Made by a program: the position numbers and the translations under genes. Shown in pieces: positions 1 to 36,067 of a stretch of 36,067 nucleotides of DNA. Where the stretch lies: the NCBI GenBank assembly GCA_905233645.1, contig CAJODZ010000002.1:68366-104432 (forward strand), in the 5' to 3' direction. Under the pieces are notes generated by a model. It ran no database searches and was not told the DNA's origin. It saw only the letters and a program-made list of their open reading frames with translations. Source of the stretch: an uncultured Synergistales bacterium (lineage in GTDB: Bacteria > Synergistota > Synergistia > Synergistales > Aminobacteriaceae). How positions within the stretch are numbered: position 1 is the stretch's first letter; every line of letters starts with the position of its first letter.

Positions 1-110
1 CCCTGAGCTTTACGTTGGTCTCGAATTTTTTTATCGAGAGTAGCTGCTCCGGCCAAGTCAAGGCTTAACACTAAGATTAACAACGACACGAAAATTTTTT
101 TGACACTCAT
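1..110 (-). CDS. N-terminus of an exported protein (partial)
   Basis: Only the first 36 codons are inside the window; the gene runs off the left edge. From ATG at 110 the translation is a Lys-Lys N-region, a Leu/Val/Ile-rich core and an AGAA-type end, which is a classical Sec signal peptide of about 22 residues. It is followed by the charged stretch TLDKKIRDQRKAQ, which looks like the start of an amphipathic coiled coil. Murein-hydrolase activators (EnvC/M23 type) often begin this way, but too little is visible to name it. A GGAG lies 16 nt before the ATG, an unusually long spacing that recurs in this window. A second ATG directly at the GGAG is out of frame. The 5' region is the 334-bp gap after the aminotransferase gene. 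Confidence 0.6.
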   Translation of the reverse strand, partial: MSVKKIFVSLLILVLSLDLAGAATLDKKIRDQRKAQ

Positions 111-240
111 AATAAAAAATACTCATCTCCGAAAAATTAAAATAACCCGTATATTTTAGCGCGTGAATTTACAAATATTACTCAGGCCAAAATTTAAATA
201 CGAATTTTTAAATGCTAAATAATTTTAAAAACAGCTCTAA

Positions 241-366
241 AAAAATTTAACACTTTGTTTTTTGAAAAATATTTATAAAATTTTGCAGGAACAAATTTTT
301 GAAAGGCTTTTTGTAGTTGTAAACGTAGTTGCAAAAATAACAGCTCCCAAATTTTTTAAGGGAACT
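241..366 (-). repeat. Dispersed intergenic repeat, copy A, led by a terminator
   Basis: This is the minus-strand copy of a repeat also found at 4795-4924 and 23726-23863. It starts with a terminator hairpin (AGTTCCC at 366-360 pairing with GGGAGCT at 348-342, then a T-rich run), so it ends the aminotransferase transcript. The core follows: GCAACTACGTTTACAACTAC (332-313), about 50 variable AT-rich bases, and AAACAAAGTGTTAAATTT ending near 242. Core length is about 91 bp. It fills most of the gap 111-444; the rest of that gap shows only AT-rich sequence without an open frame or a clear promoter. Confidence 0.75.
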
Positions 367-444
367 GCTTTATGAAAAATATTATAACAAAATCGCTGTT
401 AAAAATTTTAATCTAATCCGTCAAAAATTCTTTTGCCAAATATA

Positions 445-1581
445 TTAAACTCTGAAAAATTTTTTAATCGCGTTCACTAATTCTTCCTGTTCAGAAAATT
501 TTAATTCCGGGAAAATCGGCAACGCTAAAACTTCACTTGTTAATTTTTCAGCTTCAGGGAAATCACCAGCTTTATAACCTAAATATTTAAAACATGGTTG
601 TAAATGCAAAGCCAATGGATAATAAACGCGCGTTGCGATATTAAGTCCGTCTAAATATTTCATTAACTCATCGCGGCGTTCATAAACTTTAATTACATAC
701 TGGTGATAAATGTGATAATTGCCTTCTAATTCGCGCGGTGTCGTTAAAAATTCTTCAAGTCCGCTTGCGGCGAATAAGATTTTATAATTGTCAGCTAATT
801 TTCTGCGTTGAGCGTTCCAATTTTCCAAATGTTTTAATTTTATATCGAGAATTGTTGCTTGGATTGTATCAAGTCTGCTGTTAATTCCTACTTCATCATG
901 AAAATATGTAGCTCCCGAACCATGAACGCGCAATTTTTTCAAACGTTCGGCTAAATTTTCGTCATGAGTGACGCACATTCCGCCATCACCGCAACCGCCT
1001 AAATTTTTTGTTGGGAAGAATGAATAACAACCGATCGCCCCCACCGTTCCGGCTCTTGTAATTTTCCCGTTAATCATTCTATGAGTTCCAAAAGCTTGCG
1101 CCGCGTCCTCAACGATTTTTATATTGCGTGCGTCTAATTCATTTTTAATATTTTCAAGCGGTGTCATTTGTCCAAATAAATGAACCGGCAAAAATATTTT
1201 TGTCTTAGCAGTAATTTTATCGACAACCTGATTTAAATTTATATTGTAAGTATCAGGCTCAACATCAACGAAGACGGGTTTTGCGCCCAGCCTTGCAATA
1301 GTTCCGGACGTTGCAAAAAAAGTGAACGGTGTTGTAATAATTTCATCGTCCGCCTTAACATCGAGAGCCATTAACGCCAACAATAAAGCATCAGTCCCGG
1401 ACGCGCACGAAATAGCATTTGTCTCCGGAATTTCTAAATAATTGGCTGCGTGTTTTTCAAATGATTTAACTTCCTGACCTAATATAAAATTCTGGTTGTC
1501 TAAAATTTTTTGCAAAGCCTCTTCAACTTCCGGCCTTATACTTTTGAACGAGCGGCTTAAATCTAAAATCGGTACACTCAC
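445..1581 (-). CDS. DegT/DnrJ/EryC1/StrS-family sugar aminotransferase
   Basis: PLP-dependent aminotransferases of this family transfer an amino group to a keto-nucleotide sugar during synthesis of surface glycans or modified sugars. The 378 residues match the family length. Visible hallmarks are the cofactor-binding ASGTDAL near residue 60, the EDAAQAFG motif (Asp159, Gln162) and the Schiff-base lysine in SFFPTKNLGG (Lys192). The C-terminal half has the expected VYYPLALHLQP segment. The start is GTG at 1581, chosen because AGGAGG lies 9 nt upstream and the DLSRSF opening is typical. The substrate sugar cannot be told from sequence, and no other nucleotide-sugar gene is adjacent. The cytosolic product may feed the same glycan pathway as the glycosyltransferase at 8846-9877, but that is only a guess. 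Confidence 0.9.
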   Translation of the reverse strand: MSVPILDLSRSFKSIRPEVEEALQKILDNQNFILGQEVKSFEKHAANYLEIPETNAISCASGTDALLLALMALDVKADDEIITTPFTFFATSGTIARLGAKPVFVDVEPDTYNINLNQVVDKITAKTKIFLPVHLFGQMTPLENIKNELDARNIKIVEDAAQAFGTHRMINGKITRAGTVGAIGCYSFFPTKNLGGCGDGGMCVTHDENLAERLKKLRVHGSGATYFHDEVGINSRLDTIQATILDIKLKHLENWNAQRRKLADNYKILFAASGLEEFLTTPRELEGNYHIYHQYVIKVYERRDELMKYLDGLNIATRVYYPLALHLQPCFKYLGYKAGDFPEAEKLTSEVLALPIFPELKFSEQEELVNAIKKFFRV

Positions 1582-1655
1582 TTTAAAAAACCTCCTGAAT
1601 TAAAAATAATTGCCGTAATAATTTTAACGCAATATATTTTTTAACATGAATACAC

Positions 1656-1684
1656 TTGACGATTTGCCGATATCTGGATAAAAT
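1656..1684 (+). promoter_or_regulatory. Promoter of the tRNA cluster
   Basis: TTGACG (1656-1661) and TAAAAT (1679-1684) are separated by exactly 17 nt, a near-consensus housekeeping promoter. Transcription would start about 8-9 nt before the tRNA-Leu 5' end at 1700. It is the best-formed promoter seen in the window. Confidence 0.75.
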
Positions 1685-1699
1685 ATGCAGCGTTTTCAC

Positions 1700-1786
1700 G
1701 CCGGGCTGGTGGAATGGCAGACACACGGGACTTAAAATCCCGGGGGCGTAAAGTCCGTGAGGGTTCAAGTCCCTCGCCCGGCACCA
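1700..1786 (+). tRNA. tRNA-Leu (anticodon UAA)
   Basis: The acceptor stem GCCGGGC (1700-1706) pairs with GCCCGGC (1776-1782). The anticodon stem CGGGA/TCCCG closes a CTTAAAA loop with anticodon TAA. The long variable arm gives a class II length of 87 nt, as expected for Leu. The T arm GGGTTCAAGTCCC is intact. Discriminator A and an encoded CCA (1784-1786) follow. It is the first of three tRNAs behind the promoter at 1656-1684, and leuS lies downstream on the same strand. Confidence 0.95.
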
Positions 1787-1797
1787 CTTCCTATTAT

Positions 1798-1871
1798 AGC
1801 GGGGTGGAGCAGTCTGGAAGCTCGTCGGGCTCATAACCCGAAGGTCAAAGGTTCAAATCCTTTCCCCGCCA
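1798..1871 (+). tRNA. Initiator tRNA-Met (CAU)
   Basis: A cloverleaf with a CAU anticodon sits in a CTCATAA loop, closed by an anticodon stem with three consecutive G-C pairs (GGG/CCC). That stem is the initiator hallmark. The acceptor stem pairs at positions 2-7 (GCGGGG with CCCCGC), but position 1 (A, 1798) faces C (1870), a mismatch. Initiator tRNAs need an unpaired 1-72 position, commonly C1-A72; here it appears as A1-C72. After discriminator A1871 the DNA reads CCG, so the full CCA is not encoded and must be added by nucleotidyltransferase. Confidence 0.9.
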
Positions 1872-1905
1872 CCGTTAGAGATTTAAAAATTAAAAAATAT
1901 TTTTA

Positions 1906-1979
1906 GGCGGCATAGCTCAGATGGCTAGAGCGTACGGTTCATACCCGTAATGTCCCCGGTTCGATTCCAGGTGCCGCCA
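1906..1979 (+). tRNA. tRNA with CAU anticodon, probably elongator Met
   Basis: The acceptor stem GGCGGCA (1906-1912) pairs fully with TGCCGCC (1972-1978). The D arm TAGCTCAGATGGCTAGAGC is standard. The anticodon stem TACGG/CCGTA closes the TTCATAC loop. A CAU anticodon is shared by elongator Met and by tRNA-Ile with lysidine. The general resemblance favours elongator Met, but the Ile alternative cannot be excluded by eye. The T stem (CCCGG against CCAGG) has one C-A mismatch in its middle pair. CCA is not fully encoded (CCG follows the discriminator A). The roughly 290 bp from here to leuS holds no recognised gene or T-box element. Confidence 0.85.
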
Positions 1980-2266
1980 CCGTTCGTAAAAATTCCAGTT
2001 ACATTCATTAAAGCTCACAAGCATTAAGACAGTTATTCAAAATCCACTTCGCATGATTATTAAAATTGCTCAGCGCAAATATTAAAAATTCTCTTAAAAA
2101 TGCGTAAGTTCCTCCCATAATTTTAAAAAGCAACAAATTTTAAATAATCCGCAAGCAAAAAGTATATTTATTCTTTATTATTCAGCCATGAAAAATTTGT
2201 ATAGTGTTAAAATTTCGCTGTTTATAATTTTTTAAAAATTTTCATTTGCGGAGTTGATTTTTATTT

Positions 2267-4756
2267 ATGCCTTACGATTTTAACGCTGTCGAAAATAAAT
2301 GGCAGTCAATCTGGCAAGAAAATAAATGCTTTGAATCTCATACGGATAATTCTAAAGAAAAATTCTTCTGTCTCGAAATGTTCCCTTATCCTAGCGGAGC
2401 GTTACATATGGGACATATTCGTAATTATTCGATTGGTGATGTTATTGCTAGATTTTTACGCAAAAATAATAAAAATGTTTTATATTCTATCGGCTTCGAT
2501 TCTTTCGGAATGCCAGCAGAAAATGCCGCTATTAAATTTAAAACTAAGCCGCACGATTGGACGTTAAAAAATATAGATTACATGACCCAACAATTAAAAC
2601 GTATGGGTTATAGTTATGACTGGAACAGAGAAGCTATAACTTGCCTTCCGGAGTATTACAGGTGGAATCAGTGGTTCTTCCTCCAAATGTATAAACGCGG
2701 TTTAGTCTATCAAAAAGAAGCTCCCGTTAATTGGTGCGACACTTGCGGAACGGTCTTAGCTAATGAACAGGTCGAAAACGGTTGCTGCTGGCGTTGTCAT
2801 AATCCCGTTACTAAAAAGAATTTAAAACAATGGTTTATTAAAATCACAGATTACGCGCAGGAATTATTAGACGATATTGATAAAGATTTAGACCCAGGCT
2901 GGCCGCGCCGCGTAAGAATTATGCAAACTAACTGGATTGGCCGTTCGGAGGGCGCAAGATTAAAATTTAAAGTCCCAGAATTAAATTATGACATCGAAGC
3001 TTTTACGACTAGATTTGATACGATTTACGGTGTTACGTTTATTGCGTTAGCTCCTGAACACGAACTCGTAAAAATTATGCGCGATAAATTAAATCATGAT
3101 GAGGCTGAAAAATTAAATGAGTTCGTTCAAAAAGTTTCCGCCCAATCTTCAATAGAACGTTCTGATGCCGGAGCTGAAAAATTAGGCTTTAAAACCCCGT
3201 TTTATGGCATTCACCCCGTTACTGGTAAGCAAATTCCGATTTGGATAGCGAATTATATTTTAATCGATTACGGTACGGGCGCAATTATGGGTGTTCCGTC
3301 AGGCGACCAGCGAGATTTTGAATTTTGCCGCAAATATAATATTCCAGTTATTCCCGTTATAAAACCCGTTGACGGTGAAATTTTTGACGGCGAAACTATG
3401 ACGCACGCTTATGAAGAATACGGAATAGTTTGCAATTCTGGTGAGTTCGATGGTTTAAAAACTGAAGACGCGATTAAAATTATGATTGACTGGGGCGAAA
3501 AGAATAATTACTGCAAACGCGAAGTCAATTTTAAATTACGTGATTGGTTAATATCCCGTCAACGTTATTGGGGTACGCCTATCCCGTTTGTATATTGCGA
3601 TGATTGCGGAGTTGTCCCTGTACCTGAAGAGAATTTGCCGGTGTTATTACCTGAAGACGTTGAAGTTAAAGAAGTTGGACACTCGCCGCTGTTAGATTTG
3701 CCCGATTGGTTAAACACTACTTGCCCAAAATGCGGAAAACCTGCAAGACGTGAAGCCGATACAATGGATACGTTCTTTTGTTCATCATGGTATTTTGACA
3801 GATATTGTTCGCCTCATGATGACAAAAACGCTTTTGAAAGCTCCGACGTAAATTATTGGATGCCCGTTGACCAATACATTGGAGGAATTGAACACGCTTG
3901 CTTACATTTAATTTACGCCAGATTTTTTGCAAAGTTCTTAAATGATATCGGTATGACTAATTTTAGAGAGCCGTTCAAAAATTTATTAACGCAAGGCATG
4001 GTCATTAAAGACGGCGCAAAAATGTCAAAGTCTCTCGGCAATACTGTCGACCCAACCGAAATCGTAAGCAAGTACGGAGCTGACACAGTTAGATTATTTA
4101 TACTTTTTGCTGCTCCGCCGAATAATGATTTGGAATGGTCTGAACGCGGAGTTGAAGGGGTTAATAGATTTTTAGGGCGTGTCTGGCGTTACGTTGAGGA
4201 CAATTTAGAAAGCTTAAAGGCTAACAATAAAATTATCCCTGTCGGTGAAATCAAAAATGAAGCTGAACGCGAATTTAAACGCAAAATTCATGACACCGTT
4301 AAAAATGTTACGCGCGATTTGATTGACGAAAAACAATTTAATACAGCTATTGCGCGTTTAATGGAATTGACGAATGCAATTTACACATTTAATTTTGATG
4401 ATGACGTTGCAAATAATTTGAAGCGCGAAGCGGTTGACGTTTTATTAAATTGTTTATCTCCGTTCTGTCCGCACATGACTGAAGAGTTATGGCAAATGTT
4501 AGGTCATGAAGAATTTTTATGCGTTACAGCTTGGCCTGTTGCAGATGAGAAAGCTTTAGTGCGCGAAAATGCGGTTATTGTCGTTCAAATTAACGGTAAA
4601 GTTCGCGAAAAAGTAAACTTACCTGCCGGACTTAGTACTCAAGATTTGGAGCATGAAATTTTAAATAACGACGCTGTAAAATCTCGTATTGACGGCAAAA
4701 ATATTATTAAAATAATTTCCGTACCTGACAAATTAGTAAATATCGTTGTAAAATAA
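2267..4756 (+). CDS. leuS: Leucyl-tRNA synthetase
   Basis: LeuRS charges tRNA-Leu with leucine and edits mischarged products. At 829 residues the protein is full length for the bacterial form. The class I signature [12 protein letters not shown] has HMGH at 47-50, and KMSKS is at 585-589. A Cys-rich zinc finger (CDTCG ... CCWRCH) lies near residues 157-180. The CP1 editing domain occupies roughly 220-400, with [11 protein letters not shown] recognisable. A second Cys cluster (CDDCG ... CPKCGK) precedes the [10 protein letters not shown] segment. The C-terminal tail [11 protein letters not shown] is typical. ATG at 2267 follows GGAG by 13 nt. No T-box leader is seen upstream. A terminator at 4795-4831 ends the transcript inside repeat copy B. 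Confidence 0.98.
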
Positions 4757-4794
4757 TTTTACGTTTGCAAAATATCGATCCAGTTTTACAAATT

Positions 4795-4831
4795 ACGCTC
4801 CCTGTTAAAAATTGCGGGGAGTGTATTTTTT
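4795..4831 (+). terminator. Intrinsic terminator of leuS
   Basis: ACGCTCCC (4795-4802) pairs with GGGAGTGT (4817-4824), one wobble pair included, across an A-rich loop, and is followed by ATTTTTT. It lies 38 nt past the leuS stop and forms the leading edge of repeat copy B. Confidence 0.8.
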
Positions 4832-4924
4832 GCAACTACGTTTACAACTACAAAAAGGTTTAAAAAATTTAACGGCCGTAAAATTTTATGAAAATATTTT
4901 AAAAAACAAAGTGTTAAATTTTTT
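4795..4924 (+). repeat. Dispersed intergenic repeat, copy B, led by a terminator
   Basis: Plus-strand copy. After the leuS terminator comes the core GCAACTACGTTTACAACTAC (4832-4851), an AT-rich middle containing AACGGCCGTAA, and AAACAAAGTGTTAAATTT near the end, giving a core of about 93 bp. The orientation relative to the upstream gene is the same as in copies A and C. CAACTAC occurs twice in direct orientation, 12 bp apart. Similarity to copy A may continue some 40 bp further. Confidence 0.75.
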
Positions 4925-4963
4925 ATGAGCGTGTGAAAAATTTTTAAGAGCATATTTTTTTAG

Positions 4964-4990
4964 TTGCAAGCGGCGTTTATGTTGTATAAT
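4964..4990 (+). promoter_or_regulatory. Possible promoter for the gene at 5051
   Basis: TATAAT at 4985-4990 is a perfect -10 box. TTGCAA at 4964-4969 is the nearest -35-like hexamer but leaves only 15 nt between them; TAGTTG at 4961 would give 18. It follows directly after repeat copy B and would yield a leader of about 50 nt. Confidence 0.45.
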
Positions 4991-5050
4991 AGCCGCAAAT
5001 GTTTCACGCCCATCAGGTAGTTAATTTTTTGGAAGGAATAAAATTTCATA

Positions 5051-5809
5051 ATGCTAAAAAAAATATCCTTTATGCTTTTTATATTATGTGTTGTGTTTTT
5101 GCCTGCTGAGTGTTTTGCTATGACGAGAGTTGACCCAAATTTACAGGGTTGGACAAAAGAGAGTGCGGCAAAAGCTAGCGACGGTGAACAAACTTTAACT
5201 ATTCAGATTACGTATTACGCAAGTGAATATGTCGAAGCACTTGTACAATCTCAGGCAGAAAAAAATTTATGGACTAATGACGAAATGGAAAATTATAAAT
5301 ATTCGCTCCTGAAAACCATAAATTTTAACGAGACAATCCCTTTTCATATTTCAATGTATGTCGAAGGCGTTCCGATGTATGCTCAACCGTTTGACAAACA
5401 TATTTATATGATGATTGGCCGTAAAAAATATGTACCTGTAGATTATGACAAAATGTTTAATTTTAAAATTCTCGGCGCACGTGAAGGTATGGTCTTTTTT
5501 CCGCGTTATGACCCCGAAACAGGCAAGGACGTTTTAGAAAAAGCTCGTGATATTCGTGTAATCCTCGACGGCTCAATCGGATATGCTACAGCCGGACGCG
5601 GCGATATAACTTGGGTTTGGGATATCACAAGAGACAGAGGCAAAGTCTTCACAGGAACGGCGGCTAACAGGCTTGAAGTTGACAGACTTTTAAAACGTAT
5701 CGAAAAGATAAATTCTGACAGGAAAAAACTTCAGACCGAACTCGAAGCTCTTGATAACGAATATAACAATATAAGCACAAGAATTGACGAATTGCAGACA
5801 AGTGATTAA
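5051..5809 (+). CDS. Exported protein of unknown function with C-terminal coiled coil
   Basis: The 252-residue product begins with MLKK, a hydrophobic core and the end CFA, a Sec signal peptide of about 24 residues, so it should act outside the cytoplasm. The middle (about 25-200) is a soluble mixed alpha/beta stretch with no motif I recognise; the region reading YVEGVPMYAQPF and REGMVFFPRYDPETG may be useful as a search handle. Residues 205-250 are a strongly charged heptad-like coiled coil (DRLLKRIEKINSDRKKLQ), suggesting oligomerisation or a scaffold role. ATG at 5051 follows AAGGA by about 13 nt. It has its own promoter candidate at 4964-4990 and lies 38 bp before pfkA, so the two may be cotranscribed. 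Function not recognised. Confidence 0.8.
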   Translation: MLKKISFMLFILCVVFLPAECFAMTRVDPNLQGWTKESAAKASDGEQTLTIQITYYASEYVEALVQSQAEKNLWTNDEMENYKYSLLKTINFNETIPFHISMYVEGVPMYAQPFDKHIYMMIGRKKYVPVDYDKMFNFKILGAREGMVFFPRYDPETGKDVLEKARDIRVILDGSIGYATAGRGDITWVWDITRDRGKVFTGTAANRLEVDRLLKRIEKINSDRKKLQTELEALDNEYNNISTRIDELQTSD

Positions 5810-5847
5810 CATACTCGAATTTTGAAAGGAAGTTTAAATTTTTAATT

Positions 5848-6813
5848 ATGGCAAATATGAATAAAATAGCAGTCTTAACAAGCGGCGGAGATTCTCCAGG
5901 AATGAACGCGGCGATAAGAGCAGTTGCCCGTACATGTATGTTTAACGATAAAGAATGTGTCGGTGTCATGCGCGGTTACGAGGGTTTAATTGACGGTGAT
6001 TTTGTTACGCTTGACAGAGCAGCAGTCGGAGGCATTATTCATCGCGGCGGAACAATTTTAAGAACGGCACGCAGCGACAGATTTAAAACACCTGAAGGAC
6101 GTGAACAAGCTGTTGCTAAAATGCGTGAGGCTGGAATTGACGGACTTGTTGTAATCGGCGGCGACGGTTCTTTTCACGGGGCTAAAGCTTTACACGAAAT
6201 GGGTTTCCCGACGGTTGGCATTCCCGGAACGATTGACAATGATATAACAGGAACGGACGAGACAATCGGATTTGATACGGCTGTTAATACTGCTTTGCAG
6301 GCGATTATGAAGTTACGTGATACAGCTTCCAGCCATGAAAGATTATTTATCGTCGAAGTTATGGGGCGTAATGCAGGATTTTTAGCTCTTGAAGTTGCTG
6401 TCGCGAGTGGTGCTGAATACGCGGTTGTGCCTGAATTACCGTTAAGCATTGGAAATTTGTGCAAGCTTTTACGAAATTCACACGACGAACACCGCAGCCA
6501 TACGTTAATTATTTTAGCTGAAGGTGTTATGCCGGCGTCTGAAATGCGTGATAAATTACAAGATACCGGCGGTTATGATGCTCGTGTAACGGTTTTAGGA
6601 TATATTCAACGCGGCGGTGCGCCAACTTCGTTTGATGTCGTCTTAGCAACAAGAATGGGAGCGTTCGCAACTGAAGGGCTTTTAATCGGCAAATCGGGCG
6701 TTATGGTTGGTAATATAAATCATAAACTCGTATTCAGCGATTTAGAACGTGCTTGGAGCGAACATAAATCGTTAAGCCCGGAATTATTAAGCTTAATTAA
6801 CAAAATGAACTAA
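5848..6813 (+). CDS. pfkA: ATP-dependent 6-phosphofructokinase
   Basis: The enzyme phosphorylates fructose 6-phosphate to fructose 1,6-bisphosphate, the committing step of glycolysis. The 321 residues match the bacterial PfkA subunit. Visible are the ATP site TSGGDSPGMNAAIR (11-24), GGDGS (104-108, where Gly rather than Asp indicates ATP rather than pyrophosphate use), the catalytic GTIDND with Asp130, the EVMGRNAG substrate loop (170-177) and LGYIQRGG near 250-257. In the last motif many relatives have His where this protein has Tyr252. ATG at 5848 follows AAGGAAG by 15 nt. pyk, at the other end of glycolysis, is in this window but in another operon. A 10-bp hairpin starts 12 nt after the stop. 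Confidence 0.97.
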   Translation: MANMNKIAVLTSGGDSPGMNAAIRAVARTCMFNDKECVGVMRGYEGLIDGDFVTLDRAAVGGIIHRGGTILRTARSDRFKTPEGREQAVAKMREAGIDGLVVIGGDGSFHGAKALHEMGFPTVGIPGTIDNDITGTDETIGFDTAVNTALQAIMKLRDTASSHERLFIVEVMGRNAGFLALEVAVASGAEYAVVPELPLSIGNLCKLLRNSHDEHRSHTLIILAEGVMPASEMRDKLQDTGGYDARVTVLGYIQRGGAPTSFDVVLATRMGAFATEGLLIGKSGVMVGNINHKLVFSDLERAWSEHKSLSPELLSLINKMN

Positions 6814-6824
6814 CGAATTTTTAC

Positions 6825-6863
6825 GCCGGAGGTGTTTTAAAAATATAAATTTTCGCTTCCGGC
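6825..6863 (+). terminator. Hairpin between pfkA and rho: terminator or rho attenuator
   Basis: GCCGGAGGTG (6825-6834) pairs along ten positions, two G-U wobbles included, with CGCTTCCGGC (6854-6863) around a 19-nt AT loop. A T-rich but interrupted stretch follows. The stem swallows GGAGGTG, the only strong Shine-Dalgarno-like sequence ahead of rho. Because rho begins about 20 nt later, there is no room for a separate promoter after the hairpin, so transcription reaching rho either passes through it or starts within or before it. Confidence 0.6.
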
Positions 6864-6884
6864 CATGTTTTATATTTTTTATTT

Positions 6885-8720
6885 ATGGAAAAGGTGAGAA
6901 AAATAAACGATCAGGATTTAGAATTTGAACATGAGGCGGAATTAAATTCCATCATGGACGTTGATACGAGCCAGATTTTAGGCAGACCCGCACCAGCAAG
7001 AACAAGAATGTCAACCCGTAAAACCGTAGCTAAAAGACCTGCTACAGTCCGACGTAAAAGAATTGTTCCGGCCGTTGCTGAAGAGATGCGTCAACCGTCA
7101 GAAGAAGTTTTAATGAGAGCTTTGCAGGAAGAAATTAACGCTATCGAAAATCCGGAAACTTTAGCTAATCAGGAAATTCAAAATCCCCCTGAACCTGAAT
7201 TAAATCTAAATGATGAGAGTGAAGCAGAAAATCAGATTGAAAATGATTTTGCTGATAACAACGCAAATAATTTAGAAAACGAGCAAGAAGCTAATAATTC
7301 AGATTTTACAGCAGAAGGCGAAGCCGAGATTGACAATGACGTTGATGCAGAAGCGGAAAACGAACCAGAGCCGGAACAAGAACCAGAAAGCGAAAACAAT
7401 ACAGTTCGTGAGCGCGGTTATAAAAATAACAGGAACACTCATTCGCGCGAAATTATTCAACACCCGAAACCTAAATATACTTATGCTATTTTATCGACGC
7501 GCAATCTTGCTGATTTAAAACGCATTGCGAATGATTTTAACGTTGATTTTCCGGCATCGATACGCAAGGACGATTTAATAATTGCAATTTTAAAATCGCA
7601 AGCTGAAAGCATGAATTACAGATTTGGCGGCGGAACGCTTGAAATTTTGCCGGAGAACTTTGGATTTTTAAGACCTAAAGGAATGCTCCCGACCGACAGC
7701 GACGTATATTTATCATCATCACAAATCCGGCGTTTTGGTTTACGTAACGGCGATGTGATTTGGGGTTTAATAAGACCGCCGCGCGACCAGGAACATTATG
7801 AAGCTTTGTTGCGTGTTGAAACTGTAAATTTTTCAGACCCTGAACACTCACGCAGAAGACCGATGTTTTCGCAGTTAACTCCGATTTTCCCGAATAAACG
7901 TTTAAATTTGGATTGTGAACCTAATGATATTGCGACGCGCCTTGTAAACATGTTTGCTCCGATTGGACTTGGACAGCGTGCTTTGATTGTTTCACCGCCT
8001 AAAGCAGGCAAGACGACTTTATTAAAGCGTATAGCTAAATCAATCTCATTGAGTTCGCCGGATATAATTTTAATGGCACTTTTAATCGACGAGCGTCCTG
8101 AAGAGGTTACTGATATTTCACGCTCGATTGACGGTGAAGTCATTGCCTCAACGTTTGACCGTCCGGCTGATGAACATATACGTGTGGCAAATTTAGCACT
8201 TGAAAAAGCGAAAAGGCTTGTTGAAGCCAAAAGGGATGTTGTAATTTTGCTGGACTCGATAACGAGATTAGCGCGTGCATCAAATTTAACTGTACCACCG
8301 TCAGGACGAACATTATCAGGCGGTTTAGACCCTTCAGGTTTATATTTCCCAAAAAGATTTTTCGGCTCAGCCCGTAATTTTGAAGAGGGCGGAAGTTTAA
8401 CGATTATCGGCACTGCATTAACAGAGACCGGAAGCCGAATGGACGATGTTATTTACGAAGAATTTAAGGGTACTGGTAATATGGAATTACACCTATCACG
8501 CAAGCTTTCTGAGCAAAGAATTTTTCCAGCCATTGACATTACGAAATCAGGAACGCGCCGCGAAGAACTTTTAATTCCCGAGGACGAATTAACACGTTTA
8601 TGGGTATTGCGTAAGCGTATCGCCGGTATTGATGAAGCTGGAGCGTTAAATTTAATTCTCGACAAGCTTAAACAAACCAAAACCAATCAAGAATTTTTAA
8701 TGTCCATAAAATTAAATTAG
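6885..8720 (+). CDS. rho: Transcription termination factor Rho with long acidic N-terminal extension
   Basis: Rho is a hexameric RNA-dependent ATPase that terminates transcription. The core is complete: Rho_N-like helices (about 205-240, LADLKRIANDF), an RNA-binding cold-shock-like domain (about 243-325, EILPENFGFLRP), Walker A PPKAGKTTL (about 371-379), Walker B VVILLDSITRLARASN, and the distal GTGNMELHLSRKL and KSGTRREELL blocks. At 611 residues it is nearly 200 longer than the 419-residue E. coli protein. The surplus is N-terminal: a basic patch near 40-65, then about 120 residues rich in Glu, Asp and Asn, predicted disordered. Start choice is uncertain: ATG 6885 has no close ribosome site, and GTG 6894 is a possible alternative. 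A strong terminator follows at 8734-8802. Confidence 0.95.
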   Translation: MEKVRKINDQDLEFEHEAELNSIMDVDTSQILGRPAPARTRMSTRKTVAKRPATVRRKRIVPAVAEEMRQPSEEVLMRALQEEINAIENPETLANQEIQNPPEPELNLNDESEAENQIENDFADNNANNLENEQEANNSDFTAEGEAEIDNDVDAEAENEPEPEQEPESENNTVRERGYKNNRNTHSREIIQHPKPKYTYAILSTRNLADLKRIANDFNVDFPASIRKDDLIIAILKSQAESMNYRFGGGTLEILPENFGFLRPKGMLPTDSDVYLSSSQIRRFGLRNGDVIWGLIRPPRDQEHYEALLRVETVNFSDPEHSRRRPMFSQLTPIFPNKRLNLDCEPNDIATRLVNMFAPIGLGQRALIVSPPKAGKTTLLKRIAKSISLSSPDIILMALLIDERPEEVTDISRSIDGEVIASTFDRPADEHIRVANLALEKAKRLVEAKRDVVILLDSITRLARASNLTVPPSGRTLSGGLDPSGLYFPKRFFGSARNFEEGGSLTIIGTALTETGSRMDDVIYEEFKGTGNMELHLSRKLSEQRIFPAIDITKSGTRREELLIPEDELTRLWVLRKRIAGIDEAGALNLILDKLKQTKTNQEFLMSIKLN

Positions 8721-8733
8721 CACAAAAAACTTA

Positions 8734-8802
8734 CCTCCCGTAACTAAAAATAGACCTGAATTAAAGCTAACTAAATTTAAAATTATTTACGGGAGGTTTT
8801 TT
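8734..8802 (+). terminator. Intrinsic terminator of rho
   Basis: CCTCCCGTAA (8734-8743) pairs perfectly with TTACGGGAGG (8787-8796), followed immediately by six T. The loop is long (43 nt) and may fold further. Confidence 0.85.
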
Positions 8803-8845
8803 AATATAAAAAATAATAAATCATATAAACGGAGGTTGAAAAATT

Positions 8846-9877
8846 TTGCTCTTGACATATAATAATAGTTTTGCCAACAGCCAACAGCCAACAGCCAACA
8901 CAACACCTATTTTGTCCGTAATTACTCCGACATTTAACAGAGCCGATATGTTATTAAAGGCGGCAGAAAGTGTTTTAAATCAAAGTTTAAAAAATCTCGA
9001 ATATATCATTGTAGATGATTGCTCAACGGACAATACTCAAGACGTAGTACACAATTTAATTAAATCTGATTCGCGTGTTAAATATTTGAAAAATGACATA
9101 AACTCAGGACAAGGGATTAGCCGCAGAAATGGTTTCAGAGTAGCGCGTGGAAAATATGCAGTATTTATTGATGATGACGATTTTTATACTGATATGGATT
9201 TTTTTGAAAAAGCTATAAATCTTTTTGAAAGCAATCCAGAAAAAAATTTCGCATTTGTCGCAGCTAATACGAAAAATTACAATATGAACACTATGACTTT
9301 TACAAACCACTATATTGGCTGTGAAGGTTTTGTGTCGGGGCTTGATTATATGCTGAGTACGACAAAACCTAATTCAACTTTTCCAACTGTATTTAAATCA
9401 GATGTTTTAAAGAAGTCAGGTCTCAATACTTTAGCCATTTTTGATACTGCGGTATATTATCAAGCCGCGCTTTTAGGAAATGCTTATATATTCAAAGACA
9501 TTATAGGTACTTACACAATCCATAAAAACAGCGTGAGCGTAGGTTATACTCAACACCAGCAATATTATGACCGCAAACGTTCTGATCAAATCGAATTTAT
9601 TAAAATACTGGATATTATTAAATGTGAATTACAAAAGCAAACTAATACAACGATAGCTAATTGGTGGTATCTTAATAATGTTTTAATTTTTGTAAACTGG
9701 TGTAGTAAATCTTCTAAATCATTTCTAGAACAACTTGGTTTGATGAAAGATGCTGTAAAAGTTTCGAGTGTACCTTTAAAATTATGCATAAAATTCATAA
9801 CAGAACCGCTAAAAAACAATCTTCGTAAAATAACACCACTACGCAAAATATACAGAATGTTGAGAGGGAGAAAATAG
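8846..9877 (+). CDS. Family 2 glycosyltransferase, possibly phase-variable
   Basis: GT2 enzymes transfer sugars from nucleotide sugars to glycans or lipid carriers at the cytoplasmic face. The 343-residue product has the GT-A opening LSVITPTFNRADML near residue 24, the DDCSTDNT nucleotide-binding turn, and the metal-binding DDDD in AVFIDDDDFYTD near residue 110. The C-terminal third is basic and helical. No membrane helix is evident. The start is TTG at 8846, 9 nt after GGAGGT; no other start in frame precedes the conserved domain. Between start and domain lie four perfect GCCAACA copies (8873-8900), encoding the low-complexity SQQPTAN part. The acceptor is unknown. The gene stands alone between two terminators, so it is probably a monocistronic unit. 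Confidence 0.9.
   Translation: MLLTYNNSFANSQQPTANTTPILSVITPTFNRADMLLKAAESVLNQSLKNLEYIIVDDCSTDNTQDVVHNLIKSDSRVKYLKNDINSGQGISRRNGFRVARGKYAVFIDDDDFYTDMDFFEKAINLFESNPEKNFAFVAANTKNYNMNTMTFTNHYIGCEGFVSGLDYMLSTTKPNSTFPTVFKSDVLKKSGLNTLAIFDTAVYYQAALLGNAYIFKDIIGTYTIHKNSVSVGYTQHQQYYDRKRSDQIEFIKILDIIKCELQKQTNTTIANWWYLNNVLIFVNWCSKSSKSFLEQLGLMKDAVKVSSVPLKLCIKFITEPLKNNLRKITPLRKIYRMLRGRK
8873..8900 (+). repeat. Heptanucleotide tandem repeat (GCCAACA) x4
   Basis: Four exact, uninterrupted copies of GCCAACA occupy 8873-8900, inside codons 10-19 of the glycosyltransferase gene. Seven is not a multiple of three, so gain or loss of one copy by slipped-strand mispairing would shift the frame before the catalytic domain. 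A shortened continuation (CAACACC) follows. Confidence 0.9.
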
Positions 9878-9879
9878 CT

Positions 9880-9938
9880 AAAAATTTGCCTCTCATGTTT
9901 TTAAATCACACAAGCGAAATAATTTCACGGGAGGCAAA
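9880..9938 (-). terminator. Terminator between convergent genes
   Basis: TTTGCCTCTC (9885-9894) pairs with GGGAGGCAAA (9929-9938). Read on the minus strand the stem ends in a TTTTT run (9884-9880), so it best serves the gene at 9954-10394. On the plus strand it follows the glycosyltransferase stop but lacks a T tract. Confidence 0.7.
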
Positions 9939-9953
9939 ATAATACATAGACAG

Positions 9954-10394
9954 TTACTTTTTAGCTTTTAAGTCAAGCGTAAAATTTTCAAGGCTCGTCA
10001 AAAAATTATTCATGATATCGCTGTTCGATAACTCAGGCACAAACAAAAACGCAAAAACTTTTCCAAAAGTTAAAGCACTTTCGCCGTATCCTTCTGCTAA
10101 TTCTCTTATTGCGTCGAGAATGTCTATTTTGTCTGCGTTGTTGATAATTTTATTGGTGATTATCGAGTGTGCTTGAGCAATTCTATCAAGTCCAAATCTT
10201 TTTAATAATTTAGATAAATCATCAACGCAAGTTTTAAATTTGTGAGTGTTTGAAAAATTATTTACAAGCTTTGCTATGCGTGCGATAAATTCTCCTGTTC
10301 CACTCTGCGGAAGCATACTGGGGACAGTAACCGATGTAAAAATATCAGTTACACTGCTAGTGACAACATCACAAAAATCAGAAATTATTGACAT
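9954..10394 (-). CDS. Small hypothetical cytosolic protein
   Basis: A 146-residue helical protein without a signal peptide, transmembrane segment or motif I recognise. Ser/Thr-rich helices (SIISDFCDVVTSSVTDIF) open it, followed by a basic stretch (TCVDDLSKLLKRFGLDRI) and a C-terminus rich in hydrophobic residues ending in LKAKK. ATG at 10394 follows GGAGG by 7 nt, so it is probably a real, translated gene. It is single, flanked by the terminator at 9880-9938 and a roughly 100-bp gap on the other side. Nothing in the context suggests a function. Confidence 0.65.
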   Translation of the reverse strand: MSIISDFCDVVTSSVTDIFTSVTVPSMLPQSGTGEFIARIAKLVNNFSNTHKFKTCVDDLSKLLKRFGLDRIAQAHSIITNKIINNADKIDILDAIRELAEGYGESALTFGKVFAFLFVPELSNSDIMNNFLTSLENFTLDLKAKK

Positions 10395-10495
10395 AAAAAA
10401 TCCTCCGTTTATTAAAATTTACGCGCAATAAATATTTCGAGTTACGCGGATTTATTGCAGAACTATTTTAACGCACAGAAGCCCTATCGAACAGA

Positions 10496-11593
10496 TTAAA
10501 ATAACCCTTCAAAAATGGGATAGTAAATTCGTAAATGAGTGATATTTTTTAAAGCGTTATCCTCTTTGCCAGACACAACCGGTAATTTTTGCCAGTTGCC
10601 GCCTGAAATCCTGCATAAAACTAACGGCCGCAAATTGTACGCATTTATGATATCTGGAAATTTTTTTAAATCACTTGCTTGTGCTCCGGGGATAAAAGCT
10701 TTTTTGAATAACGGTTCATGCCCTTCAAGCATAATATTTTCGCGTTCTGGTAACGGAGATATTATCAGCCATTGTGTTAAGTCCCAAGCACTGCTCATTT
10801 CAGACGAAGTTAAAGCGTGTGTCAATGGAATAATCTGAAAACCGCCAACCTCATTCATTTTTGAAGTCGTTATACAAATTACTCCGCAATGCGAAGCCCT
10901 AATCCTGCTGTTATGTTGATAAATGCTTCCGCCAAATCTCCCGACACCGCCAACCGGATGAATTACACGCGCAATTATTTCACAACCTGAATTTTTATAC
11001 GCTATAACTCTTCCAGCCGGCCTGTTCTCAATTTCAAGCATGTATAAATTATTTTTAACGTCATCGTAAAATTCAGAGCGTATTATTAAAATGTCATCTG
11101 AATTTAAAATCTGCTCGTCTAAAATTCTCTCTTCGCCATTATTTTTATTGCGTACAGTAACTTTTGAACCGGTCAAAGGCGCAAAACCTCCAAATATTCC
11201 ATTTCCGGCGGGCATGTTCAACGAAAAATATGCTCCAGCCTCAGCCGCAGGCGCAACCGTTACGGAAGGAACAATGCTTATTATCCGGCCTCGATTATTT
11301 TCAACGTTTATTAAAATATGAATTGCATTTACAGCCGTCGCGCTCACACTTGAATTATCAGCCCATTTACTGGCAGTGTAAGCAGGCCAATTAGTTTTTA
11401 CAGGAACTTTTTCGACTTGGCCAAGTTCTATTATTTCGCCTTTAGGCATAACTGCTTTTACAACGCCGCCGATTTCGCAAGGAATTTGTAATTCAATCAT
11501 GGCCGCGAAAATTTTTGAGTTAACCGCTAAATTAAAAATCAAAATCAAAACCGCGAACACTAAATTTTTTAAACGCATTTTTTTCACACTCAT
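10496..11593 (-). CDS. Exported protein of unknown function
   Basis: From ATG at 11593 the 365-residue product opens with MSVKKMRLKN, a Leu/Val/Ile core and an ending NSKIFA, a Sec signal peptide of about 30 residues. A longer frame reaches 11632 but overlaps the preceding gene, so the shorter start is preferred; ATG 11578 is another in-frame choice. The mature part is beta-rich (IELQIPCEIGGVVKAV, PSVTVAPAAEAGAYFSLNMP) and Gly-rich, with no catalytic motif I recognise. No ribosome site is visible. The start lies 8 nt after the stop of the CPBP protease gene, which points to translational coupling and a shared envelope role. Function not recognised. Confidence 0.75.
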   Translation of the reverse strand: MSVKKMRLKNLVFAVLILIFNLAVNSKIFAAMIELQIPCEIGGVVKAVMPKGEIIELGQVEKVPVKTNWPAYTASKWADNSSVSATAVNAIHILINVENNRGRIISIVPSVTVAPAAEAGAYFSLNMPAGNGIFGGFAPLTGSKVTVRNKNNGEERILDEQILNSDDILIIRSEFYDDVKNNLYMLEIENRPAGRVIAYKNSGCEIIARVIHPVGGVGRFGGSIYQHNSRIRASHCGVICITTSKMNEVGGFQIIPLTHALTSSEMSSAWDLTQWLIISPLPERENIMLEGHEPLFKKAFIPGAQASDLKKFPDIINAYNLRPLVLCRISGGNWQKLPVVSGKEDNALKNITHLRIYYPIFEGLF

Positions 11594-11601
11594 ATTCAAA
11601 A

Positions 11602-12138
11602 TTAAACGATTGGCGCAAACCACACAGCCCATATATTACAAATAGCATGATAAATTATTCCAGGCAAAACGGATTTCCCGCGATGTCTTAAAATTCCCAT
11701 TATCAAACCTGGAAAGAACGTCGCTACTCTTAACCAGCCCGTAATTAAAATTAAGTGGCTCAGTGAAAATATTAACGCTGTCAGAAATATAGCAAGCCAA
11801 ATTTTTAAATGACGCGCCAAAATAGTTTGCAGCCAGCCCCTGAAAAACGTCTCTTCAATAAATGCTGCGGCTACTCCTCCTCCGGCCATGTCTAAAGCTT
11901 GCAATAATTCAGGATTATGAATACCGCCGCGCCCCCATTCCGGAGGCCAGTAAATTGAAATAAAAGTCAATGGCGCAAGAGTAAACACTAACGCAAAAAT
12001 TAAATCGCGCTTTGAAGACGGTGTTAAAAACCATTTAAGCCCGTATAATTTTTCGTCCTCGTGTCTAAATTTGCACCATACATACGGAAAATATAAAAGT
12101 ACAGCCGCTATTACTAAGCCTATAATTTGCATTAACAT
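11602..12138 (-). CDS. CPBP-family intramembrane glutamic protease
   Basis: CPBP (CAAX-type, ABI) proteases are multi-pass membrane enzymes that cut substrates inside or next to the membrane. The 178-residue protein has about five hydrophobic segments. It carries the three family motifs: EETFFRG (catalytic Glu pair and Arg), FSLSH, and the later His/Asn motif YHAICN. ATG at 12138 follows two bases after TAG at 12140-12142, the stop of the disrupted small membrane gene. The exported protein gene follows 8 nt downstream. Members of this family have been proposed as sorting proteases for C-terminal tails such as MYXO-CTERM and Synerg-CTERM. A Synerg-CTERM-like substrate is encoded at 29906-32368, so such a role is possible here but unproven. 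Confidence 0.88.
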   Translation of the reverse strand: MLMQIIGLVIAAVLLYFPYVWCKFRHEDEKLYGLKWFLTPSSKRDLIFALVFTLAPLTFISIYWPPEWGRGGIHNPELLQALDMAGGGVAAAFIEETFFRGWLQTILARHLKIWLAIFLTALIFSLSHLILITGWLRVATFFPGLIMGILRHRGKSVLPGIIYHAICNIWAVWFAPIV

Positions 12139-12139
12139 G

Positions 12140-12371
12140 CTAAATAACTTTTAATGCGTCTTTTACAAATTGAACAGCGTTATTTATATAAGTCGAAATA
12201 TAAAATCTGGTTGTGTATAAAAGTCCTGAAATTTTCCATAAGATTATTATTACAGGTACAGCGACGATTCTTCTCAAATAATGCCTCAACTAACCAGCCG
12301 GCAACCATAAAAGCAAATCCCATTACCCATACGGCTAACCCTAAAACAATCTCAGTATTAACAACGCGCAA
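12140..12371 (-). pseudogene. Small membrane protein with an interrupted frame
   Basis: A TTG start at 12369-12371, 9 nt after GGAGTG, opens a frame beginning MRVVNTEIVLGLAVWVMGF, a clear transmembrane segment. That frame stays open to 12180 but becomes implausible (Cys/Asn-rich) after LVEALFE. In the +1 frame from about 12275 the reading is RRIVAVPVIIILWKISGLL and then NNAVQFVKDALKVI, a credible second membrane helix and amphipathic tail. It stops at TAG 12140-12142, two bases from the protease ATG. The simplest reading is one gene of about 76 codons with a single-base frameshift in or near GAGAAGAATC. It could be sequencing error, true decay, or two overlapping small genes. Family not recognised. 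Confidence 0.45.
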
Positions 12372-12472
12372 TTAAAATCACTCCATTAAAAATTTTTCAG
12401 TGCATTTAATTATAGTATGATACACTCTCACTTTGCGGATTAAATTTTAATTTTTTGGAGGTCAGATATTTT

Positions 12473-13333
12473 ATGACAAGAAAATTTTTATTAGCACTTT
12501 TGATTTTAGCGATGAGTTTTAATTTGGCTTGCGCCGCTGAAGTTCAAAACGAAGGCGAAAAAGCTCCCGAACAACCAAAAATTTTAGCGCGTGTTGACGG
12601 AATTGATATCACTGAAGCAGAAGTATTGCAATTTTTACAGGGTATGGGCGCACAAGCAATGATGTTTTACGGAACTGAACAAGGGCAAAAAATGATTTTA
12701 GATGAGATTATCTCGTTGAGATTATTTGCATTGGACGCGGCTGCTAAAAAACTTGATGAGACAGAAGAGTTTAAAACATCACTCGAAAATATTAGACGCA
12801 GTCTTTTAGCTAACGCTGATGTCCGCGAAATCGTTAAAGACGTAAAAGTCACTGAAGACAACGCGAAAAAGTTTTATGACGAACATTTGAACGAATATTT
12901 TAAAAAGCCCGAACAAATTAGAGCAAGCCATATTTTAATCAGTGATGACGTAAACAGCGTTGATATTATTGCAGACATTCAAGGCGCGTTATCGAACGGA
13001 GTATCATTTGACGAGTTAGCGGAAGAATTTTCACTTGACCCGGGCAGTGCTGCTAATGGCGGTGATTTAGGAGAATTTCCGCGCGGAGTAATGGTCAAAG
13101 AATTTGAAGAGGCTGCTTTTAATTTGCAAAATGTAGGCGATATTTCAGAACCCGTTAAAACGCAATTTGGCTGGCACATAATAAAGCTTGATGAGAAAAT
13201 CCCTGAAAGCACGATTAAATTTGATGATGTCAAAGAGCAAATCATTCATAATTTACAGGACGCTAAAAGCTCGGAATTATTAAAAAAGCATTCAGACGAA
13301 TTAGAAAAAGTTTATAAAGTCGAACGCTTTTAA
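12473..13333 (+). CDS. PrsA-like parvulin peptidyl-prolyl isomerase (foldase)
   Basis: Exported parvulins help secreted proteins fold by isomerising prolyl bonds. The 286-residue product has a signal peptide (MTRKFLLALLILAMSFN, ending ACAA), an N-terminal SurA/PrsA-like helical chaperone part (about 35-140) and a rotamase domain (about 150-245). The rotamase shows QIRASHILI, FDELAEEFSLDPGSAANGGDLG and QFGWHIIKL, all typical. A Cys at the cleavage region (NLAC) resembles a lipobox but lacks the usual Leu at -3, so signal peptidase I cleavage is equally possible. ATG 12473 is preferred over a TTG at 12455 because that TTG is part of the ribosome site GGAGGT. It is monocistronic, ending at the terminator 13361-13408. 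Confidence 0.9.
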   Translation: MTRKFLLALLILAMSFNLACAAEVQNEGEKAPEQPKILARVDGIDITEAEVLQFLQGMGAQAMMFYGTEQGQKMILDEIISLRLFALDAAAKKLDETEEFKTSLENIRRSLLANADVREIVKDVKVTEDNAKKFYDEHLNEYFKKPEQIRASHILISDDVNSVDIIADIQGALSNGVSFDELAEEFSLDPGSAANGGDLGEFPRGVMVKEFEEAAFNLQNVGDISEPVKTQFGWHIIKLDEKIPESTIKFDDVKEQIIHNLQDAKSSELLKKHSDELEKVYKVERF

Positions 13334-13360
13334 ACGCTAAACACAATAAAATTTTGTAAT

Positions 13361-13408
13361 TAAAAAATTTTCCCCCGAAGTGCATAAAAACATTCAGGGG
13401 AATTTTTT
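13361..13408. terminator. Bidirectional terminator between prsA-like gene and cdaR
   Basis: An imperfect stem pairs TTCCCC...GAAGTG (from 13370) with CATTCAGGGGAA (13391-13402), with a mismatch and one bulge. A-rich sequence lies on the left and T6 on the right, so it works in both directions for the two convergent operons. Confidence 0.8.
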
Positions 13409-13424
13409 GTGTTTAAGATTAAAT

Positions 13425-14669
13425 CTAATTGCTTGAAATTACCGTTACTGTTTGAGGCTCAATCCTTACAACATCAAAAACATCGCTGGACTTTATCTCA
13501 ACACGTACCGGCAAAGTCGCGGGTGTTACGAAAATATTCGATAAATCAGCAAACGCATGTAAATTGTTCTCGTCAGCATTAAATTTTTCAATTAACGATG
13601 GCCGTCCTGAAATTACAACGTTGACGCGCGACGGGTTGACTTGCCATTTTAATAACGGGTCTGCATTTTTTAAGCTCACCGCAATATTTGAAAGTCTTTT
13701 TTCAGCGTGGACTTCTCCTAATTGCAAAGTAAGTTTGACAGATTTTGTACTCAATGGATTTATTAGGCCGTAATCTGTTGAAGTTTTCAGTGGTACTACT
13801 ATTACGTTATCGTCTTCAAATAATGATATATCGACCGTCTCTGTATCTATTGCGTCAATTTTGGCTAATAAATCTGTCTCGCCCTCAATCTGAATTTCTG
13901 AAGGGTCTGTGATTAAAGATTTAATCTCGTAATCTCCGTTAAGCTCACCAGTTAATTTTACGTTCACCGGAACGCGCTTTCTGGGTAATCCGCGAGCTAT
14001 AGTCCCTCTAAATCTTACCTGTGCAGGCTCAATCGTTACTGTCCCTGTGAAAGGCTCTGACTGTGAAAATCTCACGGGCATTAACAATTCGCGGCCTGCC
14101 TGTAATTCCTCAAAGGACGGCGAAATTCTTAACGCTCCGACTTTTGCAATATCATCTTCAGCACCTTTAATAGCAACTTCTTTAGGAATTATCTCGACAC
14201 CTTCAACATATTGGCCTTCGGGAATATTTTCAGGCAAATTTATTTCAACTTGGATTAAACGCGTTATTTGCCTTGCTAAATCTAAAACGACTTGAGAAGG
14301 AACGCAAGACACTAAATTTATATTGTCCGGCAATTCTAAACTTACATTCTGAGTGTAACGGTTGCCTGGTGTTAAATTTCTAGCGTCGATATAGGCTTTA
14401 ACATTGTCAATATTTAAATTCAGGACGTTCGCTTCAGCTCCTCGTATCTCAATATCAACCTCAGAAACGCGGCCGCGTAATATTGCTTGAGCGTCTAAAT
14501 GTCTGTATTCGATAGGGCGTGAAAATTTTCGGGTTATGTATTCGCTCTCGTCAACAGCCGTAACATGAAGCCATAATGCTACAGAAAGTCCAATCGCTAT
14601 AATCCATAAAACTAACGGTGATGTTAAAAAATCGTCGATATCAAAATTAAATTTACGCCTCTTAATCAT
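13425..14669 (-). CDS. cdaR: YbbR-domain protein, CdaA partner/regulator
   Basis: CdaR (YbbR) is a membrane-anchored extracytoplasmic protein that binds and modulates the diadenylate cyclase CdaA. The 414 residues show a short basic N-terminus, one transmembrane helix (about 17-34, PLVLWIIAIGLSVALWL) and then successive YbbR-like beta domains of about 80 residues. Recurrent signatures are ADARNLTPG-like and IKGAEDDIAKV-type turns and VVISGRPSLIEKF. The gene overlaps the cdaA reading frame by four bases (ATGA), so translation is coupled. It is last in the dnaX-to-cdaR run and ends at the shared terminator. Naming rests on the domain and on the tight cdaA linkage. Confidence 0.9.
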   Translation of the reverse strand: MIKRRKFNFDIDDFLTSPLVLWIIAIGLSVALWLHVTAVDESEYITRKFSRPIEYRHLDAQAILRGRVSEVDIEIRGAEANVLNLNIDNVKAYIDARNLTPGNRYTQNVSLELPDNINLVSCVPSQVVLDLARQITRLIQVEINLPENIPEGQYVEGVEIIPKEVAIKGAEDDIAKVGALRISPSFEELQAGRELLMPVRFSQSEPFTGTVTIEPAQVRFRGTIARGLPRKRVPVNVKLTGELNGDYEIKSLITDPSEIQIEGETDLLAKIDAIDTETVDISLFEDDNVIVVPLKTSTDYGLINPLSTKSVKLTLQLGEVHAEKRLSNIAVSLKNADPLLKWQVNPSRVNVVISGRPSLIEKFNADENNLHAFADLSNIFVTPATLPVRVEIKSSDVFDVVRIEPQTVTVISSN

Positions 14670-15277
14670 TTGACAATACCTCCGGCTTCCGGTTCACGTG
14701 TCTGCGTCCAGAATAAATCACGAACTTCACGCCACCAGTCACTCCAGTTTTTAATTTTTTGCTCACCGGCGAAATAATGTGTTAACAGGCGTTCAACTTG
14801 AACATCTTTTAAATCTTTTGATAACCTTCCTTTTGCGGCTAACGAGACTTCACCGTGCTGTTCAGAAACGATTAGAACTATCGCGTCCGAAACTTCGGAA
14901 ATGCCTAAACCTGCTCTATGCCTCGTCCCATACCAGCGCGAAATCTCCGGAACATCAGCTAACGGCAAATAACAACCACCGGCAATTATTTCGCGTCTGT
15001 TTAAAATTATTGCGCCGTCGTGTAAAGGGTTATTCTTCCAGAAAATCGAGATTATTAACTCTTGAGTAATATTTGCATTTAAGTGAATTGCTGTCTGTGA
15101 ATAATCAACGAGCGGAACTTCTCTTTGAAAAACTAATAAAGCCCCGATTTTGTGTGCTTTTAAATAATTAACTGCGCCGGCAATCTGTTTTACACGCACA
15201 CTGGCTTCATCGGCTGAAATTTTGCGTCTGAATAAATAAAATTGTCCGCGCCCGATCTCCTCCAACATTTTGCGCAT
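14666..15277 (-). CDS. cdaA: CdaA diadenylate cyclase, catalytic (DAC) part
   Basis: The DAC domain condenses two ATP into the second messenger c-di-AMP, which governs osmolyte transport and wall homeostasis. This frame gives 203 residues from ATG at 15277 and begins within the conserved FQPEMRKMLEEIGRGQF block (the FQP part is upstream of the ATG). Both catalytic motifs are present: DGA (87-89, HDGAIIL) and GTRHR (117-121). The domain itself looks complete. What is missing is the in-frame membrane anchor, which lies in another frame directly upstream (15279-15461). The arrangement TGA-A-ATG would allow a ribosome ending the upstream frame to reinitiate. It could be a genuinely split, soluble cyclase, a damaged gene or an assembly artefact. 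Confidence 0.85.
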   Translation of the reverse strand: MRKMLEEIGRGQFYLFRRKISADEASVRVKQIAGAVNYLKAHKIGALLVFQREVPLVDYSQTAIHLNANITQELIISIFWKNNPLHDGAIILNRREIIAGGCYLPLADVPEISRWYGTRHRAGLGISEVSDAIVLIVSEQHGEVSLAAKGRLSKDLKDVQVERLLTHYFAGEQKIKNWSDWWREVRDLFWTQTREPEAGGIVK

Positions 15278-15278
15278 T

Positions 15279-15461
15279 TCAGGCTGAAAAACTATAGGTA
15301 ATGCAAATCCGAAAAGCCATAACGTATTCCCACAAAATTAAAATTAACGCCGCACCTTTTACAATTTGAATAGCCCGCGTCCCAACCAGTAAAGCTAAAA
15401 TCCTGTAAATAATAAATGCGACGATAGCGATATCTAAAACACTGCGAACATTTGCCCACAT
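15279..15461 (-). CDS. cdaA: CdaA N-terminal membrane segment, frame-disrupted
   Basis: Sixty codons encode the expected CdaA start: helix 1 (LDIAIVAFIIYRILALL), the conserved GTRAIQIVKG and the beginning of helix 2 (AALILILW). Then the frame departs and stops at TGA. In the neighbouring frame the sequence resumes as LWLFGFALPIVFQPE, the expected lead into the DAC domain. From KG to FQPE only about 64 nt are present, against about 111 nt (37 codons, counted on the B. subtilis protein from memory). That is a deficit of about 47 nt, not a multiple of three, removing most of the second/third helix region. ATG at 15461 lies three bases after the pyk stop, so cotranslation with pyk is likely. Confidence 0.75.
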   Translation of the reverse strand: MWANVRSVLDIAIVAFIIYRILALLVGTRAIQIVKGAALILILWEYVMAFRICITYSFSA

Positions 15462-15464
15462 GAA

Positions 15465-17234
15465 TTACACTACTAACCTCACAACACCTTTATAAACAAG
15501 TCCCCTAGTTCCGTCGATTGATACAGTGTCATCGTCCATTAACGTTGAAAAAGCGTCCGCAACTCCAACAATGCAAGGCAAGTTATAATCAATCGCAAGC
15601 GCGTTACCTTCAGAAAATAATAAACCGCTCTCAAATAATACTGCTCCGACTTTATCTAAAATCGGCCTATACTCTTCGCTTAATTGTCTGACGACCAGAA
15701 TACAGCCCGGCGTAACTTTTTCGATTGCCTCTTCAGGAGTACGGGCTATACAAACTTTACCGACTGCGTTTTTATGCGAAAGCGGTGTGCCTGATAATAA
15801 AATCGTTCCGGTCGTTAAAACTTCAACAACATTCGTCGAGCCTGGCCTGCCAACTGGAACACCTGCCGTTATTACAACTAATTCGCCCTCCGGCAATAAA
15901 CCTTTACTAACGCAAGTGTTAATCGCTTCTTTTGCCGCAACGTTAATATCTGACATTTCAGAAAGTCTAACAGGATGAACGCCCCACCATAAAGCTAACT
16001 CACGCCATGTCTGCTGTGACGGTGTTACACCTAAAATCGGACATTCCGGACGGTGTTTGCTAATCATTCGTGCTGTCAAACCGCTTCTCGTTAATGAGAT
16101 AATCGCCGGAGCTTTGACCTGTTGAGCAATTAAAACAGCAGCTCCGCTTACAGCATCAGGTACAGGAATAGAACTCAACGCGCCAATTCGATTTTTATCA
16201 TGTTTATGAATGCCCCACATTTCTAAATCGCGCTCGGCTCTGTCGACAATTTTTCTCATCGTAGCAACAGCTTCAACTGGATAATTTCCGGAGGCTGTCT
16301 CACCTGATAACATAACTGCGTCCGTTCCGTCTAAAACAGCGTTCGCAACGTCTGAGGCTTCGGCTCTTGTTGGTCTTGGATTTCTAATCATGCTGTCCAA
16401 CATTTGCGTAGCAACGATTACGACTTTGCCTTGAACGCGACACATGTCAATTATTTTTTTCTGAACTAACGGAACATCTTCTGTCGGCATCTCAACACCT
16501 AAATCTCCGCGCGCCACCATTACTCCGTCAACTACATCAACTATCTCAGCAATATTATCAACGGCTTGACGGGTTTCGATTTTGGCTAAAATTTTCATAT
16601 TGCCGCCGTAAGACTGAACAAGCCTGCGAACGTCGACAATATCTTTACGGGTTTTAACAAACGATACCGCTAAATATTCCATTCCGTGCTGAATGCCCCA
16701 TTCGATATCCTGTTTATCTTTTTCAGAAAGTGCGGGCATCGTTATATCAGCTCCAGGAATATTTATACCTTTAGTATCACGCAACGGGCCTCCAACAATT
16801 ATTTTGCAGGTAACATCATCGCCGTTGACTTCAACAACTTCAAGATTTAAAGCACCGTCATCGATAAAAATGCTTTGACCTGGTGTTACTTCGTGAGCGA
16901 GCAATTTATAATTCACAAATATTTTTTCAGGCGTTCCGATAAATGGTTCATCGACTGCTGACAAAATAATTTTGTTGCCTGAAACTAAATTTATTTCGCC
17001 GTCCTGCATGTGTCCGGTACGAATTTCAGGGCCTTTAGTATCAAGTAATGCGGCTATAGGTTTTTTAACAGCTCTTTCAACTCTGCGGATTAACTTTAAT
17101 TTTTTGCCGTGTCCTTCGTAATCGCCGTGTGAAAAATTTAAACGAGCTACATTCATTCCGGCTTCCGCCATAGCTTTTAAAGTGTCGTAATTATCACTGG
17201 CCGGCCCGATAGTGCAAACTATTTTTACGAACAT
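15465..17234 (-). CDS. pyk: Pyruvate kinase with C-terminal PEP-utiliser domain
   Basis: Pyruvate kinase makes ATP and pyruvate from phosphoenolpyruvate. The 589 residues exceed the roughly 470 of the E. coli enzyme because of an extra C-terminal mobile domain of the PEP-utilising family (about 480-589, GTTLLSGTPLSHKNAVGK to LVYKGVVRLVV), as in Bacillus. Hallmarks are KIVCTIGPAS at the start, MNVARLNFSHG, the metal/active-site region ILAKIETRQAVDN (catalytic Lys), VMVARGDLGVE and the TQMLDSM/RPTRAEASDVANAV block. Note that the extra domain lacks an obvious catalytic His. ATG 17234 follows GGAGG by 11 nt. It sits between dnaE (26 bp away) and cdaA, forming part of the long minus-strand operon. 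Confidence 0.96.
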   Translation of the reverse strand: MFVKIVCTIGPASDNYDTLKAMAEAGMNVARLNFSHGDYEGHGKKLKLIRRVERAVKKPIAALLDTKGPEIRTGHMQDGEINLVSGNKIILSAVDEPFIGTPEKIFVNYKLLAHEVTPGQSIFIDDGALNLEVVEVNGDDVTCKIIVGGPLRDTKGINIPGADITMPALSEKDKQDIEWGIQHGMEYLAVSFVKTRKDIVDVRRLVQSYGGNMKILAKIETRQAVDNIAEIVDVVDGVMVARGDLGVEMPTEDVPLVQKKIIDMCRVQGKVVIVATQMLDSMIRNPRPTRAEASDVANAVLDGTDAVMLSGETASGNYPVEAVATMRKIVDRAERDLEMWGIHKHDKNRIGALSSIPVPDAVSGAAVLIAQQVKAPAIISLTRSGLTARMISKHRPECPILGVTPSQQTWRELALWWGVHPVRLSEMSDINVAAKEAINTCVSKGLLPEGELVVITAGVPVGRPGSTNVVEVLTTGTILLSGTPLSHKNAVGKVCIARTPEEAIEKVTPGCILVVRQLSEEYRPILDKVGAVLFESGLLFSEGNALAIDYNLPCIVGVADAFSTLMDDDTVSIDGTRGLVYKGVVRLVV

Positions 17235-17260
17235 GTTTCAAAATGCCTCCCTCTCAAAAA

Positions 17261-20200
17261 TTAAAATACTTGCCAAAATATATCACTAAAATTTTTTTCA
17301 AGCTGAGTTTTTAATTTATCCGGTGCAACTGGCATATTGTCAACCGAATAAGAATATGTGCCTCTCGTGTCTTTAATCCGCATAATCAATTTGTGAGAGC
17401 CTTTGCAGTCATGTAAAACCCTCAAAAATTTTTTAACGTTTAATTTCCGCTGGCTGGTTAAATCGAATTTTAAATTTACAAATTTTTTAGCGCGCGCTTC
17501 AAGTTCGTCAAGTGTTAATAAACTTTCAAGCAAAAATTGTCCGCGATTATCTAATTTACCCTCGATTAAGCAAGCGTCGCCAGGTAAAATTTTGCCCTTT
17601 AGCTGCTCCCATAATTGAGGGAATGCAACACATATTATCAAGTTTTCAGCGTCCTCAACTCCGATTAGACACATTGCATCACCTTTTTTAGTCGTCTTCG
17701 TTTCGAGAGTGCTAATAATACCGCCGGCACAAGCCCTAACATTTTCGCTCTTCCATAGTTTTAAATCGCCAACCGCACAATTTACATACGGACTAAGTTT
17801 TTTAGCAACGCTGTCATACGGATGACCTGAAATATACAAACCCGTAACTTCTTTTTGATATCTTAAACGCTCTTGTTCTTCATAATCTGGAATATTTGAA
17901 AATTCCGGCTCAGTCTCTACTCCAACATCAACATTGCCGAATAAATCCATTTGAGCCGCCGCCGCACCTTTTTTATTAGCCTGAATGACATCGATAAAGC
18001 GCGGAATTATTTCAACCATTTGTGCGCGGTTATGTTCCTTTTCGACTTCATCAAAAGCACCGGCCTTAATTAAACTTTCGATTACTGCTTTGTTGACTTC
18101 CGATAAATCAACACGCTGCATAAAATCGTAGAGGCTTTTAAATTTTCCGTTCTCGTTGCGCTGTTTGAGAATAACTTTTAACGCAGCGTCTCCAACTCTG
18201 GCGATTGCACCAAGTCCAAAAATTATTTTGTCTCCGACGGGCGTAAAATTCCTGTTTGAAAAATTTATGTCGGGCTGTGAGACTTTAATTCCGCTCTGTC
18301 TAACCTCCTGAACGTAATGGCCGAGAACATCTTTTTTAGCCTTCATTTGACTTGATAAATACGCGGCCATGAACTCAACTTTGTAATTTGCTTTTAAATA
18401 GGCCGTATCATACGAGATTAAAGCGTATGCGGCACTGTGAGATTTATTAAAACCATAACCGGCAAATTTCTCAATGTTGTCAAAAATTTCGCCCGCAGTT
18501 TTTGCATCGATTTTATTTTTTTCAGCACCGGACAAAAATTTAGCGCGTTGCTCCTGCATTACTTCGACCTTCTTTTTACCCATTGCACGCCGTAAAATAT
18601 CAGCTTCACCCAACGTGTAACCGGCCAAGACTGACGCGCATTGCATTACTTGCTCCTGATACAAAATTACGCCGTAAGTCTCTTTCAAAACATTTTCTAA
18701 CAACGAATGCGGATAAACCGGTTTTGCTCTTCCGTGTTTGCAGTCTATATATTGGTCAACCATTCCGCTGTCAAGAGGCCCGGGACGGTACATTGCTAAA
18801 GCGGCGATTAAATCTTCAAAGCGGTCAATTTTTAATTTGCGCAACATTGACCGGATGCCGTCGCTTTCAAGCTGGAACACGCCCATCGTATCAGCTTCGC
18901 TTAAAATTTTAAAAGTCGGCGCGTCATTCATCTCATCGTTAATCTTTTTGAGGTCGGGAACTTGTTTATTATTATCTTTTATATTTTGCAAAGCCTCTTG
19001 TATTATTGACAAAGTGTTTAGACCTAAGAAGTCCATTTTTACAAGCCCTAATTTTTCGACTGCGTCCATTGTGAATTGCGTTACGGTCTGAGCAACGGAT
19101 TGGTCATCAGAATTTTTATTATCGCCGGACAATCTTTTAACAGGCACAACATCAGTAATCTTCATCGGCGTAATGACAACCCCTGCGGCGTGCTGTGAAG
19201 TATGACGAGCTAAACCCTCAATGTTGAGCGCGATATTTAAAACATTTTTCGAGCCTGGGTCGTGTTCGTATTTGTCTTTTAATTCGGCGGAATGTTCTAA
19301 TGCGTCGGCTAAATTTTTTGCGTCAATCGGAACTAATTTTGCAAGAGCGTCAGCGATATTATAATCAACATTCATTACGCGGCTGATATCTTTTACAGAT
19401 TGACGAGCCTTCATTCTTCCGAACGTGATAATTTGAGCAACGTTTTCATGGCCGTATTCTTCGGAAATCATTTTTAAAAGTTCTTCGCGCCCTTTATCTG
19501 ATACATCGGTATCGATATCAGGCATTGAAATTCTTTCAGGGTTTAAAAATCTTTCAAACAGCAAATTATATTTCAAAGGGTTTAATTCAGTTATTCCCAA
19601 GCTCCACGCAACGACTGAACCGGCAGCTGAACCACGTCCAGGCCCAATCGGAATATTTTGTGAACGAGCCATATTGATGATATTTGAGACAATTAAAAAA
19701 TACGCCGCAAATCCCATTTGATTTATAATACCCAACTCGTAATCAAAACGTTTTAAATAATCATCTGGAGGAGTTTGGCCGTCGAAACGCTTTATTAAAC
19801 CTTCACGGGCATTTTTAGCTAATTGTTCCTCCGGAGTTTGAGCGTCTGAAGATAATTTGATATCGGGCAAAATGTACTCTTTTTTCTTGGGGACGATTTC
19901 GATACCGGCGCAACGTTGAGCAATTTCGTAAGTATTATCTAATGCTTCAGGAATTTCGCTTTCAAATTCTTCGTTAAATTCTTCCGGTGTCTTTAAATAA
20001 AAATCGTTATTTTCAAAGCCAAAAGAATTGCTCTCGTTTTCAGCGTCGTTATTATCTTCGCCAGAAGATTTAACTTTCTTTTGTTTGTACGTGTTAATTT
20101 GAATTAGCTTTTTGTGCCATTCGTAATCCTCTTTATTCAAATAATGAGCGTCTCCGGTTGCAATAATCGGAATATTAGTTTTGCGGTGAATATCAATGAC

Positions 20201-20758
20201 GGCTTTATTAACAATTTTTTGCTCCGGTATTGAGTTCGGCATTATCTCTAAAAAATAATTATTCTCACCCATAACGTCGTTATACCATTTTGCGCACTCT
20301 TCGGCCTTGTCGATATGTCCCTCTAAAATCAGTTGAGCAACTTCTCCGCCTAAACATGCCGACGACGCGATTATCCCTTCGTGATATTGAGCTAATAAAT
20401 CATGGTCGATACGGGGCTTGTAATAAAAACCTTTAGTGTTTGCGATTGAAATCAGTTTAATTAAATTGTGCCAGCCCTTTTCGTTTTCAGCTAATAATAT
20501 CAAGTGATAACGTCCATTTTTAGAATTGCTGCTTATTCCGTTAGGGTCAACATAAGTTTCACAGCCTAAAATCGGTTCAACGCCCTGAGCTTTACAATTT
20601 TCATAAAACTCAATCGCACCGTATAAAACTCCATGGTCAGTAATAGCGACGTATTTTTGCTCCCAGTTAGAAACTTTTTCAGCGAGCTTCTTAGTTCTTA
20701 TTGCGCCGTCAAGTAAGCTAAATTCAGTGTGAACATGTAAATGAACAAATGGACGCAT
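17261..20758 (-). CDS. dnaE: DNA polymerase III alpha subunit
   Basis: DnaE is the replicative polymerase. The 1165 residues cover the usual order: N-terminal PHP domain with metal-ligand motifs HLHVHTEFS, ITDHG and GDAHYL; the palm with catalytic Asp pair in SMPDIDTD and third Asp in LVKMDFLGL; the tower/fingers with YRPGPLDSGM and YGVILYQEQVM; helix-hairpin-helix (YGFNKSHSAAYALISY); and an OB-fold near the C-terminus (ACAGGIISTLETK). An acidic insertion (SSGEDNNDAENES) sits in the PHP region. The well-conserved Phe after the second catalytic Asp is Val here, a mild oddity. ATG 20758 lies six bases after the dnaX frame, and its ribosome site GGAGGAGG is inside the dnaX end. Confidence 0.97.
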   Translation of the reverse strand: MRPFVHLHVHTEFSLLDGAIRTKKLAEKVSNWEQKYVAITDHGVLYGAIEFYENCKAQGVEPILGCETYVDPNGISSNSKNGRYHLILLAENEKGWHNLIKLISIANTKGFYYKPRIDHDLLAQYHEGIIASSACLGGEVAQLILEGHIDKAEECAKWYNDVMGENNYFLEIMPNSIPEQKIVNKAVIDIHRKTNIPIIATGDAHYLNKEDYEWHKKLIQINTYKQKKVKSSGEDNNDAENESNSFGFENNDFYLKTPEEFNEEFESEIPEALDNTYEIAQRCAGIEIVPKKKEYILPDIKLSSDAQTPEEQLAKNAREGLIKRFDGQTPPDDYLKRFDYELGIINQMGFAAYFLIVSNIINMARSQNIPIGPGRGSAAGSVVAWSLGITELNPLKYNLLFERFLNPERISMPDIDTDVSDKGREELLKMISEEYGHENVAQIITFGRMKARQSVKDISRVMNVDYNIADALAKLVPIDAKNLADALEHSAELKDKYEHDPGSKNVLNIALNIEGLARHTSQHAAGVVITPMKITDVVPVKRLSGDNKNSDDQSVAQTVTQFTMDAVEKLGLVKMDFLGLNTLSIIQEALQNIKDNNKQVPDLKKINDEMNDAPTFKILSEADTMGVFQLESDGIRSMLRKLKIDRFEDLIAALAMYRPGPLDSGMVDQYIDCKHGRAKPVYPHSLLENVLKETYGVILYQEQVMQCASVLAGYTLGEADILRRAMGKKKVEVMQEQRAKFLSGAEKNKIDAKTAGEIFDNIEKFAGYGFNKSHSAAYALISYDTAYLKANYKVEFMAAYLSSQMKAKKDVLGHYVQEVRQSGIKVSQPDINFSNRNFTPVGDKIIFGLGAIARVGDAALKVILKQRNENGKFKSLYDFMQRVDLSEVNKAVIESLIKAGAFDEVEKEHNRAQMVEIIPRFIDVIQANKKGAAAAQMDLFGNVDVGVETEPEFSNIPDYEEQERLRYQKEVTGLYISGHPYDSVAKKLSPYVNCAVGDLKLWKSENVRACAGGIISTLETKTTKKGDAMCLIGVEDAENLIICVAFPQLWEQLKGKILPGDACLIEGKLDNRGQFLLESLLTLDELEARAKKFVNLKFDLTSQRKLNVKKFLRVLHDCKGSHKLIMRIKDTRGTYSYSVDNMPVAPDKLKTQLEKNFSDIFWQVF

Positions 20759-20764
20759 AAATTT

Positions 20765-21472
20765 TTAGTCCTCCTCCTGTAAATCGTCATTGAAATCATT
20801 TCCGGCAAATTCATTATCGTAATCGTTGTCATCATCGCTGATTTTTAAATCATCTTGTTTGCTGACTAATAATTCAGTGCTTACACTAAATTTATTAAGA
20901 CCACTTATTAAATCGCGCGCGTCTTTTATAACACTTTCACCGTTTGAAATTGCTTCCGGCTGATTTTCAGAATTATGTTCCGTTAAATTTATAGCGCGAT
21001 TATTTTTGGGACTGTCAATTTCGGGGATAGCCTCAATTTCTAACTTGTTCTCGTCAAAATATAAGCAAATCTTTTTTCTGCCTCGTAACGTTGTTGCTAA
21101 ATCCATTCTGTTTCGGTTTATATTAAAAGCTTCAAACGTGTAAGCGTCTTCGAAAATGATATTTAAAACTTCATCGCGCTCAAACATGTGAGAGGTTAAT
21201 AGTCCGCAGAAAATCTTAAAATTATTTTCGTGAGCAAGTTCTAAAATTTCGGCCTTTAATTTTTCATCGTAATCACTTTCAGAAAATGACGGCTTGCGCT
21301 TATTAACGAACAAAGGTTTTAATTTTTCGCCAGGCTTAAATTCAACTGGTGTAACTTTAGGTTGAGCAGGCTCGTCAATTTGTAATTGTATTTGCTTATT
21401 CTCTTGAGGTTTTTTGCGTTCAGGAATTTTTACAGGCTCGTCGTTTTCTAAATCATCAAGCTCGTAACCCAG
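20765..21472 (-). CDS. dnaX: DnaX C-terminal (tau-like) part, in shifted frame
   Basis: This frame is open from just after a TAG at 21473-21475 to the stop at 20765, about 235 codons. It has no obvious start: the first ATG-like choice is internal (TTG at 21313), without a good ribosome site. The beginning (LGYELDDLENDEPVKIPERK) is the charged, Pro-rich linker expected after DnaX domain III. The middle (ILELAHENNFKIFCGLLTS to ATTLRGRKKICLYF) looks like a tau-type C-terminal domain that binds polymerase alpha. The tail is acidic. It overlaps the N-terminal dnaX frame by 17 bases and continues it in the +1 register. Whether tau is made by frameshifting, or the gene is broken, cannot be decided from sequence alone. 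Confidence 0.65.
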   Translation of the reverse strand: MGYELDDLENDEPVKIPERKKPQENKQIQLQIDEPAQPKVTPVEFKPGEKLKPLFVNKRKPSFSESDYDEKLKAEILELAHENNFKIFCGLLTSHMFERDEVLNIIFEDAYTFEAFNINRNRMDLATTLRGRKKICLYFDENKLEIEAIPEIDSPKNNRAINLTEHNSENQPEAISNGESVIKDARDLISGLNKFSVSTELLVSKQDDLKISDDDNDYDNEFAGNDFNDDLQEED

Positions 21473-22514
21473 CTAAAATATCCTGCCTCATTCCTGATTT
21501 AGCAAGCGATAAACTTTTTATGATTGATTTTAACAATTTGCGTATTTTAGGAATTGGCCAAGCTTTAATCTCTTCACGTAAAAAATCGCATTCCTGTTCA
21601 GTCATTCCAAGCGCGTTAATCATATCCGGAAATCTCGCGCTTAACCATAAATCACGCGATACCGCAAATAATTCCTCAAAAATTCTTGACGGTGTCGCGC
21701 CAGCATCTAACATTTTTTTAATTCCGGTATAAGCATTTGAAATATCTGTTGACCGAAGTTGCGTGATATATCTTTCAAATTCAGGACGACTGCCAGCTCC
21801 TAACATGTCTTCAACATTTTTTAAATTAACATCTCCGGCGGCTATAACTTGCTCAAGTAATGAAAGCGCGTCTCTTAATGCTCCGTCGGCCTGTCTTGCA
21901 ATTTCCCATAAAGCGTCATTATCAGCGTTTACGTTTTCTAAATTACAGACTTCCTTTAAACGTTTAAAAATATCTTCAGGGCTTATTGAGTGAAAAGGAA
22001 TATGCTGGCATCTCGAACGTATAGTAACTGGAACTTTATGCGGTTCAGTCGTAGCTAATATGAAAATAACATACTCCGGCGGCTCTTCAAGAGTTTTTAA
22101 TAAAGCATTAAACGCTGCTGTTGATAACATATGAACTTCGTCAATTATATAAACTTTATAGCGCGAAGAGAACGGAGCTAATGCAACACGGGTTTTTAAT
22201 TCGCGAATTTCGTCAACACCGTTATTAGACGCACCGTCGATTTCTACAACGTCTAATGATTTTGCGGCTGTGATTTCAAGACAATTTTTACATTTACCGC
22301 ATGGCTCAAAATTTTGCGGGTCAAGACAATTCAGAGCCTTAGCAAAAATTCTAGCAACCGATGTTTTTCCGCAGCCTCTTGAACCAGAAAATAAATATGC
22401 GTGTCCGACTTTAGATTTTGAAATGGAATTAAGAATAATTTTTACAGCCGCTTTTTGTCCGCAAACACTTTGAAAATCTTGCGGCCTGTATTTGCGATAT
22501 AACGATACACTCAA
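21456..22514 (-). CDS. dnaX: DNA polymerase III gamma/tau subunit, N-terminal (gamma-like) part
   Basis: DnaX is the ATPase of the clamp loader. The 352 residues cover domains I-III: YRKYRPQDF opening, Walker A GSRGCGKTS (Lys50), a zinc module with Cys at 63, 72, 75 and 78, Walker B IIDEVHML, the SRCQ arginine-finger motif, and the helical oligomerisation domain ending SGMRQDILAGL. The start is TTG at 22514 with GGAG 9 nt upstream. The frame ends at GCT-TGA-TGA (21456-21458), right where domain III gives way to the linker, so it would yield a gamma-like protein. The rest lies in the +1 frame (20765-21472). A GGG near the stop and the double TGA recall +1 recoding sites such as prfB, but the match is weak. 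Confidence 0.93.
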   Translation of the reverse strand: MSVSLYRKYRPQDFQSVCGQKAAVKIILNSISKSKVGHAYLFSGSRGCGKTSVARIFAKALNCLDPQNFEPCGKCKNCLEITAAKSLDVVEIDGASNNGVDEIRELKTRVALAPFSSRYKVYIIDEVHMLSTAAFNALLKTLEEPPEYVIFILATTEPHKVPVTIRSRCQHIPFHSISPEDIFKRLKEVCNLENVNADNDALWEIARQADGALRDALSLLEQVIAAGDVNLKNVEDMLGAGSRPEFERYITQLRSTDISNAYTGIKKMLDAGATPSRIFEELFAVSRDLWLSARFPDMINALGMTEQECDFLREEIKAWPIPKIRKLLKSIIKSLSLAKSGMRQDILAGLRA

Positions 22515-22643
22515 AATTTCTGCTCCTGTTTTAAATTTAAAAACTTTTCAGCCAGATTTTAACACCCTGATAAATTATTACCCTGTAAAATTATTTAAGA
22601 GCAAATTTTTCAAAATTTTTCAACGGAGGTAATTTTAAAAATT

Positions 22644-23690
22644 ATGAGCGAGTATTCGATTTCAAAAGTCTACGAGACTGACAAACGCGCTAATAAACAA
22701 GTTGAGGCATTATTATTACGTGAAGGCATTCGGCGTGATAAAAATTTAGATTACACTTGTGCAATGTTTGACGATGATTATAACGTTGTTGCGACCGGAA
22801 GCTGTTTCGGAAATACGTTAAGATGTTTAGCCGTAAGCTCTAATCATCAAGGTGAAGGGCTTATGAACGAAGTTATTACGCATTTAGTAAATTATCAATT
22901 CGCGCGCGGAAATTATCATTTGTTTTTATACACTAAGACGAACTCAGCAAAATTTTTCGGGGACTTAGGCTTTTATGAAATCGTAAACATCGCTAATCAA
23001 ATCGTCTTCATGGAAAATAAGCGCACGGGCTTTCAGGATTATTTAAACGAACTCGCTAAAACTAAACAGGACGGCGCAAAAATCGGGGCTTTAGTTTTAA
23101 ACGCGAACCCTTTTACGTTAGGGCATTTATATTTAGTTGAGACGGCTGCCGCTGAAAATGATTGGCTGCATGTTTTTATAGTGAGTGAGGACGCTTCGCT
23201 TGTACCGTTTGAAATCCGTAAAAAATTAGTCATTGAAGGAACGTCGCATTTAAAAAATTTAATTTATCATGACAGCGGAGCATATATAATCAGCAGTTCA
23301 ACATTTCCGAGCTATTTTCAAAAAGACGAGACCGCTGTTATCGAAAGTCATGCGAATTTAGATTTGGAGGTATTTATAAAAATTGCACATTCTTTAGGGA
23401 TTAACGCGCGCTACGTTGGAGAAGAGCCAAAAAGTTTAGTAACAGGGATTTATAATAAAATCATGGCGCAAAAATTACCCGAACATGAAATTAAGTGCGT
23501 GATTATTCCTCGAAAAGCTTTAAATGGCGAAATTATCAGCGCGTCAAACGTCCGGCAGGCAATTAAAAATAATACTCTCGACCAAATTAAAGACCTTGTG
23601 CCTGCGTCGACGTATAATTATTTTACGAGCGATGAAGCTAAAAACGTTATTGCTAAAATTCAAGCCCAATCTAACGTAATTCACTATTAA
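22644..23690 (+). CDS. citC: [Citrate (pro-3S)-lyase] ligase-like protein
   Basis: CitC acetylates the prosthetic group of citrate lyase, activating it. The 348-residue protein has the two expected parts: an N-terminal GNAT acetyltransferase-like domain (about 1-125, with VSSNHQGEGLMNEVI) and a C-terminal nucleotidyltransferase domain (about 145-335) with NPFTLGHLYLVE and ISSSTFPSYF. The RRDKNLDYTCAMFD segment near residue 30 is typical of the family. No citrate lyase genes (citD, citE, citF) or citX/citG are in the window, so the partner lies elsewhere or the protein has a related role. ATG 22644 follows GGAGGT by 13 nt. It is divergent from dnaX across a 129-bp gap. A terminator at 23726 ends it. 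Confidence 0.88.
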   Translation: MSEYSISKVYETDKRANKQVEALLLREGIRRDKNLDYTCAMFDDDYNVVATGSCFGNTLRCLAVSSNHQGEGLMNEVITHLVNYQFARGNYHLFLYTKTNSAKFFGDLGFYEIVNIANQIVFMENKRTGFQDYLNELAKTKQDGAKIGALVLNANPFTLGHLYLVETAAAENDWLHVFIVSEDASLVPFEIRKKLVIEGTSHLKNLIYHDSGAYIISSSTFPSYFQKDETAVIESHANLDLEVFIKIAHSLGINARYVGEEPKSLVTGIYNKIMAQKLPEHEIKCVIIPRKALNGEIISASNVRQAIKNNTLDQIKDLVPASTYNYFTSDEAKNVIAKIQAQSNVIHY

Positions 23691-23725
23691 AAAATTTTAA
23701 AGTTCATGTGATAAAATCTTGTATG

Positions 23726-23771
23726 ACAGTTCCTAAAAGATTTTAAAAAATTTTGGGAGCTGTTATTTTTT
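23726..23771 (+). terminator. Terminator of citC, leading edge of repeat copy C
   Basis: ACAGTTCC (23726-23733) pairs with GGAGCTGT (23756-23763), one wobble included, and is followed by TATTTTTT. The loop is A/T only. Confidence 0.75.
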
Positions 23772-23863
23772 GCAACTACGTTTACCACTACAAAAAAGCA
23801 TTTATAAATTTAACCGCCGCATAATTTTTAAGCACATCAATTTTGAAACAAAGTGTTAAATTT
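23726..23863 (+). repeat. Dispersed intergenic repeat, copy C, led by a terminator
   Basis: After the citC terminator the core GCAACTACGTTTACCACTAC (23772-23791, one change from copies A and B) is followed by a middle with AACCGCCGCATAA and the end AAACAAAGTGTTAAATTT (to about 23863). Core length is about 92 bp. Ten bases later the IS605-type element begins at 23874, so the flank seen in copies A and B is replaced by the insertion. Confidence 0.75.
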
Positions 23864-23873
23864 CTTACGGCCA

Positions 23874-24076
23874 GTGAACTACCGCCACTTATAGAAGATG
23901 GCAGCTTCCTTTAATCCTCCTAACCTGAATACTTCTTAGCCTTCAGGATTTCGTTTTACAGGAATCAGTTTGGTACTGTTACCTTACGGGCAACATTTGA
24001 AAACCTGCGCGGCATTGTACCATACGGGCAATTCATCTCCCACTTGAAGAAGTGGGAGTCTTCTTGCCAGTTAATG
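23874..24076 (-). mobile_element. Miniature IS200/IS605-type element with omega/HEARO-like RNA, no transposase
   Basis: This 203-bp stretch is unlike the surrounding AT-rich gaps. Its left end (minus strand) has a perfect 9-bp hairpin, CTCCCACTT with AAGTGGGAG (24037-24058). Its right end has an imperfect hairpin of the GCCATCTT/AAGTGGC kind, followed by GGTAGTTCAC, a common right-end sequence in IS605/IS1341 elements. Inside are further stems (CCTGAA/TTCAGG; GGTA/TACC) and two copies of ACC(T/A)TACGGGCAA. There is no tnpA, tnpB or iscB frame. A TTTAT (24081-24077, minus strand) adjoins the left end as a candidate target site; read on plus, GTGA (23874-23877) fits the HEARO insertion rule. 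Ends are my estimate. The structured part is probably, or derives from, a TnpB- or IscB-guide RNA scaffold. Confidence 0.7.
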
Positions 24077-24115
24077 ATAAAAAAACACCCCCGTTTAAAA
24101 TTTTTGGAGGTGTTT
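24077..24115 (-). terminator. Terminator of the ankyrin gene
   Basis: On the minus strand AAACACCTCC (24115-24106) pairs with GGGGGTGTTT (24092-24083), one U-G pair included, followed by a T run to 24079. The IS605-type element begins exactly at the end of this T run. Confidence 0.8.
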
Positions 24116-24137
24116 AAAATTTTTTGAGCGTTGTTTT

Positions 24138-25175
24138 TTATTTTTTACTAACGGCTTCGCGGAGAACGTTTTTAATTGCGTCGTCTTTAGCTAAATCAAA
24201 AGCGGTATCGCCAACACAATTTTTAGCTTTTAAAGTTGCTCCGGCTTTGATTAAAGTTTTTATTATTTCGGGGTTAGTGCTGTTCATTGCAGCGTACATT
24301 AAAGCTGTGTAGCCTAAACTCGTTTTTAAATTTATTTTGGCTTCAGCCTTAATCAACATTTTTACGATTTCAGGGTTATCATTATTCATCGTAGCAAACA
24401 TTAAAGCCGTTTCGCCGTTTTCAACGCCAGCATCAACATCGAGCAAAACTTTTTTATTTTCAGGGTCGTTGTTATTTTCATTGTCGCTTAAATCAATTTT
24501 TGCGTTTACGTTTGCACCGGCTGCCAATAAACTTTTTACAATTTTGGAATTTCCATTTTTAGCGGCGTACATTAAAGCGGTCATACTATTTTTATCCCTA
24601 GCGTTAATTCTTGCGCCCCTGCTGATTAAAGTTTTTATAACTCTTGAGATATCAGGATTAGAAATATTTTCAGAACACTTCATTAAAACGCTTTTGCCCT
24701 CTTCATTGACAGCGTTGACGTTAGCTCCTGCTTTTATAAGTTCTTGAATTTTTTGCGGCTTAGTATCTGGTGATGACACTGCCTGGAATAAATCAGCGTC
24801 AAAATTTTTCTCACTCGTGATGTTTTGAACGTCTTGCGTTGTATTTTCAGGAGTGCTGTCAAAAATCTCAGGGCTTAAATTTTCCTCGACCGCGATATTT
24901 TGAACATCTTGCGTTGTATTTTCAGGAGTGTTGTCAAAAACTTCGGGGGCTAAATTCTCCTTAACCGCGATATTTTGAACATCTGTTATATTTTCAGGAG
25001 TGCTGTTAAAAACTTCAGGGCTTAAATTCTCCTCGTTTTTAATTTCGGGATTTTCATGCACAGCCGTGTTTATGGTTTTTGCGTGTTTTAGAAAACCTTT
25101 TTTAGAAAAGCTAAACGCAATGTATAAAACGACCGCGAATATAATTATGACCATTAAAATTATTTTGATACTCAT
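24138..25175 (-). CDS. Membrane-anchored ankyrin-repeat protein
   Basis: The 345-residue product has an N-terminal transmembrane helix (about 4-24, IILMVIIIFAVVLYIAF) followed by a Lys-rich patch, so it is anchored with a large soluble part. Residues 49-122 are three near-identical 24-25-residue units (ENLSPEVF...TPEN...DVQNIAV), probably an unstructured spacer. From about 128 on are about five ankyrin repeats (IQELIKAGANVNA; MTALMYAAKNGNSKIV; ETALMFATMNNDNPEIV; YTALMYAAMNSTNPEII), one holding an inserted acidic loop (DLSDNENNNDPEN). Ankyrin repeats bind proteins; the partner is unknown. ATG 25175 follows AGGAG by 14 nt. It is separated by about 70 bp from the transporter gene cluster and has its own terminator. 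Confidence 0.88.
   Translation of the reverse strand: MSIKIILMVIIIFAVVLYIAFSFSKKGFLKHAKTINTAVHENPEIKNEENLSPEVFNSTPENITDVQNIAVKENLAPEVFDNTPENTTQDVQNIAVEENLSPEIFDSTPENTTQDVQNITSEKNFDADLFQAVSSPDTKPQKIQELIKAGANVNAVNEEGKSVLMKCSENISNPDISRVIKTLISRGARINARDKNSMTALMYAAKNGNSKIVKSLLAAGANVNAKIDLSDNENNNDPENKKVLLDVDAGVENGETALMFATMNNDNPEIVKMLIKAEAKINLKTSLGYTALMYAAMNSTNPEIIKTLIKAGATLKAKNCVGDTAFDLAKDDAIKNVLREAVSKK
24810..25031 (-). repeat. In-frame 75-bp tandem repeat inside the ankyrin gene
   Basis: Three consecutive units of 72, 75 and 75 bp encode the 24-25-residue spacer motif. Phrases such as TATTTTCAGGAGTG (plus strand) recur in each. Because the unit is a multiple of three, copy-number change would lengthen or shorten the spacer without breaking the frame. 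Confidence 0.8.
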
Positions 25176-25245
25176 TTAAAAATAAAAAACTCCTGTTCAA
25201 TCGAAAAATTAAAAATTACCGCGCAATTATAGCAATAGTCTGATT

Positions 25246-25638
25246 TTATCTAGGAGCAGGCAAAATATAATTATCAGATCCAGACGCTAACGCCGGTAAA
25301 TTTATCATGATATCTCGGCTGAAAGCTGGTTTTATAATTTTTCCGAGCGTTCTTATAATTTTGCCGTCAGTCCCGAAAATTTCAGCCTCAAATTCAAATT
25401 CAGCCCCAACCGTTTTTACAACAGCTCTTTCACGCGGTAATAATTCAACAACTTCGCCGCCGTTAATTTTTACATTGACTTGTTCAAGCGGCCTGTAATC
25501 CTCAAAACTTTTGTTATCTAAAAATATCTGATGTTCACGACCAATATAAAATAACCAGACACCTAACGCGGCTAAACCAGTAATTAAAATTATCCGCTGT
25601 GTCCAACGCATTAAAAATTTCAAAAACCGAATAAACAT
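25246..25638 (-). CDS. Small membrane-anchored protein at the end of the importer operon
   Basis: A 130-residue protein with a basic N-terminus, one transmembrane helix (about 13-32, TQRIILITGLAALGVWLFYI) and a beta-rich extracytoplasmic part (VNVKINGGEVVELLPRERAV). It most resembles the uncharacterised small proteins that I recall lying next to BmpA-type permease genes in spirochaetes and Synergistota (possibly DUF6672), but I cannot verify this. ATG 25638 follows GGAGG by 13 nt and lies 42 bp after the permease gene, so cotranscription is likely. A helper or assembly role for the transporter is an inference from position only. Confidence 0.75.
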   Translation of the reverse strand: MFIRFLKFLMRWTQRIILITGLAALGVWLFYIGREHQIFLDNKSFEDYRPLEQVNVKINGGEVVELLPRERAVVKTVGAEFEFEAEIFGTDGKIIRTLGKIIKPAFSRDIMINLPALASGSDNYILPAPR

Positions 25639-25680
25639 TTTTTAAATATGGCCTCCGAATTTATATTTAAATTTTAATTT

Positions 25681-26856
25681 TCAAATATCGCTGTCCAAAT
25701 TTTTATGAGCAAATTTGCTTTCACGATTACGTTTTAACGCATGAATTACTAAAGACAGAGCTATTATCCCGTACGATACAAAAACTCTAAAATATTCCCC
25801 TATTTGTGCGTCTCCGATTAAATTTTTACCGGCATTAGGCGCAACAATAAACATCAAGTGAAAAAGAATTACTCCCATGAAAACATTTTTAATAGTTGCA
25901 CGCGAAACACTTGCTCCGCCGATTAACAATGCCGCAATCGAAAACATACCTGCTTGGTCATGGCCATTGTATGTATTTAACGTCCCCATGTTTTGCAAAT
26001 AAATTATTTGTCCGTAACAAGCGAGCACCGTTGAAATTACAATCGCGATAATTCTTGTACGGTTTACGGCTATCCCTGAAAAATTTGCAACGTCCTGATT
26101 TTGTCCGATAGCTTTCATATCGTGGCCGAGCTTTGTATTTCTGAACCAGACAATTAAAATACAAAACACTCCGATTACTAAAAGCGTCGCTAAAGGAATT
26201 TTAATTATTCCATTGAAAAACGGTAGCTCAAATAATATAAACGGATTTGAAGAATTATTCAGGTTGACGCTTAAAAAATCTTTTGTCTTTTCAGTGCCTG
26301 CGATTACCGTCGGGATTAAATTATCAAGCACGCCCCTAATTCCATTTAAGCTCAACGAATTTTTAACACCATATCCGCGCGAAAGTAATAATGCGTTGCT
26401 CGTCAACGGTATAATCCAGCCCATGAAATATAAAACGAATAATTGATACACTCCGTTAATAAAGAAGCCTAAAATATATGACGTTACCATTTCGCGGCCT
26501 TTAGCTTTATTTAAGACATAGCCGCAGAAAATTCCTAAAATTATTGCTATCGGAGTTCCTATTAACATCGCTAAAATAACCGCAGGTATTCCAACAACAC
26601 CCCAATCGCAAATAAATAATAAACCTATCTGTCCGGCCATCGCTCCTAAAACCATGCCAAAATTTAAACCCATACCGGCCATGACTGGAATTAAGAGCGA
26701 CAAAATTAAAAATGCATTACGGCCAATTCGCGTCAATAATTCCTGAATTAAATATTCCGCTGAAAATCCTGATAAAGGAATTGCAAAACAAGATACGACT
26801 ATAAAAATTACAGGGACTAAATTATTTATTATCAAGTTGAAAATTTTACGCAACAT
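25681..26856 (-). CDS. ABC transporter permease, BmpA/Nup-type (second)
   Basis: A 391-residue inner-membrane permease of the branched-chain/sugar-type superfamily (BPD_transp_2). About nine to ten hydrophobic segments alternate with short loops, and the coupling segment near MKAIGQNQDVANFSGIAVNRT precedes the final membrane block with ALLIGGASVSRATIKN. The pair of permeases, together with the double ATPase, gives the layout of nucleoside (Nup) or BmpA-type importers. ATG 26856 comes 14 bp after the first permease. The ribosome site is weak (GAG at 12 nt). Substrate is probably a nucleoside or related compound, not established. Confidence 0.88.
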   Translation of the reverse strand: MLRKIFNLIINNLVPVIFIVVSCFAIPLSGFSAEYLIQELLTRIGRNAFLILSLLIPVMAGMGLNFGMVLGAMAGQIGLLFICDWGVVGIPAVILAMLIGTPIAIILGIFCGYVLNKAKGREMVTSYILGFFINGVYQLFVLYFMGWIIPLTSNALLLSRGYGVKNSLSLNGIRGVLDNLIPTVIAGTEKTKDFLSVNLNNSSNPFILFELPFFNGIIKIPLATLLVIGVFCILIVWFRNTKLGHDMKAIGQNQDVANFSGIAVNRTRIIAIVISTVLACYGQIIYLQNMGTLNTYNGHDQAGMFSIAALLIGGASVSRATIKNVFMGVILFHLMFIVAPNAGKNLIGDAQIGEYFRVFVSYGIIALSLVIHALKRNRESKFAHKNLDSDI

Positions 26857-26870
26857 CTTATTTAATCACT

Positions 26871-27989
26871 CTACCTTTCAGCCCGTGCTTTTCTCGTTAA
26901 AGCATAGACGATAATCCCATTGCTGACGATTAAACGAATTACTTCCGACATATCCGATTGAAAAATATTATTTATTACGGGCGGTGTCATTGTTAAAATC
27001 CCTTGAAATAAAAACGTACCGATGATGACATTCAAAATCCCTGCTTTATTAACAGTCGCTCCGCCTAACAAAATCGATGCTACCGCAGGCAATGCCATAT
27101 AAAACGGCCCCATGTAAAGCTGAATAAATCCAAAACCCTGTTCATAAACGATTATGCCGACAGCTCCTAAAACTGTTGAAAGCATTACGGAAATCGTGCG
27201 CATCTTATTTACATTAACACCTGACGCGCGCGCAAAATCAGGATTTGAACCAGCCGCCGTTAAAGCTGTGCCTGTCTTTGTACGCATGAAAAGCCATACT
27301 AAAAAAGCTACGACCGCGAAAAAAATCAGCATTCCGCCAGGAATATATAAACGTTCGTTGACGTGAAAACCTAATGAATTGCTCAAGACGTGCAACCAAA
27401 ATCCATCAACGCTGATCGAAGTTCGTAAACCCGTTCCGGCATATCCCCAAACCATGACAGGATTTTTTAACGGCAGCAAAAGCCAAGCTATACACATGAA
27501 CGATACTGATGAAAAACCGACGTAAGTCGCAATCATCATCTCATCGCCTTTGACAAAATTTAATAATATCCCGTAAAGCCAGCCCAAAATTAAAGCAATC
27601 GGAATTGAAAATATAATCGCCGCTGAAAATATAAAAGCTTCTCTGTGTGCATTAACAAAATTTGCGTCAATCCATGTTAAAAAATTATATTGACCTGCAA
27701 AATTTATCACGCTTGAAATGATTTCGCCGTTAAATTCTATCGAAAGCACAGCTCCTAATAAGCCGGCTATAATTCCTAAAGGCAACCCAAAATTTAAACC
27801 GCACCCAGACTGTATCATAGGTATCATAGCTAAAACTAATACGCCGTTCATCGCAAATCTTTCGAGTATTTGTGATATCGAAACATCAATCTGAACTCCA
27901 ACAAACGGCGCAACCGAAAATAATGCTATTAAAAATAACGCGATTATAATTCTTGGCCAGCCTGTATTTTGAATAAACTTGCTCAACAT
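26871..27989 (-). CDS. ABC transporter permease, BmpA/Nup-type (first)
   Basis: A 372-residue polytopic membrane protein of the same superfamily as its neighbour. It has an N-terminal helix (RIIIALFLIALFSVAPFVG), the Gly-rich GLNFGLPLGIIAGLLGA segment, and the coupling segment LTAAGSNPDFARASGVNVNKM before VASILLGGATVNKAGILN. It probably forms a heterodimer with the second permease. ATG 27989 lies nine bases after the ATPase stop; the ribosome site GGAGG is inside the end of the ATPase gene, 14 nt from the ATG. Confidence 0.88.
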   Translation of the reverse strand: MLSKFIQNTGWPRIIIALFLIALFSVAPFVGVQIDVSISQILERFAMNGVLVLAMIPMIQSGCGLNFGLPLGIIAGLLGAVLSIEFNGEIISSVINFAGQYNFLTWIDANFVNAHREAFIFSAAIIFSIPIALILGWLYGILLNFVKGDEMMIATYVGFSSVSFMCIAWLLLPLKNPVMVWGYAGTGLRTSISVDGFWLHVLSNSLGFHVNERLYIPGGMLIFFAVVAFLVWLFMRTKTGTALTAAGSNPDFARASGVNVNKMRTISVMLSTVLGAVGIIVYEQGFGFIQLYMGPFYMALPAVASILLGGATVNKAGILNVIIGTFLFQGILTMTPPVINNIFQSDMSEVIRLIVSNGIIVYALTRKARAER

Positions 27990-27998
27990 TTTTTAAAA

Positions 27999-29714
27999 TT
28001 ATTCCTCCATGTCTAATATATTCAAATCCGAACGTTGACCCGTCATTAAAATTCCAAACTCTTCAGCAGGACTTGCCGCCGGTAAAATTCCAGCTATGCG
28101 CCCACTGTTTACTATAGCGACACGATTACAAATGCTCCGTAATTCTTCAAGCTCCGAACTTGTAATAATAATCGTTGTCCCGTGTTGTCTGTTATATTCG
28201 AGTAAAGTATCAAGGACTAAATTTTTCGCGCCGATGTCAATTCCTCTTGTTGGCTCGCAGATTAACAAAATTTCAGGCTCTAAGACGAACGCGCGCGCTA
28301 AACAAATTTTTTGCTGATTACCTCCTGAAAGTTCGCCGGCTTTTTGATTTACGCCTGTGCATTTTATATTTAAAGCCTCGACAAAATATTCAGCTGTTTT
28401 TTTCATGGCGTGTTCATTTCTAATCTGGAATATGTACGGAATGCCTAATAAAAATTTTCCCTGCGTCTGCATTGCTGTAAAAGCGATATTCCAATATAGA
28501 GGCTCATCAAGCAATAAACCTAAACCGCGCCGGTCTTCAGATACGAATGCCATTTTCCTATTTAACGCCGCTTTAGGCTTGTTTAAATTTAAACGGCGGC
28601 CAAGCACTTTCACTTTCCCTCCGGCAGGATATAAACCCATTATTCCATTTGCGATACCAATTTTGCCATGACCAGCAAGCCCGCCAATTCCGAAAATTTC
28701 GCCGCGCTTAACTTCAAATGAGACATCCGTAACATTTTCGCCAGGCATATTTACCCACAAGTGCTCAACTTTTAAAGCGTTCTTAGTCTTTTTAGGTTTA
28801 GCCTGCTGTAATTCTTGATTGTCATCTAAAAAATTCTGTTCTGTTATTGCGAAATCATTAAAATCATCATAATTTTTACGGCCAACCATTAACGAAGCAA
28901 TTTCCCTAGTTGAATATTTAAACGCCGGCGCGTCGCTGATTAACTTACCGTCACGCAAAACGATAATTCTGCTGCATAAATCCTTTACCTCATCGAGCCT
29001 ATGTGAAATAAATACGATAGAAATTCCGGAGTTAGCCAATTTTTGCAAAGCGTTTAATAAAATTTCGGCTTCGCTCTCTGCTAAAACGGCTGTCGGCTCA
29101 TCAAGGAATAATAAACGTGTTTTTTCGCGGTCAATTTCACGGGCAATTTCGATAAATTGTTTATAACCGACGGGCATCTCTTTTATTAACATGTCTGGAT
29201 TTATATTAACGCCTAATTTATGAATTGCGTTACGCGAGCGTTGTTTCATGGCGTTGTAATCAAGAGTAGCAATTCTTTCGCTGAAGACGTAATTTAACAA
29301 CGACGGATTTAAAATTTCGCGGTTCAATAAAATATTTTCCGTTGCTGTAAAACCAGGTATCAGCGAAAATTCTTGATGTACCATTCCAATTCCGGCGGCT
29401 AAGGCTTGTTCAGGTTTTGTAAAATTTATCTGCTTACCGTCTAAAAATATTTTTCCGTCGTAACCGCCTGTTGAATTTATGACCGGCATTCCGAACAAAA
29501 TATTTAACAGTGTCGATTTACCTGCGCCGTTTTCACCGACTAAGCCTATAATTTCGCCGCTGCGGATTTCAAAAGAGATATCGTTTAAAACTCTATTCCC
29601 GTAAAAATCTTTACCGACACGTTCAAGTTTCAGGAGTGGTGTTTTATTCAAATTTAAATTACTATTTTCAGCATTGTCGTTATGGTAATTATTATTTTTT
29701 TCCAAACTTGCCAA
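27999..29714 (-). CDS. ABC transporter ATPase with two nucleotide-binding domains, BmpA/Nup-type
   Basis: The 571-residue protein fuses two ATPase domains, as in RbsA and NupA/YufO relatives. Domain 1 has Walker A GENGAGKST, Q-loop MVHQEFSL, a degenerate signature (MPVGYKQFIEI) and Walker B LLFLDEPTAVL. Domain 2 has a degenerate Walker A (GLAGHGKIGIANG), a good signature ELSGGNQQKI and Walker B LLICEPTRGID. This asymmetry is normal for the family. The start is TTG at 29714, about 7 nt after GAGGTG. A rho-independent hairpin lies about 30-70 bp upstream. The solute-binding lipoprotein expected at the head of such an operon is absent: the upstream gene is the surface protein, so the binding protein must be encoded elsewhere. 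Confidence 0.9.
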   Translation of the reverse strand: MASLEKNNNYHNDNAENSNLNLNKTPLLKLERVGKDFYGNRVLNDISFEIRSGEIIGLVGENGAGKSTLLNILFGMPVINSTGGYDGKIFLDGKQINFTKPEQALAAGIGMVHQEFSLIPGFTATENILLNREILNPSLLNYVFSERIATLDYNAMKQRSRNAIHKLGVNINPDMLIKEMPVGYKQFIEIAREIDREKTRLLFLDEPTAVLAESEAEILLNALQKLANSGISIVFISHRLDEVKDLCSRIIVLRDGKLISDAPAFKYSTREIASLMVGRKNYDDFNDFAITEQNFLDDNQELQQAKPKKTKNALKVEHLWVNMPGENVTDVSFEVKRGEIFGIGGLAGHGKIGIANGIMGLYPAGGKVKVLGRRLNLNKPKAALNRKMAFVSEDRRGLGLLLDEPLYWNIAFTAMQTQGKFLLGIPYIFQIRNEHAMKKTAEYFVEALNIKCTGVNQKAGELSGGNQQKICLARAFVLEPEILLICEPTRGIDIGAKNLVLDTLLEYNRQHGTTIIITSSELEELRSICNRVAIVNSGRIAGILPAASPAEEFGILMTGQRSDLNILDMEE

Positions 29715-29746
29715 AAAAAATCACCTCTATAATTTCAAAAATACAC

Positions 29747-29788
29747 ATAAAAAAGGAATGCTCTTTAATTTAAATGATAGCACTCCTT
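29747..29788 (-). terminator. Hairpin with T-run just upstream of the importer operon
   Basis: On the minus strand AAGGAGTGCT (29788-29779) pairs fully (one G-U) with AGCATTCCTT (29762-29753), followed by TTTTTTAT. It is a well-formed intrinsic terminator only about 35 bp before the ATPase start. It may be a second terminator of the surface-protein gene, or an attenuator in the importer leader. Confidence 0.7.
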
Positions 29789-29833
29789 GAAAATTTGATT
29801 AAATTTCATAATTATTGCGTTTGCAAAATTAAA

Positions 29834-29874
29834 TTCCCCAATCCATAAACGCTAATAACAGCTAGGACGGGGAA
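29834..29874 (-). terminator. Likely terminator of the surface-protein gene
   Basis: TTCCCC (29834-29839) pairs with GGGGAA (29869-29874), extended by A/T pairs outside. It lies about 30 bp after the stop at 29906. The T tract is better on the plus strand than on the minus strand, so it may act weakly. Confidence 0.55.
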
Positions 29875-29905
29875 TTTTTAATTTATAGGAGGATACTCTT
29901 ATTAT

Positions 29906-32368
29906 TTATTTCTTTTTCAAAAGTAACACAGCTCCCAAAATTGCAAAGCCTGAAACTAAATTCAACGCGACAGTATTACAACCACCGCCGCCGCCTCCTC
30001 CTCCACCACTAGAAGCTTCGTTTATCTTAACACTGAATGATTTTGTAGTCGTAGCACCAGTTGCTCCATTGACAATTAGCGAGAAGTAATAAGTTTTCGC
30101 ATTCTTTGGCGTACCGCGTAAATATGCTGCATCGTCCTCAGCGAACAGAGTGCCTTTTACGAGATGAATACCGTCTTCGTCTTCAGTTGGAGGATTTCCG
30201 TCGTATGTCCACTCGTATGGAGCTAAGTCGCCTGAAACTATGACAAAATCGCTATACGCTTCGCCGACTGTCCCTTCTTTGAATGTGTAAAGTATTTCGA
30301 TATCGTCATCAGAATTACTATCAGAAACTACGATTGTGTAATATTTGGTGCTAGAGTATCCGTCATCGTCAGTAACCGTAATTGAAAAATCATACGTATC
30401 GGCAGTTTGTAAATTACCGCTTAATGTAAGAGTTGAACCGGACGGCGTAAAAGTTAGGTCTTCCGGATAATTTCCAGAATATGTCCAGGAATAAGAGCCT
30501 GAGCCTCCCGACGCTGTGAGTGTCCCGTAATAACTTGAATATTGGGTAACTTCGCTTTCTAATGAGCCGCTGATTGAAGGAGTATCGCGCGTAACAGATA
30601 TTCTATACGTTGTCGTTGCTGTGTTAGTGCTATCGTTAGCGTCAGTAAGAGTAACCGTTATGTCATCAAAAGTTCCTGCCTCATTAGCTGAACCGCTTAA
30701 AATGTACGTGCTGCCTGTTGCTGATACCGGGAATGTTAAGCCGCTTGGCAATTTTCCGGAATATGACCAGATATAAGAACCAGAACCGCCCGACGCTGTA
30801 AACGTATGTGAAAAGTTTTCATACTGTTCTAATAGTGTCATAGCATCTGATGAACCGCTTATGCTTACAGGTGAACTGTTATTATTTACAGTTATAACGT
30901 ACGAACCGCTTGCTTCATTACCGTCGCTGTCTTTTACAGTAACAATTATTCCCTCAAATTTTCCAGTTCCGGTCGGCGAACCGCTCAAAGTATAACTGCT
31001 GCCCGTTGCTGAAGTTGGGAATGTTAAACCTCCTGGCAACGTTCCAGAATACGACCAAGTGTAAGAGCCTGTACCTCCTGAAGCCGTGAGCGTGCTTGAA
31101 TAACTTGTATTGCGCGTTGCTAAGCTGTCGAGAGTACCACTGATTTTTAAATCCGATACTGCGGCACTTACATATATGGAATACGTATTACTTGTCGTTT
31201 TGCCGTTGCTGTCCGAAAGAGTAACTTTAATATTTTCAAAATTTCCGGTTTCTGTCGGTGAGCCGTCTAATATGTATTGGTTACCTGACTGCGAAAACTC
31301 TAAACCTTTTGGCAACGTCCCGGAATGCGCCCAAATGTAAGAGCCAGAACCGCCTGTTGCCGTGAGTGTACTTGAGTAACTTGCATACTGTGTCGCTGTA
31401 CTTGTTAAAGAACCGCTTATGCTTAAACCCGAATTTCTCTCATTTACTGTTATAGTGTAAGAGCCTTGAGCTGTTTTGCCGTTGCTGTCCGTAACAGTAA
31501 CGTAGATATTTTCAAAAATTCCTGTTTTTGTAGGTAAACCGCTCAAAGTATACGTACTGCCCGTTGCTGAAGTTGGGAATGATAAACCATTTGGCAAAGT
31601 CCCAGAGTACGACCAAGTGTAAGAGCCGCTACCACCTGTTGCTGTAAGTGTGCTGACATAACCCGAAAGAAGCGAAGTAGTACTTTCAAGAGAACCGCTT
31701 ATTTCAAGGTCTTCAGGCTCGTCTTTATCTTTGATTGATACAGTGAATGTTTTCGTCGCTGTTTTATCATAATAATCGGTAACAGTAACGTTAAAAGTAT
31801 AATCGTCTGCAACATCAGGAGTTCCGCTTAAAGTATATCTATTGCTAGAGCTTTTGAAATCCAAATTTGAAGGTTTATTACCTGAATATGTAAAAGTATA
31901 TGGACTTGTTCCGCCTGTCGCCGTTATATAACTTGAATACGGTGTACCTACTGTGCCTGTGCTTGTAAACGAACCATAAATTGACGGTGGGTCAGGTTCA
32001 TCGCCTGTTATCGTAACAGAGAACGAGCCAGAACATGTATTAGTTACGCCATCGTTATCCCATTCCATCCACGAGACAAGAGCTTCAAAGTCATATGTTC
32101 CGATTTTTTTAGGTGTTCCGCTAAGATATAAACAACCTAAACCAGTCTGTAACTCAAGGCCAGGCGGTAACTCACCAGTGTACTCGACAGAATAGGAATA
32201 CATAGTCGTATAGCCTACAATCTTTACATTATTGTTGTAATACCAGTTGTCTACTTCACCGTCCGCGAATGTTCCAGACAAAGAGCATTTCAAACCGAAT
32301 GCACTCGAAGCCGCTAACAAAACAAACGCCATACAAATAATAAAACATGCTGAAAGTTTCTTGTTCAT
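29906..32368 (-). CDS. Surface protein with Ig-like (He_PIG) repeats and a Synerg-CTERM-like tail
   Basis: From ATG 32368 (7 nt after AAGGAGG) the 820-residue product has a signal peptide (MNKKLSACFIICMAFVLLAA). About eight repeats of 85-95 residues follow, each with the putative-Ig pattern SGSL, then Y-S-TLTATGGSGSY-W-YSG-LP-GL-F, LSG-PT and V-DSNGKT. The C-terminus is nine Gly, one Cys, then a hydrophobic helix (LNLVSGFAILGAVLLL) and KKK. That layout is the sorting signal described in Synergistota, so the protein should be exported and then anchored or processed near the tail. Adhesion or surface-layer roles are plausible. A longer in-frame reading to 32455 is rejected for lack of a signal and ribosome site. 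A promoter candidate lies near 32653-32658 on the minus strand. Confidence 0.88.
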   Translation of the reverse strand: MNKKLSACFIICMAFVLLAASSAFGLKCSLSGTFADGEVDNWYYNNNVKIVGYTTMYSYSVEYTGELPPGLELQTGLGCLYLSGTPKKIGTYDFEALVSWMEWDNDGVTNTCSGSFSVTITGDEPDPPSIYGSFTSTGTVGTPYSSYITATGGTSPYTFTYSGNKPSNLDFKSSSNRYTLSGTPDVADDYTFNVTVTDYYDKTATKTFTVSIKDKDEPEDLEISGSLESTTSLLSGYVSTLTATGGSGSYTWSYSGTLPNGLSFPTSATGSTYTLSGLPTKTGIFENIYVTVTDSNGKTAQGSYTITVNERNSGLSISGSLTSTATQYASYSSTLTATGGSGSYIWAHSGTLPKGLEFSQSGNQYILDGSPTETGNFENIKVTLSDSNGKTTSNTYSIYVSAAVSDLKISGTLDSLATRNTSYSSTLTASGGTGSYTWSYSGTLPGGLTFPTSATGSSYTLSGSPTGTGKFEGIIVTVKDSDGNEASGSYVITVNNNSSPVSISGSSDAMTLLEQYENFSHTFTASGGSGSYIWSYSGKLPSGLTFPVSATGSTYILSGSANEAGTFDDITVTLTDANDSTNTATTTYRISVTRDTPSISGSLESEVTQYSSYYGTLTASGGSGSYSWTYSGNYPEDLTFTPSGSTLTLSGNLQTADTYDFSITVTDDDGYSSTKYYTIVVSDSNSDDDIEILYTFKEGTVGEAYSDFVIVSGDLAPYEWTYDGNPPTEDEDGIHLVKGTLFAEDDAAYLRGTPKNAKTYYFSLIVNGATGATTTKSFSVKINEASSGGGGGGGGGCNTVALNLVSGFAILGAVLLLKKK

Positions 32369-32412
32369 TAAAAAACCTCCTTGAATATATAGCACAAAAT
32401 AAATAACCGAAC

Positions 32413-32453
32413 GAGTGAGGCCGGTGCTAGAGAAAATTTTTTCAGCCTCACTC
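32413..32453 (-). promoter_or_regulatory. Leader hairpin of the surface-protein gene
   Basis: GAGTGAGGC (32413-32421) pairs perfectly with GCCTCACTC (32445-32453), nine pairs, 23-nt loop. It lies about 45 bp upstream of the surface-protein start. There is no strong T tract after it on the minus strand, so a regulatory or stabilising hairpin fits better than a terminator. Confidence 0.55.
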
Positions 32454-32570
32454 ACTACATGCGCAAAAAATTTTTAAGACCTCGTTTGATAATCACCGCC
32501 CAGCTAAACTCACAAAAAGCAAGCGCAGACTTTCAATACAATAAAAAATAAACAGTCTTAAATCCCCCTG

Positions 32571-32579
32571 TGCTATAAT
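32571..32579 (+). promoter_or_regulatory. Extended -10 promoter of the candidate small RNA
   Basis: TGC plus TATAAT (32574-32579) is a perfect extended -10 element. The GGG at 32587 lies about 8 nt after it, a suitable transcription start. No good -35 hexamer is seen at the usual distance, which extended -10 promoters can tolerate. Confidence 0.5.
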
Positions 32580-32586
32580 TCAGCTA

Positions 32587-32684
32587 GGGACAAAATAAGA
32601 CCTGAAAGCACGTAATCAAAAAGGTCACATGCTCTAAAAGTTTGGCGTAGTAATTATAGCATAAAAGTGTTTTGTCTCTTTTTT
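32587..32684 (+). ncRNA. Candidate 98-nt structured RNA
   Basis: The sequence begins GGGACAAAA (32587-32595) and ends TTTTGTCTC (32670-32678). These pair over nine positions, and six T (32679-32684) follow as a terminator tract. Inside, GACCT pairs with AGGTC and, in the loop between and just after, AGCACGT can pair with ACATGCT (one mismatch), an H-type pseudoknot. An alternative hairpin is ATGCT with AGCAT. There is no open frame. It does not look like 6S, signal-recognition-particle RNA, tmRNA or a riboswitch I know. Together with the promoter it fits an independent small RNA in the 365-bp gap between rsmI and the surface-protein gene. Confidence 0.5.
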
Positions 32685-32733
32685 GTTATTTAAAATTTTA
32701 GATTGCCAAATAATTGAAACGGAACGAAATTTT

Positions 32734-33546
32734 TTAAAATTTTGCGCGCAAATAATTTTTAATGACGTTGTGTTTTAATGAATATTTTTCAGATACTATA
32801 TTAACTATGGTTTTTACGCTTTCGCCGTTATTAAATAATTTATCGGCTTCGTCTTGCCATTCGGTATCGTTTAAATTTTCATAACAGCCGGAAATTATTA
32901 AAACTAATTCGCCTCTTACGCCGTCATTTGAAATTTTATCAAGTAAATTTTTTAGGTCGGTGCTTATAACTTCCTGATGAATTTTAGTGAGTTCGCGAAT
33001 TAAAGAGCATGGCCGATTATTAAAAATTTCAAGCATGTCATCAAGATTTTTTAAAATTTTATGCGGCGATATGTAAAAAACTAAACTCAACGGCAAATTT
33101 TTTAAGCTCAAATATAATTTTTTAGCCGCGCTCGATTTTTCAGGCGGAAAACCCAAAAATATAAAACGCTCAGGATTAAAACCAGACAGCAAAACCGCAG
33201 GCAATACAGCAGACGCGCCGGGTATTACGTCAACAGCAAGGTTATTCTCTTGAGCGCGTTTTAACAAAATCCAGCCAGGGTCAGAAATTCCAGGTGTGCC
33301 GGCATCAGAAATGACAGCAATATTTTTTCCGGCCTTGAGTAAATTTAAAAGCTCGTCTAATTTTTCGTTCTCGTTATGAATGTGAAAGGACGTTAATTTT
33401 TTGTGAATGTTGTATTTATTCAAGAGTACGCTTGATGTTCTTGTATCTTCGCACGCAATTAAATCAACTTCGCGCAAAATTCTCAATGCACGTAACGTTA
33501 TATCTTCAAGATTTCCGATTGGTGTAGCGATTAAATATAAAGCCAT
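32734..33546 (-). CDS. rsmI: 16S rRNA (cytidine1402-2'-O)-methyltransferase
   Basis: RsmI 2'-O-methylates C1402 of 16S rRNA in the decoding centre, using SAM. The 270 residues match the family. The SAM-binding tetrapyrrole-methylase fold is shown by the opening LYLIATPIGNLEDITLRAL, then EDTRTSSVLLNKY, VISDAGTPGISDPG and VIPGASAVLPAVLLSGF. The middle holds FLGFPPEK, and a C-terminal helical part carries RELTKIHQEV. It is the last gene of a minus-strand operon, 14 bp after the metallophosphoesterase gene, with only a weak ribosome site, so coupling is likely. Confidence 0.95.
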   Translation of the reverse strand: MALYLIATPIGNLEDITLRALRILREVDLIACEDTRTSSVLLNKYNIHKKLTSFHIHNENEKLDELLNLLKAGKNIAVISDAGTPGISDPGWILLKRAQENNLAVDVIPGASAVLPAVLLSGFNPERFIFLGFPPEKSSAAKKLYLSLKNLPLSLVFYISPHKILKNLDDMLEIFNNRPCSLIRELTKIHQEVISTDLKNLLDKISNDGVRGELVLIISGCYENLNDTEWQDEADKLFNNGESVKTIVNIVSEKYSLKHNVIKNYLRAKF

Positions 33547-33560
33547 GTCTATTTTTAAAA

Positions 33561-34685
33561 TTACTCGCGCGTAATATCAATAATCGTAACTTCAGGCGGT
33601 GCAAAAAATCTCATCATAGGCCCGTTAAAACCTGCTCCGTTTGAAACGTAAACATAACCGCCTGCTTTTTGTGAAAAACCCTGTGTGCTTTTAGACGAGA
33701 TGTTTTTGAAATATCCCATTGGCCAAAATTGTCCGTTATGAGTGTGTCCGGATATTTGTAAATCAAATCTGTTTTCAGCGTCGTGCGGCAAACCTGGACG
33801 ATGTTTAATTAAAAGCACAAATCTATTCTCGTCGCCGTCTTTTAAATATGGTCTGAGCCAGCCGAATTTTTTATCATCAAATCCGATTACGGCCATGTTT
33901 AAATTTTCAAGGTCAAAACGTTCATCAATTAAATAATTAAAATTTTGCTCACGAATAATATTTTCAACGTCCATGTTATAAATGTGATAGTACTCATGAT
34001 TGCCGTTGACAGCGAATGCGCCGTACTTAGCTTTTTTAGCAGCACTGCTTAATAATTCGAGTTCGCGTGTTCTGGAAGTCATATCACCGTCAACGATATC
34101 GCCTGCAAGTATAAAAATATCAGGTTTTGAATTGTTTACGATTTGCATGACGCGCTCAAAGTGTTTTAACGTATAAACGCCTCCCAAATGGACATCGGTC
34201 AAATAAGTAATTCTGATTTTGGGAATTTCGGGCGGTAATTTTTTAGTTGTGATATTTATATAAACCGGCCTCACGAAATAAGCCTCTAACATTGAATAAA
34301 TCGAAAGAATACAAGTTAAAGCAATAGCTATAAAAAGTTTTGTGCGTGTAAATTTTGAAAAGCCTGTTAATAATTCTATAAATCCTATTGACATAAATGC
34401 GAACAAGAAAATTATTATGACCGTGAACAAAATCGCGTAAATAATTTCAAAATAACGGCTGACACTGTATAAACGCCACGCTCCAACGTAAACGATACCG
34501 CTAAAAACCGCCAAACCCGTAAAAATTTTTATTGTGAATGGATTTATGCCGGCTTGCTGTAATTTTAATCTTATAAAAAACGAGACTGTTAAAAATAACG
34601 TTACAAACATGCTCCGAATTATAACGCACAAAAAACCGGCCATGCCATTAACAACATGAAACCGGTTTAAAAAATTCTTTATCAT
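33561..34685 (-). CDS. Membrane-bound metallophosphoesterase (YaeI-like)
   Basis: The 374-residue protein has about four N-terminal transmembrane helices (within 1-140) and then a calcineurin-like phosphoesterase domain. The metal motifs are in order: TDVHLGG (Asp, His), AGDIVDGD, NGNHEYY, IKHRPGLP and SGHTHNGQFWP. It is thus an intact two-metal hydrolase. Relatives include YaeI-type and UDP-diacylglucosamine-hydrolase-like enzymes; the substrate cannot be read from sequence. The first ATG, at 34685, lies 17 bp after the stop of the Sel1 gene and has no clear ribosome site; other starts follow within 15 codons. It is in the same operon as rsmI. Confidence 0.9.
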   Translation of the reverse strand: MIKNFLNRFHVVNGMAGFLCVIIRSMFVTLFLTVSFFIRLKLQQAGINPFTIKIFTGLAVFSGIVYVGAWRLYSVSRYFEIIYAILFTVIIIFLFAFMSIGFIELLTGFSKFTRTKLFIAIALTCILSIYSMLEAYFVRPVYINITTKKLPPEIPKIRITYLTDVHLGGVYTLKHFERVMQIVNNSKPDIFILAGDIVDGDMTSRTRELELLSSAAKKAKYGAFAVNGNHEYYHIYNMDVENIIREQNFNYLIDERFDLENLNMAVIGFDDKKFGWLRPYLKDGDENRFVLLIKHRPGLPHDAENRFDLQISGHTHNGQFWPMGYFKNISSKSTQGFSQKAGGYVYVSNGAGFNGPMMRFFAPPEVTIIDITRE

Positions 34686-34702
34686 TTTTGACGAGTAAGA
34701 AT

Positions 34703-35485
34703 TTATGTTCTTCCTGTACCGTCGCAGTTTTTACATTTACCAGAGCCGCCGCACGTTGGACACCAATCTTCATAATATTGCCAAGAATCGGGGTCAGTCT
34801 CGGGATTGTAATTGTAATTTGCTTTATAAACTCTGCCCTTACCTTCGCAGTCGCGACATCTTCCTGTTCCGCCGCAAAATAAGCAACCGTCTCTAAAATC
34901 ATATTTGGGCGTGTTTGAATTGTTGTACGAATTATTTCCGCCTCCGCTTCCACCGAAGAAAAGCTCTCCCAACATTCCCAACGCCGCAAGCTCTTGAGCC
35001 TGTTTGTGTGCGTTAAGAGCTTCTTTAGCATCTTTATTACCTTGTTGTGCTGCTAAACGCCATAATTTTAGAGCTTCGTTAACATTTTGTTGAACGCCGT
35101 CGCCCTGATAATATAGCGTTCCTAAATCAAATTGCGCCCAATCGTAACCCTGAGCGGCAGATTTGCGTAACCATTTTAAACACTCAGACTTATTCTTTTT
35201 AACGCCTTCACCGTTGTAATAAGCGACAGCGAGCAAATATTGTGATTTATATTCGCCTCTTTCAGCTGCTATTTTCCACCACCTTGCGGCTTCAGCTAAA
35301 TTCTTTTTGACACCGTCTCCAGTAGCATATATACAACCAATTTCAAACTGCGCTTCAAGATTACCCTTTTTAGCTTGCTCTAAAATTTGATTTACGCTAT
35401 GTGAAAAGGCAGGAACGTTAAAAAACATAACGAATAATAAGCACAAAGCAAATCGTTGAAAACTTTTTCTTGTTAAACATTGCAT
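34703..35485 (-). CDS. Exported Sel1-repeat protein with C-terminal Cys-rich zinc-finger-like domain
   Basis: From ATG 35485 (9 nt after AAGGAGG) the product has 260 residues: a signal peptide (RFALCLLFVMFFNVPAFS), about four Sel1 repeats (AQFEIGCIYATGDGVKKN; SQYLLAVAYYNGEGVKKN; AQFDLGTLYYQGDGVQQN), a Gly/Asn/Ser-rich linker, and a Cys-rich tail. The tail has four CxxC/CxxCxGxG-type motifs (CLFCGGTG, CRDCEGKG, CPTCGGSG, CKNCDGTG), the pattern of the DnaJ zinc finger. Sel1 repeats scaffold protein contacts; the DnaJ-type finger usually binds unfolded substrates. Their fusion in an exported protein suggests a chaperone-like or envelope-stress role, but that is speculation. It heads the operon with the phosphoesterase and rsmI. 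Confidence 0.85.
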   Translation of the reverse strand: MQCLTRKSFQRFALCLLFVMFFNVPAFSHSVNQILEQAKKGNLEAQFEIGCIYATGDGVKKNLAEAARWWKIAAERGEYKSQYLLAVAYYNGEGVKKNKSECLKWLRKSAAQGYDWAQFDLGTLYYQGDGVQQNVNEALKLWRLAAQQGNKDAKEALNAHKQAQELAALGMLGELFFGGSGGGNNSYNNSNTPKYDFRDGCLFCGGTGRCRDCEGKGRVYKANYNYNPETDPDSWQYYEDWCPTCGGSGKCKNCDGTGRT

Positions 35486-35530
35486 AACTGAAAGCCTCCT
35501 TATTTCGATTAGAGCAAAATTATACAATGC

Positions 35531-35571
35531 CTAAATAAAAAGCTCCCTCGACCATAAAAAATCGAAGGAGC
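35531..35571 (-). terminator. Terminator of the methyltransferase gene
   Basis: On the minus strand GCTCCTTCGA (35571-35562) pairs with TCGAGGGAGC (35551-35542), one wobble, followed by TTTTTATTT. It lies 30 bp after the stop at 35601. Confidence 0.85.
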
Positions 35572-35600
35572 AAAAATTATAGCAATAACACGGTTAAAAT

Positions 35601-36067
35601 TTATCTTTTCCAGACAAAATAATAATCCGTTGTTTCCTTTCTATTGGTAAGTTCTTCGTCAAATAACCGTCCTTCAGAAATAAGTTTAAAACTTGTTCCC
35701 CATATTTTTGATTGCGTTTCCTTGTATTCCTGAATAGACCTGTAAATTGCAGAATAATCCTGTTTTAAACCGGCTGAATATATATCATTAAGCGTAAGGC
35801 GTTTTTCTATGCCCATGCTTTCTTTAGAGTATATAGTGCAATTTTGCTTGCAAACATCTAACACGTCGTGTAACGCTTTATCGTAATCAACATCGTTTAA
35901 ATACATAAACACGCCGTTGATGAATACATAGTCAAAATGAGTTTTTCCTTGAGAAGCTAAAACGTTTTTTAAATCCTGAAAATACCCGACAAGCAGTTTT
36001 TTATTTTGAAATTCGCTTAAATTATCTTTGGCTCTGTCTATTAAATTAGAGCTGCCGTCAATGCCAA
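35601..36067 (-). CDS. SAM-dependent methyltransferase, C-terminal part (partial)
   Basis: The frame is open to the right edge of the window, so the start is missing. The visible 155 residues begin GIDGSSNLIDRAKDNLSEF, which is the end of the SAM-binding motif I/II region of class I methyltransferases. FDYVFINGVFMYLND (motif IV-like) follows near the middle, then a helical section with SIYRSIQEYKETQSKIW, and a terminal TTDYYFVWKR beta strand. The substrate is unknown. An internal ATG at 35912 should not be taken as the start, because homology-like sequence continues upstream of it. Confidence 0.75.
   Translation of the reverse strand, partial: GIDGSSNLIDRAKDNLSEFQNKKLLVGYFQDLKNVLASQGKTHFDYVFINGVFMYLNDVDYDKALHDVLDVCKQNCTIYSKESMGIEKRLTLNDIYSAGLKQDYSAIYRSIQEYKETQSKIWGTSFKLISEGRLFDEELTNRKETTDYYFVWKR

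Follow-up and report, generated by a model that had tools for sequence, protein, structure and literature searches.

A PATE-like family of gene-less IS200/IS605-type elements in a Synergistales genome and the putative omega RNA of its intact copies

A segment of 203 bp at positions 23874-24076 (minus strand) of the window, i.e., the entire 36,067-nt stretch of Synergistales DNA that was analyzed, is a gene-less, PATE-like IS200/IS605-type element. The genome bearing this segment contains a family of such copies with defined ends and a target rule, parts of a tnpB element, and an RNA body that is conserved among the copies, and none of the repeat ends that we read offers a plausible match to the guide position of the window copy. 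We regard the family as PATE-like, non-autonomous IS200/IS605 elements, of which the intact copies most likely yield an omega RNA for a co-resident TnpB, with a probability of roughly two-thirds. Mobilization by TnpA, transcription, binding by TnpB and cleavage are the steps of this reading that we infer.

The element, its copies and its insertion sites

The window copy is flanked by a citrate lyase ligase-like gene at 22644-23690 and, on the other side, by an ankyrin-repeat gene at 24138-25175 (minus strand), and the ORF check detected no open frame of 80 aa or longer inside 23874-24076. On the minus strand, the segment reads TTTAT, CATTAACTGGCAAGAAGACTCCCACTTCTTCAAGTGGGAG ... CTTCTATAAGTGGCGGTAGTTCAC, and then TGGCCGTAAGAAATTTAACA. 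The target site TTTAT, which is also the presumed TnpB motif, occupies 24077-24081 directly 5' of the left end (24034-24076), and the latter includes the hairpin CTCCCACTTCTTCAAGTGGGAG at 24037-24058. A -10-like box, TACAAT, was located at 24014-24019 by the comparison among copies, and is followed by a truncated, omega-RNA-like body at 23874-24005, which is matched by the covariance model R1. The right end (23874-23910) contains a hairpin and terminates in AAGTGGCGGTAGTTCAC. All of these features are on the minus strand. The host sequence at the guide position, TGGCCGTAAGAAATTTAACA (23854-23873, minus strand), is the end of copy C of a dispersed intergenic repeat (23735-23873, plus strand; the outer limits were judged by eye). 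Thus, the original prediction of an orphan IS605-type element with two hairpin ends was accurate in coordinates, length (203 bp) and absence of genes, and the guide position indeed falls on the end of repeat copy C in the TnpB-like reading.

Similarity searches found at least 16 places matching the element in the same genome, a draft assembly that totals 1.57 Mb, comprises 94 contigs and is 79.84% complete (40 of the 91 first-look candidates were scored). One of them, on contig C63, is not a gene-less copy but belongs to a tnpB element, of which it is the left end. Both ends were found in nine copies, namely those on C2 (the window copy), C9, C15, C41, C21, C1 and C17 and two on C26, while only the right end was found in three copies at contig ends (C24, C38 and C58) and only the left end in another three (C51, C72 and C82). 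As the half copies at contig ends may belong together, we count 12 to 15 insertions, at least 12. The right-end flanks, of which 12 were readable, are mutually unrelated except for two that touch repeat copies. The matches are therefore more than a chance resemblance and represent a family of copies with constant ends and unrelated flanks. A SAM riboswitch (RF00162, 85 bits; L011, 1641-1741) was found about 1.3 kb from one of the copies.

The other eight copies with two ends are 232-273 bp in length, and the window copy is a short variant, as 48 nt of the body are missing relative to other copies. The alignment of copies places the junction of this gap at 23971/23972, where the hairpin CCTATGGAGCGTAGG and its neighbors are absent. 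The window copy therefore does not retain the complete scaffold with its conserved hairpin (132 nt in comparison with 180 nt in the C24 copy), and was scored by R1 at 129.8 bits, against 178-215 bits for four fuller copies of the same genome that were not used in building the model. The C9 copy is also devoid of parts of the body, provided that the assembly is right. Contigs C38, C58, C51 and C72 terminate at or near the position of the gap and the copy at C26:49888 contains a run of 19 N there, implying that the 48-nt gap may be an assembly join, although N may also denote sequence that was withheld. The window copy is thus defective or mis-assembled, and, as given, makes a poor guide scaffold.

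We then considered the sequences on the target side. Among the 13 readable left flanks (12 copies and C63), 11 end in TTTAT and one each in GTTAT and TTTAC. We compared 48 left ends of this genome and its relatives, and in 45 of them the base following TTA was complementary to one particular left-end base, the pairs being T/A in 35, A/T in 8 and C/G in 2 (target/left end) and the exceptions being L018, L080 and L104. This count is based on 55 printed matches, from which seven that are not left ends (L024:837, L028, L044, L048, L059, L079:779 and L109) were left out; the script's own count was 45 of 51. Pairing between left end and target is known for IS200/IS605 transposases and predicts such complementarity. 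The rule that target T, A or C goes with left-end A, T or G amounts to a simple sequence readout of the target. Furthermore, the joined flanks of the C1 and window copies aligned across the junction with other, intact copies of the repeat, which supports both the assignment of the ends and the lack of target duplication, the sequences compared being repeat copies rather than orthologous empty sites. Altogether, the insertions lie 3' of a short target that is read by the left end and is not duplicated, the near-terminal palindromes match those of an IS605-type element, and no transposase gene is present inside, as expected for PATEs.

The TTTAT of the window copy derives from the T run of a terminator-like hairpin (24086-24112, minus strand; -13.2 kcal/mol) downstream of the ankyrin-repeat gene and directly before TTTTTTTAT; the consensus terminator scan did not include this hairpin among its calls. 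A hairpin of -8 kcal/mol or better together with at least 6 T was found in 5 of the 13 left flanks and in 4 of 44 control sites, the control being a small one from a single window with gene and repeat limits set by hand, and these figures hint weakly at a preference for terminator T runs. The left flanks in which a hairpin precedes a T-rich end belong to L001, L009, L013, L017 and L018.

The RNA body and its relationship to tnpB elements

The genome yielded six TnpB-type (PF07282) matches, five of which scored above the cut-off. Three of them are whole frames of 401, 426 and 431 aa with both OrfB_IS605 and Cas12f1-like_TNB domains. The other two are at the ends of contigs C68 and C57, where the 3' end of tnpB is followed within a few bases by GCCACTTCTTAAGTGGCGGTAGTTCAC, the last 17 nt of which are identical to the last 17 nt of the window element. 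The end of contig C63 bears nearly the same left end (with a hairpin shorter by a few bases), a TATAAT box and the first codons of a tnpB, which that query matches as well. Based on these three contigs, the genome contains parts of a tnpB element whose two ends nearly equal those of the gene-less copies. The parts would together constitute one whole tnpB gene, which is not assembled whole in the draft. Relatives in the genus possess whole, tnpB-only elements of about 1.3 kb with these ends (L075, L083, L077, L072, L085 and L092), as well as a decayed one (L086), and the domain scan of L072 recovered OrfB_IS605 and Cas12f1-like_TNB. The left end of the window copy is 82-89% identical over 54-60 nt to those of six tnpB elements found in the genus, one of them decayed, and 75% identical to that of a seventh, L092, while its right end is 92% identical over 37 nt to those of L075 and L083. 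The search for full-length relatives with tnpB, which the original prediction had named as a check, was thus answered by whole elements in the genus and by parts in the genome itself, with nearly the same ends. Y1 transposase (tnpA) sequences in this genome were found solely as fragments at contig ends or as copies with stops.

Other elements of related kinds were encountered along the way. A second TnpB lineage, with the right end GAGTGGTTCAC, is represented by L026 and L027 (on C21 and C14 of this genome, G000), whose genes encode 426 and 431 aa and closely resemble each other. In G021 (C48; L071 1501-1717 and L103 1709-1917), a different gene-less element of about 217 bp resembles a tnpB element from which the interior was deleted while the 3' RNA region and both ends were kept, suggesting that gene-less cassettes arose more than once. 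A third gene-less element, of about 290 bp, was inserted after ATTAT in G005 (C85; L102, 2542-2829 of the reverse-complemented region), and has a tnpB-type RNA region with another version of the hairpin described below.

The body of the fuller copies spans about 180 nt, is conserved in five genomes of a single genus, and ends in a TnpB-type right end, from which we assign a TnpB-like rather than a HEARO/IscB orientation. In the 13 readable copies of this genome, the -10-like box is TATAAT in nine, TATAAC in two, TGTAAT in one and TACAAT in the window copy; all six copies of four relatives have TATAAT. The consensus promoter scan, which requires a -35 element, called no promoter at this box. 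When seven copies of four genomes were compared with the C17 copy at aligned positions, using exact left-end starts and leaving out G034, the middle was 90-96% identical, the left end plus promoter 70-87%, and the right end 89-100%, i.e., as conserved as the middle. If gaps are counted, the value for the middle drops to 84% and 76% in two copies of G007. In G034, 109 of the 122 aligned positions of the middle are kept, and the left end is poorly alignable. Within the family, only one of the 36 pairs predicted by RNAalifold changes on both sides; the copies are too alike for more than slight covariation.

With R1, the covariance model of the whole body, matches above 90 bits were restricted to G000, G018, G007, G026 and G034. 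Including weaker matches, at least 24 of 61 genomes were positive (44 candidates scored per genome), all of which are among the 37 genomes of the genus and none among the 24 outside, and many of the weaker matches are right ends of tnpB elements. A plain DNA search detected part of the element in 29 of the 61 genomes, a single one of which, G045, is outside the genus. The exact 19-nt core retrieved seven loci from the genome collection, six of Synergistales and one of Ruminococcus, the latter an unrelated match without the rest of the element. The named carriers are Synergistaceae and Fretibacterium contigs, the sources of which include goat and red deer. No exact match to the 19-nt core was found in viral contigs.

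Blastn of the body against tnpB gave no convincing match. Nevertheless, the hairpin ACCTATGGAGCGTAGG of the body has counterparts in tnpB 3' ends. Among the 11 listed right ends of tnpB type, 10 show it by pattern (e.g., ACCTGTGGGACGCAGG and ACCGTAGGGACTACGG), the pattern having been written after inspecting the same sequences, and the eleventh, L076, has the version ACCGCAGGTGCTGCGG that the pattern missed. The hairpin is absent from L107 and L100. In nine versions of the hairpin, 98.1% of the cells are paired and the covariation amounts to 0.569, against 0.172 in shuffles (reached by 0 of 500) and at most 0.259 when the same versions were slid; this control is not to be read as a probability, as the versions are related to each other. 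The version in L076, a tenth one that was new to the analysis, is paired at all 6 of its 6 positions; with it, the values become 98.3% and 0.633. We also subjected three bodies without the right end to local alignment against nine 3' ends (eight of tnpB and that of the gene-less L102). In 18 of the 27 alignments, the score was reached by no more than 9 of 300 shuffles; this did not hold for L075 (26 to 198 of 300) or L085 (13 to 44). On the other hand, R2, the model of the body without the right end, found no significant match in the tnpB loci (L104, E = 0.13; L025, E = 2), and the R1 scores of 24-46 bits in nine full-length-derived or fragment tnpB loci are explainable by the shared right end. 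What the body appears to share with the TnpB scaffold is thus the right end and one covarying hairpin, and the similarity of the rest is not significant. As R2 found no significant match in the tnpB loci, we term the body omega-RNA-like and propose its function with moderate confidence. By position, the scaffold would end at the right end and the flanking sequence would serve as the guide.

Two readings of the body should be weighed against each other. The gene-less copies may be plain DNA passengers, in which TnpA recognizes the ends and the conserved middle has another function or none, for instance in single-strand folding or in the control of TnpA, and does not guide TnpB. The lack of a significant R2 match in the tnpB loci fits a passenger, as do the terminal-only PATEs described for Haloquadratum (PMC3119063) and, if the assembly can be trusted, the parts of the body missing from the C9 and window copies. 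The covarying hairpin common to tnpB 3' ends, the higher conservation of the middle relative to the left end at aligned positions, and the TATAAT box retained in most copies speak against a passenger, and we consider this alternative the less likely one.

We therefore favor the omega RNA of a non-autonomous element. In fuller copies, the layout is a left end, a -10-like box, a structured RNA of about 180 nt (minus strand) and a right end. The element would be moved in trans, in single-stranded form, by a Y1 transposase (TnpA) that places it 3' of TTTAT, with the left end pairing with the target during insertion. In intact copies, transcription that continues past the right end into the adjoining host sequence would most likely yield the omega RNA, which could be used by the TnpB that the co-resident element, nearly identical at its ends, encodes. 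As the guide would match the empty site of the copy itself, the element could be restored after excision. The window copy would have landed where an ordinary repeat copy ends, after the T run of the terminator-like hairpin. Should the RNA be functional, a non-autonomous element would be able to provide the nuclease of another element with guides in trans, which would explain the resistance of gene-less copies to loss and would provide a naturally separated TnpB scaffold for comparison with those embedded in tnpB. A more specific version, to which we give odds of about one to two, hence a tentative one, depicts a self-contained, gene-less guide-RNA transposon, each intact copy of which has its own promoter and a diverged omega scaffold, takes its guide from the landing site, and parasitizes the co-resident TnpB. 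If true, a single genome would harbor about a dozen scattered guides against the empty sites of the copies themselves, some of them beside host terminators.

The dispersed repeat and the plus-strand reading

The original prediction went on to propose that the RNA of the window copy could guide a TnpB or IscB encoded elsewhere to further copies of the repeat. The repeat itself is genuine: its 17-nt core (up to 2 mismatches) gave 75 matches in the genome compared with 3 for the reversed control, and the window contains further copies at 200-370 (minus strand) and 4780-4945 (plus strand). Its layout is a terminator-like hairpin (ACAGTCCC...GGGACTGT and a T run), followed by GCAACTACGTTTACAACTAC, which is GTAGTTG twice on the other strand, and then AAACAAAGTGTTAAATTTTT. 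In several copies, a TGATATAAT-like box lies upstream of the hairpin. We read 72 repeat ends including the window copy, leaving out three places with two mismatches.

That the guide position is repeat sequence speaks for retargeting, but the repeat ends themselves speak against it. TTTAT or NTTAY stands in register at none of the 71 other ends, and TTTAT occurs within 20 nt upstream in any register at 5 of the 72. Five mismatches in the first 10 guide positions are commonest, and 55 of the 71 ends have 4-6. The best guide match among the repeat ends, L037, has 2 mismatches but the motif AAAAA. Among 1980 TTTAT-flanked 20-mers in the stretches of this genome that were examined, the best has 8 mismatches to the guide. 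When the whole draft was searched for the motif followed by the guide, allowing 3 mismatches over the 25 positions, one site besides the window was identified, C44:10657-10681, which reads ATTAT and then TGCCCGTAAAAAATTTAACA and agrees with the guide at 18 of 20 positions (mismatches at guide positions 3 and 10). This site is a repeat copy that had escaped the search with the core. As GTTAT or ATTAT also precedes the left end in three further members of the family (the C15 copy, L092 and L102), C44 is the one place left for retargeting. The incomplete body of the window copy, without its hairpin, is a further argument against it.

The proximity to the repeat does not demand a special preference, either. 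The C1 and C58 copies are also within 30 nt of a repeat copy, so that 3 of 12 right-end flanks are near one, and 8 of the 44 intergenic TTTAT sites of the small, hand-delimited control likewise lie in a repeat or within 30 nt. The position of the window copy beside the repeat is apparently by chance. With in-register motifs at 0 of 71 ends and one imperfect site in the draft, we rejected redirection to the dispersed repeats as highly improbable, and the idea of the repeat family as a guide target falls away.

A HEARO/IscB-type guide RNA read on the plus strand, the second of the two orientations that the original prediction had allowed, was also rejected and carries a negligible probability: the plus strand does fold better than shuffles (z = -2.74), but the minus strand folds better (z = -4.33), the HEARO covariance model gave no match at gathering scores or up to E = 10 (the scan to E ≤ 10 returned 12 matches, all under gathering scores and none of them HEARO), and the ends belong to tnpB elements, so that the TnpB-like orientation on the minus strand is the one that stands. 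The search for IscB-type proteins (PF14239) gave no match in this 79.84%-complete genome, nor in the control genomes.

Comparison with known systems

PATEs are transposase-free and have near-terminal palindromes like those of IS605-type transposons, as described for Haloquadratum walsbyi (PMC3119063), and a PATE of about 271 nt from Halanaerobium hydrogeniformans has retained the final 58 nt of tnpB together with the whole right end (PMC7290912). The family studied here resembles PATEs in being short and gene-less, in having palindromes as in co-resident IS605-type elements, and in the short target at one end. It differs from them in its core, where a -10-like box is followed by a conserved, RNA-like body that is present in five genomes of one genus and is mostly not recognizable as tnpB. 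Our literature search met no PATE with an expressed omega RNA, which is no evidence of absence, as subscription papers were mostly outside its scope.

For ISDra2, it has been proposed that TnpB cuts the empty donor joint beside the target motif and that repair restores the element (PMC8612924), and the TnpB scaffold has its 3' boundary at the right end, after which the guide follows (PMC10278001). The putative RNA is similar to the ISDra2 omega RNA (reRNA) in that the scaffold extends to the right end, the guide lies in the adjacent host sequence, and the presumed motif equals the target. In contrast to ISDra2, no tnpB lies alongside, the motif is TTTAT instead of TTGAT, the RNA is a putative one known from sequence alone, and the homology of the scaffold is limited to the right end and one hairpin.

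Standalone IscB omega RNAs and HEARO RNAs are guide RNA loci dispersed without their nuclease, in which the guide is at the 5' end and the structure is different from that of the element described here. The present family shares with them the dispersed loci without a nuclease, but not a match to the HEARO model. Counterparts within the genus are the TnpB-only (IS1341-like) elements (e.g., L075, L083 and L072), which have similar ends and target but carry tnpB, with the related hairpin located inside its 3' end.
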